From Pedobacter sp. ok626 (lineage in GTDB: Bacteria > Bacteroidota > Bacteroidia > Sphingobacteriales > Sphingobacteriaceae), in contig NZ_FNEX01000006.1 in assembly GCF_900100435.1 (NCBI RefSeq), forward strand, positions 1 to 64,000: a stretch of 64,000 bases of DNA. Reading direction: 5' to 3'. The position numbers were made by a program, and so were the translations under genes. Shown piece by piece: positions 1-64,000 of the stretch. Under the pieces are notes generated by a model. That model made no database searches. It was not told the origin of the DNA and saw only the letters and a list, made by a program, of their open reading frames with translations. The first letter of the stretch is position 1. Every line of letters starts with the position of its first letter.

Positions 1-2
1 AT

Positions 3-479
3 TTCCCTGCTAAAGTAAAATATAGTGAGTCATTGAAACCACCTGTAGGATTTCACCCATTCTTTGATTTAGATGAAGGATTGGAGTATGCGAAAAAGGT
101 AGGTAAACCTGTTATGCTTGACTTTACCGGACACACTTGTGTAAACTGTAGAAGAATGGAAGATCTGGTTTGGGTCGACAAAGAAGTTGCCCGCCTGATC
201 AATGAAGAATATGTATTGATCCAGCTGTATGCTGATGATCGTAACATTAAAATGCCAGCAGAGAAAGTTCATTACTCTGATATTTTAAAACGCAAAACAG
301 ATGATTTAGGTTATTGGAACTTAGATTTCCAGGCCACAAAATATGGATCAAATGCTCAGCCATTATATGTTTTGGCCGGTCATGATTTAAATCCTTTGGT
401 ACCTGCTCAAGGTGCAATCTTTGATGCTAAAGAATATGCAACTTATCTTAAAAGTGGCCTTGCTGCTTTTAAGAAATAA
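3..479 (+). CDS. Thioredoxin-like C-terminal domain of a DsbD-type protein-disulfide reductase (5' truncated)
   Basis: The reading frame is open to the left edge, so this is the C-terminal end of a larger protein and not a complete gene. The visible part is a thioredoxin fold with the redox motif CVNC inside GHTCVNCRRME, as in the periplasmic C-terminal domain of DsbD/ScsB proteins, which pass electrons across the inner membrane to periplasmic thiol proteins. A cis-Pro region follows (NAQPLYVL). A TTG at 33 could serve as a start, but the family and the open upstream frame argue against it. The membrane domain would lie outside the window. Confidence 0.85.
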   Translation, partial: FPAKVKYSESLKPPVGFHPFFDLDEGLEYAKKVGKPVMLDFTGHTCVNCRRMEDLVWVDKEVARLINEEYVLIQLYADDRNIKMPAEKVHYSDILKRKTDDLGYWNLDFQATKYGSNAQPLYVLAGHDLNPLVPAQGAIFDAKEYATYLKSGLAAFKK

Positions 480-531
480 GTCAACAATACTATCCATAAA
501 AAAACGAAAATAGGTAGTTAATAATTAAGCA

Positions 532-560
532 AAGGCCGGTGGATACCGGCCTTGTTTATT
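532..560 (+). terminator. Rho-independent terminator after the DsbD-like gene
   Basis: A perfect 9-bp stem (AAGGCCGGT / ACCGGCCTT) with a 4-nt loop is followed by a T-rich run. It lies about 50 nt after the stop codon at 479. Confidence 0.8.
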
Positions 561-823
561 TTATTTATTTGCATAATAAAACTTCTTCTTTAATATTTTG
601 TATATTCTTTAGGGCTTGATAATTAATTTTTTTTGCCAATTATCCTTAATAAAACATAGTTAAAGTGCTTAAAATGAACCTAAAAGATATAAGGGGTGAA
701 GTCGTAATAGCTTTAATGCCGAAAAACATCTATTTTTGGCGCTGGAAAGAGTAGTGTTGATTATTAATAATAAGATAAATTGTTCAAAACAACTTTTGTT
801 TTGATATAAAGTAACAAGTAAAT
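561..823. other. Intergenic region without a supported gene
   Basis: This is AT-rich spacer between the terminator at 532-560 and fabF. It holds one short ATG frame of 26 codons at about 674 that resembles nothing I know, and a hairpin at 784-804. No clear TAnnTTTG promoter was found. Confidence 0.6.
784..804 (+). repeat. Hairpin in the fabF leader
   Basis: A perfect 9-bp inverted repeat (TCAAAACAA / TTGTTTTGA) with a 3-nt loop ends 19 nt before the fabF ATG. It is A/T-rich and could be a weak leader structure or an operator; its function is unknown. Confidence 0.4.
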
Positions 824-2077
824 ATGAAAAGAGTAGTAGTGACAGGTTTAGGTGCTGTAACCCCGGTGGGAAATACAGTAAAAGAATTTTGGGATAACAT
901 TGTAGCCGGTAAAAGCGGTGTTGCAGCTATCACAAAATTCGACACTTCAAAATTCAAGACTAATTTTGCTGCCGAAGTCAAAGACTTTGATGCAGAAGCT
1001 TATGTCGACAAAAAGGAGCTAAAAAAGTACGATCTATATACTCAGTATGCTATTGCTGCGAGTGATCAGGCCATTAAAGACTCAGGATTGAATTTTGAGA
1101 CTATGCCTGAGGTGGAAAGATATGAAGTTGGCGTAATCTGGGCTTCTGGTAACGGCGGGATCACCACTTTTGAGCAACAATTGAAAGAATATCATTTAGG
1201 TGATGGCACACCAAGGTTTAGCCCTTACTTTATTCCTAAAATGATTGTTGATATTGCCGCGGGAGTAATCTCTATCAGAAATAAGCTTCACGGACCAAAC
1301 TACGCTACTGTGTCTGCCTGTGCTTCTTCAAATACAGCAATTATCAGTGCGTTTGACACTATCCGTTTAGGTAAAGCTACCATTATGGTTGCCGGTGGAT
1401 CTGAAGCTGCAATTACAGAGTCATCAGTAGGTGGATTTAATTCAGCTCATGCTTTGTCGAAAAGGAATGACGATCATGCAACAGCATCTCGTCCCTTCGA
1501 TGTAGATAGAGATGGTTTTGTTATCGGTGAGGGTGCTGGCGCTTTAATTCTGGAAGAGTACGAGCACGCTATCGCAAGGGGTGCACACATCTATGCCGAA
1601 ATGGTAGGAGGTGGTATGGCCGCTGATGCTTACCACTTAACTGGTACGCCTCCAGATGGTCTTGGTGCTTCATTAGGTATCGCTAAAGCTTTAGCTGATG
1701 CTGGAATTACTGCAGATAAAATTGACTATATCAATGCACACGCAACCTCAACAGGATTGGGTGATGTTGGTGAGTTAAACGGCATCAAAAAGATCTTTGG
1801 TGACTTGCCTGTAGCGATTAGTGCAACAAAATCTATGACTGGGCATTTGCTTGGTGGAGCTGGCGCAATCGAAAGTATCATCAGTATCATGTCTGTAAAA
1901 AATGACATCATTCCTGGAACAATCAATACGAAAGTATTAGATCCGGAGATTCCTCAAGGATTGAATATCATCCTTGGTAAATCTATTCACCAACCGGTTA
2001 ATTATGTGTTGAACAATACCTTTGGTTTTGGCGGTCACACTGCTACTTCAATATTTAAAAAATATACTGCAGAGTAG
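824..2077 (+). CDS. fabF: Beta-ketoacyl-ACP synthase II
   Basis: Condensing enzyme of type II fatty-acid synthesis that elongates acyl-ACP with malonyl-ACP in the cytoplasm. The thiolase fold carries the Cys-His-His triad: C166 in VSACASSNTA, H306 in INAHATST and H341 in SMTGHLLGGAGA. At 417 aa it has the normal FabF length and begins with the typical MKRVVVTGLG. It stands alone here, with no acpP directly upstream, and is followed by strong hairpins. A second, more divergent ketosynthase lies in the type III PKS operon at 39859-41127, so this copy is taken as the housekeeping enzyme. Confidence 0.93.
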   Translation: MKRVVVTGLGAVTPVGNTVKEFWDNIVAGKSGVAAITKFDTSKFKTNFAAEVKDFDAEAYVDKKELKKYDLYTQYAIAASDQAIKDSGLNFETMPEVERYEVGVIWASGNGGITTFEQQLKEYHLGDGTPRFSPYFIPKMIVDIAAGVISIRNKLHGPNYATVSACASSNTAIISAFDTIRLGKATIMVAGGSEAAITESSVGGFNSAHALSKRNDDHATASRPFDVDRDGFVIGEGAGALILEEYEHAIARGAHIYAEMVGGGMAADAYHLTGTPPDGLGASLGIAKALADAGITADKIDYINAHATSTGLGDVGELNGIKKIFGDLPVAISATKSMTGHLLGGAGAIESIISIMSVKNDIIPGTINTKVLDPEIPQGLNIILGKSIHQPVNYVLNNTFGFGGHTATSIFKKYTAE

Positions 2078-2093
2078 TCATAAATAGGCTTAA

Positions 2094-2161
2094 ATCCTGA
2101 CCTTCGTCAGGATGAAGACTTCAATGGGTCCGGCTATTTTTAAAAAATAACCGGGCCCATT
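2094..2161 (+). terminator. Two stacked hairpins after fabF
   Basis: The first stem is ATCCTGA / TCAGGAT (2094-2113). The second is a 19-bp stem at 2123-2141 and 2142-2161 with two G-U type mismatches; its centre is a T-run followed by an A-run, so it could terminate transcription on either strand. Confidence 0.65.
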
Positions 2162-2237
2162 CTTGCGTTTAAGGGTTTTGTACCAAAGCCCGAAACGGAC
2201 TTTTGTTCTCCATAAAAATATAATTTAACTTGGCCCG

Positions 2238-3866
2238 ATGAATATAGAATTCAATAAAAATGAGGATGTTAATAAGCAGTCGGTTTTTGAACTAAAAACC
2301 AGGCTTAAGAAAATATATAAGGGAGGTGGGGATAAGAGTGCAGCGAAACAAAAAGAGAAAGGAAAGCTACTGGCCAGGGAGCGTATTGCTTATTTAATTG
2401 ATAAGGAATCGGAGTTTCTGGAGATCGGTGCTTTTGCTGCCGACGATATGTATGCAGAGCAGGGCGGTTGCCCTTCGGCAGGCGTGGTATGTGGCATTGG
2501 TTATGTATCGGGTAGACAGTGTATGATCGTAGCGAATGATGCCACGGTTAAAGCTGGAGCCTGGTTTCCTATGACTGCCAAAAAGAATTTAAGAGCGCAA
2601 GAAATTGCCATGGAAAACAGACTTCCTGTAATCTACCTGGTAGATAGTGCCGGTGTTTATTTGCCGATGCAGGATGAGATCTTTCCCGACAAAGAGCATT
2701 TTGGAAGGATGTTTAGAAACAACGCCCTGATGTCGTCTGATGGCATTGTGCAGATTGCTGCAATTATGGGTTCTTGCGTGGCCGGTGGTGCTTATTTACC
2801 TATCATGAGTGATGAAGCTATGATTGTTGATGGTACAGGTTCTGTGTTTTTAGCGGGATCCTATCTGGTTAAATCGGCTATAGGCGAGGACGTTGATAAT
2901 GAGACTCTTGGCGGAGCTACCACACATTGCGAAATATCAGGCGTAACCGATTATAAGCACCCTAACGATGAAGCTTGTTTAGATAGCATTCGCAACATCA
3001 TGAATAAACTGGGCGCACCGCAGGTAGCCGGTTTTGACCGGATTAAGCCGGCATTGCCAAAGCTGGATGTAGAAGAGATCTATGGCTTATTACCTGAAAA
3101 CAGGGAAAAGCCTTATGATATGCGCGATATTATCCAACGTTTGCTGGATGATTCTGAATTGGAAGAATACAAGGAGTTATACGGACAAAGTATTATTTGC
3201 GGATTGGGTAGAATTGATGGTTGGGCTGTAGGCATTGTTGCCAATCAGCGTAAGGTCGTTAAATCTAAAAAAGGAGAGATGCAGTTTGGCGGAGTTATTT
3301 ATTCCGACAGTGCAGATAAGGCTACGCGCTTTATCATGAATTGCAACCAGAAAAAGATACCGCTTGTGTTTTTACAAGATGTTACCGGATTTATGGTAGG
3401 CAGTCGCTCAGAACAAGGTGGCATCATCAAAGACGGCGCAAAAATGGTAAATGCAGTCGCTAATTCAGTAGTCCCCAAGTTTACCATTGTGATCGGAAAT
3501 TCTTACGGTGCGGGCAATTATGCAATGTGTGGTAAATCATATGATCCAAGGTTGATATACGCCTGGCCAAGTGCTAAAATTGCCGTAATGGGGGGGGCGC
3601 AGGCAGCTAAGGTATTGTTGCAAATTAAGGAGGCGTCGCTCAAAGCAAAAGGAGAGGAGATTACCCCTGAAAAAGAAGCTGAATTGCTAAAGGAAATTAC
3701 CGATAGATACAACAGTCAGACTACCCCTTATTACGCGGCTGCGAGGCTCTGGGTAGATGGAATTATTGATCCTAAAGAAACGCGAAAAGTGATCTCTATG
3801 GGCATAGAAGCCGCAAATCAATCTCCAATTAAAAAACAGTTTAATGTAGGTATTATCCAAACCTAA
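2238..3866 (+). CDS. Acyl-CoA carboxylase, carboxyltransferase (beta) subunit
   Basis: Biotin-dependent carboxyltransferase of the propionyl-/methylcrotonyl-CoA carboxylase family, which moves the carboxyl group from biotin to an acyl-CoA. At 542 aa it matches the family, with two crotonase-like halves: an N-terminal half starting at GKLLARERIAYLIDKESEFL and a C-terminal half with QDVTGFMVG and GNSYGAGNYAMCG. The sequence looks closest to methylcrotonyl-CoA carboxylase beta subunits, but the substrate cannot be fixed from sequence. No biotin carboxylase or biotin carrier gene is adjacent, so the alpha partner must be elsewhere. A promoter-like TTG-N20-TAACTTGG ends only 4 nt before the ATG, which may mean a very short leader. 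Confidence 0.88.
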   Translation: MNIEFNKNEDVNKQSVFELKTRLKKIYKGGGDKSAAKQKEKGKLLARERIAYLIDKESEFLEIGAFAADDMYAEQGGCPSAGVVCGIGYVSGRQCMIVANDATVKAGAWFPMTAKKNLRAQEIAMENRLPVIYLVDSAGVYLPMQDEIFPDKEHFGRMFRNNALMSSDGIVQIAAIMGSCVAGGAYLPIMSDEAMIVDGTGSVFLAGSYLVKSAIGEDVDNETLGGATTHCEISGVTDYKHPNDEACLDSIRNIMNKLGAPQVAGFDRIKPALPKLDVEEIYGLLPENREKPYDMRDIIQRLLDDSELEEYKELYGQSIICGLGRIDGWAVGIVANQRKVVKSKKGEMQFGGVIYSDSADKATRFIMNCNQKKIPLVFLQDVTGFMVGSRSEQGGIIKDGAKMVNAVANSVVPKFTIVIGNSYGAGNYAMCGKSYDPRLIYAWPSAKIAVMGGAQAAKVLLQIKEASLKAKGEEITPEKEAELLKEITDRYNSQTTPYYAAARLWVDGIIDPKETRKVISMGIEAANQSPIKKQFNVGIIQT

Positions 3867-3918
3867 GCAGAATTATAATCTATATATCACAATGTTGCAT
3901 TTGTTACAAAATTGCTAT

Positions 3919-3948
3919 TTGTGTATAGCGGGATAAAGCGTAATTTTG
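3919..3948 (+). promoter_or_regulatory. Bacteroidota-type promoter of trxB
   Basis: TTG at 3919-3921, a 19-nt spacer, then TAATTTTG at 3941-3948. This matches the -33/-7 consensus TTG / TAnnTTTG and lies 19 nt before the trxB ATG. Confidence 0.75.
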
Positions 3949-3967
3949 TATTACAATATAAAAATAT

Positions 3968-4930
3968 ATGTCACAAGAAGTAGAACACGTTGAATGTTTA
4001 ATTATAGGTTCAGGACCTGCAGGTTATACTGCTGCAATTTATGCAGCTCGTGCAGATCTTAAACCGGTTATGTATACAGGTATGGAGCCAGGTGGTCAGT
4101 TAACACAAACCACAGAGGTAGATAATTTCCCAGGATATCCTGCTGGAATAACCGGTCCTGAAATGATGGAAGATTTTCGTAAACAAGCTGAACGTTTCGG
4201 AACGGATATACGTTTCGGTTATGTGAGTTCTGTTGATTTCTCTTCATTGCCACATAAAGTTGTAGTGGATGAGATCAAAACAATTACTGCTGATACAGTA
4301 ATTATTTCGACAGGAGCTACTGCAAAATGGTTAGGCCTACCAAGTGAACAAAAATACAATGGTTTTGGCGTTTCAGCTTGTGCTGTTTGTGATGGTTTCT
4401 TTTTCAAAGGACAAGATGTTGCAATAGTTGGTGCTGGTGATACAGCTGCTGAAGAAGCAACTTACCTGGCTAAACTTTGTAAAAAAGTATATATGTTGGT
4501 TCGTAGAGACGAATTCAGAGCTTCAAAAGCAATGGTTCACCGCGTGATGAACACACCTAATATTGAAGTAATCTACAACACAGAAACTAAAGAAATATTA
4601 GGTAACGGTAAGAATGTTACTGCAGTTAAAGTGGTAAACAATCAAACAGGAGCAGAAACAGATATTCCTGTTGAAGGATTCTTCGTTGCGATTGGTCACA
4701 AACCAAATACCGATATCTTTAAAGGTTGGTTAGATATGGATGATACTGGTTATTTGAAAACAGTTCCAGGATCGACATTAACTAATGTTGAAGGCGTGTT
4801 TGCTAGTGGAGATGTACAAGATAGCTATTACCGTCAGGCTGTAACTGCAGCGGGTTCTGGATGTATGGCAGCATTGGATGCGGAACGGTATTTAGCCGCT
4901 AAAGAGCATGATGTAAAAGTGGTTTCTTAA
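3968..4930 (+). CDS. trxB: Thioredoxin reductase
   Basis: NADPH-dependent flavoenzyme that reduces thioredoxin in the cytoplasm. It shows an N-terminal FAD site GSGPAGY (15-21), the redox pair C138/C141 in CAVCD, an NADPH site GAGDTAAEEA (about 155-165) and the C-terminal FAD motif ASGDVQD. The length of 320 aa is normal for bacterial TrxB. It has its own promoter at 3919-3948 and a terminator directly after, so it looks monocistronic. Confidence 0.95.
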   Translation: MSQEVEHVECLIIGSGPAGYTAAIYAARADLKPVMYTGMEPGGQLTQTTEVDNFPGYPAGITGPEMMEDFRKQAERFGTDIRFGYVSSVDFSSLPHKVVVDEIKTITADTVIISTGATAKWLGLPSEQKYNGFGVSACAVCDGFFFKGQDVAIVGAGDTAAEEATYLAKLCKKVYMLVRRDEFRASKAMVHRVMNTPNIEVIYNTETKEILGNGKNVTAVKVVNNQTGAETDIPVEGFFVAIGHKPNTDIFKGWLDMDDTGYLKTVPGSTLTNVEGVFASGDVQDSYYRQAVTAAGSGCMAALDAERYLAAKEHDVKVVS

Positions 4931-4947
4931 TTACTAATAAAAAATAG

Positions 4948-4983
4948 AAAGGGCAGGGTCATTTTATGGTCCTGCCCTTTTTT
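4948..4983 (+). terminator. Rho-independent terminator of trxB
   Basis: A 10-bp stem AAAGGGCAGG / CCTGCCCTTT is followed by a T-run, 17 nt after the trxB stop. Confidence 0.85.
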
Positions 4984-5044
4984 GTGATTTATGATTAAGA
5001 ATTTTTTATCTTAGTCATGAAAACAATGTAATTATTTAATCTTA

Positions 5045-6970
5045 ATGATGAAAAAACTACTATCAATTGTATTATTGGCATTCGTTTATGTCAACGGTTT
5101 TGCTCAGAACGACATCAATGTAGGGATCATTCCCGCACCTGTATCCGTAAAAAAGAGCGCTGGAAGTTTTAAACTGGACAAAACAGTTGTGCTGGTTTCT
5201 GCTGATGTAAAAGACACAAGATCTGCTGATTTATTAAACGCCTATATCGTTGCTAAAGGTGGTTTTGCATTAAGGACAGCTAAAGTTGCCAGTGCTGGTG
5301 CGCCTAGTATCATACTTAGTACTTCAGGTGCTGATCAATTGCCTGCCGAAGGTTATAAAATTAAAGTTAGCCCTAAAAACATTACCATTACCGGTAAAGA
5401 TGCTGGTTTGTTTTATGGCGTACAGTCGTTGATGCAAATGATGCCTGAGTTTACAGCGAATGGAATGAGTATTAATGCTGCTGAGATCAATGATTATCCG
5501 CGTTTCAAATATAGAGGATTGCATTTAGACGTAGGACGCCACATGTTCCCGGTTTCTTTCCTGAAAAAATACATCGACATGATGGCCCAGTATAAATTGA
5601 ATAATTTTCACTGGCATTTAACCGAAGATCAAGGTTGGAGAATTGAGATTAAGAAATATCCTAAATTAACGACTGTTGGATCCAGCAGAAATGGAACCAT
5701 CATAGGTCACCACCCTGGTGTAAATACCGATGGTACGCCTTATAAAGGCTTTTACACCCAAAATGAGGTGAAAGAGGTTGTTGCTTATGCAGCAAGCAAA
5801 TTTATCAATGTCATTCCTGAGATTGAATTACCTGGTCATAGCTCTGCCGCCATTGCTGCTTATCCTGAATTAAGCTGTTTCCCAGAAAGGGACACATTTA
5901 TAAGTGAGAAAACACCATGGACTGGCTTGCGTAAAGGTAAGCAAGTACAACAAACCTGGGGCGTATTCGACGACGTATTTGTGCCTTCAGAGCAAACCTT
6001 CAAATTTTTAGAAGATGTGTTGGATGAAGTTATAGCGCTTTTCCCATCTAAATACATTCACATCGGTGGCGATGAAAGTCCTAAAGCCTACTGGAAAGAA
6101 AGTGAGTTTTGCCAACAATTGATAAAAAAACTGAACCTTAAAGATGAACACGAATTACAGAGTTATTTCATTCAAAGGATTGAGAAATATGTCAACAGTA
6201 AAGGGCGTAGAATTATAGGTTGGGATGAGATATTAGAAGGTGGATTAGCACCTAATGCTACAGTAATGTCCTGGAGAGGGGTAAAAGGAGGTATTGCTGC
6301 TGCTCAACAAAAGCATGATGTGATTATGACTCCTAATGCCGGTGGTCTTTATTTTGATCATAAGCAATCTGATTCAGCTGATGAACCTACAAATATTGGT
6401 GGCTTAGCACCATATGCTAAGTCTTATGCCTATAATCCGGTTCCTGCAGAACTTACTGCAGATGAACAAAAGTATATTGTAGGTGTTCAAGCAAATGTTT
6501 GGACAGAGTATATTTCAACTTCATCAAAAGTAGAGTACTTTGTGTTTCCAAGATTATTCTCTTTATCGGAAATCGCCTGGAGCCAAGACTCGCGTAAAGA
6601 TTTTAAGAATTTCTCAGAAGAGCGCCTTCCTTTGCACTTGTCCCGATTGGACAAAACAAGAACAAATTATTGGGTGCCAACACCATTTGGCCAGGACCAG
6701 AAAGTGATGAAGGGAGAGAGCTTTAATATCGTATTAAAAGAGCCTGTTTTAGGCGCTAAAATCTATTATACATTAGACCTTACCCGTCCTTCAGAAATGG
6801 GTACTTTATATACTACACCTATTAAGTTAACCGTTCCTAAAGGGCAAAAGCAAGTGCTTAAAACAATTGTAGTTACTCCTGGCGGAAAGAATAGTGTAGT
6901 AACGGAAACGATATTGAGTAACGAGACACCAGATGTTAAAAACAAAACAGGCGATAAAACAATTATATAG
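5045..6970 (+). CDS. Exported beta-N-acetylhexosaminidase (GH20)
   Basis: Glycoside hydrolase family 20 enzyme that removes terminal N-acetylhexosamine residues from glycans or chitin oligomers by substrate-assisted catalysis. A signal peptide covers residues 1-20 (ends NGFA-Q). The GH20b domain occupies about 28-150 and the catalytic barrel starts at about 153, with HWHLTEDQGWR (189-199) and the catalytic pair D343/E344 in HIGGDES. A C-terminal beta domain follows after about 560. The length of 641 aa is typical for Bacteroidota. The lipoprotein at 6973 begins 2 nt after the stop, so the two are probably co-transcribed. A second in-frame ATG immediately follows the first. Confidence 0.92.
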   Translation: MMKKLLSIVLLAFVYVNGFAQNDINVGIIPAPVSVKKSAGSFKLDKTVVLVSADVKDTRSADLLNAYIVAKGGFALRTAKVASAGAPSIILSTSGADQLPAEGYKIKVSPKNITITGKDAGLFYGVQSLMQMMPEFTANGMSINAAEINDYPRFKYRGLHLDVGRHMFPVSFLKKYIDMMAQYKLNNFHWHLTEDQGWRIEIKKYPKLTTVGSSRNGTIIGHHPGVNTDGTPYKGFYTQNEVKEVVAYAASKFINVIPEIELPGHSSAAIAAYPELSCFPERDTFISEKTPWTGLRKGKQVQQTWGVFDDVFVPSEQTFKFLEDVLDEVIALFPSKYIHIGGDESPKAYWKESEFCQQLIKKLNLKDEHELQSYFIQRIEKYVNSKGRRIIGWDEILEGGLAPNATVMSWRGVKGGIAAAQQKHDVIMTPNAGGLYFDHKQSDSADEPTNIGGLAPYAKSYAYNPVPAELTADEQKYIVGVQANVWTEYISTSSKVEYFVFPRLFSLSEIAWSQDSRKDFKNFSEERLPLHLSRLDKTRTNYWVPTPFGQDQKVMKGESFNIVLKEPVLGAKIYYTLDLTRPSEMGTLYTTPIKLTVPKGQKQVLKTIVVTPGGKNSVVTETILSNETPDVKNKTGDKTII

Positions 6971-6972
6971 TA

Positions 6973-7599
6973 ATGAAACAAATAACCAATTTATTCCCAA
7001 TTTCCTTGTTATTGGCAGGAACACTTTTAATGGCATCATGTGGTCCTAAAACCAATGAGAAAGTAGTACCTGTAAAGGGCGATACTGCTGCTGTTACAAA
7101 AGCTACTGGTCAATTCCCGTTTTACAAAGATTTGAATGTAAAACCAGGACTTAATTTTGAAGTGGTAAGCTGGGGTAAGGGGGTAGATAGCGTTGGTGGC
7201 TTCCTGGTACTGATGTCTGATTCTGCAAAGAACAATTATAGAACTTTGTCTGGCGAGCGCAAGGGAATCATTACAGATGCCTGGAATATGGATATGGACA
7301 ATGATGGCAATCCTGAGATATATATCGAGTTGCTAAGCAAGAAAAATGTATTGGATCTGAACGTTTATGAATATGCAGGCGGTGATTTCAGGAAGATCAG
7401 TTTTCCTCCTTTAAGCAGCAATTCGAAGAAAAGCTATGCGGGGAACGATAAGTTTATCATTAAGAACGGTGATTTGTTTCGCACTTTCCCTCTTGTAAAT
7501 CCAAAAGATACCACCATTAAAGCCGGAGACGTTAAGACACTGGTATACCGTTTAAGTGGAAATAGCTTCTCTGTAGACGAAGTGAAAGTAGAAAAATAA
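6973..7599 (+). CDS. Lipoprotein of unknown function
   Basis: A 208-aa protein whose N-terminal signal ends in a lipobox (LLMASC), so it should be lipidated at Cys23 and sit in the envelope. The mature part has no domain I recognise. A stretch MDMDNDGNPEIYIEL resembles the Asp-rich loops of FG-GAP/VCBS-type repeats, but only once. It begins 2 nt after the GH20 gene, which suggests a shared transcript and perhaps a joint envelope role. Confidence 0.75.
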   Translation: MKQITNLFPISLLLAGTLLMASCGPKTNEKVVPVKGDTAAVTKATGQFPFYKDLNVKPGLNFEVVSWGKGVDSVGGFLVLMSDSAKNNYRTLSGERKGIITDAWNMDMDNDGNPEIYIELLSKKNVLDLNVYEYAGGDFRKISFPPLSSNSKKSYAGNDKFIIKNGDLFRTFPLVNPKDTTIKAGDVKTLVYRLSGNSFSVDEVKVEK

Positions 7600-7606
7600 G
7601 CATAAC

Positions 7607-7629
7607 AGGCTGGTATATTATACCAGCCT
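7607..7629. terminator. Bidirectional hairpin between convergent genes
   Basis: A perfect 9-bp stem AGGCTGGTA / TACCAGCCT with a 5-nt loop lies between the lipoprotein gene (+) and the response regulator gene (-). It overlaps the last codons of the regulator. Confidence 0.7.
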
Positions 7630-8250
7630 ATTGTTTCTGGCAACTTTTATAGCATCTGCCTTAGAATTTACGTTCAATTTAAGGTAGATGTTTTTAATAT
7701 GTGTTTTTACGGTTTCAGTTTCAATAAACAACTCTGTAGCGATCTGGGAACGATCCTTTCCTCTTGTAATCAGATTCAGTATTTGAGTTTCCCTCTTGGT
7801 CAGCGGAGAATCTGGGTTCTTTTGCAGTGATGTGATCACCTTTTTAGCCACATTAGGACTCATTGGACCACCACCTTGCATCACATCATTAATGGCTTCA
7901 ATGATTTTTGAAGAAGGGGTATTTTTAGTAAAATAACCCGAAGCCCCATTGGCCAAAGCCTCTAAAATGATTTTTTCTGTTTCATGCACAGTCAGCATGA
8001 TGATATACACATTTGGCAATAGCTTTTTTAACAAGGGTAGCGCCTCTATTCCATTGGTGCCCGGCAGTTGTATATCCAGAATAATCACATCAGGATTGTC
8101 TTTTACAATCTTTAGTTTGGCATCATCAAAAGATCCATAAGTATTCACTACCTGGTAAGGGGAGGTGTTGCTAACAAGATAGGCATAGCCCTCCCGGATG
8201 GTTGCATCATCTTCAATAATCACAATTCTTGCTGCTACTGGCTCATTCAT
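7618..8250 (-). CDS. Two-component response regulator, NarL/LuxR type
   Basis: A 210-aa regulator with an N-terminal receiver domain (acidic pair EDD at 13-15, phosphoacceptor D59 in VIILDIQLPG, later FTKNTP with the conserved Lys) and a C-terminal LuxR-type helix-turn-helix (LTKRETQILNLITRG through VKTHIKNIYLKLNV). It starts 10 nt after the stop of the histidine kinase gene on the same strand, so the two form an operon and very likely a cognate pair. Target genes are unknown. Confidence 0.92.
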   Translation of the reverse strand: MNEPVAARIVIIEDDATIREGYAYLVSNTSPYQVVNTYGSFDDAKLKIVKDNPDVIILDIQLPGTNGIEALPLLKKLLPNVYIIMLTVHETEKIILEALANGASGYFTKNTPSSKIIEAINDVMQGGGPMSPNVAKKVITSLQKNPDSPLTKRETQILNLITRGKDRSQIATELFIETETVKTHIKNIYLKLNVNSKADAIKVARNNRLV

Positions 8251-8260
8251 TTTCTTATAA

Positions 8261-11161
8261 TTAAAATTTAACCGAGAGCGCTATGGTTGTACCATTATGG
8301 TTTGATGTTATGTTTAAGTTCCCTTTAATTCGGCTGGCCCGTACCTGCATATTGTTCATGCCATGGCCACTTTTTGCTGATTCTATATTAAATCCTGTTC
8401 CGTTATCGGCAAGCATGATTTCTAAAAGATTGCCATCCATTTTTGCGGTAAAATTAACGGCTTCAGCATTAGCGTATTTTAGTGCATTATTGATGGCTTC
8501 TTTAAAAATCATTAAGATATTCCTGCTCATTTCCAGGGAGAGTCTCTTATCACTATTTGTTATCGTAGTTTCCTCTTCAAAACGAATTGGTGTATCATTA
8601 AACATCTCATAACCGAATTCTTTAATGTAGTTTAACAATTCCCCAATTGTGTCGTGTTTTGGATCTAAGGACCAAAGAATATCTTTTGTTCCGGTGTATA
8701 ATTCGTTTACATTGGTTTTAATCTTTTGTATAATGTTTCTTTTTTCCAGATCATTTTCGTCTGTCATACTACTAAGTACTTCTGATAAGACTGATATTCT
8801 GGTTAGTTTGTTACCAAGATCGTCGTGAAAATCTTCAGCAGTTTGTTTTCTGATTTTAAACTGCTCTTCCAATTTTATTTTGAGTCTTAACTTGCGCTTC
8901 CGTTCGTTTAGATTAATGATGACATATACCGAGAATAAGATCAATAGCAGAATGAGGAAAACAATAAAAACCTTAAAAAGAGTGGTTTGATAATAAGGTG
9001 GCGTTATCTCGAAATAAAAAGTCGCTGTATTGAGGGATGTTATGCCGGTTGAGGTTACCGCCTTTACCTGGAAGGCATATTGGCCAGGGGGTAGGGCAGT
9101 GTAATTAACAGAAGTATTGTTGTTAGGGTGGCAGTATTTATCGTCTAATCCTATTAGCCTGTATTTGTACAATACTGCTTTAGGGTTGGTTAAATAGATT
9201 CCCGTGAAATTGATGTTCAGGTGATTGTGTTGATAGGTTAACTTTACTTTTTTATCTAACTCGTGTCCCTTGTAGATAACTTGTAGATTGCCCTGGTCTC
9301 CTTTCTTATTTTGAGCCAATATGCTGGCAGAATTGATGAAAATGTAAGGTCTGTTTAAAGGAGCTGTTTCGGTATTGTTATCGTATACCACAACGCCTTT
9401 TGTGGTGCCAATCCAGATTTTACCATTGCTTTCTAATATCGCATTTTGATTGCATTCAATCAATGGTACATTTTCATTGCTATTGGTTATGATGCTGAAA
9501 TCTTTAGCTTTTAATTTATTGATACCCCTTCCTGTTCCTATCCATATTACGCCTTTTTCATCCAGTAGTAAGCTGTAAACATGGTCGGAGGACAGACCTT
9601 CCTTTGTACTCAGTTGCTTAATTTTTCCGGTCGTAAAATCCCATATAATGACACCATTATCTGCGGTTCCAAACAGCACGTGGCTGCCGTGTTTCAGCAT
9701 AGATAAAATGCTCGAGCCAGTCAATGGTTTAAAATTTAATGGTTTGATGTCTTTTTTGTTGCGGATCAGGTAAGCCCCGTTTTGTGTACCGGTTATGACT
9801 AAATTGTTCCCGATTTCCAATAAGCTGGTCTCAAAATTTTTGCTAATCCATTGGATCTTTCCTTCTTTGGGTATTAACATAAAACAACCCAGATTAGTGG
9901 ATATCCAGATGTTTTTATGTCTATCCTCCATAATCGCATTCGAGGCAACAGCTCGGTTTCCACCATCTACACGTTTAAAAGTGCCTTTATTATAAATCCA
10001 TAAACCACCGCCAACGGTTCCTACCCAAATGTTATGGCTGCTGTCTTTAAACAAAAAGTTAATACGTTTTGTATCTTCATTATCAGAAGGAATGTTTATC
10101 CGTTTGATCTGGTTGTTTTTTTGTACAAAGATGCCATCATAAGTTCCCAGCCATATTTCATCGGGAGCAGGGCCATTAATGATGCTCATCACAATGCTAC
10201 TCTGTAAGCCCTGAGATTCATCAAAAGTCACATAATTTTTGCTGTTGAATTTAAAAATTCCAGAACCATCAGTACCCAGCCAGACGTTGTTTTCGGCATC
10301 CCTGAATATCTGGTTAACAACATTGTCTGTAAAACCATTTTGCCCATTGAAATGGATGGTTTGACCTTTAGAAATATACCATGCCCCTCGGTTTGTGCCC
10401 AACCATATATTTCCTCTTTCATCCTGATTGATAGCTGTTGCTCGTCTGATGAAATCAGCAAATACTGGTTTTACTTTTCCATTTTCGGCTACAAATACAC
10501 CAGTTGTAGTCAGAAACCATATTTTATCTTTCTCAAACTGATCTACCATCAGATCGGTGATGATTAAATCACCCAATTCATCGTAATGTAGTTTTTGATG
10601 CCATTTTTCTCCATTGAGGTAATACAAGCCCTGCCTAAAAACCGTTGCCCAGACCCGGTGTTTATGATCGGTTTTTAAGGCGGTTACAATTTCTGCAGTA
10701 TCGCCTGTTATGGTAATGTATTCAGCTTTGGGGCCATTTAGCTTAAAAATATTTTTACCAGAAAGACCATAAACTATCCCTGATGCTGTAGTGTTTAGTC
10801 GGTCTACCCATTCACCTTTCCCTTTGTAATTGTGAAAGCTACCTTCTTTATAGGACGATAAGCCTCTTTCTGTGCCGATCAACAGGTTGACTTGCTGATC
10901 TAAAGCGAGAGAAAGTATAAAATTACTGTTCAGACCATTAGTTTTACCCATGTTGATAAACTGGTTCCCATTAAAGCAGCTTAAGCCCCCAAGTGTGGCA
11001 ATCCACAATCTCCGCTGTTTATCCTGGGTTATTGCAGTAACCTGTGATTGTACCAGTCCATCCCGAATATCATATTGCTCAAAGTTATAGCGTTGCGCAA
11101 AACCTTCCATGCCGCTGATTAGCAGTAGGGCTGTGATAAATAGAGGTTTTAGGTGCAGCAC
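8261..11161 (-). CDS. Sensor histidine kinase with two-component propeller domains
   Basis: A 966-aa membrane sensor. A signal sequence (1-22) precedes a long periplasmic part made of repeated blades with W(I/L)GT motifs (Reg_prop type, about 30-620), then a Y_Y_Y-like domain (about 640-720). One membrane helix lies near 727-752 (FKVFIVFLILLLILFSVYVI), followed by a HisKA_3 dimerisation domain with the phosphoacceptor His in DFHDDLGNKLTR and a HATPase domain (FKEAINNALKYA, ADNGTG). Kinases with HisKA_3 signal to NarL-type regulators, and such a gene follows 10 nt later. The architecture resembles HTCS-type sensors but as a split two-protein system. The ligand is not predictable; no sugar-utilisation locus is adjacent except the GH20 gene on the other strand. 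Confidence 0.92.
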   Translation of the reverse strand: MLHLKPLFITALLLISGMEGFAQRYNFEQYDIRDGLVQSQVTAITQDKQRRLWIATLGGLSCFNGNQFINMGKTNGLNSNFILSLALDQQVNLLIGTERGLSSYKEGSFHNYKGKGEWVDRLNTTASGIVYGLSGKNIFKLNGPKAEYITITGDTAEIVTALKTDHKHRVWATVFRQGLYYLNGEKWHQKLHYDELGDLIITDLMVDQFEKDKIWFLTTTGVFVAENGKVKPVFADFIRRATAINQDERGNIWLGTNRGAWYISKGQTIHFNGQNGFTDNVVNQIFRDAENNVWLGTDGSGIFKFNSKNYVTFDESQGLQSSIVMSIINGPAPDEIWLGTYDGIFVQKNNQIKRINIPSDNEDTKRINFLFKDSSHNIWVGTVGGGLWIYNKGTFKRVDGGNRAVASNAIMEDRHKNIWISTNLGCFMLIPKEGKIQWISKNFETSLLEIGNNLVITGTQNGAYLIRNKKDIKPLNFKPLTGSSILSMLKHGSHVLFGTADNGVIIWDFTTGKIKQLSTKEGLSSDHVYSLLLDEKGVIWIGTGRGINKLKAKDFSIITNSNENVPLIECNQNAILESNGKIWIGTTKGVVVYDNNTETAPLNRPYIFINSASILAQNKKGDQGNLQVIYKGHELDKKVKLTYQHNHLNINFTGIYLTNPKAVLYKYRLIGLDDKYCHPNNNTSVNYTALPPGQYAFQVKAVTSTGITSLNTATFYFEITPPYYQTTLFKVFIVFLILLLILFSVYVIINLNERKRKLRLKIKLEEQFKIRKQTAEDFHDDLGNKLTRISVLSEVLSSMTDENDLEKRNIIQKIKTNVNELYTGTKDILWSLDPKHDTIGELLNYIKEFGYEMFNDTPIRFEEETTITNSDKRLSLEMSRNILMIFKEAINNALKYANAEAVNFTAKMDGNLLEIMLADNGTGFNIESAKSGHGMNNMQVRASRIKGNLNITSNHNGTTIALSVKF

Positions 11162-11284
11162 AGATTGTTGTTTTTGTGGTTTGTTTGAATGTAGCTAAAA
11201 TCAATAATAACTAAAGAACATGTAAATATAATGTTAAAATAAAAATACCCCTTAAAGGGTTACTATTTTTTTATTGCATTATAT

Positions 11285-11292
11285 TAAATTTG
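11285..11292 (+). promoter_or_regulatory. Candidate -7 box for the VOC/AraC gene pair
   Basis: TAAATTTG matches TAnnTTTG and lies 46 nt before the ATG at 11339. No TTG at the ideal distance upstream was found, so the promoter is only partly supported. An inverted repeat follows within 8 nt. Confidence 0.45.
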
Positions 11293-11299
11293 TTTAATC

Positions 11300-11322
11300 T
11301 ACAGTTATTAGGGATAACTGTA
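11300..11322. promoter_or_regulatory. 9-bp inverted repeat, candidate operator
   Basis: TACAGTTAT and ATAACTGTA form a perfect 9-bp inverted repeat with a 5-nt spacer. It sits 7 nt downstream of the -7 box, across the expected transcription start, which is a usual place for a repressor site. Confidence 0.5.
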
Positions 11323-11338
11323 TAATCACATTAAAAAT

Positions 11339-11701
11339 ATGGACTTTAATCAAGTATATAAGGTTGTTTTTGTGAAATGTGAGGAAAGCTCCTTAAGTTT
11401 TTTTACGGACATGCCCGGTTTTATCCTGGCAGAGAAAATTGAGATAGAAGGTAAAGAATGTCCCATACTACAATCGACTAATGGCGATTTAATCATGCTT
11501 GTTGAAAAGGAAACTGTTGAGGCAGATACGATTGTCTTAAAGACCGACGATTGTGTTAGAGACTACTATTTATTTAATCAGAAAAGTATACCAGGTTTAA
11601 CAAAGCCAAGATATGTTGCGCATGGCTTGGAGTTTTGCTTCTTAGATCCCTCAGGTAATCGTTTTGTCCTGACCGAAGAGCGCGATTATTCGGAGGCCTA
11701 A
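11339..11701 (+). CDS. VOC (glyoxalase/bleomycin-resistance-like) domain protein
   Basis: A 120-aa single-domain protein with the beta-alpha-beta-beta-beta layout of the vicinal oxygen chelate fold, ending in the typical LEFCFLDPSGNRFVLTE strand-turn. The metal ligands of true glyoxalases are not obvious, so it may bind a small ligand without catalysis. An AraC-type regulator starts 18 nt downstream on the same strand, which suggests a two-gene operon in which the VOC protein acts with, or is controlled by, the regulator. Confidence 0.7.
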   Translation: MDFNQVYKVVFVKCEESSLSFFTDMPGFILAEKIEIEGKECPILQSTNGDLIMLVEKETVEADTIVLKTDDCVRDYYLFNQKSIPGLTKPRYVAHGLEFCFLDPSGNRFVLTEERDYSEA

Positions 11702-11719
11702 TGGGTTAAAAATAAACAA

Positions 11720-12577
11720 ATGAAGTATAATAGGGTATTGGTGGATAAAAATGAGATTATAAGTGAAAGCACTTATAGCGCTCACTATCCTAAAAATACG
11801 GGTAGATATGCTTTGAATGTTGTGCTTAGCGGGCAGGCCAGTTACACCGTAGAAAAGCGGGAAATCACCCTTGTGCCCGACAGTTTTATTTTCTTAAACC
11901 ACGACACCTCATATACCAATAGCATCGATTCGACAGTTGAAGTGAATACCTTTTCCGTATTATTCGATCCGGATTTTGTACATGATTTCGAGCAGTCTAA
12001 TTTACTCCAAGATCATGTATTGCTAGACCAGCCTTTAGGATTTAAAGAGCGCGATACTCGATTTGTAGAGTCTATTTATCCTTTGAGGGGAAACCTTAAA
12101 TTTAATTTGCAGCACCTTGCTAAACACATCGATAGTGGGGTAAATGATGAATTGCTCTTAAGTGAGTACTTAAATCATTGTCTGGCTAATTATTATAAGC
12201 TCTATCATTCAGAAATCATCAAAAGAGAAGCTTCTCTGCAGTTTTTAAATGGGACAACTAAATCAGAGATTCTGAAGCGCTTAACTGTCGCCAGAGATTA
12301 CATGATCAGCAATTACCATAGACGCCTCCGCTTAGAGGAAGTTGCACAGGTTGCCTGCCTGTCAGTAAATCATTTGCTGCGGACCTTTAAACAGGCTTAT
12401 CAGCAATCACCACATCAGTTTCTAACTAAGGTTAGACTCCATCAAGCCAAGCATTTTTTAAGAAATACGGATTATCCGATTAATGAAATTGTAGATATCG
12501 TTGGATTTGAATGTCCAAGCTCTTTTATCCGATTATTTAGAAACTCTTTTCAAGTTACTCCGGGGCAGTATCGATAA
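11720..12577 (+). CDS. AraC family transcriptional regulator
   Basis: A 285-aa regulator with an N-terminal cupin-like region (about 20-110, LNVVLSGQASYTVEKREITL) and two C-terminal helix-turn-helix motifs (about 190-285: LRLEEVAQVACLSVNHLLRTF and INEIVDIVGFECPSSFIRLF). It ends in the usual TPGQYR. It sits directly after the VOC gene. The perfect inverted repeat at 11300-11322 in front of that pair is a possible site for autoregulation, though AraC proteins more often bind direct repeats. Confidence 0.88.
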   Translation: MKYNRVLVDKNEIISESTYSAHYPKNTGRYALNVVLSGQASYTVEKREITLVPDSFIFLNHDTSYTNSIDSTVEVNTFSVLFDPDFVHDFEQSNLLQDHVLLDQPLGFKERDTRFVESIYPLRGNLKFNLQHLAKHIDSGVNDELLLSEYLNHCLANYYKLYHSEIIKREASLQFLNGTTKSEILKRLTVARDYMISNYHRRLRLEEVAQVACLSVNHLLRTFKQAYQQSPHQFLTKVRLHQAKHFLRNTDYPINEIVDIVGFECPSSFIRLFRNSFQVTPGQYR

Positions 12578-12693
12578 GATTAGTCTATAATATGGTGAGA
12601 TTCGCACATCCTTAGAAGAGATGTTAACTTAAATTTGAAGCAGGAAACCCACTATATAGATTTGGATGAATTTAATTTGGGTTAGTTAATAAT

Positions 12694-12728
12694 ATGCTCA
12701 TCCGACATAGTTCGGATGAGCATTTTTT
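12694..12728. terminator. Bidirectional terminator
   Basis: A 12-bp perfect stem ATGCTCATCCGA / TCGGATGAGCAT with a 6-nt loop and a T-run lies between the AraC gene (+) and the membrane protein gene (-). Confidence 0.8.
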
Positions 12729-13323
12729 ATAACTCTTTAAATTGGTTTCCAAGGCGCTCAAATTTCTCTATAAGCAGCGCGATTCTTTCCTTTTCCTTTT
12801 TCATAACAGCCTTGCGCACAAGTGTTGAACAGAATATGATCCATCCGAAAGTAAATACTACAATCAGGCCTTGTGCCCATAGATCGAAATAGCTTAGGAT
12901 CTCGAAGAAGTATAAAACAATACCCAGACTTAAAGCGATGGCATAAAACCAATACAATTTGCTGTAAAGACTAAATCTGCTCAGTTGATAGCGTTTCAGG
13001 TTATCCAGAAACTCATTAGGATTAGTAGTGAAGTCATGTTTAGCCAGCAACTGGTGACTTTTGTAAAGCATAAATGTCGATACGGCAATAGCGCTTAGAA
13101 AAATGGTCAAGCCCACATGGGTTGTCCATGAGTTAAAGCCATAGAACAGCCATAACACAACTATTGCAATAAAGGAGAGCAGCATTCCGACTATATTAAA
13201 AAGAGATTTGTTGCGAATGGCATTTACCTCTTTTTTTGCTTGCTGTAGCATCTCGTCTGATGAGATTTTAACCTCAACCGAATGTGATTGCCAAAGCGAT
13301 TGTATATGATCAAATTCTTGCAT
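12727..13323 (-). CDS. Membrane protein paired with an ECF sigma factor (candidate anti-sigma)
   Basis: A 198-aa protein with a cytoplasmic N-terminus (about 1-38) and four predicted membrane helices (about 40-62, 67-88, 122-142, 150-172), then a charged cytoplasmic tail. Its start overlaps the end of the sigma factor gene by 14 nt, so the two are translated together. Position and topology suggest that it holds the sigma factor at the membrane. I see no recognisable zinc-finger anti-sigma motif, so this role is inferred from context alone. Confidence 0.7.
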   Translation of the reverse strand: MQEFDHIQSLWQSHSVEVKISSDEMLQQAKKEVNAIRNKSLFNIVGMLLSFIAIVVLWLFYGFNSWTTHVGLTIFLSAIAVSTFMLYKSHQLLAKHDFTTNPNEFLDNLKRYQLSRFSLYSKLYWFYAIALSLGIVLYFFEILSYFDLWAQGLIVVFTFGWIIFCSTLVRKAVMKKEKERIALLIEKFERLGNQFKEL

Positions 13324-13807
13324 GCTGATTGTATAATTCGGTAAGTTTTAATTTAATACGGTGAATTTTAACCCTAAGGTTACCTTCGCTAATTCCTGAT
13401 ATATCTGCTATTTCATTGTAAGGCAGCTCATCAAGTACCATGGTGATAATGAGGCGGTCGTTTTCTTCTAGTTTCGATATAGACTTATAAAGAAGGGCAA
13501 TCTGTTCGTCCTTTTCAGAAAACTCTTCAGGTTGGTTCTCAATAATTTTATCCGTCAGTTCATCTTTCGACTGTCTTTTTTCTGATCTCAAATAAGTTAA
13601 ACAAGTATTTACTGCGATTCTGTAAATCCATGTCGAAATAAGAGATTTGTTTCTGAATTTATCCAGATTTTGCCAAACCTTTAAAAAAGTTTCCTGAAGC
13701 AAATCATTCGCTGCATCCTCATCGCCGGTATAACCATAGCATAGGTGAAATATCTTTTTAGAATTTGTATCGAAAATCTGCTTAAATAATTGATCCTTTT
13801 TTTCCAA
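13310..13807 (-). CDS. ECF-type RNA polymerase sigma factor
   Basis: A 165-aa sigma-70 family protein with region 2 (AANDLLQETFLKVWQNLDKF, about 32-51) and region 4 (YNEIADISGISEGNLRVKIH, about 130-149), the minimal ECF layout. It is first in a two-gene operon with the membrane protein at 12727. The genes it controls cannot be told from this window. Confidence 0.9.
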   Translation of the reverse strand: MEKKDQLFKQIFDTNSKKIFHLCYGYTGDEDAANDLLQETFLKVWQNLDKFRNKSLISTWIYRIAVNTCLTYLRSEKRQSKDELTDKIIENQPEEFSEKDEQIALLYKSISKLEENDRLIITMVLDELPYNEIADISGISEGNLRVKIHRIKLKLTELYNQHARI

Positions 13808-13864
13808 TTGAATTCGTTTTATTCCTTAATTAGATAGTGCTACACGTGTTTTGTTACGTTGTGA

Positions 13865-13880
13865 AGTTATATAAATAACT
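13865..13880. repeat. Short inverted repeat between divergent genes
   Basis: AGTTAT / ATAACT with a 4-nt spacer lies between the divergent ECF sigma gene and the symporter gene. It could be an operator; the short arms make chance possible. Confidence 0.3.
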
Positions 13881-13954
13881 ACGTGATGAACAATTTTACA
13901 GAATAATTTAATTATTGTAGTTTTACAGCCTTAAAAACCATTAAAATAAGATAG

Positions 13955-15340
13955 ATGTCGAAAAAAAACAGGTTAACCTTTTTTATCTTCCTGGCCCTGG
14001 TTCTGGGTGTAGCATTAGGATATTATCTAAATGTACAAACATTTAGTACTTATAATGAACAAATCGCCAAGGCCGATAACCGGGTAAAAGAGCTAGATGC
14101 ACAGATTCTTAAAATTCAAGATACCACTGCTGTGTCTTATGCCGTTTTAAAAACAGAAAAGAAAGCGACAGAGAAATCACGTCATGAAACAGAAGTGATC
14201 CGTGAAAAAAAGCTGGAACCTTTAACTTTATTGAGCGACATCTTTCTTCGTCTGATTAAGATGATTGTTGCGCCCCTTGTATTTAGTACACTTGTAGTAG
14301 GTGTAGCAAAAGTAGGCGATGTGAAAGCAGTGGGTAGGATAGGCGGTAAAACTATGCTATGGTTTTTAAGTGCCTCTCTCTTGTCGCTGGTATTAGGCCT
14401 TATTATGGTTAATATTTTCAAACCAGGCCTAGCCATGAACTTACCTTTGCCTCCAAGTAATATCGATACGGGTATCCATAAAGTAGCCCTTTCTCTTAAA
14501 GAGTTCATTTCGCACATTGTGCCTAAGAGTATGGCGGAGGCCATGGCAACCAATGAGATCCTTCAGATTGTTGTTTTCTCCTTGTTTTTCGGAGTAGCTA
14601 CAGCTGCTATTGGCGAAAAAGGGAAGATCATCATCAGTTTCTTTGATGCTGTTGCACATGTGATCTTAAAAGTAACCGGATATGTAATGAACTTTGCACC
14701 ATTTGCTGTATTTGGAGCGATGGGTGCTATTGTTGCCAAGCAAGGGCTAAGCGTATTGTCAACCTATGCTTTATTTATTGGAGAGTTTTACTCTACCATG
14801 TTGTTACTTTGGATTATTCTGATTGCCATTGGTTTTATGATTTTGAAATCAAGGGTCTTTAACCTGATGAGCAGAATGAAAGAGCCGGTAATCCTGGCTT
14901 TCAGTACAGCAAGTAGCGAGGCTGCATATCCTAAAACGATGTTGCAGTTAGAGCGCTTCGGTTGTAAAGATAAGATTGTTAGTTTTGTTTTGCCTTTGGG
15001 ATATTCCTTTAATCTGGATGGTTCCATGTTATACATGACTTTTGCGTCGTTGTTTATCGCACAGTCGTACGGAATTCATTTGTCTTTCGAACAACAGATT
15101 ACCATGCTATTGATCCTGATGCTAACCAGTAAAGGTATTGCTGGTGTTCCAAGGGCTTCTCTGGTTGTTATCGCGGGTACCATTGCCACTTTTAATATTC
15201 CTGAAGCAGGCTTAGCTCTGTTGATTGGTATTGATCCGCTGTTGGATATGGGTAGATCTGCAACCAACGTAATCGGAAACAGTTTAGCTACTGCAGTAGT
15301 GAGTAAATGGGAAGGGGACCTTACAGAGCCGCTGGATTAA
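13955..15340 (+). CDS. Dicarboxylate/amino acid:cation symporter (DAACS family)
   Basis: A 461-aa secondary transporter of the GltP/DctA family, importing dicarboxylates or acidic amino acids with H+ or Na+. It shows the family blocks LGYSFNLDGSMLYMTF, the hairpin-like GIAGVPRASLVVIAGTIA and LDMGRSATNVIGNSLA. Between the first helix (about 8-25) and the family-typical LSDIFLRLIKMIVAPLVF (about 89-106) is an extra charged segment of about 60 residues rich in Lys, Glu and Ala that looks like a coiled coil. Substrate cannot be assigned. Confidence 0.88.
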   Translation: MSKKNRLTFFIFLALVLGVALGYYLNVQTFSTYNEQIAKADNRVKELDAQILKIQDTTAVSYAVLKTEKKATEKSRHETEVIREKKLEPLTLLSDIFLRLIKMIVAPLVFSTLVVGVAKVGDVKAVGRIGGKTMLWFLSASLLSLVLGLIMVNIFKPGLAMNLPLPPSNIDTGIHKVALSLKEFISHIVPKSMAEAMATNEILQIVVFSLFFGVATAAIGEKGKIIISFFDAVAHVILKVTGYVMNFAPFAVFGAMGAIVAKQGLSVLSTYALFIGEFYSTMLLLWIILIAIGFMILKSRVFNLMSRMKEPVILAFSTASSEAAYPKTMLQLERFGCKDKIVSFVLPLGYSFNLDGSMLYMTFASLFIAQSYGIHLSFEQQITMLLILMLTSKGIAGVPRASLVVIAGTIATFNIPEAGLALLIGIDPLLDMGRSATNVIGNSLATAVVSKWEGDLTEPLD

Positions 15341-15383
15341 ATTTTTTAAGATTAAAATTTCAAATAAATAATAACAAAACAGA

Positions 15384-15908
15384 ATGAGTGATAGAGGAAA
15401 AAAAATATTTTTGCTGCTAACTGTCGTGGTTCCTTTTCTGATCTATTGTGTGGTGTATTACATCCCAATGTTCCGGAATGCGCCATTTAAGCTAAAAGAA
15501 TTTGAGTCCATCGATTTTAAGTGGGGTATGGGGAATAATCTGGAGAATTCGTACAACTCGGCTACGGGCGACTACCAGTATGTTAACGGTCAGGATTCCC
15601 TGATCAAAACGAATGTGAAATTAAGAAAAGATGATATCCTTTACTTGCATTCAAAAGCGAGTGAATTGGGCTTCTGGAATTTTCCGGATGTATTGGCCAA
15701 CAAGGGAACTAATCTGGATTCCTCTAAGGTACTTCGTTACGTAATGCAGTTTAATTACAAAAAGAAGTCAAAAACAGTAATTTACCTTACGGATTACACG
15801 GAGACACCGAAGCTTCAGGGGCTTGCCGAGCAGATGAGAACCATTTTGCAACAAAGTATTAATGATGCGGAAGAGCGGTATGGAAAACAAGCTGGATCAA
15901 AAAACTAA
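15384..15908 (+). CDS. Membrane-anchored protein of unknown function
   Basis: A 174-aa protein with one N-terminal membrane helix (about 8-28, IFLLLTVVVPFLIYCVVYYI) and a soluble rest, probably facing the periplasm. I recognise no domain. It starts 43 nt after the symporter stop and lies 82 nt before rplU, which has its own promoter. It could be co-transcribed with the symporter. Confidence 0.65.
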   Translation: MSDRGKKIFLLLTVVVPFLIYCVVYYIPMFRNAPFKLKEFESIDFKWGMGNNLENSYNSATGDYQYVNGQDSLIKTNVKLRKDDILYLHSKASELGFWNFPDVLANKGTNLDSSKVLRYVMQFNYKKKSKTVIYLTDYTETPKLQGLAEQMRTILQQSINDAEERYGKQAGSKN

Positions 15909-15913
15909 ATCAT

Positions 15914-15945
15914 TTGTGGATTTAGAAAATAAAGTTCTATATTTG
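15914..15945 (+). promoter_or_regulatory. Promoter of the rplU-rpmA operon
   Basis: TTG at 15914-15916, 21-nt spacer, TATATTTG at 15938-15945 followed by C. It is a good match to the Bacteroidota consensus and lies 45 nt before the rplU ATG. Confidence 0.8.
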
Positions 15946-15990
15946 CACCTCGATAAAAATAAACAATTTAAAAATAATAATTAATTAACA

Positions 15991-16302
15991 ATGTACGCAA
16001 TAGTAAATATAGCAGGACAGCAATTCAAAGTTGCAAAAGACCAGCACCTTTTTGTACACCGTTTGCAAGGAGATGAAGGCGCTAGTATTGAATTTGACAA
16101 TGTATTGTTGGTTGAAGATGGTGGTAAAATCTCTGTAGGAGCTCCTACATTGAAAGGTGCTTCAGTTTCAGCTAAAATCGTGTCTCATTTAAAGGGTGAT
16201 AAAGTAATCGTTTTCAAAAAGAAACGTAGAAAAGGATACAAAAAGAAAAACGGACACCGTCAGTATTTCACTAAGATCCAGATCTCTGGTATCAATTTAT
16301 AA
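15991..16302 (+). CDS. rplU: 50S ribosomal protein L21
   Basis: A 103-aa protein of normal L21 length: starts [18 protein letters not shown] and carries the basic [16 protein letters not shown] segment (about 76-91) that contacts 23S rRNA. It is followed by rpmA, the conserved partner in nearly all bacteria. Confidence 0.97.
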
Positions 16303-16358
16303 TTATTGTTGAACAAAAAATACCGTTCATTTCGGTAGTTAATAAAATATAAAACAAG

Positions 16359-16745
16359 ATGGCACATAAAAAAGGAGCCGGTAGTTCCAGGAACGGACGT
16401 GAATCGCATAGTAAACGCCTTGGTATTAAAATCTTTGGTGGACAGGCTGCAATCTCTGGAAACATCATAGTACGCCAACGCGGTACAAAACATCATCCTG
16501 ATAAAGGAGTAGGTATTGGAAAAGACCATACTTTATTCGCTTTGGTTGATGGTACTGTGATCTTCAAAAAGAAGCAAGATAACAAATCATACGTTTCTAT
16601 TCTTCCTTTCCCAGTTGTACTTACTGAAGAAGAAGTAGTAGCACCTGCAAAAGCTGTTAAAGCTGATGCTCCAGTTGCAGAAGAAAAAGCACCTGCTAAA
16701 AAAGCGCCTGCTAAAAAAGCAGCTAAAGCTGAAACAGCAGAGTAA
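16359..16745 (+). CDS. rpmA: 50S ribosomal protein L27 with Lys/Ala-rich tail
   Basis: Residues 1-90 are a standard L27: [20 protein letters not shown], then [19 protein letters not shown]. The N-terminus begins MAHKKG directly, so there is no cleavable extension like that of Firmicutes. From about residue 92 a low-complexity tail of Ala, Pro, Lys and Glu ([16 protein letters not shown]) extends the protein to 128 aa, against about 85-90 for most L27. Confidence 0.96.
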
Positions 16746-16761
16746 TTAGAATATTCTTTGT

Positions 16762-16800
16762 AAAAAGGGCTGATCATCATAGATGTTCAGCCCTTTTTTT
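16762..16800 (+). terminator. Terminator of rplU-rpmA
   Basis: A 12-bp stem AAAAAGGGCTGA / TCAGCCCTTTTT with a T-run, 16 nt after the rpmA stop. Confidence 0.85.
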
Positions 16801-16812
16801 GTGCGGTTTATT

Positions 16813-17181
16813 TTAGTGTAATTTCGATTTATACTTCTTGGCTCTAATATGATTCAATTCATGCTCCAGCTTTTTCAATGAATTTGTAAAGCTCTTAAAC
16901 GCGCTTTCCAGATCACTCAAAATTAAACCAATCTTAGCTGGGGCTTCGGTAGCCTGCTCCGCGCTGTCACCATGTAACAACCATTCGTAGCTTTTACTGT
17001 AGTACCTTGCTATTTCATGCAAGGTATTGAAAGAGGGATACTGGTTACCAAGTTCTATCTGCGAATAGTTACTTCTCGACAAGCTTAATATATTGGCTAT
17101 AAATGCTTGTGAGAGGCCGCTGCTCACTCTTAATTCCTTAATACGTTCTCCGATCTCTTTCTTGGATAGAATTTCTTGCAT
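16813..17181 (-). CDS. XRE-type helix-turn-helix regulator
   Basis: A 122-aa protein with an N-terminal Cro/C1-type DNA-binding domain (about 8-65: IGERIKELRVSSGLSQAFIA, then LSRSNYSQIELGNQYPS) and a C-terminal helical part rich in Lys, Leu and Glu, likely for dimerisation. Such small regulators are common in Bacteroidota. Neighbours do not reveal a target. Confidence 0.82.
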   Translation of the reverse strand: MQEILSKKEIGERIKELRVSSGLSQAFIANILSLSRSNYSQIELGNQYPSFNTLHEIARYYSKSYEWLLHGDSAEQATEAPAKIGLILSDLESAFKSFTNSLKKLEHELNHIRAKKYKSKLH

Positions 17182-17388
17182 AATTAATTTTTATTTCGTT
17201 GATTTGCCATTGTTGAGATGATTAATTGCTTGAAAAACAAGACAATTTTAGCTCCATAAAATTTAATAGGGTATCAATTTACTTAAGGGGATGAACAGGG
17301 TTGATGCTAAAAACAGTGCGATTTAGTCTGGCTAGGAAGTACCTATGTCGGCTAAATATGCCTTATAGCAGGTTAAAACAAGTTAGAA

Positions 17389-18351
17389 ATGCCACATAGA
17401 AACAATTGCGAAGGTACCTCAGGATCATTTTTTTTGATCAATAAAAAATATGAGCTTTCTTTTTTCAAAATCAATTCATCGAGTGACCTGGGTAGTTTTT
17501 TTGAGAAAAATCCCATAGTTGGGGATTCAATTGTGGAAATCATTGCACAGAAGTATAAAAATAATTTTCTCAGTTTACTGGCAAGAAGCTTCGAAGGTCA
17601 TTGTTTTAGTATAGAGCAACGCTTCTCCGTATTCAAATCTACAGACCTTGTTTTTCATATCGTTTTTACGCCTTTAACCATCGATGGCGTTACGGATGGA
17701 GTAGTTTGCAGTATAATGGACGTAAGTAGCGCAAAGGGGCTTATAAGTATGATCAGAGAGTACTCACATATGGCCTCTCATCAGTTACGGGCACCCATTA
17801 CCAATATCTTAAGTCTTTCGACCATAACGAATTATAGCCAGCTCGAGACCTATGATGTGATCAAGATCACGCAACTCCTGGGTGATATCAATACACAGGC
17901 TGTAAAGCTGGATGAGATCATTAAAATGCTAAACGAGGTACTCAATAAGCGCGAGAACGTTGCGCTATTTGATAAGTTTGGGGCAAAGTCAGCGCATCAG
18001 CATATTGTACTAGTGGATGACGATGTGATTACCAATAAAATGCACAAGATGTTGATCAGAAAACATCCGAGCGAAAAAAGGATCGTCGTATTCGACAATC
18101 CTCAAAAAGCACTTCTATATATTCAAGAGTATACTCCAGATCTTATTCTACTAGATTTGCACATGCCAAATATTGATGGCTGGAGGTTCCTGGAAATGAT
18201 GGAGGAACTTAATCTCTTTATTGACGTGATTATCGTGTCCTCTTCAATCGATCCGAGTGAACATTCTAAAGCCAAATCATTTCTATGTGTTAAAGATTTT
18301 TATACCAAACCTTTAACCACAGAAAAAGTAAATCAATTGCTCGATTATTAG
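17389..18351 (+). CDS. PAS-like/DHp/receiver protein without a kinase ATPase domain
   Basis: A 320-aa protein. Residues about 12-115 look like a degenerate PAS domain. Residues 122-190 resemble the dimerisation/phosphotransfer domain of HisKA kinases, with the candidate phosphoacceptor H131 in HMASHQLRAPITNIL. No HATPase domain follows: at about 204 a receiver domain begins directly (HIVLVDDD, phosphoacceptor D256 in LILLDLHMP, conserved Lys in FYTKPL). No membrane helix or signal peptide is seen, so it is cytoplasmic. It may act as a phosphorelay or scaffold protein served by another kinase. The frame is continuous, with no sign of frameshift. Confidence 0.75.
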   Translation: MPHRNNCEGTSGSFFLINKKYELSFFKINSSSDLGSFFEKNPIVGDSIVEIIAQKYKNNFLSLLARSFEGHCFSIEQRFSVFKSTDLVFHIVFTPLTIDGVTDGVVCSIMDVSSAKGLISMIREYSHMASHQLRAPITNILSLSTITNYSQLETYDVIKITQLLGDINTQAVKLDEIIKMLNEVLNKRENVALFDKFGAKSAHQHIVLVDDDVITNKMHKMLIRKHPSEKRIVVFDNPQKALLYIQEYTPDLILLDLHMPNIDGWRFLEMMEELNLFIDVIIVSSSIDPSEHSKAKSFLCVKDFYTKPLTTEKVNQLLDY

Positions 18352-18354
18352 GGA

Positions 18355-19323
18355 CTAGTACTCTCTGTTCATTAGCAGGGCAGCTAGTTTAAATAATTCA
18401 GTCTTACGCTCTTCTTCAATTTTTAAAGAGGTTAATGCACTAAAAGCCTTGTCAGAATACTTTCTCATCTCCACATTCGCCAGCTCTCTGATGTTGTAAT
18501 CATCATAAAGTGCCGTAGTGTTTCTAATTTTATCTGTATGATCTTTGTTAACGCTTTGTTGCTCTAACTCCATCAAATCGCTTTCATTAGCCAGCTCTTT
18601 TAATTTCAGCAGGAGTAGGGTCTTTTTATTGGCAATGATATCGCCACCTACCTGTTTCCCGAACTTCTCCGGATCACCGTATACATCTAAAATATCATCC
18701 TGTAATTGGAAAGCAATTCCAAGGTTTTCTCCAAATTCATACAACTGCTCGGCCTCAGTAGCACTAGCTCCGGCAACTTGTGCACCTAGTTTCATCGCAC
18801 CACCCAAAAGAACAGCTGTCTTCAGGCGAATCATGTTGATATAGTCGGTAATGCTCACTACCTGGCGTTCTTCAAATTCCATGTCCAATTGCTGACCTTC
18901 ACATACACCTTGAGCAGTAGTGTTAAAGGTATTCAACGCGTCTTTTAATACGCTACTGTCCAGCATAGACAGCTGCTTGTTGGCTTCTACCATCATCACA
19001 TCACCACTCAAAATGGCATTGTTTACACCCCATTTCTCATGTACCGTCTGCTTTCCCCTCCTTAATGGTGCATTGTCCATAATGTCATCATGGATCAAGG
19101 TGAAATTATGAAAAGTCTCAATGGCCAATGCAGCTGGCATTGCAGTCGATATATCCCCTTTAAACAAATCTGCAGCCATTAAAGTCAATACAGGCCTTAT
19201 TCTTTTGCCTCCTAAGCTCATAATGTAACGTATGGGCTCATATAGTCTTTCAGGATGTGCAGGATAATTAATGTTTTGAACAGCGTTTTCTATAACTTCT
19301 TGTAATTGATTAGGAGTATACAT
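18355..19323 (-). CDS. Polyprenyl synthetase (trans-prenyltransferase)
   Basis: Head-to-tail prenyl diphosphate synthase of the IspA/IspB family, 322 aa. It has the two Asp-rich motifs that bind Mg-diphosphate: LIHDDIMD and LQDDILDVYGD, plus GGKRIRP near residue 55. Chain length cannot be read with certainty from the sequence. I chose the ATG at 19323 (MYTPNQLQEV); an upstream TTG at 19332 would add three residues. RNase R lies upstream on the same strand. Confidence 0.92.
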   Translation of the reverse strand: MYTPNQLQEVIENAVQNINYPAHPERLYEPIRYIMSLGGKRIRPVLTLMAADLFKGDISTAMPAALAIETFHNFTLIHDDIMDNAPLRRGKQTVHEKWGVNNAILSGDVMMVEANKQLSMLDSSVLKDALNTFNTTAQGVCEGQQLDMEFEERQVVSITDYINMIRLKTAVLLGGAMKLGAQVAGASATEAEQLYEFGENLGIAFQLQDDILDVYGDPEKFGKQVGGDIIANKKTLLLLKLKELANESDLMELEQQSVNKDHTDKIRNTTALYDDYNIRELANVEMRKYSDKAFSALTSLKIEEERKTELFKLAALLMNREY

Positions 19324-19354
19324 TTTTTGCAAAGGAATTTACCGGAATCTTATT

Positions 19355-21487
19355 TTATTGTTGAATTAATGAGAAATCTATCTGACGTTTAGATAAGTCT
19401 ACTTTTTTTACTTTTACCATCACCTCATCGCCCAACTGATATTTTTTATGTTTACGTTGACCAACGATGCAATAGTTTTTTTCGTCGAGTACATAAAAAT
19501 CGTCGGTAATGTCACGCAGACGAATCATGCCTTCACATTTGTTGGCGGTAAGCTCTACATACATTCCCCATTCTGTAACACCCGATATGATGCCGGCAAA
19601 GATATTGCCCACATTTTCTTCCAGATATTCAGCTTGTTTGTACTTGATAGATGCACGTTCCGCATCAGCAGCACGTTTTTCCATGGCTGATGAATGCGAT
19701 GCAGCAACTTCATATTCTTCCTCATTAGCCGATTTCTCATTGTTTAAATAAGCAGCGAGCAGTCGGTGTACCATCACATCCGGGTAACGGCGGATAGGAG
19801 AGGTGAAGTGGGTATAATGGTCAAAAGCCAACCCATAGTGACTGGTTTTCTTAGTCGTATATATCGCTTTTGCCATAGATCGGATGGCCAGTTGTGTCAA
19901 TACGTTTTGTTCTTTTTTGCCTTCCACATCTTCCATCAGGTAATTTAAAGATTTCGCAATCTCTTTATCTGATTTTGTATTGATCTTATAACCAAAGCGG
20001 GCGGCAAATAAAGCAAAGGTGTTTAGGTTTTCGAGGTTTGGCGAATCGTGGGAACGGTATACAAAAGTATATTTCTCTTTCCCTTTACCTTTTTTAGCGA
20101 TAAACTCAGCAACCTTCTTATTGGCCAATAGCATAAAGTCTTCTATTAACTTATGGGCATCTTTACGCTCTTTTACGTAAACGCCAATGGGTTTACCATT
20201 CTCATCCAGATGAAACTTCACTTCAGTACTTTCAAAGCTGATGGCACCGTTTTTAAACTTTTTATCACGTAAGATATAGGCTATTTCATTCAGTTTGAGG
20301 ATTTCAGCGGCATAATCACCAGCCTTGTTCTCAATTACTTCCTGAGCTTCCTCATAGCTAAAACGTCTGTCCGAATGGATTACTGTACGTCCAAACCATT
20401 CTGTGATGATATTGGCTTTATCGTCCAATTCAAATACAGCGGCAAAACAAAGTTTATCTTCATTTGGACGAAGCGAACAAACACCATTACTCAAACGCTC
20501 TGGCAACATCGGGATCACACGATCTACCAGGTATACAGAGGTCGCTCTCGAATAGGCCTCTTTGTCCAGATAGCTGTTGGGTTGTACATAATGTGAAACA
20601 TCAGCAATGTGTACCCCAATTTCATAATTGCCGTTCTCTAACGTTTTAAAAGAGATGGCATCATCGAAATCTTTTGCATCAGCCGGATCTATGGTAAAAG
20701 TAACCGTATCTCTAAAGTCCCTGCGACCTTTTATTTCGGCCTCAGTTACCTGTTCAGGAATCTGATTTGCTTCGTTTTCTACTTCAGCAGGGAAACTTAG
20801 CGGGAAGCCATACTGAGCCAGAATGGCGTTCATTTCCGTATTGTTCTCGCCCTGTGTACCTAGTATGTTGATGATGCGGCCAATTGGGTTTTTAGCCCCT
20901 TCAGGCCATTCTGTAATGCTTACCTGTACCTTCTGACCATTTTTAGCTCCATTGATATCACTCAAAGGAACAAAAATATCATGCAGCATTTTACGGTCGT
21001 CGATATTTACAAAAGCGTAGCGGTCAGAAATTCTGATCACACCGATAAAGTCGGTCTTCGCACGTGTAATGATTTCTACAACCTCACCCTCGTTCTTGCG
21101 ACCACTCTTTTTGGCATATATATACACTTTTACCTTATCACCATGCAGTGCATTGTGCAGCTTTCTGGCAGATACAAAAATGTCTTTTTCAAACTCATCA
21201 TCAGGAACCACAAAAGCAGATCCATCTGCAGTCATATCCACTTTTCCGATCAAGAAAGTTTTCAGGTCTTTTAACTTGAATTTTCCTTTCTCAGGTTCTA
21301 AAAACACACCTTTTTTTGCTTGTTCTTTTAGTACCTCCAGTATAGTGTCTCGGGATGCGGTATCTGTAATATTTAATTTAGCCGATATCTGCTTATAATT
21401 CAGCGCTTCGTTGTTGCTCTTTTCCAGTACATCGCTAATCAATTGGATTAAAACGAGTTCCAGATGAGACGATTTCTTTTTTGCCAT
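19355..21487 (-). CDS. rnr: Ribonuclease R
   Basis: A 710-aa 3'-5' exoribonuclease of the RNB family. It has an N-terminal winged-helix-like region (about 10-70), cold-shock domains (about 70-230), the RNB catalytic core with the four-Asp motif in TIDPADAKDFDDAIS (about 262-276), and a C-terminal S1 domain (about 630-708, VGNIFAGIISGVTEWGMYVE). It degrades structured RNA and takes part in rRNA and tmRNA-linked quality control. The prenyl synthase gene follows 31 nt downstream. Confidence 0.95.
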   Translation of the reverse strand: MAKKKSSHLELVLIQLISDVLEKSNNEALNYKQISAKLNITDTASRDTILEVLKEQAKKGVFLEPEKGKFKLKDLKTFLIGKVDMTADGSAFVVPDDEFEKDIFVSARKLHNALHGDKVKVYIYAKKSGRKNEGEVVEIITRAKTDFIGVIRISDRYAFVNIDDRKMLHDIFVPLSDINGAKNGQKVQVSITEWPEGAKNPIGRIINILGTQGENNTEMNAILAQYGFPLSFPAEVENEANQIPEQVTEAEIKGRRDFRDTVTFTIDPADAKDFDDAISFKTLENGNYEIGVHIADVSHYVQPNSYLDKEAYSRATSVYLVDRVIPMLPERLSNGVCSLRPNEDKLCFAAVFELDDKANIITEWFGRTVIHSDRRFSYEEAQEVIENKAGDYAAEILKLNEIAYILRDKKFKNGAISFESTEVKFHLDENGKPIGVYVKERKDAHKLIEDFMLLANKKVAEFIAKKGKGKEKYTFVYRSHDSPNLENLNTFALFAARFGYKINTKSDKEIAKSLNYLMEDVEGKKEQNVLTQLAIRSMAKAIYTTKKTSHYGLAFDHYTHFTSPIRRYPDVMVHRLLAAYLNNEKSANEEEYEVAASHSSAMEKRAADAERASIKYKQAEYLEENVGNIFAGIISGVTEWGMYVELTANKCEGMIRLRDITDDFYVLDEKNYCIVGQRKHKKYQLGDEVMVKVKKVDLSKRQIDFSLIQQ

Positions 21488-21519
21488 AGTCTATGTATGA
21501 ATCACCCGAAGGTAACAAT

Positions 21520-21552
21520 TTGAACCGAGTATTGTTGGATTTTGTATCTTTG
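21520..21552 (+). promoter_or_regulatory. Promoter of the MscS-type channel gene
   Basis: TTG at 21520-21522, a 22-nt spacer and TATCTTTG at 21545-21552, 38 nt before the ATG at 21591. Confidence 0.6.
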
Positions 21553-21590
21553 ATTACATCGCTGATTGTTGAACTTAACTACTATTTAAA

Positions 21591-22469
21591 ATGATTGAAG
21601 ACAGAGAAAGAAAGACCGGTAAGGAGATCGTAATGATTTTGATTAAAGCTATTGTCTACCTTTTTCTGGTGTATCTGTATATCAATAAACCAATTGTTTA
21701 TAGCGAGTATCCGGTGATAGGGAAGTTAGCAGGAGCGTTGATGATTTTTCTAGGTCCCAGTTTATTGGTGTCCATTATTAGGTTAATCATTATTTACTGG
21801 TACATCCGTAAGCATAAGTTTAAAAGTAACATTAAAGATAACTTTATTCTGGGGATCAACCGGATCGTTTCTCTACTTGATGTCATCTTTTTAGGATTGG
21901 CGGTTTTATCACTGTCAGAGGTAACGCTCAAAGATATTGTGTTTAGCGTATCCATCGTTGCGGCGGCTTTAGCTTTAATTTTTAAAGACTATGTGACTAA
22001 TATGATCAACGGGCTAATTATTATGTTCTCCGATCGCTTATCGCTAGGAGATCACATCAAAATGGGGGAGCACGAAGGGAAGATTTTAGACATTACCCTG
22101 ATCAATATGATCCTGCAAAATGAGGATAGTGATATGGTGATTATTCCCAATTCTGTAGTGTTCAGCTCTGTCATTATTAACCAGTCTAAGCAGAACATAA
22201 AAAAGCTAAGTATTGAGTTTGATATGTCGATTGCCAATGGTTATACACCAGAGTATATAGAGAACCATCTGAACAAAATTATAGCACCATATTCAGAGAA
22301 TGTGGTGGAAGGCGGGTTGACCGTTAAAACGATCTCTATCAATAAGGATGTCGTGATATTTAAAGCGATGATTTTATTGAAAAGATACGATAAAGTCAAA
22401 GAAAGAGAAATCAGAAGGGCCGTTAATACGGGTTTAATCCGACTGTCAGCTACGCTCAAAACAGACTAA
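21591..22469 (+). CDS. MscS family mechanosensitive ion channel
   Basis: A 292-aa membrane protein with about four hydrophobic helices (about 10-28, 42-68, 88-108, 115-145). The last is the pore-lining type (VSIVAAALALIFKDYVTNMI), followed by the cytosolic beta domain (SLGDHIKMGEHEGKILDITL and VIIPNSVVFSSVIIN). Such channels release solutes on osmotic downshock. Its stop codon overlaps the stop of the convergent ABC gene. Confidence 0.9.
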   Translation: MIEDRERKTGKEIVMILIKAIVYLFLVYLYINKPIVYSEYPVIGKLAGALMIFLGPSLLVSIIRLIIIYWYIRKHKFKSNIKDNFILGINRIVSLLDVIFLGLAVLSLSEVTLKDIVFSVSIVAAALALIFKDYVTNMINGLIIMFSDRLSLGDHIKMGEHEGKILDITLINMILQNEDSDMVIIPNSVVFSSVIINQSKQNIKKLSIEFDMSIANGYTPEYIENHLNKIIAPYSENVVEGGLTVKTISINKDVVIFKAMILLKRYDKVKEREIRRAVNTGLIRLSATLKTD

Positions 22470-24166
22470 CCAGGTATTGCAGCAATCAGCTTTTTGGTAT
22501 ACTCCGCTTGCGGGTTGTTGTAAATATCTTCCGGAAAACCCTGCTCTTCAATTTTACCTTTATTCATCACAATCATGCGGTCCGACAAGTGTTTTACTAC
22601 AGCCAGATCGTGAGAAATAAATATGTAGGTTAGTCCAAATTCCAGTTGCAATTCCCGCAGTAAATTCAGCACCTGAGCCTGGACAGACACGTCCAAGGCG
22701 GATACAGATTCATCACAAATGATAAAGCGTGGCTGCAAAGCTAAAGCTCTGGCAATCACAATACGTTGTCGTTGACCACCAGAAAACTCATGTGGATAAC
22801 GGTTAAAGTGCTCGGGCTTTAAGTCTACCCGGTTTAATAAATTCATCACATGGGCCTTACGTTGTTCATCATTATCAAACATTTGATGTACTTGTAAGGG
22901 CTCCATCAATGCATTCCCCACCGTTAAACGAGGGTTTAGCGAAGAGTAGGGATCCTGAAAGATAATCTGTACATCCCGTCTCATTTTTCTCAGCTCTGCT
23001 GTTTTTAAAGAGGTCATATCGGTACCATCAAACAGGATGCTGCCGGATGTTGGTTCTACTAAACGAATGATGCTTCGTCCCAAGGTTGTTTTTCCGCATC
23101 CCGATTCACCTACCAAGCCCAATGTTTCACCTGGGAACACATCAAAAGTAATGTCATCTACGGCTTTAACATAGTCATTTACTTTGCCAAATAAGCCCTT
23201 ACTGATGGGATACCAGGTACAAAGCTGCTTTACCTGCAATAAAGGTGCTGTACTATAAAGCTTTTGCCTGCGCGTGGCAATTTCTTCTGGAGTATAACTG
23301 TTTACTTCCAGTAAGTGGGCGACAGCCATATCCTTGTTCTCATTTAAGAAATCAGCCACTACAGGCAGTTTTTTCAATAAGCGCTGTGGACTAGGTCTGC
23401 AAGCCAATAAGCCTTTGGTATAGGGGTGCTGCGGCGTTTCAAATAAGACTTTGGCCGGGCCTTGTTCTACAATTTCTCCTTTGTACATCACGGCTACTTC
23501 GTCGGCAATCTCCCGCACTACCGCTAAGTCGTGTGATATAAAGATCATGGCCATGCCACGTTCGGTTTTTAGCTTCAGCAGAAGCTCCAAAATTGTTTTT
23601 TGTACAGTTACGTCCAAAGCGGTTGTAGGCTCGTCAGCAATCAGTAACTCCGGGTTGCAGCTCAAAGCCATCGCGATCATTACCCGCTGCTTCTGTCCGC
23701 CCGACAATTGGTGTGGATAGCTGTCGAAAATATTCTCGGGACGAGGGAGTTGCACTTCTTTAAATAAAGCGATTGTTTGTGCCTTTGCTGCATGTTTATC
23801 TACTTTCTGGTGCAGCATAATGGCCTCTTTGACCTGGTAACCGCAAGTGAAAACTGGGTTAAGTGAGGTCATAGGTTCCTGAAATATCATGGCGATTTTG
23901 TGCCCGCGATACTTCCTGATGGCCTCGGCAGATAAGTCGAGAAGGTTGATTTGTTGGAAGTCTATTTCACCACCAATTTTGGTGCTTTGCGGGTCGTGCA
24001 AACGCATAATAGAAAAGGAGGTTACAGATTTTCCGGAGCCTGACTCGCCAACAATGCCCAATACTTTTCCCTTTTCAATACTGAAACTGACATTGTTAAC
24101 TGCTTTAAGCCAGGTGTTGTCTTCCTTATTGAGGAATTGTATGTCGAGATTTTTGACGTTTAGCAT
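22466..24166 (-). CDS. ABC transporter with two fused ATPase domains (oligopeptide type)
   Basis: Two ABC ATPases in one chain, as in GsiA/YejF proteins and in DppD-DppF fusions. The first domain has Walker A GESGSGKS, signature LSGGQKQR and Walker B ELLIADEPT. The second has GESGCGKT, FSGGQRQR and FIICDESVSALD. The insert with TKGLLACRPSP after the first domain is typical of peptide/nickel importers. No permease or binding protein is adjacent. I chose the ATG at 24166 (MLNVKNLDIQF), where the domain begins; an ATG at 24193 would add nine residues. Confidence 0.88.
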   Translation of the reverse strand: MLNVKNLDIQFLNKEDNTWLKAVNNVSFSIEKGKVLGIVGESGSGKSVTSFSIMRLHDPQSTKIGGEIDFQQINLLDLSAEAIRKYRGHKIAMIFQEPMTSLNPVFTCGYQVKEAIMLHQKVDKHAAKAQTIALFKEVQLPRPENIFDSYPHQLSGGQKQRVMIAMALSCNPELLIADEPTTALDVTVQKTILELLLKLKTERGMAMIFISHDLAVVREIADEVAVMYKGEIVEQGPAKVLFETPQHPYTKGLLACRPSPQRLLKKLPVVADFLNENKDMAVAHLLEVNSYTPEEIATRRQKLYSTAPLLQVKQLCTWYPISKGLFGKVNDYVKAVDDITFDVFPGETLGLVGESGCGKTTLGRSIIRLVEPTSGSILFDGTDMTSLKTAELRKMRRDVQIIFQDPYSSLNPRLTVGNALMEPLQVHQMFDNDEQRKAHVMNLLNRVDLKPEHFNRYPHEFSGGQRQRIVIARALALQPRFIICDESVSALDVSVQAQVLNLLRELQLEFGLTYIFISHDLAVVKHLSDRMIVMNKGKIEEQGFPEDIYNNPQAEYTKKLIAAIPG

Positions 24167-24262
24167 CTGTGTGGTTTTAGCTCCTCTGTCCATTGTTGAT
24201 ATCCAATATACGAATGTAGTGATAATCTTTCTCTTGGACTATTTCATATTAAACCTGCTTTT

Positions 24263-24295
24263 TTGCCATATATTCGGCTTGTTTGCTTAATTTTG
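24263..24295 (+). promoter_or_regulatory. Promoter ending 4 nt before a start codon (candidate leaderless gene)
   Basis: TTG at 24263-24265, a 22-nt spacer and TAATTTTG at 24288-24295, followed by CGGC and the ATG at 24300. Transcription should start at or next to the ATG. Confidence 0.55.
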
Positions 24296-24299
24296 CGGC

Positions 24300-25613
24300 A
24301 TGGAAAGAGAAATTCTTGATACCAAGCGTAAAGCTTTAAAGATTAACTTAAACCCTAAAATTTACGGGACTTTTGCCGAAATAGGTGCAGGACAAGAAGT
24401 TGCCCGTAACTTTTTTACAGCCGGAGCTGCATCTGGTACTGTAGCAAAAACTATGTCGGCTTACGACATGACTTTTAGTGATGTGATTTATGGTGCCGAA
24501 GCTTCGGGTAGGTATGTGAGTGAGTCCCGATTGTTAAAAATGCTGGGAGTTGAGTTCAGTTTGTTAACTGAACGTTTAAATGGAGAGAAATACGAAGACC
24601 GCACTTTTTTCGCCTTTGCAGATACGGTTACCACCTTAAACTATAACAAATCCAACGATCCACATGGCTGGATCGGTATCCGTTTCCAGGCTGAGCCGGG
24701 AGGGGAGCCTAACGAAATATTTTTCCATGTACGCCTACTGGATACTGATGCTGCATTGCAACAAAATGTCTTGGGAATCATAGGTGTGAACCTGGTTTAT
24801 GCTGCATTTTACTTTAATCAGGATCCAAGGACAATGATCGAGTCATTGGCGGATAACCTGACTATCGGTTCTGTGGAGATTGACCTGATCTCGGTAAATG
24901 GGCCGGTATTTAAAGATGTAAACAACATCCTGCTAAACCTGTACCTGATTGTTAAAGATTTCTCTGATGCGGCTATATTTGATGCTAAGGGTAAGCCATG
25001 TTTACCAAAAGATCTGCTGTACAAGAAAGACATTATGATTTTGCGGACCAAGTACGAGCAGAAATCAAATCCCAACTTTAGCATGTTAAATAAAGCGGTA
25101 GAACAGTTCGTGATTACCGAAAATGTGAAGGAAGATAATCTTAGTGTATTGATTGAGGTATTGATGTCAAATGTACTGAGTTCTAGTCATGAAAATCCAG
25201 ATAGTATCGATTTAAGAGCAGTGGCTAAGCGGGCGGAGGAAATGTGTAATACAGACAATCTGGTTATTGTTTCCAATTTCTCCAGACACAATAAACTGGC
25301 TAAATACCTGGATCGTTGTCGCCCAAAAAGTGTAGGCATATCCACCAACATCAACAACTTAAAATTTGTATTCAACTCCACTAATTTCGGCGAAAATTAC
25401 ACCAGTCAGCTGCTGAGCTATGTGAGTGATATGTTTAGTAAAAACGTAAAGCTTTTTGCTTATCCGTACCTCGATAAAAAGACCAATCAAGTCATCACGA
25501 GTACCAATATGCCGGTAACGCCTGATGCGAAGCCATTGTTTGATTTCTTAAAAATCAACGGTTACATTACGGATATTAATGATTACAGTGAGAGCGATGT
25601 AAAAACCGTTTAA
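24300..25613 (+). CDS. Conserved cytoplasmic protein of unknown function
   Basis: A 437-aa soluble protein without signal peptide or membrane helix. The N-terminus is strongly patterned (KIYGTFAEIGAGQEVARNFF, then GAASGTVAKTMSAYDM and YGAEASGRYVSE) and looks like a conserved motif block. I remember similar proteins across Bacteroidota and some other phyla, carrying varied and unreliable labels; none is adopted here. The middle shows FRVRLLDTDA-like strands and a hydrophobic NVLGIIGVNLVYAAF. It is divergent from the ABC gene and probably translated from a leaderless transcript. The GNAT gene converges, with a 4-nt overlap of the stop regions. Confidence 0.7.
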   Translation: MEREILDTKRKALKINLNPKIYGTFAEIGAGQEVARNFFTAGAASGTVAKTMSAYDMTFSDVIYGAEASGRYVSESRLLKMLGVEFSLLTERLNGEKYEDRTFFAFADTVTTLNYNKSNDPHGWIGIRFQAEPGGEPNEIFFHVRLLDTDAALQQNVLGIIGVNLVYAAFYFNQDPRTMIESLADNLTIGSVEIDLISVNGPVFKDVNNILLNLYLIVKDFSDAAIFDAKGKPCLPKDLLYKKDIMILRTKYEQKSNPNFSMLNKAVEQFVITENVKEDNLSVLIEVLMSNVLSSSHENPDSIDLRAVAKRAEEMCNTDNLVIVSNFSRHNKLAKYLDRCRPKSVGISTNINNLKFVFNSTNFGENYTSQLLSYVSDMFSKNVKLFAYPYLDKKTNQVITSTNMPVTPDAKPLFDFLKINGYITDINDYSESDVKTV

Positions 25614-26053
25614 TCCGGTTTTTGATAGATATCTGGGATAACCACAGCCATTAGTCTTTCAGGATGTTCAATGGCTTTAAAACCAAATTGAGCATATAGG
25701 CCATGTGCGTCCTGAGTAGCCAACATGTACCTTCTTAGTCCCTGTAAGTCTTTGTGAAATAACATTATGGACATCAGTTTTTTAGATAGGCCCTGGCCAC
25801 GGTATTCCTCTTTTACATATACATCGGCCAGATACGCAAAGGTAGCCTTGTCTGTTATCCAGCGGGCAAAACCTATTTGTTTGGATTCCTTATAGATGCC
25901 AAAGCAAAGGGAGTTCTCAATAGAAGTCTTAACGACTTCCATTGGAATGTCCTTTGCCCAGTACGATTGTGTACTTAAATAGTGATGAATGGCTATTGGA
26001 TCAAGTTTCAGTTTATCATCAGAAAAGATAAATCCCTGTTCTTGAATTTCCAT
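25610..26053 (-). CDS. GNAT family N-acetyltransferase
   Basis: A 147-aa acetyl-CoA-dependent acetyltransferase with the acetyl-CoA loop EEYRGQGLSKKLM (motif A) and a C-terminal YAQFGFKAI strand-helix typical of the family. Substrate unknown. I chose the ATG at 26053 because it overlaps the stop codon of yajQ as TAATG, the usual sign of coupled translation; a longer frame up to 26107 exists but would run into the yajQ coding sequence. Confidence 0.85.
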   Translation of the reverse strand: MEIQEQGFIFSDDKLKLDPIAIHHYLSTQSYWAKDIPMEVVKTSIENSLCFGIYKESKQIGFARWITDKATFAYLADVYVKEEYRGQGLSKKLMSIMLFHKDLQGLRRYMLATQDAHGLYAQFGFKAIEHPERLMAVVIPDIYQKPD

Positions 26054-26544
26054 TAGTTTCGCATGTTGATGAACTGTAATGGTTGTCCAAAATCTTCGCC
26101 TCTGCAAAGTGAAATTACGGCCTGTAGGTCGTCAATACTTTTGCTTTGAACTCTAACCTGATCGTCCATCATCGAAGGCTGTACTTTTAAGCCGCTCGCT
26201 TTAATTTTAGCAACGATTTTTTTAGCTGTTTCCTTGTCAATACCCTCTTTAATGGATATTTCTTTCCTGATCATGTTGCCAGAAGCATATACTTCCTTAC
26301 CGAAATCAAGGCATTTAGAATCCAGATTTTGCTTCACCATACGTGAAATGATGGCATCCTGGATGGCTTTTAAACGCATATCATCCTCTGTAACAATAGT
26401 AATTACGTTGGTTTTTTTATCGTGATCAATTGTGCTTTTAGAAGTACTGAAATCATAACGGTTCAGGATTTCTTTTTTAGCATTGTTCATCGCGTTATCT
26501 AGTGTTTGCGCGTCTACTTTGCTTACTATATCGAAAGTGGGCAT
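26053..26544 (-). CDS. YajQ family nucleotide-binding protein
   Basis: A 163-aa cytoplasmic protein of the YajQ/UPF0234 family, with two ferredoxin-like halves: MPTFDIVSKVDAQTLDNAMN at the start and KIKASGLKVQPSMMDDQVRV near the end. Members bind RNA or cyclic di-GMP; which applies here cannot be told. Its stop overlaps the start of the GNAT gene, so the two form an operon. A TATATTTG box on the minus strand at 26614-26621 could be its promoter. Confidence 0.9.
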   Translation of the reverse strand: MPTFDIVSKVDAQTLDNAMNNAKKEILNRYDFSTSKSTIDHDKKTNVITIVTEDDMRLKAIQDAIISRMVKQNLDSKCLDFGKEVYASGNMIRKEISIKEGIDKETAKKIVAKIKASGLKVQPSMMDDQVRVQSKSIDDLQAVISLCRGEDFGQPLQFINMRN

Positions 26545-26613
26545 GATTATTATGGCTTTAGTATAAAAAATAGATTAGATTTAATTAATTATTTGGTCGG
26601 AAATCCAACTCAA

Positions 26614-26621
26614 CAAATATA
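26614..26621 (-). promoter_or_regulatory. Candidate -7 box for yajQ-GNAT
   Basis: TATATTTG on the minus strand, about 70 nt before the yajQ ATG. No TTG at the right distance upstream was seen, so support is partial. Confidence 0.4.
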
Positions 26622-26636
26622 AAACAATTAAAGTAA

Positions 26637-27341
26637 ATGCATATGAAAACCAGTAAGTCAAAAGTGCAAAAAAAAGTGGCAAAAAAGGATGTTAAAAAAC
26701 AATTCGAAAAAAGCCTGGCAGAGAAAATTCTTGAATCTGTTAAGCAGCTAGGGCAAGATGCAGAGAAGATTGGGGATGATATAGCTTTGGTGAGTAAGTT
26801 TGTGGCCAAAAAATTATCGAAAAGATTTCAACATGTTAAATTAGCCGTAGAGCGTAACATTGATGAGGCGAGAAAGGCGAACAAAAAAACGATTAAAAAA
26901 GCGAAAAAGAAAGCCGAAGCCATTCAGAAGGAAGTGAAGAAAGAAGTTTCTAAAGACGTTAAAAAAGCCAAAAAGGTAGTTAAGGGTGCTACAGCAGCAG
27001 TTAAACCAGTGGTACAAAGTGTTAAAGTTGCGGCCATTGCTACTGAAGAAAAAGCAGCGAATGCCATTAAACCTGTAGCAAAAGCGGTTGCCTCAGCAGT
27101 TAAGACTGCCACAAAACCAGCACCAGCAAAAGCTCCGGTAAAAAAAGCAAGTCCAGCAGCGGCAAAACCAGCAGCTAAGGCAGCTCCGAAACCTGCAGCA
27201 AGTAAAGCTCCTGTAGCTAAAGCAGCAGCGAAACCAGCAGCAGCAACTCCAGAGGTAAAAAAAGCAGCTGAGCCAGTAGCAACGACTGCGCCTAATGGTA
27301 CTGCAGTAACGCCTGTAAAGACTGATTCGGAAAGCAAATAA
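26637..27341 (+). CDS. Lys/Ala/Pro-rich basic protein (histone H1-like)
   Basis: A 234-aa highly basic protein. Residues 1-115 are a Lys-rich, probably helical part with many KK pairs. Residues about 130-225 are low-complexity repeats of Lys-Pro-Ala-Ala type (KPAAKAAPKPAASKAPVAKA). This composition is known from bacterial H1-like DNA-binding proteins and from AlgP, so nucleoid or polyphosphate/nucleic-acid binding is likely, but no true domain supports it. ppk1 and ppx follow on the same strand after a gap of 112 nt. A second in-frame ATG lies at 26643. Confidence 0.75.
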   Translation: MHMKTSKSKVQKKVAKKDVKKQFEKSLAEKILESVKQLGQDAEKIGDDIALVSKFVAKKLSKRFQHVKLAVERNIDEARKANKKTIKKAKKKAEAIQKEVKKEVSKDVKKAKKVVKGATAAVKPVVQSVKVAAIATEEKAANAIKPVAKAVASAVKTATKPAPAKAPVKKASPAAAKPAAKAAPKPAASKAPVAKAAAKPAAATPEVKKAAEPVATTAPNGTAVTPVKTDSESK

Positions 27342-27453
27342 GGATGTGTTAGGAGAAAATTGGATAATTGCTTGATAATTAACAATTCCTTAACAATAGA
27401 ATTCGCAGTTTTGAGCATCCCTGTTTTGAACAGGGATTTTTTTGATTTAATAC

Positions 27454-29511
27454 ATGACGAAGAAAAAGGCTCCATTTCTAAACAGAGAGATCAGTTGGTT
27501 GTACTTTAATGAACGGGTTTTGCAGGAAGCCGCCGATGATACTGTTCCTTTAATAGAACGGATAAAGTTCCTATCCATTTTCTCCTCTAACCTGGAGGAG
27601 TTTTATAGGGTTAGGGTAGCCACTTTAAGTCGACTGACCAATCTAAATGATAAAGCCAAGGCCTTACTAGGTTTTAACCCTAAAAAGATCTTAAACGAAA
27701 TCAAAAACATCGTTGTAAAGCAGGAACGTAAGTTCGAGCAGTTATTTAGAGCTACGCTGATCAATGAACTGGCTCAAAACCGGATTTTTATATTAAATGA
27801 TACCCAGCTAAATGTTGCCAGGGGCGAGTTTGTAAGGAACCATTTCAGAGACAAAATTCTGTCTAACCTGGTGCCCATCATGATCGATCTGGACAAGCCT
27901 TTTCCGGAATTAAAAAACCGGTACTTGTACTTTTTTGTCCGCCTCTCTAAAAACACAGCAGGTAAGAATGAAAAATATGCGCTGATCGAGCTACCTCCCG
28001 ATCTGCCAAGGTTCCTGGTGCTGCCCGAAACCAATGGCTTAAAATTCATTATCCTTGCCGAAGACATCATTAAGTATTGCATGGATGATATCTTTTATGT
28101 TTTCAATTATGATAACATGGAAGCCTATTCTATCCAGCTTACCCGTGATGCAGAATTGGATATTGATAAAAATGTAAGTGATAAATTTATTGAAGAATTA
28201 AAAGCCAGCCTCGATAAGCGTAAAAAGGGCAAGCCTATGCGTTTATTGTACGATACGGAAATGCCTTTCGAAATGCTGACGGTACTGATCAATAAATTGA
28301 AAATTGAGGCCGAAGGGCTTATTCCTGGCAACCAATACCATCGATTTGGCGATTTTATCGCCTTCCCAAATGTGGGTAGTCCTGATTTGGAGTACAAACC
28401 AAATGTGCCCTTAAAGGTTCATGGCTTACACCGCACCGAAAGTATTTTCAATAAACTTCAGGAGAAGGATTACTTAATTAACCTGCCTTATCAATCCTAC
28501 GATTATATCATTCTTTTCCTTCGCGAAGCGGCTATTGACCCAAAGGTGACTGAAATCAACATCACTTTGTACCGATTGGCAGAGAACTCGAGGGTTATCA
28601 ATGCCTTGATCAATGCGGCTAAAAACGGAAAAAAGGTGAATTGTCTGGTTGAGTTAAAGGCCAGGTTTGATGAAAGGGCCAATATTGCCTGGACCAGCCG
28701 GTTAGAAGAAGAAGGGGTAAACGTAAATTATGGCTTAACCGATTATAAAGTGCATTCTAAGATCTGTCTGGTCAAAAGAATGGAAAAGGGCAGAGCAGTT
28801 TACTATGCTAACCTGGCAACGGGTAATTTCAACGAGAAAACCGCCAGGATTTATTGTGATCATAGTATTTTTACGGCTAAAAAGGAAATTACGACGGACC
28901 TTATTAAGCTCTTTAAAGCCTTAAACAACAAGACGGTGATGAGAGGATTTAAACACCTGATTGTGTCGCCACTCGAGTCCAGAGAGAAGTTTTATCAACT
29001 GATAGATCGCGAAATTAAGTTTGCCAGTTCGGGTAAGCCCGCCTACCTGATCTTAAAAGTGAATAGTCTGGCAGATGAAGGCATCGTAGAAAAGCTATAC
29101 GAGGCCAGCAACGCCGGTGTACTGATTAAACTCATAGTCCGTGGGATTTGCACCCTGGTTCCCGGTATTAAAGGCTATAGTGAAAACATTACAGTCATCA
29201 GTATTATAGATAAATTTCTGGAGCATGCCCGGGTATTTATTTATGGTAACAATGGCAAGGAAGAAATGTATCTTTCTTCGGCTGATTTAATGAGCCGCAA
29301 CTTTGAACATCGGGTAGAAGTAGGCTTTCCAGTACTGGATAAAGATGCCAAACAGGAGATCAGAGACATCATCGAGTTTCAATTGCAAGACAATGTTAAG
29401 GCCAGGGACATTACCCGCTTAAACAATAATAAGTACCACAAAAACAACCTGAAAACAAAAATCAGGGCGCAGGTACAAACCTATAATTACTTAAAAAATA
29501 AACACCAGTAA
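27454..29511 (+). CDS. ppk1: Polyphosphate kinase 1
   Basis: A 685-aa enzyme that polymerises the gamma-phosphate of ATP into polyphosphate, reversibly. It opens with FLNREISWLYFNERVLQEA (PPK_N) and shows the autophosphorylated His region YKVHSKICLV (about 430-440), the NLATGNFNEKTARIY segment and, near the end, the second conserved His block NFEHRVEVGFPV. Length is normal. The Ppx/GppA gene begins 4 nt after its stop, so polyphosphate synthesis and breakdown are encoded together. Confidence 0.95.
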   Translation: MTKKKAPFLNREISWLYFNERVLQEAADDTVPLIERIKFLSIFSSNLEEFYRVRVATLSRLTNLNDKAKALLGFNPKKILNEIKNIVVKQERKFEQLFRATLINELAQNRIFILNDTQLNVARGEFVRNHFRDKILSNLVPIMIDLDKPFPELKNRYLYFFVRLSKNTAGKNEKYALIELPPDLPRFLVLPETNGLKFIILAEDIIKYCMDDIFYVFNYDNMEAYSIQLTRDAELDIDKNVSDKFIEELKASLDKRKKGKPMRLLYDTEMPFEMLTVLINKLKIEAEGLIPGNQYHRFGDFIAFPNVGSPDLEYKPNVPLKVHGLHRTESIFNKLQEKDYLINLPYQSYDYIILFLREAAIDPKVTEINITLYRLAENSRVINALINAAKNGKKVNCLVELKARFDERANIAWTSRLEEEGVNVNYGLTDYKVHSKICLVKRMEKGRAVYYANLATGNFNEKTARIYCDHSIFTAKKEITTDLIKLFKALNNKTVMRGFKHLIVSPLESREKFYQLIDREIKFASSGKPAYLILKVNSLADEGIVEKLYEASNAGVLIKLIVRGICTLVPGIKGYSENITVISIIDKFLEHARVFIYGNNGKEEMYLSSADLMSRNFEHRVEVGFPVLDKDAKQEIRDIIEFQLQDNVKARDITRLNNNKYHKNNLKTKIRAQVQTYNYLKNKHQ

Positions 29512-29515
29512 ATAC

Positions 29516-30397
29516 ATGTTAAGATACGCTGCCATAGATATCGGTTCAAATGCGGTTAGATTATTAATTGCTGACATCTCTAAGAGTGATAACGGTTTTA
29601 GTTTTAAAAAAAATACCCTTGTTCGGGTTCCGTTACGTTTAGGAGATGATGCTTTTTTAGATCGTCGCATTTCCGATCGTAAAGTAGAAGAGCTGTTGAA
29701 GACTATGTCGGCATTTAAAAACCTGATGGACGTATACCATGTGTCTGCTTATTTAGCTTGCGCCACTTCGGCCATGCGTGAAGCAGAGAATGGCGCAGCC
29801 ATCATCAAAAAGGTAAAGCAAATCACTGATGTGGATCTCGAGATTATCGAGGGGCAAAGAGAAGCCAATATCATTTATGCCAATCATATCGAAGAAAATC
29901 TGGATATCAAAAAGAGTTATTTGTACATTGATGTGGGCGGTGGTAGTACCGAACTTTCTGTATTTGTAAATAGGGTGCCCATAGCTTCCAAATCTTTTGA
30001 TATTGGAACGATTCGTATCCTGGATAACCAGGATAAAGATGAAACCTGGGACGAAATGAGGGATTGGGTAAAGGAAAACACTAAATCTTTAAAAAACCTT
30101 GCTGGTATTGGTACTGGTGGGAATATCAATAAGCTTTTCCGCATGTCGGACGAGAAAGATGGGAATCCTTTAACCTTCTTAAAGCTGAAATCGCTTTATA
30201 ACCAGCTCAATTCACATTCTCTGAAAGAGCGGATCAATGTTTTTGGCTTAAATCCAGATCGGGCGGATGTAATTATACCGGCTTGCGAAATTTACATTAC
30301 ACTATTAAAGTGGACAGGTATCAAGCAGATCTATGTGCCTAAAGTTGGTCTTGTTGATGGAATCATCAGCTTGTTGATTGAAGAAAATCTAAGGTAA
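29516..30397 (+). CDS. ppx: Ppx/GppA family exopolyphosphatase
   Basis: A 293-aa member of the Ppx/GppA branch of the ASKHA fold: AAIDIGSNAVRLLIADI at the N-terminus (phosphate-1 loop) and LYIDVGGGSTELSVF (phosphate-2 loop, about 138-152). It would remove terminal phosphate from polyphosphate or hydrolyse pppGpp. It is the short form without the C-terminal HD-like domains of E. coli Ppx. It lies directly after ppk1, which favours the polyphosphatase role. Confidence 0.9.
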   Translation: MLRYAAIDIGSNAVRLLIADISKSDNGFSFKKNTLVRVPLRLGDDAFLDRRISDRKVEELLKTMSAFKNLMDVYHVSAYLACATSAMREAENGAAIIKKVKQITDVDLEIIEGQREANIIYANHIEENLDIKKSYLYIDVGGGSTELSVFVNRVPIASKSFDIGTIRILDNQDKDETWDEMRDWVKENTKSLKNLAGIGTGGNINKLFRMSDEKDGNPLTFLKLKSLYNQLNSHSLKERINVFGLNPDRADVIIPACEIYITLLKWTGIKQIYVPKVGLVDGIISLLIEENLR

Positions 30398-30466
30398 GGG
30401 CATAGATAGTGCGGATTTTGTGAGCTGTAAGTTTCGTACTTACGGAATTTATCAATATTTTAGGCC

Positions 30467-31036
30467 ATGGAACGGCATCAGAAGAAGGTAGAAGAGCTCA
30501 ACTTCGAAACACTAGAAGTGCTTTTCCGCAAGAACCACAAATTTCTTTGCATGATTGCAGTCAACCATGTAAAAGATCCTTTTATAGCTGAAGATATTGT
30601 ACAGGAGTTTTTTATCAATTTCTGGGAGCGGCAGGATAAAATAAAACTTCATACCAGTTTTGAAGCCTATGCCTGCAGATCAATTAAGTATAAAAGTATT
30701 TCCTGGCTTCGCAGTCAGGAAACGGTTATTAAACGAATCAGCGAGTACGATTATCCAAGTTACGAAGATCCTATGGAAGCCGCATTTAAGGCTGCTGATG
30801 AGGAGGGACTAGAACTTAAAATACTGAAGTTGATTGATGAATTGCCGACCGAGCGTAAGCGAATATTATTGCTCAGCACCACAGGTAATTATACTTACGC
30901 CCAAATTGCAGAGATGCTTGGCATTTCTATCAACACCGTAAAAAGCCAAATGGTAAAAGCCTATGCTTCACTTCGCTTAAAAGCTGGGCCAATACTCTTT
31001 TCGATGATTTTAAACTACTTACTGTTAGGTGTTTAG
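30467..31036 (+). CDS. ECF sigma factor of the FecI/SusCD type
   Basis: A 189-aa sigma-70 family protein with region 2 (AEDIVQEFFINFWERQDKI) and region 4 (YAQIAEMLGISINTVKSQMV), of the Bacteroidota FecI-like subfamily. It heads a same-strand run of FecR, SusC, SusD, a lipoprotein and a thioredoxin-fold protein. By analogy with Fec-type systems, a signal through the TonB receptor's STN domain and FecR should release it to transcribe this locus. A weak TATTTTAG ends 3 nt before its ATG. Confidence 0.9.
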   Translation: MERHQKKVEELNFETLEVLFRKNHKFLCMIAVNHVKDPFIAEDIVQEFFINFWERQDKIKLHTSFEAYACRSIKYKSISWLRSQETVIKRISEYDYPSYEDPMEAAFKAADEEGLELKILKLIDELPTERKRILLLSTTGNYTYAQIAEMLGISINTVKSQMVKAYASLRLKAGPILFSMILNYLLLGV

Positions 31037-31104
31037 TTGATTATTTTGTTTTTTTTGATTTTCCAGTAACCCTATAAGTCATTCCTTGCGACTTATAGTT
31101 GAAC

Positions 31105-32295
31105 ATGGATAAAAACTATTTTGAAAACCAATCCCAATGGGAAAAGGTTTTGGCTATACTTCATCAGGAACAGAACCAACAGGTCGATCATACCGACCTC
31201 AGTCCAGAGGAGCGTGAGTTGCTTACAGAGCTTCGCCATATTAAGGCCTTAAGCGAAAGCTATACAGAAATCCATGATTTCAATACCGATGCCAAATGGC
31301 ATGAACTCCGGCTACAGCTCCAACCTTCCAAAACCATTAAAAAACTATGGGATGTTAAATGGATTAAATATGCTGCCGCTATTTTAATCTTGCTTAGCTC
31401 GTTGATCTATTTAAAAGTACATAGGGACAAGACCGGGTTCAATACCTCAACGGCTCAGAAGGACTTTCGGCCTGGCGGAAATAAGGCTATTCTTACACTT
31501 GCCAATGGAAGGAGAATCAGTCTCACAGACGCTCAAAATGGTCAGCTAAGTAAAGAATCGGATATCATCATCACCAAATCAAAAGACGGACAATTGGTTT
31601 ATACCATGGTCCCTTCTGTCATTCCTAATAAAACAGCTCAAATCAATTTCAACACTATTGAAACTCCCAAAGGTGGACAATATCAAGTCAACCTGCCCGA
31701 CGGCACAAAAGTCTGGCTAAATGCATCTTCTTCCTTAAAATTCCCGTCCAGCTTTGCTTCGGCTCAGGAGCGGACAGTAACCCTCGATGGGGAAGCCTAT
31801 TTTGAAGTCGTACACCTCAATAACAAACCTTTCAAAGTAAAAATGAAAGGTTACGATGTCAAAGTTCTGGGCACTTCATTTAACATCTCCAATTATGAGG
31901 ACGATGGCTTTATTGCAACCAGCCTCTTAACCGGAAGCGTGATGGTGGATGCTAAAAAGAACGGAGATGTTGTTCTGGTGCCCGGGCAGCAGGCTTATCT
32001 GGATACTAAAGGCGGAGGCATACAAGTCAATACCATTGATGTAAATAATGCAGTCGCCTGGAAAAACGGTGATTTTGTGTTCGAAAAAGCACATCTCTTT
32101 TCCATTATGAAAAAGATAGAAAGATGGTATAATATCCACGTCGTTTATGAAGGGAGCTTTAAAGGCTTCAATTATTCCGGACAGGTATCCAGACAGCAAA
32201 GTTTAATTACTGTATTAGACATGTTGGCCGCTACCGGTAGGATGAAGTATAAGATCAACGTAGAAAGAAAGGAGGTGATCTTGATGGAGAACTAA
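31105..32295 (+). CDS. FecR-type anti-sigma factor
   Basis: A 396-aa inner-membrane regulator: a cytoplasmic N-terminus that would hold the sigma factor (1-85), one membrane helix (about 85-105, WIKYAAAILILLSSLIYL), a periplasmic FecR domain (about 190-285, LPDGTKVWLNASSSLKFPSS and VKVLGTSFNISNY) and a C-terminal DUF4974-like region (about 325-395). I chose the ATG at 31105 (MDKNYFENQ); a TTG at 31099 would add two residues. It sits between sigma factor and SusC, the standard cascade order. Confidence 0.92.
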   Translation: MDKNYFENQSQWEKVLAILHQEQNQQVDHTDLSPEERELLTELRHIKALSESYTEIHDFNTDAKWHELRLQLQPSKTIKKLWDVKWIKYAAAILILLSSLIYLKVHRDKTGFNTSTAQKDFRPGGNKAILTLANGRRISLTDAQNGQLSKESDIIITKSKDGQLVYTMVPSVIPNKTAQINFNTIETPKGGQYQVNLPDGTKVWLNASSSLKFPSSFASAQERTVTLDGEAYFEVVHLNNKPFKVKMKGYDVKVLGTSFNISNYEDDGFIATSLLTGSVMVDAKKNGDVVLVPGQQAYLDTKGGGIQVNTIDVNNAVAWKNGDFVFEKAHLFSIMKKIERWYNIHVVYEGSFKGFNYSGQVSRQQSLITVLDMLAATGRMKYKINVERKEVILMEN

Positions 32296-32370
32296 TACAA
32301 AAACTTACCATACCTATAGATCTGAACGGTCGGCCAACTAAACCAATTTTGATATTTAACCCACAATGAA

Positions 32371-35300
32371 ATGACTATTAAGAAGGTGATTCTATTGTCC
32401 TTAATGGGCCTCATACTAACTTTTAATACCGTAAATGCACATAGTCAATCTATTTCTTTAATAAAAAAAGGCAGCAGTCTTAATGATATTTTAAAGGACC
32501 TTAGAGTAACATACGGTTATGATTTCTTTTATCCTGAAGGATTAATTAACAATACCAATAGATTTGATATTTCTATAAAAAACGCCAGTATAAATGAGGT
32601 ACTGGATAAAGTACTCAAAGCAAATGCACTTGATTATTCTATTACTAAAAATATCGTAGTGATTAAACCTGGGGCAGCTTTTCGCCAGCAAAGCCTGATC
32701 CAGGGAAAAGTCATAGATGAAACAGGAAACCCGATAGCCGGAGCAACCGTAACCCATGTCGACAGTAAGTCTACAACCACTACCGATGGTCAGGGATTTT
32801 TTAAGCTGGTAAATCTGCCTATAAAAGGAAAAATATTAATCTCTTATTTGGGCTACGAAAAGAGAGAAATATCAGCCGCAGCAAACATGGGCAATATTGT
32901 CCTAAAAGCATCTAGTGCCGAACTCGAAGCCGTAGAAATCAACATCGGTTATGGTCGTAGAAAGGCGATAGATTTAACAGGATCTGTAACCAGGGTCACG
33001 GAAGCGGAATTAGAGGGTGCACCACCACATGCGGACATCGCATCGATGATTCAGGGTAAAGCTGCCGGTGTAAATGTTATGGTAGCTAATGGCGCACCGG
33101 GCGCTGGAGTTTCGGTCATGATCAGGGGGAATACCTCCCTAACGGGCAATAGCCAGCCGCTTTGGGTAATTGATGGTGTACCACAGTACAACGTAAACAA
33201 TAATGATGTTGGCCAGCTCCTGTACGATTACAACATCAACGATATTGAATCTGTCGACATTCTGAAAGATGCTTCCTCTACAGCGATTTATGGTTCCAGG
33301 GCAGCCAATGGGGTGATCATTGTAACCACCAAAACTGGCAAGAAATTTAAAAAGCCACAGATCGATGTGTCTTACAACCAGGGGATTCAAGTACAACGCG
33401 ATAACTTCAAAACGTTAACCAGCGACGAATTTAAACGGGTGATTACGGATGCCACAAGGAATTATTTTGCCACATCCGGTTCAAAAGGGTCCGGGGCAAT
33501 TTTAACTGTGCTTGATGAAACGAAGATAGTTCCGGGAGTAGAAGTAGATTATTTCTCTGCCCCATTTTTATCTACTGCATTTTTTGATGGACAAACGGAT
33601 TGGTGGAAAGAGCTGACACGAAATGCCGTAGAAAGAAAATTGGATGTCTCGTTAAAAGGAGGAGGAGAGGCCAGTAACTATTACGTTTCTGTGGGGATCC
33701 CCCAGCAAGACGGAATCGTAAAAGGAAGCAGTAGAAGGGGTTTTTCTGGTCGGATAAACCTGGATTCGAAAATCTCTACCCAGCTTTTAATTGGACTTAT
33801 GGTCAATGGATCCAATTCGGAACTAAACAATAAAGATAACATGATCGATAAAATCTGGAACTTCAGACCTGATTTTCCGATGTATACAGCAGATGGTAAA
33901 GTTTTTGATCCGGGCTTTAATGAAGAAAGTCCGTTAAACTTTCTTAAAAACAGGGATCTGTCTTCCAGAAGAGGGTTAAATGGCTCATCTTTTATTCAGT
34001 TCACGCCAATTAAAAATCTGGTTTTTAAATCAAATGTCTCCATCAATTATAACCTAACTGTTAACGATCGTTTTACCAGAGAAGGTGCCGCTTACAGTAC
34101 ACATAAAGGACAGGCTAATATTACGCAATCGGAATCTAGTAACTGGGCATTTGAAAATACAGTAAAGTATACCCGATTAATAAATAAGATTCACGATCTG
34201 GACTTGTTGGGTGGTTTTTCTATGGAGCAGGGGAGATTTAAAACTTTTTCTGTAGGGGTCCAGAATTTTCCTGATCAGGATATTATGACCAATTTAAATA
34301 GCGGAACTACGCCTTTGAAGCCAACCTCTAATGAGTACACGATGGCGCTGGTATCCGCGTTTACCAGGTTGAATTACAAATTAAACGATAAGTACCTGGC
34401 AACTTTTACTTTCAGGGCTGATGGGTCTTCCAGGTTTGGTCCCGACAAACGATGGGGTTTATTTCCTTCTGGTGCTATAGCCTGGATATTGAGTAAAGAA
34501 GGTTTTATGAAAAACCTCAATGCGGATGTGTTTAGCCTACTTAAGTTAAGAGGTTCCTATGGACTTTCGGGCTCTCAGGTATTGGGGAACAATGACTGGC
34601 GAACACTTTATAGTGCAGCGCAATTTGAAGAACAGCCAGGATTTGCACCTAGTCAACTGGGTAACGTCAATTTAAGATGGGAAGAAACATTGACCAAGGA
34701 AGTTGCTTTTGATTACGGCTTTTTCAAAAATAAAATCACAGGCTCTATAGGATTTTATGATAAGCTGACCAGTGACATCATCTACAACAAAAGTATCCCA
34801 TCCAGCAGTGCATTTATTACCGTAAAGGAAAACATCGCGACAATCCAAAACCGGGGAGTCGAGTTTTATATAGATTATAATGTCTTCAGAAAAAAGGACA
34901 TGAGCCTTTCTGTTAATTTTAACATTGCAACCAATAAATCCAGTGTTCAGAAAATCAATGGCGTGGATAAATTCCTTGACCTCTATGCAGGTAATGCCTT
35001 GGCCATTAGGATGGAGGAAGGACAGCCAATGGGGCAATGGTACGGCTACAAATGGACTGGACGCTATTATCAGTCCATGGAAGAATACAATCTTTTATCT
35101 TCCATCAATCCCGCAACCGGAGGCAAAATCTGGTATCAGAATGGATTGCCAAACATCAGACCGGGCGATCTGAAATTTGAAGATGTAAATGGAGATGGAA
35201 TTGTAAACAATGCCGATATGGTTCCATTGGGGACTTCACAACCCAAATATTTTGGTGGTTTCGGTACCAATTTCAGAAAGGGAAATTTCAGCTTAAACTT

Positions 35301-35751
35301 GAATTTTACGTATAGCAAAGGCAGTTTAAGGTATTGGTATACCAACTCTGCAAACTGGTACGGTGTTGGACTTTTTATGAGAAATTATCCAGATTATGTT
35401 TTGGACAGCTGGTCACCTGATAACCGCCAGTCGCAATGGCCAAGAATGTCATATGGCGAAGGTTCTTCCAATATCTTTTCAGACTACTGGCTTTCAAAGG
35501 CAGATTATCTGAAACTTTCGCAAGTAAGGATCAATTATAGGTTACCAGATAAATGGGCACAAAGGCATCTCAAAGGTGGTTTAGATTTTTCTGCATCCGT
35601 ATCTAATGTGTTTGTAATCACCAACTATAACGGTATTGATCCAGAAGGGAATTTCCGCTTAACAGGTGGCGCCGCAGGCATGGGTACCGATTATGGTACG
35701 TACCCCACCATCAGGTCCTTTAATTTAAGTGCAAGATATTCTTTAAAGTAA
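32371..35751 (+). CDS. SusC/RagA-type TonB-dependent outer-membrane receptor with STN domain
   Basis: A 1126-aa receptor. A signal peptide (1-25) precedes an STN domain (about 30-98, which signals to FecR), a CarboxypepD_reg-like beta domain (about 112-190, IQGKVIDETGNPIAGATV), the plug with the SusC signature LKDASSTAIYGSRAANG (about 300-316) and a large TonB barrel ending in an aromatic-poor strand (FNLSARYSLK). It imports a ligand captured by SusD with energy from TonB. The substrate is not known: there is no glycoside hydrolase in the cluster. Confidence 0.95.
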   Translation: MTIKKVILLSLMGLILTFNTVNAHSQSISLIKKGSSLNDILKDLRVTYGYDFFYPEGLINNTNRFDISIKNASINEVLDKVLKANALDYSITKNIVVIKPGAAFRQQSLIQGKVIDETGNPIAGATVTHVDSKSTTTTDGQGFFKLVNLPIKGKILISYLGYEKREISAAANMGNIVLKASSAELEAVEINIGYGRRKAIDLTGSVTRVTEAELEGAPPHADIASMIQGKAAGVNVMVANGAPGAGVSVMIRGNTSLTGNSQPLWVIDGVPQYNVNNNDVGQLLYDYNINDIESVDILKDASSTAIYGSRAANGVIIVTTKTGKKFKKPQIDVSYNQGIQVQRDNFKTLTSDEFKRVITDATRNYFATSGSKGSGAILTVLDETKIVPGVEVDYFSAPFLSTAFFDGQTDWWKELTRNAVERKLDVSLKGGGEASNYYVSVGIPQQDGIVKGSSRRGFSGRINLDSKISTQLLIGLMVNGSNSELNNKDNMIDKIWNFRPDFPMYTADGKVFDPGFNEESPLNFLKNRDLSSRRGLNGSSFIQFTPIKNLVFKSNVSINYNLTVNDRFTREGAAYSTHKGQANITQSESSNWAFENTVKYTRLINKIHDLDLLGGFSMEQGRFKTFSVGVQNFPDQDIMTNLNSGTTPLKPTSNEYTMALVSAFTRLNYKLNDKYLATFTFRADGSSRFGPDKRWGLFPSGAIAWILSKEGFMKNLNADVFSLLKLRGSYGLSGSQVLGNNDWRTLYSAAQFEEQPGFAPSQLGNVNLRWEETLTKEVAFDYGFFKNKITGSIGFYDKLTSDIIYNKSIPSSSAFITVKENIATIQNRGVEFYIDYNVFRKKDMSLSVNFNIATNKSSVQKINGVDKFLDLYAGNALAIRMEEGQPMGQWYGYKWTGRYYQSMEEYNLLSSINPATGGKIWYQNGLPNIRPGDLKFEDVNGDGIVNNADMVPLGTSQPKYFGGFGTNFRKGNFSLNLNFTYSKGSLRYWYTNSANWYGVGLFMRNYPDYVLDSWSPDNRQSQWPRMSYGEGSSNIFSDYWLSKADYLKLSQVRINYRLPDKWAQRHLKGGLDFSASVSNVFVITNYNGIDPEGNFRLTGGAAGMGTDYGTYPTIRSFNLSARYSLK

Positions 35752-35761
35752 ATTAAAATCG

Positions 35762-37192
35762 ATGAACATGAAAAGATATTTATACGTATGTTTTTTGATA
35801 TTTAGCCTTAGCGGGTGTCAAAAATTCATCACTCAGGAACCTTTATATTTACTAACCCCAGAGCTTGCGGTAACTGACGAAGCTTCCGCAAAAAGCTTGC
35901 TCAATGGCGCTTATGCCGGAATCAGTACCAATGACTGGACGGCTCGTTTTACCGGAGGGTTTAGTTCAATGCTGGGCATTATTAATTATAACAATGGGGC
36001 TTATTCATTTAATATGAGTGCTACGGGTGATAATGAGGCCCTTTGGAAAGCATTTTATATCGCAGCAAATAATGCCAATGCTGCCATTGATGGGATTGGT
36101 AACCTGCCAGTCGAACAATTTAAAAACAGAAATGCCAAATCGGAATTCCTTGGCGAGGCATATGGCCTGCGGGCATTTACCCATATCTACGCCTTATGGT
36201 ATTTTGCCAGGTGGTTTGATCAGCCCGGATCTAAGTTTGGTCTGATCTATAAAAGCGAACTGTCTACGTTAGGTAATGTTTATCAGGAGCGTCTGGATGT
36301 AAAAACCAGCTACGAGAAAATTATTTCAGATCTGGATTTCGCGATTGCAAATGCTCCTGGATTTTATTCTAATAAACGTTTTTCTAAACAGCTGGCAAAA
36401 GCGTTGAAAGCAAAACTGCTGCTAAACAGGGGATGGGCAGATGACTATATCACCGCCTTGGCTTTAGTAAATCAGGTGATTTCTGAAACTGAAGCGGCTG
36501 GTGCCAAATTAGAACCTTCCTTAACAGCCCTTTATGCAAATAGCTGGGATTCTAAGGAGCTACTGTTTTGTCGTTACCGGGAAAAAACAGATGATGTGGT
36601 GACTGCCTATAACTATACTTATGGCTACAATTATGCAACTATGGGCATCACTCCGCAAGGAAATGCAGTGATTGGAACAGATCCAAGGCATGTCGAAGGC
36701 TGGGGAAATGTGAAATCGCCAATAACGGGAAACAACACCCTGAAATGGGCGCCCAAAAAACTATGCAGATTAGGGCGTCAGGTAGGGGGCGACAATGACA
36801 AGTATACTACTTATCATTTAAGGCTTACCGAACTGTATCTGATGAAGGGCGAACTGCTTCAAAAAACGGGTGCTACTTTTATACAAAGTATGGAGCCGAT
36901 CAATTTTATTAGAGATCGGTCACATCTGTTGCCACTATCTGCCAGTACCAAGGTTGCCTTCGAAAAAATACTGTTTACGGAGATCCTTAATGAGTTAAAT
37001 CTGGAGAACGATGCAGACTGGATGTCTTCACTTCGTTTAAAGGATGCTGCTGGAAATCCACTATTACAGGAGTTCAGAAGCACTTCTGTGGTTGTTGATA
37101 TGAACAGAATTATATGGCCAATTCCTTCCTCAGAAATGAAGTTCAATAAATTAATTAATCAGAATCCGGGTTACGAACAACTAAGTTATTAA
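35762..37192 (+). CDS. SusD/RagB-type surface lipoprotein
   Basis: A 476-aa SusD family lipoprotein; lipobox FSLSGC, then the typical QKFITQEP and TPR-like helical fold (ALLNGAY-like segment SAKSLLNGAYAGI, RAFTHIYALWYFARWF). It forms the lid of the SusC channel and binds the substrate on the cell surface. It starts 10 nt after SusC. Confidence 0.93.
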   Translation: MNMKRYLYVCFLIFSLSGCQKFITQEPLYLLTPELAVTDEASAKSLLNGAYAGISTNDWTARFTGGFSSMLGIINYNNGAYSFNMSATGDNEALWKAFYIAANNANAAIDGIGNLPVEQFKNRNAKSEFLGEAYGLRAFTHIYALWYFARWFDQPGSKFGLIYKSELSTLGNVYQERLDVKTSYEKIISDLDFAIANAPGFYSNKRFSKQLAKALKAKLLLNRGWADDYITALALVNQVISETEAAGAKLEPSLTALYANSWDSKELLFCRYREKTDDVVTAYNYTYGYNYATMGITPQGNAVIGTDPRHVEGWGNVKSPITGNNTLKWAPKKLCRLGRQVGGDNDKYTTYHLRLTELYLMKGELLQKTGATFIQSMEPINFIRDRSHLLPLSASTKVAFEKILFTEILNELNLENDADWMSSLRLKDAAGNPLLQEFRSTSVVVDMNRIIWPIPSSEMKFNKLINQNPGYEQLSY

Positions 37193-37195
37193 GCT

Positions 37196-37960
37196 ATGAA
37201 ACGAATTATATATATCTATATGGTCATCGCCATCGCGTTTACTTCCTGTAAAAAGGAAGGCAAGCTAGTTGATCAGGTGGTTTTGTTACCAACAGATTTA
37301 CTTTTTGAAGAATTTAAGATTGGTAGGTTTACCCATAAAATCCCAGCCGAAAGTTTTACAAGTACTATTGCGACCTTCAATGTAAAGCACGAAAATAACG
37401 ATTGGAGCGGTTTTGCAATATCCAACAGGAACTATAAAAACTTTGTCACTGCAGCTAATCTGGTAGATTCCACGCGGTTTAGTGTTTACACCCTTACACC
37501 ACACGCGGGCGGGAATTTTTTGGTCGTACGGCCAAAAGGTGATGATGCTTTTATTCAATTGTCACGGCCAATACAAATCGATAAAATTTTAGTGGGCAAT
37601 ACGGTGCAGGTGTATCAAACAATTATGTATGGACCTGGCAATTCAACTGTCGGTAATACTTTTGCCCCGGGGACAACAATCATGAGCGTAGCCAGAAAAG
37701 ACAATTTAAAGGTCATTATAAAAGGACTTTTAAATAATGTAGAAACTGGTACAGTCAGTTTTTTACTGGCCGATAGAAGTTCTGACGCTTTAAAAAGAAG
37801 TTTTACGGTTACCGATTGGATGCCTGTTTCATTGCTGTCGCTCGGAAAAGTCGACAAAGTCGTGTTCTATCTGGAATCTACTGATCAAACGAACGGTGTG
37901 ATGAATACCCCAAATTATTTTTGCCTGGATGGCATAAGATTTACAGAAAATATAAACTAA
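37196..37960 (+). CDS. DUF4465-like lipoprotein
   Basis: A 254-aa lipoprotein with lipobox (IAFTSC) and a beta-rich mature part. The C-terminal block with WMPVSLLSLGKVDKVVFYLE and then MNTPNYFCLDGI resembles DUF4465 proteins, which are beta-sandwich-like surface proteins often found next to TonB receptors. It starts 3 nt after the SusD stop and is followed 7 nt later by a thioredoxin-fold gene, so it belongs to the same operon. It may be an extra surface ligand-binding protein. Confidence 0.65.
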   Translation: MKRIIYIYMVIAIAFTSCKKEGKLVDQVVLLPTDLLFEEFKIGRFTHKIPAESFTSTIATFNVKHENNDWSGFAISNRNYKNFVTAANLVDSTRFSVYTLTPHAGGNFLVVRPKGDDAFIQLSRPIQIDKILVGNTVQVYQTIMYGPGNSTVGNTFAPGTTIMSVARKDNLKVIIKGLLNNVETGTVSFLLADRSSDALKRSFTVTDWMPVSLLSLGKVDKVVFYLESTDQTNGVMNTPNYFCLDGIRFTENIN

Positions 37961-37967
37961 TACAACT

Positions 37968-39134
37968 ATGAACAATTATTTATTTAGAACGTCACAGCTT
38001 ATTGGCGTAGTGTTATTTTTAACATGGAGTATGAGCAACATGGCTTATGCTCAAAACAGGAGAGTAGATCTGAAGGAGAACCTGGCCTTTGACGATGTAC
38101 TGAAAATGGCGAAAGAGAAGAATAAATTGATCTTCCTTGATTTTGGTTCCATCACTTGTAAGCCTTGTTTGTATATTAAAAAAGAAGTACTTACCCTGGA
38201 TAGTGTGGCGGATTTCATCAATGAAAGATTTGTGAGTGTGGATTATAATGTGGGCAAGGAGAAAGACCGTTTAAGAAAGTTGTACAAGGTAGAAGGGGAG
38301 CCGGTATTGTTAATCATGGATCAAAATGGTGTGTTGATGCACAGGATGGCGGGTAAAGTTGATGGACAGCAATTGATGCAAAGATTTAAACAAGGGCTGG
38401 ATCCTAAAAACAATTTTGTAGCCTTAAGCAAATCATATGCGGAGGGCAACAGAGAAGCTAAGTTTGTACTGAAATATCTGGAGGCCCTACATAACGCCAG
38501 TGAAACAGAGAAGATGAACCAGGTTGTATCAAAGTTTTTGGAAGGTCCTGTGGAGCGGATCAAAGACCCTGACGTATGGAAGGTTTTCTATAAGTTTAAT
38601 CAAGATTTAGCGAGTAGGGAAATGATGTATATGTTCGACAACAGGTTGGAATTCTACAAGTTGTTTGGCCAGAGTATGGTTGAGGGTAAGATCAATAAAT
38701 TATATAGCGAAAAGTCTATTTTCTATTTGTACGGCCACAAGCCGCCTATTGATGATCCGAAGTTTTCCATTGTGCTGAACTATGCTCGTAAAACCGACTA
38801 TCCTAAGGCCACTGAATGGTTGTGTTACCTGGTTCCGGCGGAACATAAATATAAAGACTGGACTAAGGTAGGGCAGGAAGTAGATCAGATCTATTCTTTT
38901 AACATCCTTAAAGGACGTGCAGGCAGCAGCTTTAAAGACATGATGGTGACGCAGTTTATTATGTATTGCAATGATGGGAAAGCCTTACAATATCCGATTA
39001 GGTGGTGTGACGAACTTATTGCGGAGCGTCCTGTCGAATCAGAGCAAAAACGTCTGCGTGAACATAAGAAAAGTCTGCAGGAAAGAGCACTAAATCCGGA
39101 GAAGGATAAGCTGAACTGGACAGATATGAATTAA
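37968..39134 (+). CDS. Exported thioredoxin-fold protein
   Basis: A 388-aa protein with signal peptide (1-29, ends AYA-Q) and an N-terminal thioredoxin domain (about 40-145) carrying C64-K-P-C67 in ITCKPCLYIKKEV, with the cis-Pro in EGEPVLLIMD. The C-terminal 240 residues are helical and Lys/Glu-rich with no domain I know. It is the last gene of the sigma-FecR-SusCD cluster, ending 2 nt before the stop of the convergent type III PKS operon. A CxxC partner for a SusCD pair suggests a cysteine-containing substrate or folding help for an envelope protein; this is inference. Confidence 0.8.
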   Translation: MNNYLFRTSQLIGVVLFLTWSMSNMAYAQNRRVDLKENLAFDDVLKMAKEKNKLIFLDFGSITCKPCLYIKKEVLTLDSVADFINERFVSVDYNVGKEKDRLRKLYKVEGEPVLLIMDQNGVLMHRMAGKVDGQQLMQRFKQGLDPKNNFVALSKSYAEGNREAKFVLKYLEALHNASETEKMNQVVSKFLEGPVERIKDPDVWKVFYKFNQDLASREMMYMFDNRLEFYKLFGQSMVEGKINKLYSEKSIFYLYGHKPPIDDPKFSIVLNYARKTDYPKATEWLCYLVPAEHKYKDWTKVGQEVDQIYSFNILKGRAGSSFKDMMVTQFIMYCNDGKALQYPIRWCDELIAERPVESEQKRLREHKKSLQERALNPEKDKLNWTDMN

Positions 39135-39136
39135 GC

Positions 39137-39607
39137 TTACAAGTAAATAAGTGCAAGGTACTTGCCGTGGTGACTTACAGAAGCGGGATTGCTGTTTCTG
39201 TAAGCGCTATCGGACTCATCATAATCGCTTATTTTAAGCTTCGAGTGTTTCAATACCCCTGTTTTTTCGCCTGCAATGGTATGGATATAGGCCTCAGATA
39301 GCGTGCTTTGTGTATAATACAGATGCCCCATATAAATCACATTGCCGGTCGCCAATGTTGGATGTACAATGACGTTGTTACAGAAAATCTGGCTTGGGGC
39401 AAAGGTTCTTATTTTAGTATCTTTTGTATGTGCTTTATAAGCAGATTCTTTCATCGTCCATAGTAACCATACCATAGCTTCCGGGTCTTTTGCAACGTGA
39501 ATCAGAAACCTTTCGGCCATGGTAAATAGCTTCTCCAGGTATCCTGCCCTTTTCCAGTTGCTTTCTTTTGCGGCCTGGCTTAAATCAACAATGTCATTTC
39601 CTATCAA
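39137..39607 (-). CDS. 4'-phosphopantetheinyl transferase
   Basis: A 156-aa PPTase that attaches the phosphopantetheine arm of CoA to an ACP serine. It has the Mg-binding N-terminal motif GNDIVDL (3-9) and the hallmark WTMKESAYKA (about 50-59). The only start that keeps the GNDIVDL motif is a TTG at 39607: an in-frame stop lies two codons further upstream and the next ATG would remove residues 1-29. It overlaps the end of the ACP gene by 14 nt, which marks that ACP as its substrate. Confidence 0.88.
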   Translation of the reverse strand: MIGNDIVDLSQAAKESNWKRAGYLEKLFTMAERFLIHVAKDPEAMVWLLWTMKESAYKAHTKDTKIRTFAPSQIFCNNVIVHPTLATGNVIYMGHLYYTQSTLSEAYIHTIAGEKTGVLKHSKLKISDYDESDSAYRNSNPASVSHHGKYLALIYL

Positions 39608-39857
39608 GCGCTTTTAGTTTATCTTCAATTATTGATATGGTTTCACCCACATTGAGCATTCGAGCCATTTCCATGTTGTCAATTTCAATATCAAATTCTT
39701 CTTCTACATCTAAAATTACATCCACCAGGTTGGCCGAATTAATCTTAAGGTCTTTAATGAAATCTGTGGATGGGCTAATGGTTGCTAAAGAGTCTTTGTC
39801 ATGGGTGTAAGGAGCAACAATTTCTTTCAATTTTGCTACAAGGTCTTCTCTATCCAT
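39594..39857 (-). CDS. Acyl carrier protein of the type III PKS operon
   Basis: An 87-aa ACP. The phosphopantetheine site is LKINSANLVDVI, with Ser in N-S-A instead of the usual D-S-L, and an acidic helix II follows (DVEEEFDIEI). I chose the ATG at 39857 (MDREDLVAKL), one nucleotide after the ketosynthase stop; a longer frame to 39905 would overlap the ketosynthase. The altered DSL motif suggests a specialised carrier and not the housekeeping AcpP. Confidence 0.88.
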   Translation of the reverse strand: MDREDLVAKLKEIVAPYTHDKDSLATISPSTDFIKDLKINSANLVDVILDVEEEFDIEIDNMEMARMLNVGETISIIEDKLKALDRK

Positions 39858-39858
39858 T

Positions 39859-41127
39859 TTAATATTTTTTAAAGATAATGCAGGCGTTGACATCACCAAA
39901 CCCAAAGCTTGCTTTAGCTAATATATCAATGTTTTGATTAATTATTTGATTTGTAAGTTTATTTTTATTTACTAATTGTGCTATTTCTGGATTTAGATCT
40001 TCACAGTTTATGGAAGGAAAGATAAAACCTTGCTGTAACTGTAATACCGAGGCTACACATTCGATGCTTCCGGCAGCACTTAAACAGTGGCCAATCATTG
40101 CTTTTAGGCTGTTGATATAAGGAAAATCTTTAGCTGTTCGATTTAAAGCAATCGCCCAATTTTGTACTTCCAGGGCATCTTTGCTGGTGGCCGTAAGGTG
40201 GCCATTTATGGCGTCAACAGCATCAGCATTAATGCCTGAGTTTTGTAAAGCGGCTTGAATACAGCGTTGCACCGCAATTGCATTTGGGGCAGTCATACTG
40301 CCAGTGCCTCTTTGTCCGCCCGAATTGATGTTGCCGCCTAGTATTTCCGCATAGATCTTTGCGCCACGGGCGAGAGCAGTATCCAGGGATTCTAAAACCA
40401 GCGCTCCTGCACCGGCACCTGGTACAAAACCACTGGCGCTTTCGCTCATTGGTCTCGATCCTTTTTCTGGTTCCTGGTTATGTCTAAAGGTGCAAACTTT
40501 CATGGCGTCGAAACCGCCCCATATATAAGGCCCACTGTCGCTCGTGCTGCCAGCGAGCATTCTGCCTGCCTGACCGCTTTTGATGCGCTCATAAGCCATT
40601 AAAATGCTTTCTGCGCCCGTTGTACAGGCGGATGAGTTGCTGCTCACCTGATTGCCCAGGCCAAGCTTGCCACCAAGGTATGCGCTAATGCCGCTGGCCA
40701 TGGTTTGTACCACGACTGTACTACCTAGTTTACGTACCTGTAGGTCGTCGACCTTGTAAATCGCTTCTCTAAATTTTTCAATGCCCGATGTGCCGGTACC
40801 AAATATAGTTCCGCTTTCCCAGTCGGGCTCGTCGGCATTGGAGATTGGCAGGTTGGCATCCTGCCAGGCGTCCATGCCGGCGATAATCCCGTACAATATC
40901 CCGCTGCTGTTAAAATTCCGGCGTTCTAGATCGGTCAGATATTTGGCAATCAGCTCATCGGACAGTTCAGGCTTTCCTGCAATCTGGCAGGAAAACTGGA
41001 GTCTTTCTAGCTCTGGATCGTGTTTAATACCCGAGATGCCTTGTTTAATAGCTTCCGTAAATGCAGTTAAACCAACTCCATTTGGTGCTACAACACCCAT
41101 CCCGGTTATGACAACACGTTTAGCCAT
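39859..41127 (-). CDS. Beta-ketoacyl-ACP synthase (specialised)
   Basis: A 422-aa condensing enzyme of the KAS I/II type with an intact triad: C168 in SSACTTGAE, H310 in NGHLTATS and H347 in MIGHCLSAAG, with Lys342 before it. It is more divergent than fabF at 824-2077. It overlaps the dehydratase gene by 8 nt and precedes its ACP by 1 nt. It probably builds or extends the acyl chain that becomes the starter of the type III PKS. Confidence 0.9.
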   Translation of the reverse strand: MAKRVVITGMGVVAPNGVGLTAFTEAIKQGISGIKHDPELERLQFSCQIAGKPELSDELIAKYLTDLERRNFNSSGILYGIIAGMDAWQDANLPISNADEPDWESGTIFGTGTSGIEKFREAIYKVDDLQVRKLGSTVVVQTMASGISAYLGGKLGLGNQVSSNSSACTTGAESILMAYERIKSGQAGRMLAGSTSDSGPYIWGGFDAMKVCTFRHNQEPEKGSRPMSESASGFVPGAGAGALVLESLDTALARGAKIYAEILGGNINSGGQRGTGSMTAPNAIAVQRCIQAALQNSGINADAVDAINGHLTATSKDALEVQNWAIALNRTAKDFPYINSLKAMIGHCLSAAGSIECVASVLQLQQGFIFPSINCEDLNPEIAQLVNKNKLTNQIINQNIDILAKASFGFGDVNACIIFKKY

Positions 41128-41566
41128 TCATTTTATTGGTTACCATTCCGGAAATTGTTCCTTTGCAAACCACCTCTCCGACTGAATTGGTCATTTGTAC
41201 CGTACAGTTCAGTTTTTTGAAACGGAAATATACTTTTTGAGCAGTTACCGTTACTTTCTCACCTGGAAATACAGGTTTCATAAAATCGATCGCAGTTGAT
41301 GTCAACATCACGTGACCTGGCATGCCGCCTTGGGCGCTGCCCGATAAGTATATACCCAGACAAACCAATCCGATTTGTGCCATGGTTTCGGTTAAGATTA
41401 CCCCTGGTGTTACCGGACTGTCTCTAAAATGGCCTTTGTAAAAATCAAGACCAGCATCGAAGGTATAAGAACCTTTAGCACCATTTTCGTCAATCTCTTC
41501 TAGTTCGTCTACAAATAAAAATGGTTTCTCGTAGGGTAAATGTGCTAAGATCTCTGCTTTGTTCAT
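41120..41566 (-). CDS. FabZ-like hot-dog 3-hydroxyacyl-ACP dehydratase
   Basis: A 148-aa hot-dog protein with the FabZ catalytic layout: H46 in YKGHFRDSPVTPGVI and E60 in LTETMAQIG. It removes water from 3-hydroxyacyl-ACP. Its place between the type III PKS and the ketosynthase indicates a dedicated short fatty-acid-like cycle; ketoreductase and enoyl reductase would have to come from primary metabolism. Confidence 0.85.
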   Translation of the reverse strand: MNKAEILAHLPYEKPFLFVDELEEIDENGAKGSYTFDAGLDFYKGHFRDSPVTPGVILTETMAQIGLVCLGIYLSGSAQGGMPGHVMLTSTAIDFMKPVFPGEKVTVTAQKVYFRFKKLNCTVQMTNSVGEVVCKGTISGMVTNKMNG

Positions 41567-41587
41567 GTTAATATTGTTGTTTAATGT

Positions 41588-42640
41588 TTACCATTTCAAT
41601 AGAATCCTTTGTGCCGAAAAGCCTGGTCCAAAGCTGAGCATTAAGCCCAGCTCTCCGCTTGCCAGGGGCCTTTCCATATAGCGGTCAAGTACATACAATA
41701 CTGTGGCACTCGACATATTCCCGTATTCTTTTAAAATGCTTTTAGTCTCGTTTATATTTTTGCCTAATTTACCAAATAACGCTTCAACTGTATCAATAAT
41801 TTTTTTTCCGCCGGGATGAAATATCAAATGATCAATCTTTTCAATTGTCAATCCATTCTTTTCCAGAAAAGGGTGGATGATGTCCGGAAAATGCTGTTCA
41901 ATATTTTCGGGCACCGCCACATCTAATACCATTTGTAACCCCCCGTTGGTCAGGTTAAAACCCATCATCGGTATTGCATCATAAAAATGGTACATTTCTT
42001 CGGCAATAATTTCTGGCCCTTCATCTTCTTCCCTCGAGGAGAGTAACACACAAGCCGCGCCATCTCCAAAAATTGCTGCACTTACAATATTGACCATCGA
42101 AAAATCATCCAATTGAAAAGTCGCCGTAGGCGATTCAATGGCAATGACCGCTGCACGCTTACCCGGATTTGCTTTTAAAAAGTTCTTCGCATAAATCATC
42201 CCCGAAATTCCTGCTGCACAACCCATCTCCGTTACTGGCAGGCGTACAATATCTTGCCGCAGGTTTAGCGCATTGATCAGGTAAGCATCCATAGAAGGGA
42301 TCATGATTCCCGTGCAACTTACTGTAATGATAAAGTCTAGTTCTTGTGGCTGCCAATCAGCTTTTTCTAAAGCTTGTTGCAAACAGGCAGTCGCTAGTTT
42401 AATACCTTCTTCAATGTAAATGTTGTTCTTTTCCTCAAATGAAGATGATTTAAACACTTCTTCTGGTGGCATAATCGAATACCTTTTGTCGACTGCCGCC
42501 TGTTCAAATATCTTTTTTACCTTTTTAATAAAACGAGGCTCCTGGTCTTTCAACCAAATATCCAGATAGGGGAGTATCTCTGCAGTGCTTCTCGAATATT
42601 GTGGGGCTAGCTTGGAAACGGTCTTAATTTTTACGCTCAT
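41588..42640 (-). CDS. Type III polyketide synthase (chalcone synthase-like)
   Basis: A 350-aa homodimer-type condensing enzyme with the Cys-His-Asn triad of type III PKS: C141 in TEMGCAAGISG, H275 in LIFHPGGKK and N308 in YGNMSSATVL, and the C-terminal LSFGPGFSAQ loop. It would extend an acyl starter with malonyl-CoA and cyclise it to a resorcinol, pyrone or phloroglucinol-type ring. I chose the ATG at 42640 because it overlaps the methyltransferase stop as ATGA; the frame continues to 42682 but that part lies inside the methyltransferase gene. Confidence 0.9.
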   Translation of the reverse strand: MSVKIKTVSKLAPQYSRSTAEILPYLDIWLKDQEPRFIKKVKKIFEQAAVDKRYSIMPPEEVFKSSSFEEKNNIYIEEGIKLATACLQQALEKADWQPQELDFIITVSCTGIMIPSMDAYLINALNLRQDIVRLPVTEMGCAAGISGMIYAKNFLKANPGKRAAVIAIESPTATFQLDDFSMVNIVSAAIFGDGAACVLLSSREEDEGPEIIAEEMYHFYDAIPMMGFNLTNGGLQMVLDVAVPENIEQHFPDIIHPFLEKNGLTIEKIDHLIFHPGGKKIIDTVEALFGKLGKNINETKSILKEYGNMSSATVLYVLDRYMERPLASGELGLMLSFGPGFSAQRILLKW

Positions 42641-43353
42641 ATTGTTCGGATTATCCATTGGTAGCGGAACGCCCATTTCCATTTAAGGATGTAATTTTTA
42701 AAGCTCAACTGTTTAGAAAAATCATGAAGCTCTTGTCTTCTAAAGCCTCTTAAAATAGACACCAATCCATCATTCCGCGACATGTGATTGAGTCTGAAAA
42801 TAAAGCAAATGCATACAAACAGGTAATAAGCCAGCGCATTTCTGTGTAGGTCGTTTACCACAATTCCCAATGCCGACTGTTCTTCTAAGCCATTCATGAG
42901 TGTTATGATTTCGTCGTCTTTAAAATGATGCAATGTCAATGTACAGAGGATAACATCGTAAAGCCTTTCTTGTTTAATTTCTTCAAAAATATCTGCACAT
43001 ACGTAGCTGATATTTGGGTATTTGGTGGATAATTGTTCGGCGTGTTTAATGCTGAAGTAATTGGCGTCCATGCCCACTAGTTTGATTTTCAGTCGTTTTC
43101 TTTTGGCATACTTTGCAAGTGTCCTTAGCATATCACCATTTCCGCAACCTACATCCAAAATGCTGATTTCGGATCTGTATACTGGTTTTGATTTCAGCAG
43201 CCATTTAACCCCCTGGAGGGTAACCTTGTTACCGCCCAGTAACCTGTTTATGCTGGCGATTTTGTCTAAAGCATCGGTTAATATATCCCCTTCCATTAAA
43301 AAATCATCCATTAATTCGGGGGCATCGCTTCTGCGGCTGGTGTCAACTAACAT
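42637..43353 (-). CDS. Class I SAM-dependent methyltransferase
   Basis: A 238-aa Rossmann-fold methyltransferase with motif I ILDVGCGNGDML (65-76), motif II acidic residue in LVGMDANY and motif III-like YDVILCTLTLHHF. The C-terminal part has a hydrophobic stretch (ALAYYLFVCICFIF) that may bind a lipid or the membrane. It overlaps the oxidoreductase gene by 7 nt and the type III PKS by 4 nt, so it likely methylates the polyketide product. Confidence 0.88.
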   Translation of the reverse strand: MLVDTSRRSDAPELMDDFLMEGDILTDALDKIASINRLLGGNKVTLQGVKWLLKSKPVYRSEISILDVGCGNGDMLRTLAKYAKRKRLKIKLVGMDANYFSIKHAEQLSTKYPNISYVCADIFEEIKQERLYDVILCTLTLHHFKDDEIITLMNGLEEQSALGIVVNDLHRNALAYYLFVCICFIFRLNHMSRNDGLVSILRGFRRQELHDFSKQLSFKNYILKWKWAFRYQWIIRTI

Positions 43354-44504
43354 AAGATGGGTTTTCCGTGAGTCATTTTAACGATTAAGGGCAAGGCTGA
43401 TGGGAAATTAACCAATAGTCTTTGCATTGGCCCAAATAATTTTTCTTTTCTGATTATTTCTGATAAAAACCTACCCATTAGCAGTCTTGTTTTAAAATTT
43501 TGATTCCAAGCTTTTACATATTTCTGTTCTAGTAATGCCCGGCTTTGCATTTTATCATTTAAGTAGTCAATAGTGAGTTCTGCACAGATTTTTGCACTAT
43601 GAATGGCCATTGCCATCCCATTGCCGCAAAGCGGATGAATTAAACCTGCGGTATCACCAATCATTAAAATGTGATCGTGCAGGGCCTCTTTTTTCTCAAA
43701 TGAAATCTGGCTTATGGTTAATGGGTGTTCAAATAAGCAGGTGCTGTTATCTAATATCTTGCGGAGATGAGGGTTTTTGCAAAGCACATTTTCCTGAAAA
43801 TCATTGATGTTCTTATAGGCTTTAAAGCTATTGTAATCGGCCAGATAGCAAATGTTGATGCGGTGATGCTCTACCTTTGATACGCCACAATAGCCACCTT
43901 TAAAATTATGAAGAGCAACCAGATCATCTGGGAAATCACCCGAGTAATGCGCTTTTATAGCCAACCATGACGATTTCTTCCTTATAAAAGGACGGGAAAG
44001 TTTCTGGTCTATCGCTGATCTTTTGCCATAGGCACCAATTACGATATGACTTTTTAGGATCCCATGGGTATCGGTGCTTACTTCAAATTCGTCGTCTCTA
44101 AAACTGATGTCGATAACCCGATCCGTAATCATTGTACATCCATTTTGCAGCGCCTTTTGGTATAGCAAATTGTCCAGTTCAAACCTGCTTAAGCCGAAAC
44201 CACCAAGGGGTAAATCGCAGCCAATGGTTTTACCTGTATTGGAGGAAACAACGAGTTTTTTTATGAGGGCTGGGTCAAGTATTAATGGATCGACATCCAG
44301 CCATTGCAAATAGGGCAGAACTTCATTAGAAATGTATTCGCCGCATACTTTATGGTGCGGATATTTAGTTTTTTCGATTAAAGTAACCTCGAAACCTGCT
44401 TTTCGTAAATGGAGGGCACATGATAGTCCAGCCAGGCCGCCACCTACAATTATGATTACATTTTTATTTTCGGCTTTCTGTATCATATCAAGCAAATAGG
44501 GCAT
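43347..44504 (-). CDS. FAD-dependent oxidoreductase (geranylgeranyl reductase-like monooxygenase)
   Basis: A 385-aa flavoprotein: FAD-binding VGGGLAGLSCALHLRKAGF near the N-terminus, the KVCGEYIS motif seen in the geranylgeranyl reductase family, and the second FAD motif MIGDTAGLIHPLCGNGMAMA (about 275-295). It is the first gene of the type III PKS operon, where it could hydroxylate the aromatic ring or reduce a chain. Start: ATG at 44504; a later ATG at 44486 also fits, while the frame's TTG at 44528 is less likely. Confidence 0.85.
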   Translation of the reverse strand: MPYLLDMIQKAENKNVIIIVGGGLAGLSCALHLRKAGFEVTLIEKTKYPHHKVCGEYISNEVLPYLQWLDVDPLILDPALIKKLVVSSNTGKTIGCDLPLGGFGLSRFELDNLLYQKALQNGCTMITDRVIDISFRDDEFEVSTDTHGILKSHIVIGAYGKRSAIDQKLSRPFIRKKSSWLAIKAHYSGDFPDDLVALHNFKGGYCGVSKVEHHRINICYLADYNSFKAYKNINDFQENVLCKNPHLRKILDNSTCLFEHPLTISQISFEKKEALHDHILMIGDTAGLIHPLCGNGMAMAIHSAKICAELTIDYLNDKMQSRALLEQKYVKAWNQNFKTRLLMGRFLSEIIRKEKLFGPMQRLLVNFPSALPLIVKMTHGKPILC

Positions 44505-44619
44505 TCTAATATAATGATATAAAATCAATTTATAGCTTATTTCTAAACTGGCTTTTACTTGTTGTGAATATTATTTATTAAAAATTATCACATATAGTTA
44601 TTTATAAAAATTAATTAAT

Positions 44620-44627
44620 TATATTTG
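44620..44627 (+). promoter_or_regulatory. Candidate -7 box for the coiled-coil gene
   Basis: TATATTTG lies 18 nt before the ATG at 44646. No clear TTG at the expected upstream distance. Confidence 0.5.
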
Positions 44628-44645
44628 TTTAGTTAAAAGATAATT

Positions 44646-45029
44646 ATGAAAGAGATACTAGAAATTCTCCAAAGAATCGAAGGAAGGCTTGGTCGGATCG
44701 ACGAAAGATTGGATCGGATAGAAGGAAGGCTTGATCAGCTAGAAATGAGAATGGATCGGCTGGAAGGAAGAATGGATCAGCTAGAAATGAGAATGGATCG
44801 GCTGGAAGGAAGAATGGATCAGCTAGAAATGAGAATGGATCGGCTGGAAGAAAGAATGGATAAACTGGAAGTGAGAATAGATCAGCTAGATGCAAGAGTG
44901 GATGAACTTTCTTTAAAAGCGACAGAAATATCGGTGAATGTGGTAAATATCTTTTTGGAACTCAAAAAGATAAACATTACTACGCATTACGAAGGTGAGT
45001 ATGAGAATCTAAAAATCATAGCACCTTAA
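44646..45029 (+). CDS. Heptad-repeat coiled-coil protein
   Basis: A 127-aa protein whose residues 10-90 are perfect seven-residue repeats of the form R(L/M)D(R/Q)LE(G/M), giving a long charged parallel coiled coil with Leu/Ile/Met at a and d. No signal peptide. The C-terminus (90-127) is non-repetitive. The DNA itself is repeated in 42-bp units (44745-44870). Function unknown; the last 21 nt overlap the convergent PorP/SprF gene. Similar short coiled-coil proteins are common in Bacteroidota but their roles are unclear. Confidence 0.7.
   Translation: MKEILEILQRIEGRLGRIDERLDRIEGRLDQLEMRMDRLEGRMDQLEMRMDRLEGRMDQLEMRMDRLEERMDKLEVRIDQLDARVDELSLKATEISVNVVNIFLELKKINITTHYEGEYENLKIIAP
44745..44870 (+). 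repeat. 42-bp tandem repeat inside the coiled-coil gene
   Basis: Units at 44745-44786 and 44787-44828 are identical over all 42 bp; the unit at 44829-44870 matches for its first half and then diverges. Each unit codes for two heptads (14 residues), so copy changes keep frame and heptad phase. Confidence 0.85.
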
Positions 45030-45992
45030 CTGCCTGTTTCTTCTTGAGTCTTTACGGTTGATGTAAAATCCAGCGGATATTTCATGACTGCCGTAATTGT
45101 AATCACGCAATTTGTTAAGCGAGTAATCGTAGGAGTAACCGATTCGCATATTTTGTGAGGTATAAACCTCTAGAATTGCACCAATAGCATTTTGTTTAGT
45201 TAAGCCGTTTGGCAAGTAATCTTTTTTGTAAAAGTCGATGGAAGTCCGGTAAAAGCCACCAATCCAAACTCTTTCTTTTAACAATACAAAAACATTTAAA
45301 TCTAAGGACGATGGCCCTTTGGTATCATCTTTAATTAAGAGCATTGGTTTTAGTTGTACATCTTCATTTAAAGGAAACATGGCCCCTGCAGTAAAGTAAA
45401 AGTGCGGCTGCGGAACCGGTACCATCATATTCTCCGTATTCTTTTTTGCCATGTATTTTGCCAGGACATTCGTCGCAGATAAACCAGCAAAATAGGTTTT
45501 ATTGGCATAGTAAATCCCAAAGCGTGCATCAGGTACGGTATTGGTTTGCGAACCTATAGGGATCAATTCATCACCAGGTTTATAACCTTCCAGTTTATTG
45601 CCATCCAGTCCAAGCTGCAGGAGTCCAGCTGCTATTCCGAAAGCGAGTTGAGAAGCTTCATTGTCGCCCAGCCTGATGCGGTAAGCATAGTTTGCATAAG
45701 CGCTGAGGTAACTTTGAGCACCCAGTTGATCATTAGAAAGGATCAGTCCTAAACCTACATTCCCATCATTAAAGGCTCCATCGGCGGCTACCGAAAAACT
45801 TTTGGGTGCACCCTTAACACCATCCCATTGAGATCGGTAAAAAGATTGGATATAAATGTCATCCTTATAGCCAGCGTAAGCAGGGTTAATGTGTATACCA
45901 TTAAACAGGTATTGCGTAAACTGACTATCCTGTTGTGCTCTTGCACTGAACAGAAAGCTGGAAATAAAAATAAGGAGTGTAATTTTCTTCAT
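45009..45992 (-). CDS. PorP/SprF family outer-membrane protein (type IX secretion)
   Basis: A 327-aa beta-barrel protein of the PorP/SprF family: signal peptide (1-19, ends ARA-Q), then the family start QFTQYLFNGIHINPAYAGYK and many alternating strands, ending in ISAGFYINRK. These proteins help T9SS export and attach type-B substrates such as SprB. I chose the ATG at 45992, 1 nt after the stop of the type-B substrate gene; the frame's upstream part overlaps that gene. It is the last gene of a four-gene operon. Confidence 0.9.
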   Translation of the reverse strand: MKKITLLIFISSFLFSARAQQDSQFTQYLFNGIHINPAYAGYKDDIYIQSFYRSQWDGVKGAPKSFSVAADGAFNDGNVGLGLILSNDQLGAQSYLSAYANYAYRIRLGDNEASQLAFGIAAGLLQLGLDGNKLEGYKPGDELIPIGSQTNTVPDARFGIYYANKTYFAGLSATNVLAKYMAKKNTENMMVPVPQPHFYFTAGAMFPLNEDVQLKPMLLIKDDTKGPSSLDLNVFVLLKERVWIGGFYRTSIDFYKKDYLPNGLTKQNAIGAILEVYTSQNMRIGYSYDYSLNKLRDYNYGSHEISAGFYINRKDSRRNRQLRCYDF

Positions 45993-45993
45993 G

Positions 45994-46944
45994 TTATTTG
46001 CTTCGGAGAATCGTGACAAATCCTTTATAAACTTCCCATTTGTTAGTTGCAGATTTTACTTTTAGCAAGTAGAAATAGGTACCCTCGCTAAGTCCTGTAG
46101 CTGCCCAATCATTTTGATAACCTTTCTTTTCGTAAACAGTACCACCCCAGCGATTCACTACGGTCAACTCGTTGGCCTCATAAAACTCTAGCCCTGGTAT
46201 TTGGAAAGTGTCATTTAAGCCATCGCCATTAGGTGTAAAAACATTTGGGATGATTATACCTACTATTGATTTGCTGTCGGTAGAAGTATTGTTATTTAGA
46301 TTAGGGTCGGTTTCCAGAGCTGTTACCGTAGCTGTATTTCTGATGATTCCAGATTTTATGGCTTTAACTTTTATCTTCAAGTCGGCCATTTGTCCATTCT
46401 TTAACTGATCAATTTCCCATAAAATGGTACTAGTGCCCTGGTTGTATCGGGCCATTCCCAATACTGGATTGATCAGCTGTTCGAAAGTTAATTCTGGCGG
46501 CAGAACATCTTGGACTTTTACAAATGTAGCATCAGCAATTCCGTTATTTTTTACCTGTATCAGGTATTCAAAAGTTTCGTTGATGGTCAAAGATCTGGAT
46601 TCCGAGTTTTTATTGATCATCAAGTCGGCAGTGAGTAACGAGGGAGGAGCGATATTTACGACAATAGGGTCGGAAATATCCGAAGCACAGCCGGCTGCAT
46701 TGAACGATACCACTTTGTAAGTTCCTGTAAGTATAATCGTGTAATCGGCCGATGTTGCGCCGGTAATGACTACATCATCTTTTATCCATTGGTAGGACGC
46801 AGCATTAACAGAGTTGGCTTTTGCCTTAAGTGCAGCTCCATACGGGAGGTTTACTGTTTGGCCGGAACCATTGGCTTGCGCAAAGCCTGCCGTTGCGCTA
46901 AGCAACAGCAGGCTAGTTACGAAACCTTGTTTTCTGTTAAACAT
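45994..46944 (-). CDS. T9SS type-B sorted surface protein with gliding-motility-type C-terminus
   Basis: A 316-aa exported protein: signal peptide (1-22), an Ig-like/PKD-like segment (about 25-100), a DUF11-like repeat (about 105-210, [20 protein letters not shown]) and a C-terminal sorting domain of the gliding-motility-associated type (about 228-316, [20 protein letters not shown] and the closing YKGFVTILR). The T9SS should carry it to the surface. The next gene is a PorP/SprF protein, the usual partner for type-B substrates. Confidence 0.9.
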
Positions 46945-46974
46945 GAACTACAATAGATGAATAGTAATACCTAC

Positions 46975-47664
46975 TTACCAGGTTCCTGGCGCGGCTGGTG
47001 TAACGGTTACTGTAGGTTTAACTGCTTTTGCAAGTACTTTAACGTCATGGTCTATAGAAGTTCCGCAATATTTGTTGCCATTAAGCAGGTAACCAACTTG
47101 TAATCTATAGGTTGTTGTGATGTCTGAAGTGGTTTCATTTAGTAATGTCGGTGTATAAGAGGCTGATGTAGCACCTGGGATTGCGGTTGGTACATTCGCA
47201 ACTACTGTGTACCATTGATAAGCAAAAGTGTTTACCGCATCAGTAGAAACAGCAGATCCGGCAAAGGCACTGGCTGCTGCATTTTCAGAACAGTAATCTA
47301 AAAATGTAAATGCTGCGGCTATAGGTGCAAATTTATATACAGGAATTTCCTGAGGCAGCGACTCGCAGGATCCAACTGCCGTACCTTTGCTGATTAAGTA
47401 GTAATATCCTGTCTGCAAGTCAGCTGCTGCAACAGTATTCCCCGTTAGGGTAACCCCAGTATTAGGAGTCGTGGTAGAGGTTGGACTATAACGTACAATC
47501 CATGTGGTGTTCACTGCGGGCGCTCCAAAATCAAGAGGGCTATCAGAGCACATCAGGGTTACACCAGCAGTTGCTGGAGTTACCAACTGAGCAGATGTTT
47601 TTAAAACGTTTCCTAACAGTACCACTACCGCTACTAATAAAATTTTTGTAATTCTTGTTTTCAT
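46975..47664 (-). CDS. Exported protein with Ig-like fold, no sorting domain
   Basis: A 229-aa protein with signal peptide (1-25, ends TSA-Q) and Thr/Ser/Ala-rich beta-strand sequence with two CSxS/CSEN segments, as in Ig-like or PKD-like modules of Bacteroidota surface proteins. It stops abruptly after a Pro-rich linker (VTVTPAAPGTW), which in other proteins would lead to a further domain; it may be a natural short form or a truncated one. It lies 30 nt before the type-B protein gene in the same operon. Confidence 0.65.
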   Translation of the reverse strand: MKTRITKILLVAVVVLLGNVLKTSAQLVTPATAGVTLMCSDSPLDFGAPAVNTTWIVRYSPTSTTTPNTGVTLTGNTVAAADLQTGYYYLISKGTAVGSCESLPQEIPVYKFAPIAAAFTFLDYCSENAAASAFAGSAVSTDAVNTFAYQWYTVVANVPTAIPGATSASYTPTLLNETTSDITTTYRLQVGYLLNGNKYCGTSIDHDVKVLAKAVKPTVTVTPAAPGTW

Positions 47665-47681
47665 GTTTTTAGTTTTAAGAG

Positions 47682-49412
47682 TTAATATTGAGAATTTGTT
47701 ATGATGACTATATGAGGAGAGGGCGGTTTAGGGTTTATGGTAATTGTAAGTACATTGGTATTGGCCGAACAAGCCAGCGTATTTAAGGTAGATGTGTCGA
47801 TTCTGCGGTAATAGGTAGTTTGATTTAATGCTGTTGTTTCAGCGTAAGTAGCAATTGTTGCGTTGGTAATATTGTTAAAAGTGATATTGTCAGTTGATTT
47901 TTGCCATTGATAGCTGATTGTTCCTGCTCCTACACCTACACTGGCGCTGAAAGCAGCAGGGGTGTCTCCATGGCAGATGGTTTGATTTGTTGCGATTGTG
48001 CCGGGGGTGATGGTATTTACAGTAACAATAACTGGTACTCTTTCTGATTCTGCGGAACAGCCCGTTTTAGCTGTGGCCACGTAGTAAGTGGTTGTAGCAG
48101 TTAAGTTTGGACTAGGTGTATAAGTATTGGCAGTTGTTAAGGCTGAGGTAGCCGTTAACGAACTGTACCAACGTAATTCATTACCTGAAGCAGGTGCAAC
48201 TGGAGTCAGTGTTATAGGACTTCCTGAGCATATCGTAGGATTTTGAAGGGCTATGGTGTTAAATGTTGGCTTTGCAGGTGTTTGTTGTACTTCATGGAGA
48301 TAGAAGTTCTGTAAAAGTTGGGCGACAGCACCTGTCGAAAGTTCCAGCCTGTCAAAGCCAACAGTTGTTGAAGGAATGTAAGAGGCAGTATACCTTGTGT
48401 TATCTCCTAATAATCCAAGTAGACCTAGGGAGAGTAGGGAACTTACTTGCATTGGAGCACCTACAGTAGCCGCACCATTATAGGCCTGTAGTGTAATTCC
48501 ATTAAATAATCCAAGGTCTAATAAAGGGGCTTTTGGCACAGAAAATGTAATGGTCGCAGCATCTCCCGGGTTTGATACTTTAGAAAAATATACAGTTTGC
48601 TTTATAACAGACAGTACGCCTAATAATCCAACCGAGAGGGTCGATTTAGTGTCTAAATCGCCATCAATAGCAGCATTAGGCGTAATCACATCACCCCCTA
48701 ACGATATTCCAGTTACAGCTGTCGTTGTGTAAGTTGGTGCACCGCAGGTTGGATCAAACATGTAAACATCAAATACGTCTGCTTGTGCAGTAGCAGGATT
48801 TCCGGATAATAAACCTGTCGCCTCTGTAGTTACCAGGATCTTGATGGATGTAAAATCATTGGTAACAGGAAATATAAAATAACCATCAGTAGTTGCCAAT
48901 GTTGATAATGCTGATGCGGCTCCTGCTGCTATACCTCCGTTAAAACCCTGTACGGTTACCTGTGTCTTAGCATCGGTTCCAAGTATGGCTGCAGAATTTG
49001 AAGCGTTGATTTTTAAAAAGATCTGATTACCTGTTTTAGGTGTAATTGTTCCTGAAAAATTTAAAATTAAGTAAGCAGTACTTGGTTGACCTGCTCCACC
49101 AAGTACTCCTGATCCAGAGGTGCCACTTGTAGCCTTAACAGAAGCAGAATTTGTATAATCTGTATCATTAAGGTAAGCCGGGTTGAGTATGCTATAGAAC
49201 CCTGGGTTTCCGGCTGCTCCCAAAGTCCCCGCAGTGCCGGCTGCTCCATTAGTACCTCCTGTATTGGCGGGCGGCGGACCGATATAGGCGGCTCTAATTT
49301 TAGTATACTGCCCCTTAACCTGCCCCATACCAATAACCATTACTATTAAAATTAATAGTAACACTGCGGCGTACGCGGATATTCGGTTTAGTTTAAACGA
49401 GAGCCTGAGCAT
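47682..49412 (-). CDS. Large exported protein with Ig-like repeats
   Basis: A 576-aa protein with a long N-terminal signal/anchor (about 11-32, AYAAVLLLILIVMVIGMGQV) and a Gly/Ala-rich stretch (about 48-68). Two discoidin-like beta regions come next (about 75-380), then Ig-like modules with CSGSPITLTPVAP and CSAESERVPVIVTVN, the pattern of multi-domain adhesin-like proteins. It ends without a recognisable T9SS sorting domain. It is the first gene of the operon that ends with PorP/SprF. The upstream region carries 9-bp and 11-bp tandem repeats. Confidence 0.7.
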   Translation of the reverse strand: MLRLSFKLNRISAYAAVLLLILIVMVIGMGQVKGQYTKIRAAYIGPPPANTGGTNGAAGTAGTLGAAGNPGFYSILNPAYLNDTDYTNSASVKATSGTSGSGVLGGAGQPSTAYLILNFSGTITPKTGNQIFLKINASNSAAILGTDAKTQVTVQGFNGGIAAGAASALSTLATTDGYFIFPVTNDFTSIKILVTTEATGLLSGNPATAQADVFDVYMFDPTCGAPTYTTTAVTGISLGGDVITPNAAIDGDLDTKSTLSVGLLGVLSVIKQTVYFSKVSNPGDAATITFSVPKAPLLDLGLFNGITLQAYNGAATVGAPMQVSSLLSLGLLGLLGDNTRYTASYIPSTTVGFDRLELSTGAVAQLLQNFYLHEVQQTPAKPTFNTIALQNPTICSGSPITLTPVAPASGNELRWYSSLTATSALTTANTYTPSPNLTATTTYYVATAKTGCSAESERVPVIVTVNTITPGTIATNQTICHGDTPAAFSASVGVGAGTISYQWQKSTDNITFNNITNATIATYAETTALNQTTYYRRIDTSTLNTLACSANTNVLTITINPKPPSPHIVIITNSQY

Positions 49413-49441
49413 AACGATAAAACTAAGACGAAAAGAACACT

Positions 49442-49473
49442 TTCATTCTGTTCATCTTGTTCACTCTGTTCAG
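49442..49473. repeat. 9-bp tandem repeat upstream of the adhesin operon
   Basis: Units at 49442, 49451 and 49460 (TTCATTCTG, TTCATCTTG, TTCACTCTG) and a partial fourth (TTCAG) at 49469, exact 9-bp period. It starts 30 nt upstream of the ATG at 49412 (minus strand). Confidence 0.75.
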
Positions 49474-49480
49474 TTTTCTA

Positions 49481-49529
49481 TTGCTATTCTTTTGCTATCC
49501 TTTTGCTATTGTTTTGCTATCCTTTTGCT
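49481..49529. repeat. 11-bp tandem repeat upstream of the adhesin operon
   Basis: Units begin at 49481, 49492, 49503, 49514 and 49525 with an exact 11-bp period (TTGCTATTCTT, TTGCTATCCTT, TTGCTATTGTT, TTGCTATCCTT, then TTGCT). It lies between the divergent genes at 49412 (-) and 49669 (+). The rest of the 256-nt gap shows no gene. Confidence 0.85.
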
Positions 49530-49668
49530 CAGGCTATAGAAAAGCAGGTTAATGGCTATATTACAGCACTTTGATTGCAGAAATATTACCAAGGACAGTA
49601 ACAATAACGACAGGGATTTCTCTAACTAATAAGAAAGAGACAATGAAGTCTTGGTTAAATAATTAGCA

Positions 49669-50337
49669 ATGGCAAAATTAACAAATGGCATCCTGGGGCC
49701 AATCCTGGGGAAAATCGAAAATTTGGTAGGCTACATAAGATTAGGAGTACCCGTGATCAGGATGAGACCGAGAAAGCCTAAAAAGAAGATAAAGAGAAGT
49801 GATGGACAGAAAGCGGTGAACTTAAAGTTTAGAATTGTAAAGTCGTTCATTTCTATTGTCAGTGAATTTGTAAATGTTGGGTATAGGCTGAATGCGCTTG
49901 GAACTACAAAAATTGCTGAAAACAATGCGACCTCTTATTTGCTCAAGGAGGCTATTGTGGGAGAGTATCCTGATCTTGCTTTAGATTTTAGTAAAGTGAA
50001 ATTATGTAAAGGTAAATTGCCGCCACCTGTAAACGCGACCGTTGAACTGGAAGGAGATTTCTTAAAGTTTAAATGGGATGTGAACCCAAACTGGAATAGG
50101 TTTTTAAAAAGAGATCAGGTCATGCTATTGGCTTACAGTCCGGTAAATGAGGTGGCCGAATACGTATTGAGTGGCGCCCGAAGATCGGAAGGCGCGGATG
50201 TGCTACCTGTTAACATTGTACGTGAAGATAGTTCCTGGGTTAAAAAGGACGCTTATCTGGAAACGTACATGGCCTTTATCTCTGACGATAGGCAAGGTAT
50301 TTCAGATAGCATTTACGTAGGCAAAGTTATGATATAG
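49669..50337 (+). CDS. DUF6266-like protein
   Basis: A 222-aa protein starting MAKLTNGILGPILGKIENLV, then VGYIRLGVPVIRMRPRKPKK, the pattern of the DUF6266 family found in Bacteroidota genomes, often near T9SS or surface-protein genes. The first half is basic, the second half beta-rich. No signal peptide. Function unknown. It is divergent from the adhesin operon and converges on the MocR gene with a shared hairpin terminator. Confidence 0.7.
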   Translation: MAKLTNGILGPILGKIENLVGYIRLGVPVIRMRPRKPKKKIKRSDGQKAVNLKFRIVKSFISIVSEFVNVGYRLNALGTTKIAENNATSYLLKEAIVGEYPDLALDFSKVKLCKGKLPPPVNATVELEGDFLKFKWDVNPNWNRFLKRDQVMLLAYSPVNEVAEYVLSGARRSEGADVLPVNIVREDSSWVKKDAYLETYMAFISDDRQGISDSIYVGKVMI

Positions 50338-50354
50338 ACATTTACCTACGTAAA

Positions 50355-50398
50355 TAGGTCAGATCATTTCGGATGCAGTCCCGATATGATCTGACCTA
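50355..50398. terminator. Bidirectional terminator
   Basis: A perfect 13-bp stem TAGGTCAGATCAT / ATGATCTGACCTA with an 18-nt loop lies between the convergent DUF6266 and MocR genes and overlaps the last codons of the MocR gene. Confidence 0.7.
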
Positions 50399-51830
50399 AG
50401 AAGGTTGCACCTCCAATAGCTTCATTGATGTCAAATGCGCCAAAGCCCAACATCATATGACTTACCTTTTCTTTGGTTTTTTCGTTACTTGGATGGTAGG
50501 GAATAGGTACACCCATTTCTTCAACTCTGTCCAGCACCATATTCAAGTCAATTACTTCATCAAACTTTAACCAAAAGGTTAAACCATTTTGAGGAATATC
50601 ATACTCGACATACTTTTCCAAATGTTGCTGGAGGATATCGTGTAACTCATTCCTGTAAATTTTTGACTTGAGTCTGATGTCACGACCGTACTCCAGTATA
50701 TCACCATTCTTCACCATTTCGGCGATCGCCTTTTCCTTAATGACGTCTCGGTTTTCGATAGACTGTTTTGGTAGGGACTGCATAGCCATAATAAACTGAG
50801 TAGGCGCTACAACCAGTCTAAGTGCAGTTGTTTCTGGTGTGGCCTTGCTTAATGCACCCATATAGATGACAAAACCACCATGATTACGGCTAGCCAGCGA
50901 CCTAAAAGGCGTTTTGCCATACCAAAATTCATGATCATCTTCTTCTTCAATAATGCATACTCTATATCGCTTTGCCAATTCAATTAACTTATTGCAGTCC
51001 GAATCGGTTAATGAATAGCTTTCAGGATAGCTGCATTGCGGGCGGATGTGTATCGCCCTCACTTTGGTCTTTTTTAATAATTGTTCTACTCTATCTAAAA
51101 AATCGGAATGTTTGCGATCTATGAGTTGTACAGTTGCATCACTTTTTTCCAGGGCAATGGCCAATTTTAGATCGAAAGGAGAGGTGTTGATTACCAAATC
51201 GCCGGGACTAAGCAAGCATTGGAACATTCTGTTCAGACTACTTTTTCTGCCATGAACAATTTCCAACATGTCTTGCTGTAAGCCAAACCCCCTTTTACGG
51301 TTTAAGTGATCTATTACAGCGTCCTTTAATTCCTTGCTGCCAAAAGTCTCAATAAGTTGGGCTTGTGTTAAGTTTTTACTGCCTAGTAGAGTGGTCGTGT
51401 AATAGGCTAAGAATTTTTCATCAGGGAAGGAGGCCGGACTAGGAAAATCAGTACCAACACCAATAAAGTTCGGTGTTAGTCTTTTCGTTTCCTCATTTTT
51501 ATTTTTGATAGGCATCCCAGCCGAAAAACGTTCTGTAAAACCAGATTCTTTGTGGTCAAGATCTTCGTTAGGATTGTGTTTTGAAATTGAAGTTGCTGAG
51601 CCAGGATTACTGGTTAGCCAATAACTATCCATAAGTTTTGTATAGGCTCTTCTTACCGAGCTTTCGCCTACCTTATTCAGTTTCGCCAGCGCCCGGTACG
51701 AGGGAATAAAATCCCCTGCTATTAGATCACCTGATTTGACGGCTTGAATGATAAAATCGACGATTTGGCTGGTACATTTAGTTTTATCTAAACCCGGAAT
51801 GAGCCAATCAATGGAATATTTATTTTTCAT
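50364..51830 (-). CDS. MocR-type regulator (GntR DNA-binding domain fused to PLP aminotransferase-like domain)
   Basis: A 488-aa GntR/MocR protein: an N-terminal winged helix (about 18-85, SGDLIAGDFIPSYRALAKLN and ESSVRRAYTKLMDSYWL) and a class I aminotransferase-like domain with the PLP lysine in GALSKATPET (about residue 325). These regulators sense PLP or an amine/amino acid. MocR proteins usually control a divergent gene; here that is the MauE/DoxX-like gene at 51997, and a pair of direct repeats lies between. Confidence 0.88.
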   Translation of the reverse strand: MKNKYSIDWLIPGLDKTKCTSQIVDFIIQAVKSGDLIAGDFIPSYRALAKLNKVGESSVRRAYTKLMDSYWLTSNPGSATSISKHNPNEDLDHKESGFTERFSAGMPIKNKNEETKRLTPNFIGVGTDFPSPASFPDEKFLAYYTTTLLGSKNLTQAQLIETFGSKELKDAVIDHLNRKRGFGLQQDMLEIVHGRKSSLNRMFQCLLSPGDLVINTSPFDLKLAIALEKSDATVQLIDRKHSDFLDRVEQLLKKTKVRAIHIRPQCSYPESYSLTDSDCNKLIELAKRYRVCIIEEEDDHEFWYGKTPFRSLASRNHGGFVIYMGALSKATPETTALRLVVAPTQFIMAMQSLPKQSIENRDVIKEKAIAEMVKNGDILEYGRDIRLKSKIYRNELHDILQQHLEKYVEYDIPQNGLTFWLKFDEVIDLNMVLDRVEEMGVPIPYHPSNEKTKEKVSHMMLGFGAFDINEAIGGATFLGQIISGLHPK

Positions 51831-51907
51831 GATTTGAAAGCGTTTTTAAGAGAGTAATTTGTTGTTAAACAAATGTAAACTAAAAGATTATAAAAAAGAA
51901 GAAGAAA

Positions 51908-51941
51908 AGTGAGTTCAGTAAAAATCGTATAAGTGAGTTCA
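51908..51941. promoter_or_regulatory. Two direct repeats, candidate MocR operator
   Basis: AGTGAGTTCA occurs twice, at 51908-51917 and 51932-51941, 24 bp apart, between the divergent MocR (51830) and MauE-like (51997) genes. Direct repeats are typical binding sites of MocR regulators. Confidence 0.6.
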
Positions 51942-51996
51942 TATAATTTCATTTTGACTACAGATCTTTATATGGTTTTTCAAATTTTTATATATC

Positions 51997-52455
51997 ATGA
52001 TCTATTACAGCAAGACTACCCAATTGGTTGCCAATCTTTTTGCATTACTCTTTATTATAGCCGCAGGTGTTCAGTTTATGCATCTGGATAAATTTGAGGC
52101 TCAGCTTGAGGAATTTCCCATTCTTTCTTCTTTTTCTTTAACACTATCCTGGTTTATTCCTGTAATTGAAATTGCTATTGCTGTGTTGTTGTTTAAGCGA
52201 AAAACAAAGCTGTTCGGGCTTTATGTTACGAGCTTTTGGTTTGTGTTTTTTTCTTTTTACATCATGTTTCTATTAACTGCCAGCACGTACGCGCCTTGTG
52301 CTTGCGGCCATTCATTTTTTACTATGAGCTGGGAAAACCAGCTATTGTTTAATACAGCTTGCATATTGATTTCTGCAGCTGCGCTATCTTTTAACAAACC
52401 CAATACCTATGCACTCTCACGTCAAACTAAATTTAAAGCCCATTTTAACAATTAA
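51997..52455 (+). CDS. MauE/DoxX-like redox membrane protein, copy 1
   Basis: A 152-aa protein with four membrane helices (about 10-28, 44-66, 73-95, 114-132). A PCACG motif (C101, C103) lies in the loop before the last helix. MauE of methylamine dehydrogenase maturation and related proteins are membrane components linked to disulfide formation in the periplasm. The copy at 54813 has the same layout (PCSCG, then W-x-E/H-x-L-x-FN). It is divergent from the MocR gene; its last 47 nt overlap the start of the AraC gene. Confidence 0.75.
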   Translation: MIYYSKTTQLVANLFALLFIIAAGVQFMHLDKFEAQLEEFPILSSFSLTLSWFIPVIEIAIAVLLFKRKTKLFGLYVTSFWFVFFSFYIMFLLTASTYAPCACGHSFFTMSWENQLLFNTACILISAAALSFNKPNTYALSRQTKFKAHFNN

Positions 52456-53389
52456 CCTATCAACTAATGGACTACAAAATTTAAGCACTTTTCCTTTAAA
52501 ACTGGGTGAGGCCAGTTATTATACCATGGATGATGGTATTTTACTCCTCCAATCTCTCGACCATTACCTGGCGCATATTCATTTGTATGAATATAAAATA
52601 GAAAAACATGCGCTTGTAGATCTAGAGATTACTGAAACTTCTTTTTTCATGGTAGCTACGCTGGATGGCTGCGCTATACTTTATAATGAGGCCGATGAAA
52701 TGGTCTCAGAAGTTTTTGGTAATTCCTGCAGATTGGTTTGCCTTAAACCCGGAAAATATAAATGCAGCGTCATGTGTGGCGAGCATCAAATACAATTACT
52801 GAATATATGGCCAGAATGGCTAATCAAAAAATACGGCGCACTAGAGGAGTTACGAGAACTTATCGCTTGTTATGATGACTACGAATTGGAAAGCTTTAGC
52901 TTACCAGGCTTTAGTATCGGACATCAGGTGTTTACCGGTCTTAGAACAATGAACAAAGGTATAGGCTTTAGAGATCTGGATAATGACATGCACACTTTTG
53001 TGAATGACTGTATCAGCAGATATCTGGTGAAGCTACACGACAGCATTCGTCAGGCAAAGAACCAGGAACTCAAGGCCCGGGAAATAGGTGAATTTGTAAC
53101 TGCGAATTTCGCAAGTAAAATTGTTGGCGATGAGCCCGCTCTGGCCAGTCATTTCATGATCTCTACAACTATGTTGATCAGACTGGCCAAACTTTATTTC
53201 GGCAGACCTTTACACCAACAGGTGATAGAGTTGCGCGCGCACCATGGTTTGAAAATGCTTTTAGCCACTCAATATACTGTACAAGAAATAGCCACAAGGG
53301 TAGGTTATGATGATCCCAAGTATTTTAGCCGCCTATTTAAAAAGAGATTTGGCATTACGCCAAATGAAGTTCGCATCTGCGTGATTTAG
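52409..53389 (+). CDS. AraC family transcriptional regulator
   Basis: A 326-aa protein with a C-terminal AraC DNA-binding domain (about 225-326; second helix-turn-helix VQEIATRVGYDDPKYFSRLF, closing FGITPNEVR). The N-terminal 200 residues are a poorly recognised sensor part with several Cys. The ATG at 52409 overlaps the MauE-like gene by 47 nt; the next in-frame ATG at 52526 would avoid this but would cut part of the sensor domain, so the start is uncertain. It probably controls this region or an amine-related pathway. Confidence 0.8.
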   Translation: MHSHVKLNLKPILTINLSTNGLQNLSTFPLKLGEASYYTMDDGILLLQSLDHYLAHIHLYEYKIEKHALVDLEITETSFFMVATLDGCAILYNEADEMVSEVFGNSCRLVCLKPGKYKCSVMCGEHQIQLLNIWPEWLIKKYGALEELRELIACYDDYELESFSLPGFSIGHQVFTGLRTMNKGIGFRDLDNDMHTFVNDCISRYLVKLHDSIRQAKNQELKAREIGEFVTANFASKIVGDEPALASHFMISTTMLIRLAKLYFGRPLHQQVIELRAHHGLKMLLATQYTVQEIATRVGYDDPKYFSRLFKKRFGITPNEVRICVI

Positions 53390-53405
53390 TCTGGAGGTGG
53401 TGGAT

Positions 53406-53453
53406 TTTTCTGGCAAGAGGGATAGCATAAATTTGCTATATTTTGCCAGAAAA
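53406..53453. promoter_or_regulatory. 11-bp inverted repeat flanking a -7-like box
   Basis: TTTTCTGGCAA (53406-53416) and TTGCCAGAAAA (53443-53453) are perfect complements 26 nt apart. A TAAATTTG box at 53428-53435 lies between them. It follows the AraC stop at 53389 and precedes the Crp-like gene at 53548. Confidence 0.5.
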
Positions 53454-53547
53454 GTCCAATTGATCTTAAAAAAAAAGTCCCGAATTTTGAGTTAACACGA
53501 TATTTTGGTTACCAGTAGTTTATTGAAATCTTTTTAATCAGGAATAT

Positions 53548-54198
53548 ATGATACCATGTGAAAATGAATCAAACAAAGACAGATTAGAACGGATCATCAG
53601 GAATGAAATTCTACCTAAATTAGAATCAATTGTTGGCGCTCAACTCTCAGAATTTGTCGATTTATTGCTGCAAAGCTGTAAATTAAAAAACTATGCTAAA
53701 GATCAGTACCTCGAAGAAAGCAGGTCTTTCGAAGATGGAAAACTGTTCTATATAATCAGCGGCATCGCCCGCACCTTCTATTATGATCCATCTTGTGATA
53801 AACCTATCATTTCCAGAATCTGGAAAAAGCATGATGTGATATTTGATGTGAATAGCTTTCAAAATGAAGAGGATCGGGCGGAAACCGTTCAGATGCTGGA
53901 AGATGGAGAACTGTTGACTATAGATTATTACAGCTTAAAAAATTTACTGAATGTTTTTCCAAAAATGGCTCACTGTGTAATGTGTCTCCAGGCAGAACGT
54001 GAAAAGTATGCGATGTTTTATCAGCGCTTGTTAAAACTGAGTGTCGAAGACCGGGTTCGATTGTATCTTAATGATAATCCAACCTTAAGTAATAGAATTA
54101 ATAAAGATTGTATTGCAACGCATCTGGGCGTTTCCAGGAGTAAGTTTAGTAGTGCTTATGCACTATATAAACAAGATAAAAACAGGCAGCTGGCCTAA
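53548..54198 (+). CDS. Crp/Fnr-type regulator
   Basis: A 216-aa protein with a cyclic-nucleotide-binding-like beta barrel (about 40-140, KDQYLEESRSFEDGKLFYII) and a C-terminal helix-turn-helix (about 188-210, CIATHLGVSRSKFSSAYAL). Residues that bind cAMP are not evident, so the ligand is unknown. A hairpin follows the stop. It is the third regulator within 4 kb. Confidence 0.8.
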   Translation: MIPCENESNKDRLERIIRNEILPKLESIVGAQLSEFVDLLLQSCKLKNYAKDQYLEESRSFEDGKLFYIISGIARTFYYDPSCDKPIISRIWKKHDVIFDVNSFQNEEDRAETVQMLEDGELLTIDYYSLKNLLNVFPKMAHCVMCLQAEREKYAMFYQRLLKLSVEDRVRLYLNDNPTLSNRINKDCIATHLGVSRSKFSSAYALYKQDKNRQLA

Positions 54199-54208
54199 TG
54201 ATTTAAAT

Positions 54209-54244
54209 GTTCCAAAAGGGACACCTATTTGTCTCTTTTGGAAC
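54209..54244 (+). terminator. Hairpin after the Crp-like gene
   Basis: A 15-bp stem with one G-U pair (GTTCCAAAAGGGACA / TGTCTCTTTTGGAAC) and a 6-nt loop, 10 nt after the stop. No T-run follows, so termination is likely but not certain. Confidence 0.55.
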
Positions 54245-54302
54245 AAGGCTCCCTTAAAAACCTCCCCATATTTGGTATAACAAAACGCTAATACTCAAAA
54301 CT

Positions 54303-54662
54303 ATGAACGCTGATAAAATCATCGATTTCCAGAAGTCTGAAAGATGTGACGTGATGGATGAAAAACAGAGTTCGTATTACATTACGCTTGAACAAACGAG
54401 TACTACGCCGAGAGATCTTTTTATGTGTGAATACAACTGTGATGAAGAAGAAGTTAAAAATGAAGAACACAACATCTGCTTTTATGGTGGAGCAGAGAGT
54501 TATCATGGTTTGTTTATTTCGAAGGTATTTGCAGATACGGAGGCAGAGGCTTTGAAAAGAGCAATCAAACTAAGGAATGAAGCGATTGCAAAAGGGGAGT
54601 GGGGCCTGGCCTGGGAAAGGTATAAGGTACAGCAATCGCGAATGAATAAAAGAAGTTGGTAA
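54303..54662 (+). CDS. Small protein of unknown function
   Basis: A 119-aa soluble protein, acidic in the middle (NCDEEEVKNEEHN) and basic at the end. No signal peptide, membrane helix or domain I recognise. It lies alone between the Crp-like gene and the second MauE-like gene. A box CATATTTG, one base off the -7 consensus, lies about 30 nt upstream. Confidence 0.55.
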   Translation: MNADKIIDFQKSERCDVMDEKQSSYYITLEQTSTTPRDLFMCEYNCDEEEVKNEEHNICFYGGAESYHGLFISKVFADTEAEALKRAIKLRNEAIAKGEWGLAWERYKVQQSRMNKRSW

Positions 54663-54812
54663 TACAAATGAAACCAAATTATATACAGTTTTTACTCTAA
54701 GGAAGGCCGAGGGCTAATCTGATGGACTATTGGTCCCGGTCTTTTCTTCGATGTTGAGATTGAAATTACTGGAGATGGATGATGAAGCGTTTGAATAAAT
54801 TAAAATAAACAA

Positions 54813-55298
54813 ATGACTAAGATTCTAAAAATGGAAACAACAATGAGCAAACAATCAAAAAGTTGGTTTTCGGGTAAAACCAAAAGAACCATTGTTGACA
54901 TTATAATCTATTTGTATGTACTCCTGTTTTTATATGCCGCAACAAGCAAGCTGATAGAGTATGATAAATTTCAACTTCAGATAAGTAAATCGCCAATCAT
55001 CACAGACTTTGCATACATATTGGTCTGGATGGTACCAGCCCTGGAAATTATCATCTCTATTATGCTGCTCATTAAAAAAACACTTATGCTGGGATTATAT
55101 GCTGCTTTTGGTTTGATGTGTTTGTTTACGGCTTATATCTACGCGATTTTAAACTTTACCGATACCATTCCTTGCTCATGTGGCGGCGTATTGGAAAAGC
55201 TAGGCTGGACTGAGCATTTGATATTCAATATTGGATTTGTGGTCTTAGCATTTTTAGGGATTTTGTTGCAAACAACTATAGAAAAGAAGACTTTGTAA
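54813..55298 (+). CDS. MauE/DoxX-like redox membrane protein, copy 2
   Basis: A 161-aa paralogue of the protein at 51997, with four membrane helices (about 27-45, 66-88, 92-114, 133-152) and the same motif as PCSCG (C121, C123) before the last helix, followed by GWTEHLIFN. Alternative ATG starts lie at 54831 and 54843. A small exported C-x7-C protein follows 92 nt later on the same strand, which links this membrane protein to the small-protein family. Confidence 0.75.
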   Translation: MTKILKMETTMSKQSKSWFSGKTKRTIVDIIIYLYVLLFLYAATSKLIEYDKFQLQISKSPIITDFAYILVWMVPALEIIISIMLLIKKTLMLGLYAAFGLMCLFTAYIYAILNFTDTIPCSCGGVLEKLGWTEHLIFNIGFVVLAFLGILLQTTIEKKTL

Positions 55299-55390
55299 AG
55301 TCTATAAGATATTCTTTTGGCCAAATGAATCAGGGGATGCTGAAAACCTGTAACCGACAGAGTAAGCACTTAAACAATAAATTTAAAAAC

Positions 55391-55639
55391 ATGAAAAAAT
55401 TATTTTTTACCGCCCTTGTAGCAGTAGTTGCTGTAGGCGGAGCATTCTCTGTAAATGCAACTACTTATTATAAATTAGATGGTAGTGTTGCTGTTGAATG
55501 TCTACAAGATGCCGACATTCAATGTTCGGAGTATGTTAGTGCAAATGGTCCTGTTTACATTTCTCCAACTCCTGCAAACGATCCAACTAGAGCACAACCT
55601 TCTTCACTTATTTTAGAAAGTACCTTTTACAATCAATAA
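55391..55639 (+). CDS. Small exported two-cysteine protein, copy A
   Basis: An 82-aa protein with signal peptide (1-23, ends VNA-T) and a 59-residue mature part with exactly two cysteines, C37 and C45 (C-x7-C). It shares with the copies at 56774 and 57246 the pattern YYxLxG, then V-x-x-C, DIQC, YxSxTPAxD and a terminal YNQ/E. It resembles DUF6520-type small Bacteroidota proteins; I am not certain. I chose the ATG at 55391, where the signal peptide begins; the frame extends to 55325 without adding anything sensible. It ends at a strong terminator. Confidence 0.75.
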   Translation: MKKLFFTALVAVVAVGGAFSVNATTYYKLDGSVAVECLQDADIQCSEYVSANGPVYISPTPANDPTRAQPSSLILESTFYNQ

Positions 55640-55642
55640 TTA

Positions 55643-55677
55643 GCAAAAAGGCCAACAGTAACGGTTGGCCTTTTTGC
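55643..55677 (+). terminator. Terminator after small protein A
   Basis: A perfect 14-bp stem with its T-run included (GCAAAAAGGCCAAC / GTTGGCCTTTTTGC), 3 nt after the stop. Confidence 0.85.
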
Positions 55678-55703
55678 TTAATAGCAAATTATTGACCTGA
55701 ATT

Positions 55704-56768
55704 ATGAAAAAGACAATGTTTATTCTTATTTCACTGTTATTGTTAGGCGTTCTTGGAGTGGTTATTCTATTTAATTATTCTACCAAAGGGGAAAATAGAG
55801 AAAATGGTTTCATTCGTACTTTTAGCGGAACAAAAGCTATATTAGAAAATAGCATTCGTCTTATGGAGGATAAGTATGACTTTGTTGGCTTACAAGACAA
55901 GTCAATACTTTTATATAGGCTTGAAAAGCCTTATGAAATTATAGAGATTGAATATGACCTCAAAAAAATTAAATATAGAACTCTTCGAATTCCTACTCAT
56001 ATTGGAGACTTCAAGGGGGTTAATACAGTCAGATCTTACCAGGATGCATTCTTTTTATTAAATGGGAAAAATGGAATGGCATATAAAACTGGTGAAAACA
56101 GTAAAAAAAATATTGCGAGATTGGATAGCAATTCATTTTATCATGCAGATTTAATTAATTCAAATTCCTTTCTTTTTATGAGTAGTAAATATTATCAAGG
56201 GATAAATAGACGAATTGTTGGGAAAGTTAATTGGAAAGGCACTAACCGAATAGACTTTATGCCAGAGAAACAGATCGATGGCATATTTTCTACAGACGGT
56301 CAAGTAAAATATGATAAACCCTCTAATGTCATTGTATATATGTTTTATTTTAGAGGTGTCTTTATGTGTTTAGATACAAACTTAAAAACGATATACCAAG
56401 CAAAGACAATAGATACTGTGAAGTATGCAAGACTAACGACAACAACAACAAAGCTATTTTACGGAAAAGATACCATCCAAAAAACATCAACACTAGGGAG
56501 GCCATTACTTGTAAATCGAAGATTTTGTATTTTCAAAGAGCATATTTATATCCATTCATACCTAAGAGCAGATAATGAAAGTCCCGATGAATTTGGAAAA
56601 TCAGGAACAATAGATATTTATGATCTCAAAACGGGAAAATATCTTCAGAGCTTTCATTTGCCAAGAGTAGGAAATCATAAATTAAGTCAATTTAGAATAT
56701 ATAAAGACAAGCTAGTTGGACTATATGGTAGTCAGTTGGCTGTATTTGTTATAAAATATAAAAATTAA
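55704..56768 (+). CDS. Exported or membrane-anchored protein, possible beta-propeller
   Basis: A 354-aa protein with an N-terminal helix (about 3-24, MFILISLLLLGVLGVVILF) as signal anchor and a beta-rich rest. Segments such as DKSILLYRLEKPYEIIEIEY and SGTIDIYDLKTGKYLQSFHL look like propeller blades, as in 6-bladed NHL/BF3164-type proteins, but the repeat is weak. A small two-cysteine gene begins 5 nt after its stop, so the two are co-transcribed. A decayed copy of its last 26 codons lies at 57163-57240. Confidence 0.7.
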   Translation: MKKTMFILISLLLLGVLGVVILFNYSTKGENRENGFIRTFSGTKAILENSIRLMEDKYDFVGLQDKSILLYRLEKPYEIIEIEYDLKKIKYRTLRIPTHIGDFKGVNTVRSYQDAFFLLNGKNGMAYKTGENSKKNIARLDSNSFYHADLINSNSFLFMSSKYYQGINRRIVGKVNWKGTNRIDFMPEKQIDGIFSTDGQVKYDKPSNVIVYMFYFRGVFMCLDTNLKTIYQAKTIDTVKYARLTTTTTKLFYGKDTIQKTSTLGRPLLVNRRFCIFKEHIYIHSYLRADNESPDEFGKSGTIDIYDLKTGKYLQSFHLPRVGNHKLSQFRIYKDKLVGLYGSQLAVFVIKYKN

Positions 56769-56773
56769 AAGAT

Positions 56774-57013
56774 ATGAAAATATTAACTAATTGTGTTTTG
56801 TTGGCCTTGCTTCCTATAGGTACTTCAATCGCCATACCCTACTACAATTTAGCAGGGTATAAAGTTCTAGAATGTAACGAAATCTCAGATATCCAATGTT
56901 CATCTTTTGCAGTTATCAACGCCCCTCTTTATTATTCTGCTACACCGGCTTTTGATTTTACTAGACCGCAGCCGTCATTTCTAGAACTAGAAAACAGTTA
57001 TTACAATCAATAA
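56774..57013 (+). CDS. Small exported two-cysteine protein, copy B
   Basis: A 79-aa protein, signal peptide 1-20 (ends SIA-I), mature part with C34 and C42 (C-x7-C) and the family pattern YYNLAG, DIQCS, TRPQPS, ending YYNQ. Another Cys (C7) lies in the signal peptide and is lost on cleavage. It starts 5 nt after the propeller-like gene. Its twin at 57246 arose by the tandem duplication. Confidence 0.75.
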   Translation: MKILTNCVLLALLPIGTSIAIPYYNLAGYKVLECNEISDIQCSSFAVINAPLYYSATPAFDFTRPQPSFLELENSYYNQ

Positions 57014-57062
57014 TCTTTTAGAAATCTAAAATATTTATTGAAAGTAGGGTTAGTTATAATCT

Positions 57063-57160
57063 TTAATTTAAAATCTTGTTATTAGTGCTGTTCTAATCAT
57101 TACATAATTTTTTCATTGGAATTGTTATCTATTTTTATCACTATTAACAAGACGTAAAAT
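57063..57160 (-). pseudogene. Remnant of the 3' end of the TlpA-like gene
   Basis: On the minus strand this still reads like the last codons of the gene at 57535-59055 (LVNSD, then MIR-AL) but with a 16-base loss and a frameshift. It belongs to duplication copy 1 and is not expected to be translated. Confidence 0.8.
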
Positions 57161-57162
57161 GA

Positions 57163-57240
57163 TTTAGAATACACAAAGACAAGCTCGTTGGACTATAGGG
57201 TAATAAATTGGGTGTATTTACAATAGAGTATGAAAATTAA
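57163..57240 (+). pseudogene. Remnant of the 3' end of the propeller-like gene
   Basis: It aligns with the last 26 codons of the gene at 55704-56768: FRIHKDKLVGL, an in-frame TAG, then GNKLGVFTIEYEN and a stop, against FRIYKDKLVGLYGSQLAVFV in the intact gene. There is no start, so it is a non-coding leftover in front of small-protein gene C. Confidence 0.85.
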
Positions 57241-57245
57241 AAGAT

Positions 57246-57485
57246 ATGAAGACATTAACTAATTTCGTTTTGTTGGCCTTGTTTTCTATAGGTAGTTCAA
57301 TTGGAGTACCCTACTATAATTTAGCAGGGAATAAAGTTTTAGATTGTAATGAAATTGGAGATATCCAATGTTTATCATTTACAGTTACAAATGGTGCTGT
57401 TTACATTTCTCCAACTCCAGCTAACGATCCTGCTAGACCACAGGCTTCAATGAATCAAGTAGAAAACAATTATTACAATGAATAA
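57246..57485 (+). CDS. Small exported two-cysteine protein, copy C
   Basis: A 79-aa protein, signal peptide 1-20, C34 and C42, ending YYNE. It is the duplicated twin of copy B. The duplication also copied the 5' context including the AAAAGATATG start region, so translation signals are kept. Its central part VYISPTPANDPARPQAS is closer to copy A than copy B is, so copy B may have diverged more. Whether it has its own promoter is unclear; read-through from 55704 is possible. Confidence 0.7.
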   Translation: MKTLTNFVLLALFSIGSSIGVPYYNLAGNKVLDCNEIGDIQCLSFTVTNGAVYISPTPANDPARPQASMNQVENNYYNE

Positions 57486-57534
57486 TACTTTAGAAATCTA
57501 ATATATTTATTGAAAGTAGGGTTAGTTATAACCT

Positions 57535-59055
57535 TTAATTTAAAATCTTGTTATTTAGTGCTCTTCTAATCATCGCGCTAATTTGCTCATTGGATTGATT
57601 ATCTATTTTGGCAATTAATTTCCCATCACTATTAACAAGAAGTAAAAATGGAATCGCTGTTATTTTATAGTAATTCCATAACATTGGATGTTTAACACCT
57701 AAGGAACCAGTGTTTAGATTAATATGGTGTTTATCGGTATAAAGTCCAGAATTCATTGCCTTAAGCCAACGATCCTTTGTTCTATCAACACTTACACTGA
57801 CAACTGCAAATCGAGGGTCTTCTGAAAATTCTGGAAAGACATTGTCTTTAAATTGTTTATAAAAAGCAGCACATCCCCCGCAACCTTCTCCATAAAAATC
57901 AATTAAAAAGACTTTTCCTTTTAAGTCATTTAAGCTTATCAAATTTCCAGATGTATCGGCAAAGGAAAAGTTGTAAATTTCACTTCCTTCTGTAAACAAA
58001 AGTTGCTTGTTAAGAGGCGTAAGTAAAAACGATAAATTTACAATTTTTAGTGCATCTTTTAAACAAGAATCTCTTTGAGTAAAGTTATTAATGCCCGTTC
58101 GTACCTCTGGATTCATAAACATATCTGCAATTAGTCGATCTCGCACATCGGTAAGACCAATGGCTTTCAGTGCATCGTATTGTTGCTTAAACGAATGTTT
58201 TTTACTCCCATTCCTTATATCCAGTTCGTTACTTAATTCTCTCCCTTTGTAACTAATAAAATTGTAGCTATATTTTATTAGTGTATTCTTTGAGACTAAA
58301 TTTACCGATGGTATTTTTGATAAATAAAAATTGCCAATTCTAATTTTGCATTCTTGTGTTGTTGTTGAACAATACAAACGCCACAAGATTGTTAGTAACA
58401 TAGATCTCGATGAGTCAAATTCAGCTCTACAAAAATTCTTTAACTCAGTATCTATGTTTTGACCATCTTTTGATAAGATGCTCTCATGATGTAACATGCT
58501 GGTTTCTGACATGTCATTCCACTCATTAATAATAGTATCGAGATTTTTTGAATCACAAAAAGTCGAAGCCATTATCTTTTTACCAAATTTAAAATATGAA
58601 TTATTTAAATTTGTCCAAAGATTTGAATTCTCAGCTATCATCTGATATGCGATGGTATACTTATCTGCCCCCTTTCCGGAAAAATCTAATAAAATAGCAC
58701 CCTGTTTTTTTTGAAAAAGGATCTTAACTTTATCGGAGGGTGCTACAAAATAATGTCCCTCTAACCGAATAATTTCGGTTCCATAATAAAAAACCAAATC
58801 AATCATAGCGATATGGTCCAATGCTGGCAAATCAACGTGATAAACTCCTTTTTTGGGTTTTATCGTTATTCTTTTAGAATCATATGTTTTAGAAATATTA
58901 TTTTTCCGAAAAATCACAATTATACTGTCGGGCATTCTTTCATTAGATGCTGTCGGTTCCAATGAGAGAATAGGCTTTTTCATTGCGGTTTCTTGTGCTG
59001 TAACCGAACATATACCAAGTAACAGAAACAATAAGACATTTTTAATCTTTTTCAT
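57535..59055 (-). CDS. TlpA-like exported thioredoxin-fold protein
   Basis: A 506-aa protein: signal peptide (1-20, ends VTA-Q), a beta-rich N-terminal domain of the kind seen in Bacteroidota TlpA proteins (about 25-140), a helical middle, and a C-terminal redoxin domain (about 360-506) with the active site C392-G-G-C395 in GEGCGGCAAFYKQF and cis-Pro in ITAIPFLLLV. The periplasmic or lipid-linked redoxin would reduce or shuffle disulfides. It is last in the SusC-SusD-TlpA operon, and its 3' end was copied in the tandem duplication. Confidence 0.85.
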   Translation of the reverse strand: MKKIKNVLLFLLLGICSVTAQETAMKKPILSLEPTASNERMPDSIIVIFRKNNISKTYDSKRITIKPKKGVYHVDLPALDHIAMIDLVFYYGTEIIRLEGHYFVAPSDKVKILFQKKQGAILLDFSGKGADKYTIAYQMIAENSNLWTNLNNSYFKFGKKIMASTFCDSKNLDTIINEWNDMSETSMLHHESILSKDGQNIDTELKNFCRAEFDSSRSMLLTILWRLYCSTTTQECKIRIGNFYLSKIPSVNLVSKNTLIKYSYNFISYKGRELSNELDIRNGSKKHSFKQQYDALKAIGLTDVRDRLIADMFMNPEVRTGINNFTQRDSCLKDALKIVNLSFLLTPLNKQLLFTEGSEIYNFSFADTSGNLISLNDLKGKVFLIDFYGEGCGGCAAFYKQFKDNVFPEFSEDPRFAVVSVSVDRTKDRWLKAMNSGLYTDKHHINLNTGSLGVKHPMLWNYYKITAIPFLLLVNSDGKLIAKIDNQSNEQISAMIRRALNNKILN

Positions 59056-59082
59056 AGTCGTTAGATAATTGTGAGAATTAAC

Positions 59083-60453
59083 TTAATAACCTAAATTTTG
59101 CTTTAAGTTTGGATTTTGGGTAATGTCATAAGCTGGAAAGGGATATAAGATATCGGTCTCTTGCCAAGTCTTTCCTTTTAAAGGAGCTAAAACAGATTTA
59201 GCTAGAGAATTTCTTTTAAGGTCTAGCCACCTATGCCCCCATTCTACAAAAAGTTCAAGTTGTCGTTGCTTGGCAATCTCGATCGTGCATAGATTTTGAT
59301 TCAACCCAGTCAAAGGAGTAACCAATCCAGCTCTTTTTCTAATAACGTTAATGTCTTCCAGTGCCAACTCTGGTTGATCTAATTTAGCTCTTGCTTCTGC
59401 TCGAATTAGGTGTATTTCGGCTAATCGAATTACTGTGTAATATTCTGAAACTGAAGAAGATGATTTTATTTTGTATTTGAAAGGATAATAATATTTCCCG
59501 GTTGTATTAGTATATTCTTTAATCCATTTATATTTTCTGTTATCCCCTAAATCGAACAGTGGGATAAGATTAGGAGACAATGATACAAAAATTGGTGTCG
59601 CAGTTAAGATAAAGAGGCCTCCCTCCAGCGTGTTTGACCCAGCCTGTGGCATTAATTGCCAGATAGTCTCGGTACTGTTCTTCAGAAAGACTTTATCTAA
59701 ATCATCTATGAGACTATAAGTCGTTTTTTGATCGATTATTTCTGATGCCTCTCTGGCGGCGAGTTCCCAATTTTCGTTATATAAATAAACCCTGGAAAGC
59801 AGTGCTTTTGCAGCCCACTTGTTTGGTCTGACTCTTTCGCCGCTAATATAGGTAGAAGACATTAGTTTTTCTGCATCTATAAGATCAGAAATAATTTGAG
59901 CATATACTCTATCTTTGCTGGATTTCCCTTCAATTCTGTTAACTCGATAATCGCTTGAAAGTGTGAGGGGTATTTCTCCCCAAAGATTAACTAGATAAAA
60001 ATAGAAAAATGCTCTAATAAACTTCGCTTCGCCCTCCAATTGCATTTTTGTAGCTTTACTTACCCCATTGGATGCCGCCAACCCTTCCAAAATTGAATTG
60101 GCCGTATAAATGTAACTATAAGGGGTAGACCATAAAAGTTGTATTATAGATGAATTTTTATCGACTTGTGCCTGATAAAATCCAGCTAACTCATCTGAAT
60201 ATGATATCAATTCATCTGCTGAAACTCCTGCTATTGTTGTTATTGATGAATAATTTCCTGAACTAAAATTTGAAACAGCCATTCTACTGTAAATTCCAGT
60301 TATGGCAGAGGTTGCAATTATGTCATTTTCAAAAACTTGATCCGGTCTTATCTTATCTTTAGGTGGGTCAATTTGTAAAAAATTTTTGCAGGAATAATTT
60401 ACTGATATTAGCAATACCATACAAAATGTCAGGTTTTTAGATATAAATTTCAT
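59083..60453 (-). CDS. SusD/RagB-type surface lipoprotein
   Basis: A 456-aa SusD family protein: lipobox ISVNYSC, then KNFLQIDPPKDKI and the helical TPR-like core (FIRAFFYFYLVNLWGEIPLT, RLAEIHLIRAEARAKL, ELFVEWGHRWLDLKR). It binds the substrate for the SusC channel encoded directly upstream. The TlpA-like gene follows 27 nt later. Confidence 0.93.
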   Translation of the reverse strand: MKFISKNLTFCMVLLISVNYSCKNFLQIDPPKDKIRPDQVFENDIIATSAITGIYSRMAVSNFSSGNYSSITTIAGVSADELISYSDELAGFYQAQVDKNSSIIQLLWSTPYSYIYTANSILEGLAASNGVSKATKMQLEGEAKFIRAFFYFYLVNLWGEIPLTLSSDYRVNRIEGKSSKDRVYAQIISDLIDAEKLMSSTYISGERVRPNKWAAKALLSRVYLYNENWELAAREASEIIDQKTTYSLIDDLDKVFLKNSTETIWQLMPQAGSNTLEGGLFILTATPIFVSLSPNLIPLFDLGDNRKYKWIKEYTNTTGKYYYPFKYKIKSSSSVSEYYTVIRLAEIHLIRAEARAKLDQPELALEDINVIRKRAGLVTPLTGLNQNLCTIEIAKQRQLELFVEWGHRWLDLKRNSLAKSVLAPLKGKTWQETDILYPFPAYDITQNPNLKQNLGY

Positions 60454-60463
60454 AATATTTTAG

Positions 60464-63400
60464 TTATAATGTGATTTGAAATCCAGCTGAAATAACCTGA
60501 AGACTTGGAAGACCTACTGAGCTCTGTGTTTCAGGATCTAAGCCTAGATATTTTGTAATAGTAAATAGATTTTGTCCTTGCAGATAGAACCTAATACTAT
60601 TAAATTTTATTTTTTTTGTAACATTAGATGGTAGTGTATAGGAAAAATCGACGTTCTTTAACCTAATAAATGATGCATCGACAATTGCCAGCGAACCGTT
60701 TTTAGTTGCTGTCGTGTTGCTTATTGAATTTGTGCTAGTTGTTCCAAATTTTTGAAATGATGGCCTATCATCGACATTTTGCCAACGATCAAGAAGTTCC
60801 ACAGGAAAATTGCTTGCCTGAGGTGTTCTTATATTAAAACTACCCGTTACACCTCGTTGTGAATAAAAACTACTTCCAGATTGTTTTACTACCTGGAATA
60901 AAAAGTCCAGCTTAAATCCCTTATAAGTAAGAGAATTTTCAATTCCGCCGTAGTACTTCCGTCCTATGAATTCAATTTTATACCGATCATCATCGTCTAT
61001 GATCCCATTTTTATCATAATCCTCTGCAACATACAGACCTGTTTGGGGATTTACATATGTATTATAGACTTTTAATATCGAAAGCGGCTGTCCAATTTCA
61101 TACAATAATTGTTTACCCAACCCCGGATATTTAAGTAGTTTGTTTTTTGGGAGTGTAAAATTAATAGAGGTATTCCACCTAAAATTACTAGTCGACAAAT
61201 TCTTGGAAGTTAATATAAATTCAATTCCTGTATTACTAACTTTTGCCGGTAAGTTCGTAGTTACTCCCGCCCAGCCTGTAACATAAGGAAGGCGATCATA
61301 TAATAGTTGATTTGAAGACCTATTACTATAGAAATCAAAAGATAAATTAATTCGGTCTTTAAAAAGACCCAGATCTATGCCAGCTTCAAATTTTTTATTC
61401 ACCTCCCAGGCATATTCAGGATTGGAAATTTGATTTGGTGATAATGTTGACAGACCTTGATAAGTACTAGAAGTCCCCGTATTTGTACTCCACAATGATA
61501 GATAAGCGTAATCTGAAATTTGGTCATTTCCAGTTACTCCATAACTTACACGCAATTTCGCAAAACTTATAAAATTGTCCTTTTTTCTAATGAAATCTTC
61601 CTGACTAATTATCCATGCAGCGCCGATTGCACCAAAATTAGCAAAACGACTTTCATTACCAAACCGACTACTACCATCTCGTCGTGCGGTTAAGTTTACA
61701 ATATATTTATCACTGAAATTATAATTAAGACGGCCGAAAACTGCTGTATATCGATATTGCAGATATCTTCTTTCTTGAACAGTGAGCAAAGACGCCGCTG
61801 CAATATTTCCAAGTAGCGCATCACTAGCAAAATTGGATGCTACGATGCTCTGGCCATCATTTAAATTCTGCTGAAAGGTCGTTCCTAAAAGTGCTTGGAG
61901 CTTTCCTCTCCATACAGTCTTATTCCAGTTAATTTGTGGTTCGACAATCCACGTTTCAACTGCATAATCCGAGAATACGGCTTCTCTACTTTCCGGACCG
62001 AAATTTGATCCTGGATACCTTAAATTCAAAGGGTTATTGCTATAATCGTGCTTATCCATTTTAGTGAATCCGAAATTTGTTTTAAAAATTAAGTCACGGA
62101 AAATTTTATATCCTAATGATGTGTTTGTTGTTAAATTATTTGTTTTAGAAGTAAAATCCCTTCGTGATTGCGCTAATGGATTTATGTTCATTCTGTTATC
62201 ATCCCAATTTAAATTTCCCTCGTTGTCAAGAAGATCTGGGAAATTTGGCGGCAGGTAAATAAATTGTGTCATGTCACCTGGGAATAAATCGCTTCTTATT
62301 TGACTATAGTTAGCTGAGAATGTAGCAAAGAATTTCTTATTATCTGAATTATATTGTATACCAATATTACCTGAGTTTCTACCAAAAGAGCTTTTTTCAA
62401 GAAAGACAGTACCTTCTTTGTAATAACTTCCACTAAAAAGATATTGTAGATTTTCATCTCCTCCAGATAATGAAGCTTGTAAGTTTGTCATTGGTGCATT
62501 ATGACCGATCAATTCCTCCTGCCAATCAATATTTTTAGTAGGTGACCATATACTATTTACATCGTATTGATTAGCTGCTGGGGTGATTTTGTCGTTGGCA
62601 AATGCTTCATTTCTCATCTCAAGGTATTGGGTGTTATTCATTAAATTCAATTTATGACCAACTCTTGAAATACCTTGATTTAAGCTTATTGATGTATTTG
62701 TTTTTCCCGGTTTCCCCTTTTTAGTGGTGATTAAAATTACTCCATTCGCTCCTCTAGCCCCATAAATCGCAGTAGCATCAGCATCTTTTAAAACCTCAAT
62801 GTTTTCAATGTCCATGGGGTTTATACTAGCTAAAGGGCTAGAATTCAGTAATATTCCGTTACCCTGCCCCGCCGAAATTGTTGTTGATGAAAACGGAACC
62901 CCATCGATAACGTAGAATGGCTCATTACCTTGATTTAAGCTATTCTTACCTCTTATTTGTACTTTAAATCCGCCTCCTGGTACACCAGTATTCTGTAGAA
63001 CCTGTATACCGGGAATGTTTGCCTGCATTGCTTGCAATACATTATTTATTGGCTGTTTTTCAATATCTTTTGAAGTGATTCTAGATATTGAACCCGTCCG
63101 CTCTCTATCGGTTACAGTATAATACCCTGCATTTATCTGTACTTCCTCTAATTTATCGGTACTTGGTGTTAATTTGATAGAGGGGATATTTTTAACTGCT
63201 TTTACTTCCTGTGTTTCGTAGCCTAAAAAAGAGATAACCAGAGTGACATTTTCATCCACATTTTTCAACATAAACTCCCCATTAGAATTGGTAGAGGTGG
63301 AGTTTTTTTCTCCCTTTACTTTCACAACTGCTCCCGCCAAAGGTTCGTTATTTTCATCAAGCACACGGCCACGCACATCAATATTAGCAAAAAGAGCAAT

Positions 63401-63781
63401 AAGCTTGTCACGAAAAGAAGACACATCTGCTTTAACCACAATAGCTTTTCCGATAATTTGGTAGGTAACTGCGCGTCCAAATAAAACATTGTCCATCACC
63501 TTATCAAGTGGTGTATTGTAAAAGTTTGCATCAATAGACATGTGAGAATTAAGTTTTCCCTCGTACCAAACTACATTGTAACCGGTTTGGCGTTTAATTT
63601 CTTTAAAGACCTGACTAATGGTGGTATTGTCCTTATTATAAGTTAGCTTTTGTCCGCGACTGTCTCTCGCACTCAATTGGAGTACTGCTAATAAAATTAT
63701 AATAGGGGTTAACCTCATTAAGTATAGAGTTTTGAAGAAGCCCTCTATGAGGGCTTCTCGGTTCATGTAGTTGGTTTTCAT
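60464..63781 (-). CDS. SusC/RagA-type TonB-dependent receptor with STN domain
   Basis: A 1105-aa receptor with an N-terminal signal region (about 22-42, MRLTPIIILLAVLQLSARDS; other in-frame Met at residues 6 and 22 are possible starts), an STN domain (about 48-112), a CarboxypepD_reg domain (about 135-210, VRGRVLDENNEPLAGAVV), the plug signature VLKDADATAIYGARGANGVI and a TonB barrel ending SAGFQITL. The STN domain predicts control by a FecR/ECF pair, which would lie beyond the right edge. No carbohydrate enzyme is linked to it. Confidence 0.94.
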   Translation of the reverse strand: MKTNYMNREALIEGFFKTLYLMRLTPIIILLAVLQLSARDSRGQKLTYNKDNTTISQVFKEIKRQTGYNVVWYEGKLNSHMSIDANFYNTPLDKVMDNVLFGRAVTYQIIGKAIVVKADVSSFRDKLIALFANIDVRGRVLDENNEPLAGAVVKVKGEKNSTSTNSNGEFMLKNVDENVTLVISFLGYETQEVKAVKNIPSIKLTPSTDKLEEVQINAGYYTVTDRERTGSISRITSKDIEKQPINNVLQAMQANIPGIQVLQNTGVPGGGFKVQIRGKNSLNQGNEPFYVIDGVPFSSTTISAGQGNGILLNSSPLASINPMDIENIEVLKDADATAIYGARGANGVILITTKKGKPGKTNTSISLNQGISRVGHKLNLMNNTQYLEMRNEAFANDKITPAANQYDVNSIWSPTKNIDWQEELIGHNAPMTNLQASLSGGDENLQYLFSGSYYKEGTVFLEKSSFGRNSGNIGIQYNSDNKKFFATFSANYSQIRSDLFPGDMTQFIYLPPNFPDLLDNEGNLNWDDNRMNINPLAQSRRDFTSKTNNLTTNTSLGYKIFRDLIFKTNFGFTKMDKHDYSNNPLNLRYPGSNFGPESREAVFSDYAVETWIVEPQINWNKTVWRGKLQALLGTTFQQNLNDGQSIVASNFASDALLGNIAAASLLTVQERRYLQYRYTAVFGRLNYNFSDKYIVNLTARRDGSSRFGNESRFANFGAIGAAWIISQEDFIRKKDNFISFAKLRVSYGVTGNDQISDYAYLSLWSTNTGTSSTYQGLSTLSPNQISNPEYAWEVNKKFEAGIDLGLFKDRINLSFDFYSNRSSNQLLYDRLPYVTGWAGVTTNLPAKVSNTGIEFILTSKNLSTSNFRWNTSINFTLPKNKLLKYPGLGKQLLYEIGQPLSILKVYNTYVNPQTGLYVAEDYDKNGIIDDDDRYKIEFIGRKYYGGIENSLTYKGFKLDFLFQVVKQSGSSFYSQRGVTGSFNIRTPQASNFPVELLDRWQNVDDRPSFQKFGTTSTNSISNTTATKNGSLAIVDASFIRLKNVDFSYTLPSNVTKKIKFNSIRFYLQGQNLFTITKYLGLDPETQSSVGLPSLQVISAGFQITL

Positions 63782-63820
63782 AGGCTTTGTAACAAAGCTT
63801 ACCTTACGATGATTTAAATT

Positions 63821-63942
63821 TAATTTTGTCGATTAAATTAAATTAAGTAAGTTCGTTTTGTCTGTTTAATTGATAGTTAGATACTTTAGTTGATGCAGAT
63901 TTGAAGTCGTCTATGCTCTCGTAAAGCATAAACGACTTTTTT
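63821..63942 (+). ncRNA. Candidate small RNA antisense to the SusC leader
   Basis: On the plus strand a TAATTTTG box (63821-63828) is followed after about 110 nt by a terminator hairpin (AAGTCGTCTATGCT / AGCATAAACGACTT, 63904-63938, one mismatch) with a run of six T. No coding frame lies between. The transcript would run opposite to the SusC leader. Antisense RNAs at susC genes are known in Bacteroides; here it is only a prediction. Confidence 0.4.
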
Positions 63943-63957
63943 GTGTCTTGTTTTCCA

Positions 63958-63973
63958 CGCGTGCGTACACGCG
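63958..63973. repeat. GC-rich palindrome at the right edge
   Basis: CGCGTG and CACGCG around CGTA form a perfect 6-bp inverted repeat in otherwise AT-rich spacer. It may be an operator or a short structural element. Confidence 0.35.
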
Positions 63974-64000
63974 CGACAGATTGTTTTTTACGGCATAACA

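Follow-up and report, generated by a model that had tools for sequence, protein, structure and literature searches.

What are a MauE-like membrane protein, a set of very small exported proteins and a SusC-SusD importer doing side by side in one Bacteroidota locus? The question is posed by some 12 kb of the window, by which we mean the whole 64,000-nucleotide stretch of the Pedobacter sp. ok626 genome analysed here. The sequence-only reading had taken this region for a possible envelope thiol system recalling the methylamine dehydrogenase operon, which encodes MauE, a small cysteine-bearing subunit and a propeller subunit, and a sequence recheck together with profile scans located every feature that it had named. 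The locus is longer than the 12 kb then proposed: past the window end lie a FecR-like gene (contig 63988-65103, just beyond the boundary) and an ECF-like gene (contig 65160-65792), both assigned only from their position and their resemblance to paralogues. A literature search, with most subscription papers outside it, found no paper describing a small protein-MauE-SusCD arrangement and none for the families DUF6520 or NVEALA; among the matches listed, none joined MauE with SusC, SusD or TlpA.

The plus-strand part begins with a MauE-like protein carrying PCACG (51997..52455; PF07291, 84.9 bits, cut-off 27), beside which no small gene of its own was seen, followed by an AraC-type regulator (52409..53389; NCBIfam AraC, 2.7e-14) and a Crp-like regulator (53548..54198; NCBIfam CRP, 2.4e-07), each under its model's cut-off, and by a 119-residue protein without assigned family (54303..54662), 79% identical to its copy in a paralogous locus. 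The second of the two expected MauE-like proteins (54813..55298; PCSCG, 110.5 bits with the same profile), likely the disulfide-forming membrane enzyme, precedes a DUF805b-like pseudoknotted RNA leader (55330..55369) and the gene for small exported protein 1 (55391..55639). Next come a predicted beta-propeller protein with one transmembrane segment (PROP, 55704..56768), small protein 2 (56774..57013), the decayed remnant of another propeller gene's 3' end (57163..57237; 68% over 25 residues, one stop) and small protein 3 (57246..57485). The minus strand encodes the TlpA-type redoxin with its CGGC motif (57535..59055; Thioredoxin_8, 1.6e-12), SusD (59083..60453; SusD-like_3, 2.1e-33; SusD_RagB, 7e-25) and SusC (60464..63781; CarbopepD_reg, Plug and a weak STN match of 24.1 bits, cut-off 28.4), the Plug and SusD profiles scoring over their cut-offs. 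Eight window proteins gave no PADLOC match at E 0.1, and an anti-phage system was set aside.

We then compared gene neighbourhoods of relatives in loci sampled by MauE, propeller or Pfam DUF6520 matches and annotated with nine home-made profiles plus selected Pfam scans. The sample leaves out two propeller matches, G085 and G063:C7, as well as G432:C2 beyond L155-L156; in the small-gene set, three loci (L088, L195, L197) were added by eye and L181 is represented by a fused module. In every one of the 80 assessable loci, MauE accompanies SusC, SusD and a small protein of the Sec type that has a C-x5..8-C pair, and the arrangement is spread far beyond the window. Because of this recurrence, and because a paralogous locus of identical gene order lies elsewhere in the window's own genome (C21), it is not a product of chance. 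MauE was not seen in the 3.2-kb locus for 5 of the 27 DUF6520 matches (L108, L115 and L121-L123), the last three of which match that profile in part only, inside long frames; L113 shows only a propeller in its 3.2-kb locus, and its longer copy L149 has MauE.

The small proteins are the three homologous exported proteins of about 80 residues that had been described: they are 79-82 residues long, and each has exactly two cysteines after residue 20 (the second protein has a third, within its signal peptide). Their C-x7-C spacing, described as constant, is so in the three window copies and runs from x5 to x8 in other loci. The cysteines themselves, on whose conservation the earlier interpretation depended, are kept as a pair in 80/80 loci, and their number after residue 20 is even in 79 of 80 proteins (one small protein per locus); among 157 other signal-bearing reading frames of the sampled loci, 26 have C-x5..8-C and parity is mixed. 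MauE in turn has C-x-C in 79/80 sampled loci (seven read by eye). Small protein 1 resembles DUF6520 (PF20130) distantly only (12.9 bits, cut-off 25.4), proteins 2 and 3 were unmatched by that profile, and none of the three matched NVEALA (PF14055) at E 1; an AF2 model of small protein A8 was uninformative (pLDDT 42, pTM 0.17) and was not used. These proteins are still best viewed as exported factors that carry a disulfide. Some loci carry tandem arrays of small genes, with four copies in L025.

The constant partner of the small protein is SusCD. In addition to the 80 loci above, eight loci without MauE, from three genomes belonging to a different genus, combine a small gene with SusCD; in all eight the small gene has SusD for a neighbour, along with a SusC that is whole, split or cut off by a contig end. 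Comparison of locus pairs revealed a division within the locus: the signal peptide and MauE are conserved, whereas SusCD and the mature part of the small protein have diverged. L178 and L182 agree at 93% in MauE and 89% in the signal peptide, but at 32% in the mature part (gapped), 44% in SusD and 53% in SusC; for L160 and L161, from one genome, the corresponding values are 88%, 92%, 32%, 42% and 41%. At the DNA level, L249 and L250, again from one genome, are 99% identical just upstream, 96% over the signal and 60% over the mature part, with 62% at the SusD end; 60-62% is what unrelated stretches of that alignment show. Divergence extends beyond cargo and receptor to TlpA and the propeller.

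Across the MauE-less set, mature similarity tracks SusD (rho 0.69 over 28 pairs, two of the eight loci pairs being plain orthologues) and SusC only at rho 0.31, three of the SusC being partial. Within the 64 Sphingobacteriaceae loci alone, the small protein correlates weakly with SusC once MauE is controlled for (partial correlation 0.16, a value that none of 1000 permutations reached). Among pairs with MauE similarity of at least 0.5 or at least 0.6, the small protein-SusD correlation is -0.04 (33 pairs) or -0.26 (16 pairs), and that of the small protein with MauE given SusC is 0.46 or 0.21. Since the small gene adjoins the SusCD block, linkage accounts for part of the joint divergence, and overall co-variation gives moderate support to a partnership of the small protein with SusCD. 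Among the six pairs of L025 copies, mature dN (0.21-0.36) is about equal to dS (0.18-0.34) and all four cysteines are kept; window copies 2 and 3 give a dN/dS of 0.41. Surplus cysteines in the importer, as a sign of mixed disulfides, were not found: linked SusC and SusD average 0.88 and 2.11 (n=80 each), against 1.33 and 1.70 in unlinked ones (n=9 and 10).

We read the small protein as a disulfide-looped, self-made and variable partner, most likely a ligand, of the adjacent SusCD, and give this reading a probability of about 0.4. Its core would be the pair of Sec-exported protein and neighbouring TonB-type importer, with the mature protein a fast-varying ligand bound or taken up by its own SusCD. 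At the inner membrane, MauE (where present) would introduce the disulfide, and a propeller, if the locus has one, may serve as a docking platform beside it; in loci of the window type (SusC with STN, FecR and an ECF sigma factor), engagement of SusCD could feed back on the genes. Gene content and order, paired cysteines, fusions, the RNA leader and the contrast between constant signal peptide and variable cargo are observed; signal cleavage, passage through the outer membrane, the disulfide itself, attachment to SusCD and signalling are inferred. Bacteroidota are marked out by their SusCD importers, most of which, to our knowledge, have no known ligand, and we know of no RagAB/SusCD importer with a self-encoded small partner. 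The small proteins of many Bacteroidota importer loci seem to be a hitherto undescribed type of partner, which may be a ligand made by the cell itself. If the importer does have a co-varying partner encoded beside it, that partner could be used directly to learn what such SusCD pairs recognise, and stand-alone MauE, DUF6520 and the orphan DUF805b RNA would all gain a role; if the ligand reading is true, it implies a channel for peptide signalling, uptake or antagonism through TonB importers. More doubtful is the broader proposal that Bacteroidota hold families of private ligand-receptor pairs, in which a given SusCD recognises its own released, hypervariable, disulfide-locked mini-protein; a genome would then hold several such channels, independent of one another and insulated, for signalling to self or kin, for uptake or for antagonism, and the shared RNA leader would tie them to other secreted peptides.

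That leader also bears on an alternative. Small genes are often preceded by a pseudoknotted RNA leader of the Rfam DUF805b type (RF02914), with covariation in relatives (the alignment excludes L189). The window copy scores 28.5 bits, under the gathering score of 35.6 that relatives pass (L147, 50.8; L088, 48.8; L082, 42.7), and 46.5 bits with our model R1, itself built from 29 sequences including this copy. The same type of leader precedes double-glycine peptide genes, two of whose peptides match bacteriocin families, and a lantibiotic dehydratase occurs in 6/81 loci (a count made within the loci), directly divergent from MauE in L168, L170 and L173; no protein similar to that of L173 is present in the window. 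The small gene therefore keeps company with secreted peptides, and the dehydratases raise the odds of a toxin or antagonistic peptide directed at SusCD-type receptors on competitors, in which case the producer would use the adjacent SusCD for uptake or keep it as its own altered receptor. Receptor-swap bacteriocins occur in Bacteroides. The fast variation (with dN near dS in one array), the tandem arrays and the mobilisation genes near L096 and L097 would fit a toxin. However, the adjacent SusCD can carry FecR, an ECF sigma factor, TlpA or proteases, like a working importer, no immunity gene was noticed in the loci as annotated, and we consider the toxin unlikely.

Fusions occur as well: MauE forms one chain with the propeller in 14 loci and with the small protein in three, which indicates that the three proteins work together; the grouping proposed from the window stands to that extent, although the eight MauE-less loci show that MauE is not obligate. 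The window propeller (354 residues), whose stop lies 5 nt before the start of small protein 2, had been suspected to be one, and modelling supports this: its AF2 model (pTM 0.71, mean pLDDT 69.5, four sequences) matches the DUF4221 structure 3s9j (Z 18.9, rmsd 3.7, 276 aligned), with NHL domains tying at 18.8-18.2, and no Pfam family matched at E 1, including PF17170, PF15869 and DUF4221. It is an optional member, found in 18 of 201 family genomes, and a named-organism scan with the propeller alignment returned three loci only, all Pedobacter. A small protein that never leaves the cell, acting in the periplasm as an accessory or regulatory subunit either of SusCD or of an inner-membrane MauE-propeller complex, would suit the three MauE-small fusions (membrane-tethered modules unless an internal signal is cleaved), the propeller's fusion with MauE or, by way of a predicted transmembrane segment, with a kinase-like part (L096), and the fact that no outer-membrane export gene was seen in the loci with our profiles and Pfam scans. 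We nevertheless find it improbable: in most copies the signal peptide is separate and looks ordinary, their variation is far above that expected of a structural subunit, and the RNA leader is common to peptide genes.

The original proposal, a thiol relay in which the small protein links MauE and TlpA as a redox client or carrier, fares worse and now seems quite improbable. Its exported factor, conserved cysteines (in the small protein and in MauE) and linked genes have held up, and a TlpA-domain match lies within 9 kb of MauE in 39/40 MauE-sampled loci, but TlpA is present at that distance in only 4 of 17 DUF6520-sampled loci and absent from 13. Moreover, it adjoins SusD, or lies one gene away, in five of eight MauE-less SusCD operons of the window's genome, so TlpA is a usual neighbour of SusCD rather than an obligate partner. 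Carriers are normally conserved, unlike these small proteins, and eight small-SusCD loci do without MauE. Least likely is an ordinary nutrient locus in which the small protein helps SusCD to capture a metal, cofactor or peptide and varies under relaxed constraint: in the loci scanned, SusD is followed by proteases (S9 in L139, L091 and L147; a met-zincin in L137; S8 after TlpA in L152) or TlpA, as in MauE-less SusCD operons, but cysteines and signal peptide are constrained while the remainder varies freely, and genomes hold several different copies.

The methylamine dehydrogenase parallel survives as an analogy. MauE, a small cysteine-bearing subunit and a propeller recur here, with SusCD in addition; MauA and MauB were unmatched among the window proteins scanned, the propeller, nearest to DUF4221 and NHL folds, lacks that family's match, and a recount found no tryptophan in the three small proteins (the TTQ pair is absent), so such an enzyme is rejected. 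The decRiPPter report (PMC7794033), which also mentions the methylamine dehydrogenase operon, has candidate RiPP families in Streptomyces with a comparable pairing: a cysteine-containing, precursor-like peptide is encoded next to a MauE homologue, and the other mau genes are missing. Each of those precursors has eight cysteines or more, whereas the proteins here mostly have two or four, with SusCD and in Bacteroidota. The sviceucin lasso-peptide cluster (PMC9266682) similarly ties a DoxX-family protein (SviE) and a thioredoxin (SviF) to a disulfide-bearing exported peptide, but has a lasso synthetase and dedicated transporters, neither seen here. In a PDB search, SusC matches RagA, of the RagAB/SusCD importers (PMC11817032), and other solved SusC homologues. 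Literature on DUF4221/BF3164/DUF5128 yielded a phylogeny paper, and that on DUF805, judged by title, none about the RNA. In one genome (G432), NVEALA proteins are paired with six-bladed propeller lipoproteins, which differ from ours in matching PF15869/PF17170 and in having no MauE detected beside them; as in the window, a small exported protein adjoins a propeller, in tandem.

The gene module picked out by the sequence-only reading proved to be real and recurrent, and all the genes it described were found in the window. The constant core of the module is a small exported protein of predicted disulfide type together with the outer-membrane importer SusCD; the MauE-like membrane protein (PF07291) is a very frequent helper, the one-TM propeller-like protein (PROP) an optional one, and the TlpA-type redoxin a common SusCD neighbour. 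As to function, we favour the view that the small protein serves SusCD as its cognate ligand or partner.

In the window, which belongs to a 6.76-Mb genome, the second MauE gene, small protein 1 (55391), PROP (55704-56768) and small proteins 2 and 3 (56774 and 57246) run rightward, and a leftward block of TlpA (57535-59055), SusD and SusC converges on them, with FecR-like and ECF-like genes immediately beyond the window end. A paralogous locus of the same genome (L025, contig C21) carries two Crp-like genes, a 119-aa protein, MauE, a small protein, PROP, a further three small proteins, TlpA, SusD, SusC, FecR and ECF, in that order, its small proteins having four cysteines; two further loci (L026 and L027) lack PROP and contain MauE, SusCD and a small protein with two cysteines. 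Decayed propeller-gene pieces with stops separate the small genes of the L025 tandem and also occur at 57163-57237 of the window, from which it seems that small-PROP units were duplicated and the propeller copies then lost, the small genes being kept intact. The 119-aa protein (window 54303-54662; L025 4975-5334), which belongs to no known family and has no match in Pfam, NCBIfam or PADLOC, is 79% identical between the two loci and thus better conserved than MauE (58%).

For wider sampling we used three baits, PROP (set a), Pfam DUF6520 (set b) and MauE (set c). PROP was present in 18 of 201 family genomes, and of its 22 distinct sites outside the source genome we fetched 20; DUF6520 gave 27 matches in 22 of 296 phylum genomes, 17 of them fetched at length. 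MauE occurred in 80 of 81 family genomes; we excluded, as another type, frames as long as about 370-430 aa (at the sole one inspected, L028 of the source genome, small protein and SusCD were not listed), and took the best 40 of the remainder that were not already sampled. With four loci of the source genome, this made 81. MauE is present in all of them, which is a finding for sets a and b, whereas set c and the own loci were selected for it. In 80 loci both SusC and SusD are found within 9 kb, L176, which a contig end cuts, being the exception, and a small exported Cys-pair protein occurs in each of the other 80 loci; in set c it is separate in 36 (34 by script, two by eye), fused to MauE in three and not assessable in one. 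TlpA-domain matches lie within 9 kb in 3/4 own loci, 16/20 of set a, 4/17 of set b and 39/40 of set c; the corresponding counts for PROP, fixed by design in sets a and c, are 2/4, 20/20, 14/17 and 0/40. One genome (G019) has 18 MauE matches, a large expansion. Mobilisation genes (relaxase, YWFCY/TraG) adjoin L096, L097 and, by sequence likeness only, L262, which suggests that some module loci are carried on mobile elements.

A C-x5..8-C pair is found in all 80 small proteins (one per locus) and in 26 of 157 other signal-bearing ORFs of the same loci, many of which are probably not genes. After residue 20 the small proteins have two cysteines in 56 cases, four in 20, six in three and five in one (L086); even counts fit disulfides. 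Among the other signal-bearing ORFs with two or more cysteines, 17 of 62 have an odd count. The small-gene finder demanded two cysteines, and no assessable locus was lost through this. C-x-C occurs in 79 of 80 MauE proteins (seven outside the script pattern, read by eye); in L092 the MauE end differs, perhaps through a frameshift. There are two Streptomyces precedents for a link between MauE/DoxX proteins and cysteine or disulfide peptides (PMC7794033, PMC9266682).

Fusions of MauE to PROP in 14 loci (L089, L091, L139-L149 and L151), and of MauE to a signal and small protein in three (L162, L181 and L185), tie the inner-membrane genes together. The structure model of the window PROP consists of one helix and an all-beta domain; its top match in VIA-align is DUF4221 (3s9j), level with NHL propellers. 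In L096 (7612-10098) a single 828-aa protein joins a RamC_N/kinase-like part, a predicted TM segment and PROP in a receptor-kinase-like layout; its RamC_N/kinase-like part matches the kinase portion of class III/IV lanthionine synthetases at scores well under the cut-offs. Genome G432 (L154-L156) may offer a parallel to the pairing of small protein and PROP: NVEALA small proteins there adjoin 6-bladed propeller proteins, partly in tandem.

An Rfam match (RF02914, DUF805b) lies 5' of window small gene 1, and three relatives pass its gathering score. A stem-plus-tail pattern, searched on both strands of all loci, gave 36 matches, 30 of them near MauE; in 29 of these 30 the three bases preceding GAAAA can pair with those following AGAGT, and one of the 30 (L094, 10129) is apparently a chance match. 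In an alignment of 29 elements (L189 excluded), 86 of the 87 cells for the three core pseudoknot pairs are paired, 29 two-sided changes are seen, and 13 of 29 elements form a fourth pair. All 500 shuffles stayed below the observed values for paired cells, for changed cells and for the covariation score, which was not so for the two pair- or type-counting measures; sliding the pairing partner abolished the signal. A model built from these elements, which match it by construction, gave 40 matches over the 81 loci: 38 sit 55-102 nt upstream of the small-gene start, in 35 loci (own 2/4, a 12/20, b 14/17, c 7/40), and the remaining two fall in L189 and L161. RF02914 itself was found in 68 of 121 family genomes. 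At 32 places inspected, the genes, classed by eye, were small Sec Cys-pair genes (7), Sec two-Cys genes of other spacing (2), double-glycine-leader peptides (9), lipoproteins or other Sec proteins (5) and others (4), with no clear gene within reach at five. Of the double-glycine peptides scanned (six in NCBIfam, five in Pfam), those of L225 and L222 pass TIGR03949 and Bacteriocin_IIc, respectively, and the others pass nothing relevant. DUF805b RNA may serve genes for secreted peptides in general as a leader. In L258, L259 and L263 copies of it lie close to genes for double-glycine peptides and for a C39-peptidase ABC exporter (confirmed in L259). In L260 (8556-9506) three small exported proteins in tandem each have two widely spaced cysteines; the RNA precedes one of them, and SusCD is absent from the part shown.

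As a bait, this RNA could be used to test the module without MauE, which the MauE bait could not. At its eight small Cys-pair places (seven classed, plus L224, the small gene of which becomes visible in the longer region L256), MauE is present in the 3-kb locus in five and absent in three. Among 16 regions fetched, eight small-SusCD loci of genomes G113, G097 and G018 (including the orthologous pairs L250/L254 and L255/L257) had no MauE match at E 0.01 across their 10-19 kb. The one-contig genome G113 has at least three such loci, yet two PF07291 matches, of which one has a long frame of the core type and the other lies in a different context; G018 has one MauE locus with a small ORF, read by eye, and SusD (L275). 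TlpA is not specific to the module. In the source genome, eight of ten MauE-less SusC paralogues at 38-41% identity were examined; all lie in ECF-FecR-SusC-SusD stretches without MauE, and a TlpA-domain protein adjoins SusD or is one gene off in five (L212, L213, L215, L218 and L219). The only small ORF there is doubtful and distant from SusCD (L219). SusD is followed by proteases in other loci, including the MauE-less L213.

Between related loci, a conserved leader is joined to divergent cargo and receptor. Percent identities for MauE, signal peptide, mature part (gapped), SusD, SusC and TlpA are, in this order, 93, 89, 32, 44, 53 and 28 for L178/L182; 88, 92, 32, 42, 41 and 47 for L160/L161; 84, 62, 35, 34, 39 and 35 for L181/L185; and 58, 79, 38, 48, 49 and 23 for the window and L025; PROP, like TlpA, diverges as well. 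At the DNA level, L249 and L250 of one genome share 90-99% upstream and 96% in the signal, but 60% in the mature part, and the SusD end is at 62%; three other pairs share 81-85% in the 150 bases upstream, 95-97% in the signal and 62-68% in the mature part, against a background of 59-67% in distant upstream DNA. The eight MauE-less small-SusCD loci are 96-100% identical in the signal, and their mature part tracks SusD (rho 0.69 over 28 pairs that are not independent and include two plain orthologous ones); with SusC, three of which are partial, rho is 0.31. Over 80 loci the partial rank correlations were 0.23 for small protein and SusC given MauE, 0.21 for small protein and SusD, and 0.13 for small protein and MauE given SusC, none reached in 500 permutations. 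For the 52 pairs with a MauE similarity of at least 0.6 the values were 0.74 with SusC, 0.64 with SusD and 0.14 with MauE, but these lean on set b; in Sphingobacteriaceae alone the value was 0.16-0.42 for SusC, fell to -0.04 and -0.26 for SusD, and rose to as much as 0.46 for MauE given SusC. Support from co-variation of the small protein with SusCD is thus moderate only. dN/dS of mature parts (about 60 codons, no test) was about 0.6-1.4 by pair in the L025 tandem, and in the window 0.41 for copies 2 and 3 and 0.49 for copies 1 and 3.

Alternatively, the small protein could be a toxin. Full lantibiotic dehydratases (PF04738 and PF14028 above cut-off) occur in six of the 81 loci (L168, L170, L173, L193, L138 and L150), the only ones found when the L173 enzyme was searched against 113 long sources; the window has no match to it. 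In L168 (9610-14275), L170 (9814-14861) and L173 (9670-14743) the dehydratase is directly divergent from MauE and is followed by a receiver-LytTR regulator, a histidine kinase (Pfam confirms both in L168) and a short Thr-rich ORF, possibly for a lanthipeptide precursor. Together with the RNA leader, which is common to double-glycine peptide genes, the dehydratases would associate the module with secreted peptides; they raise the odds of a toxin and slightly lower those of the other readings. DUF6266 proteins lie within 10 kb of module loci in the window (49669-50337), L085 (15570-16211) and L249 (14431-15087), the three scanned.
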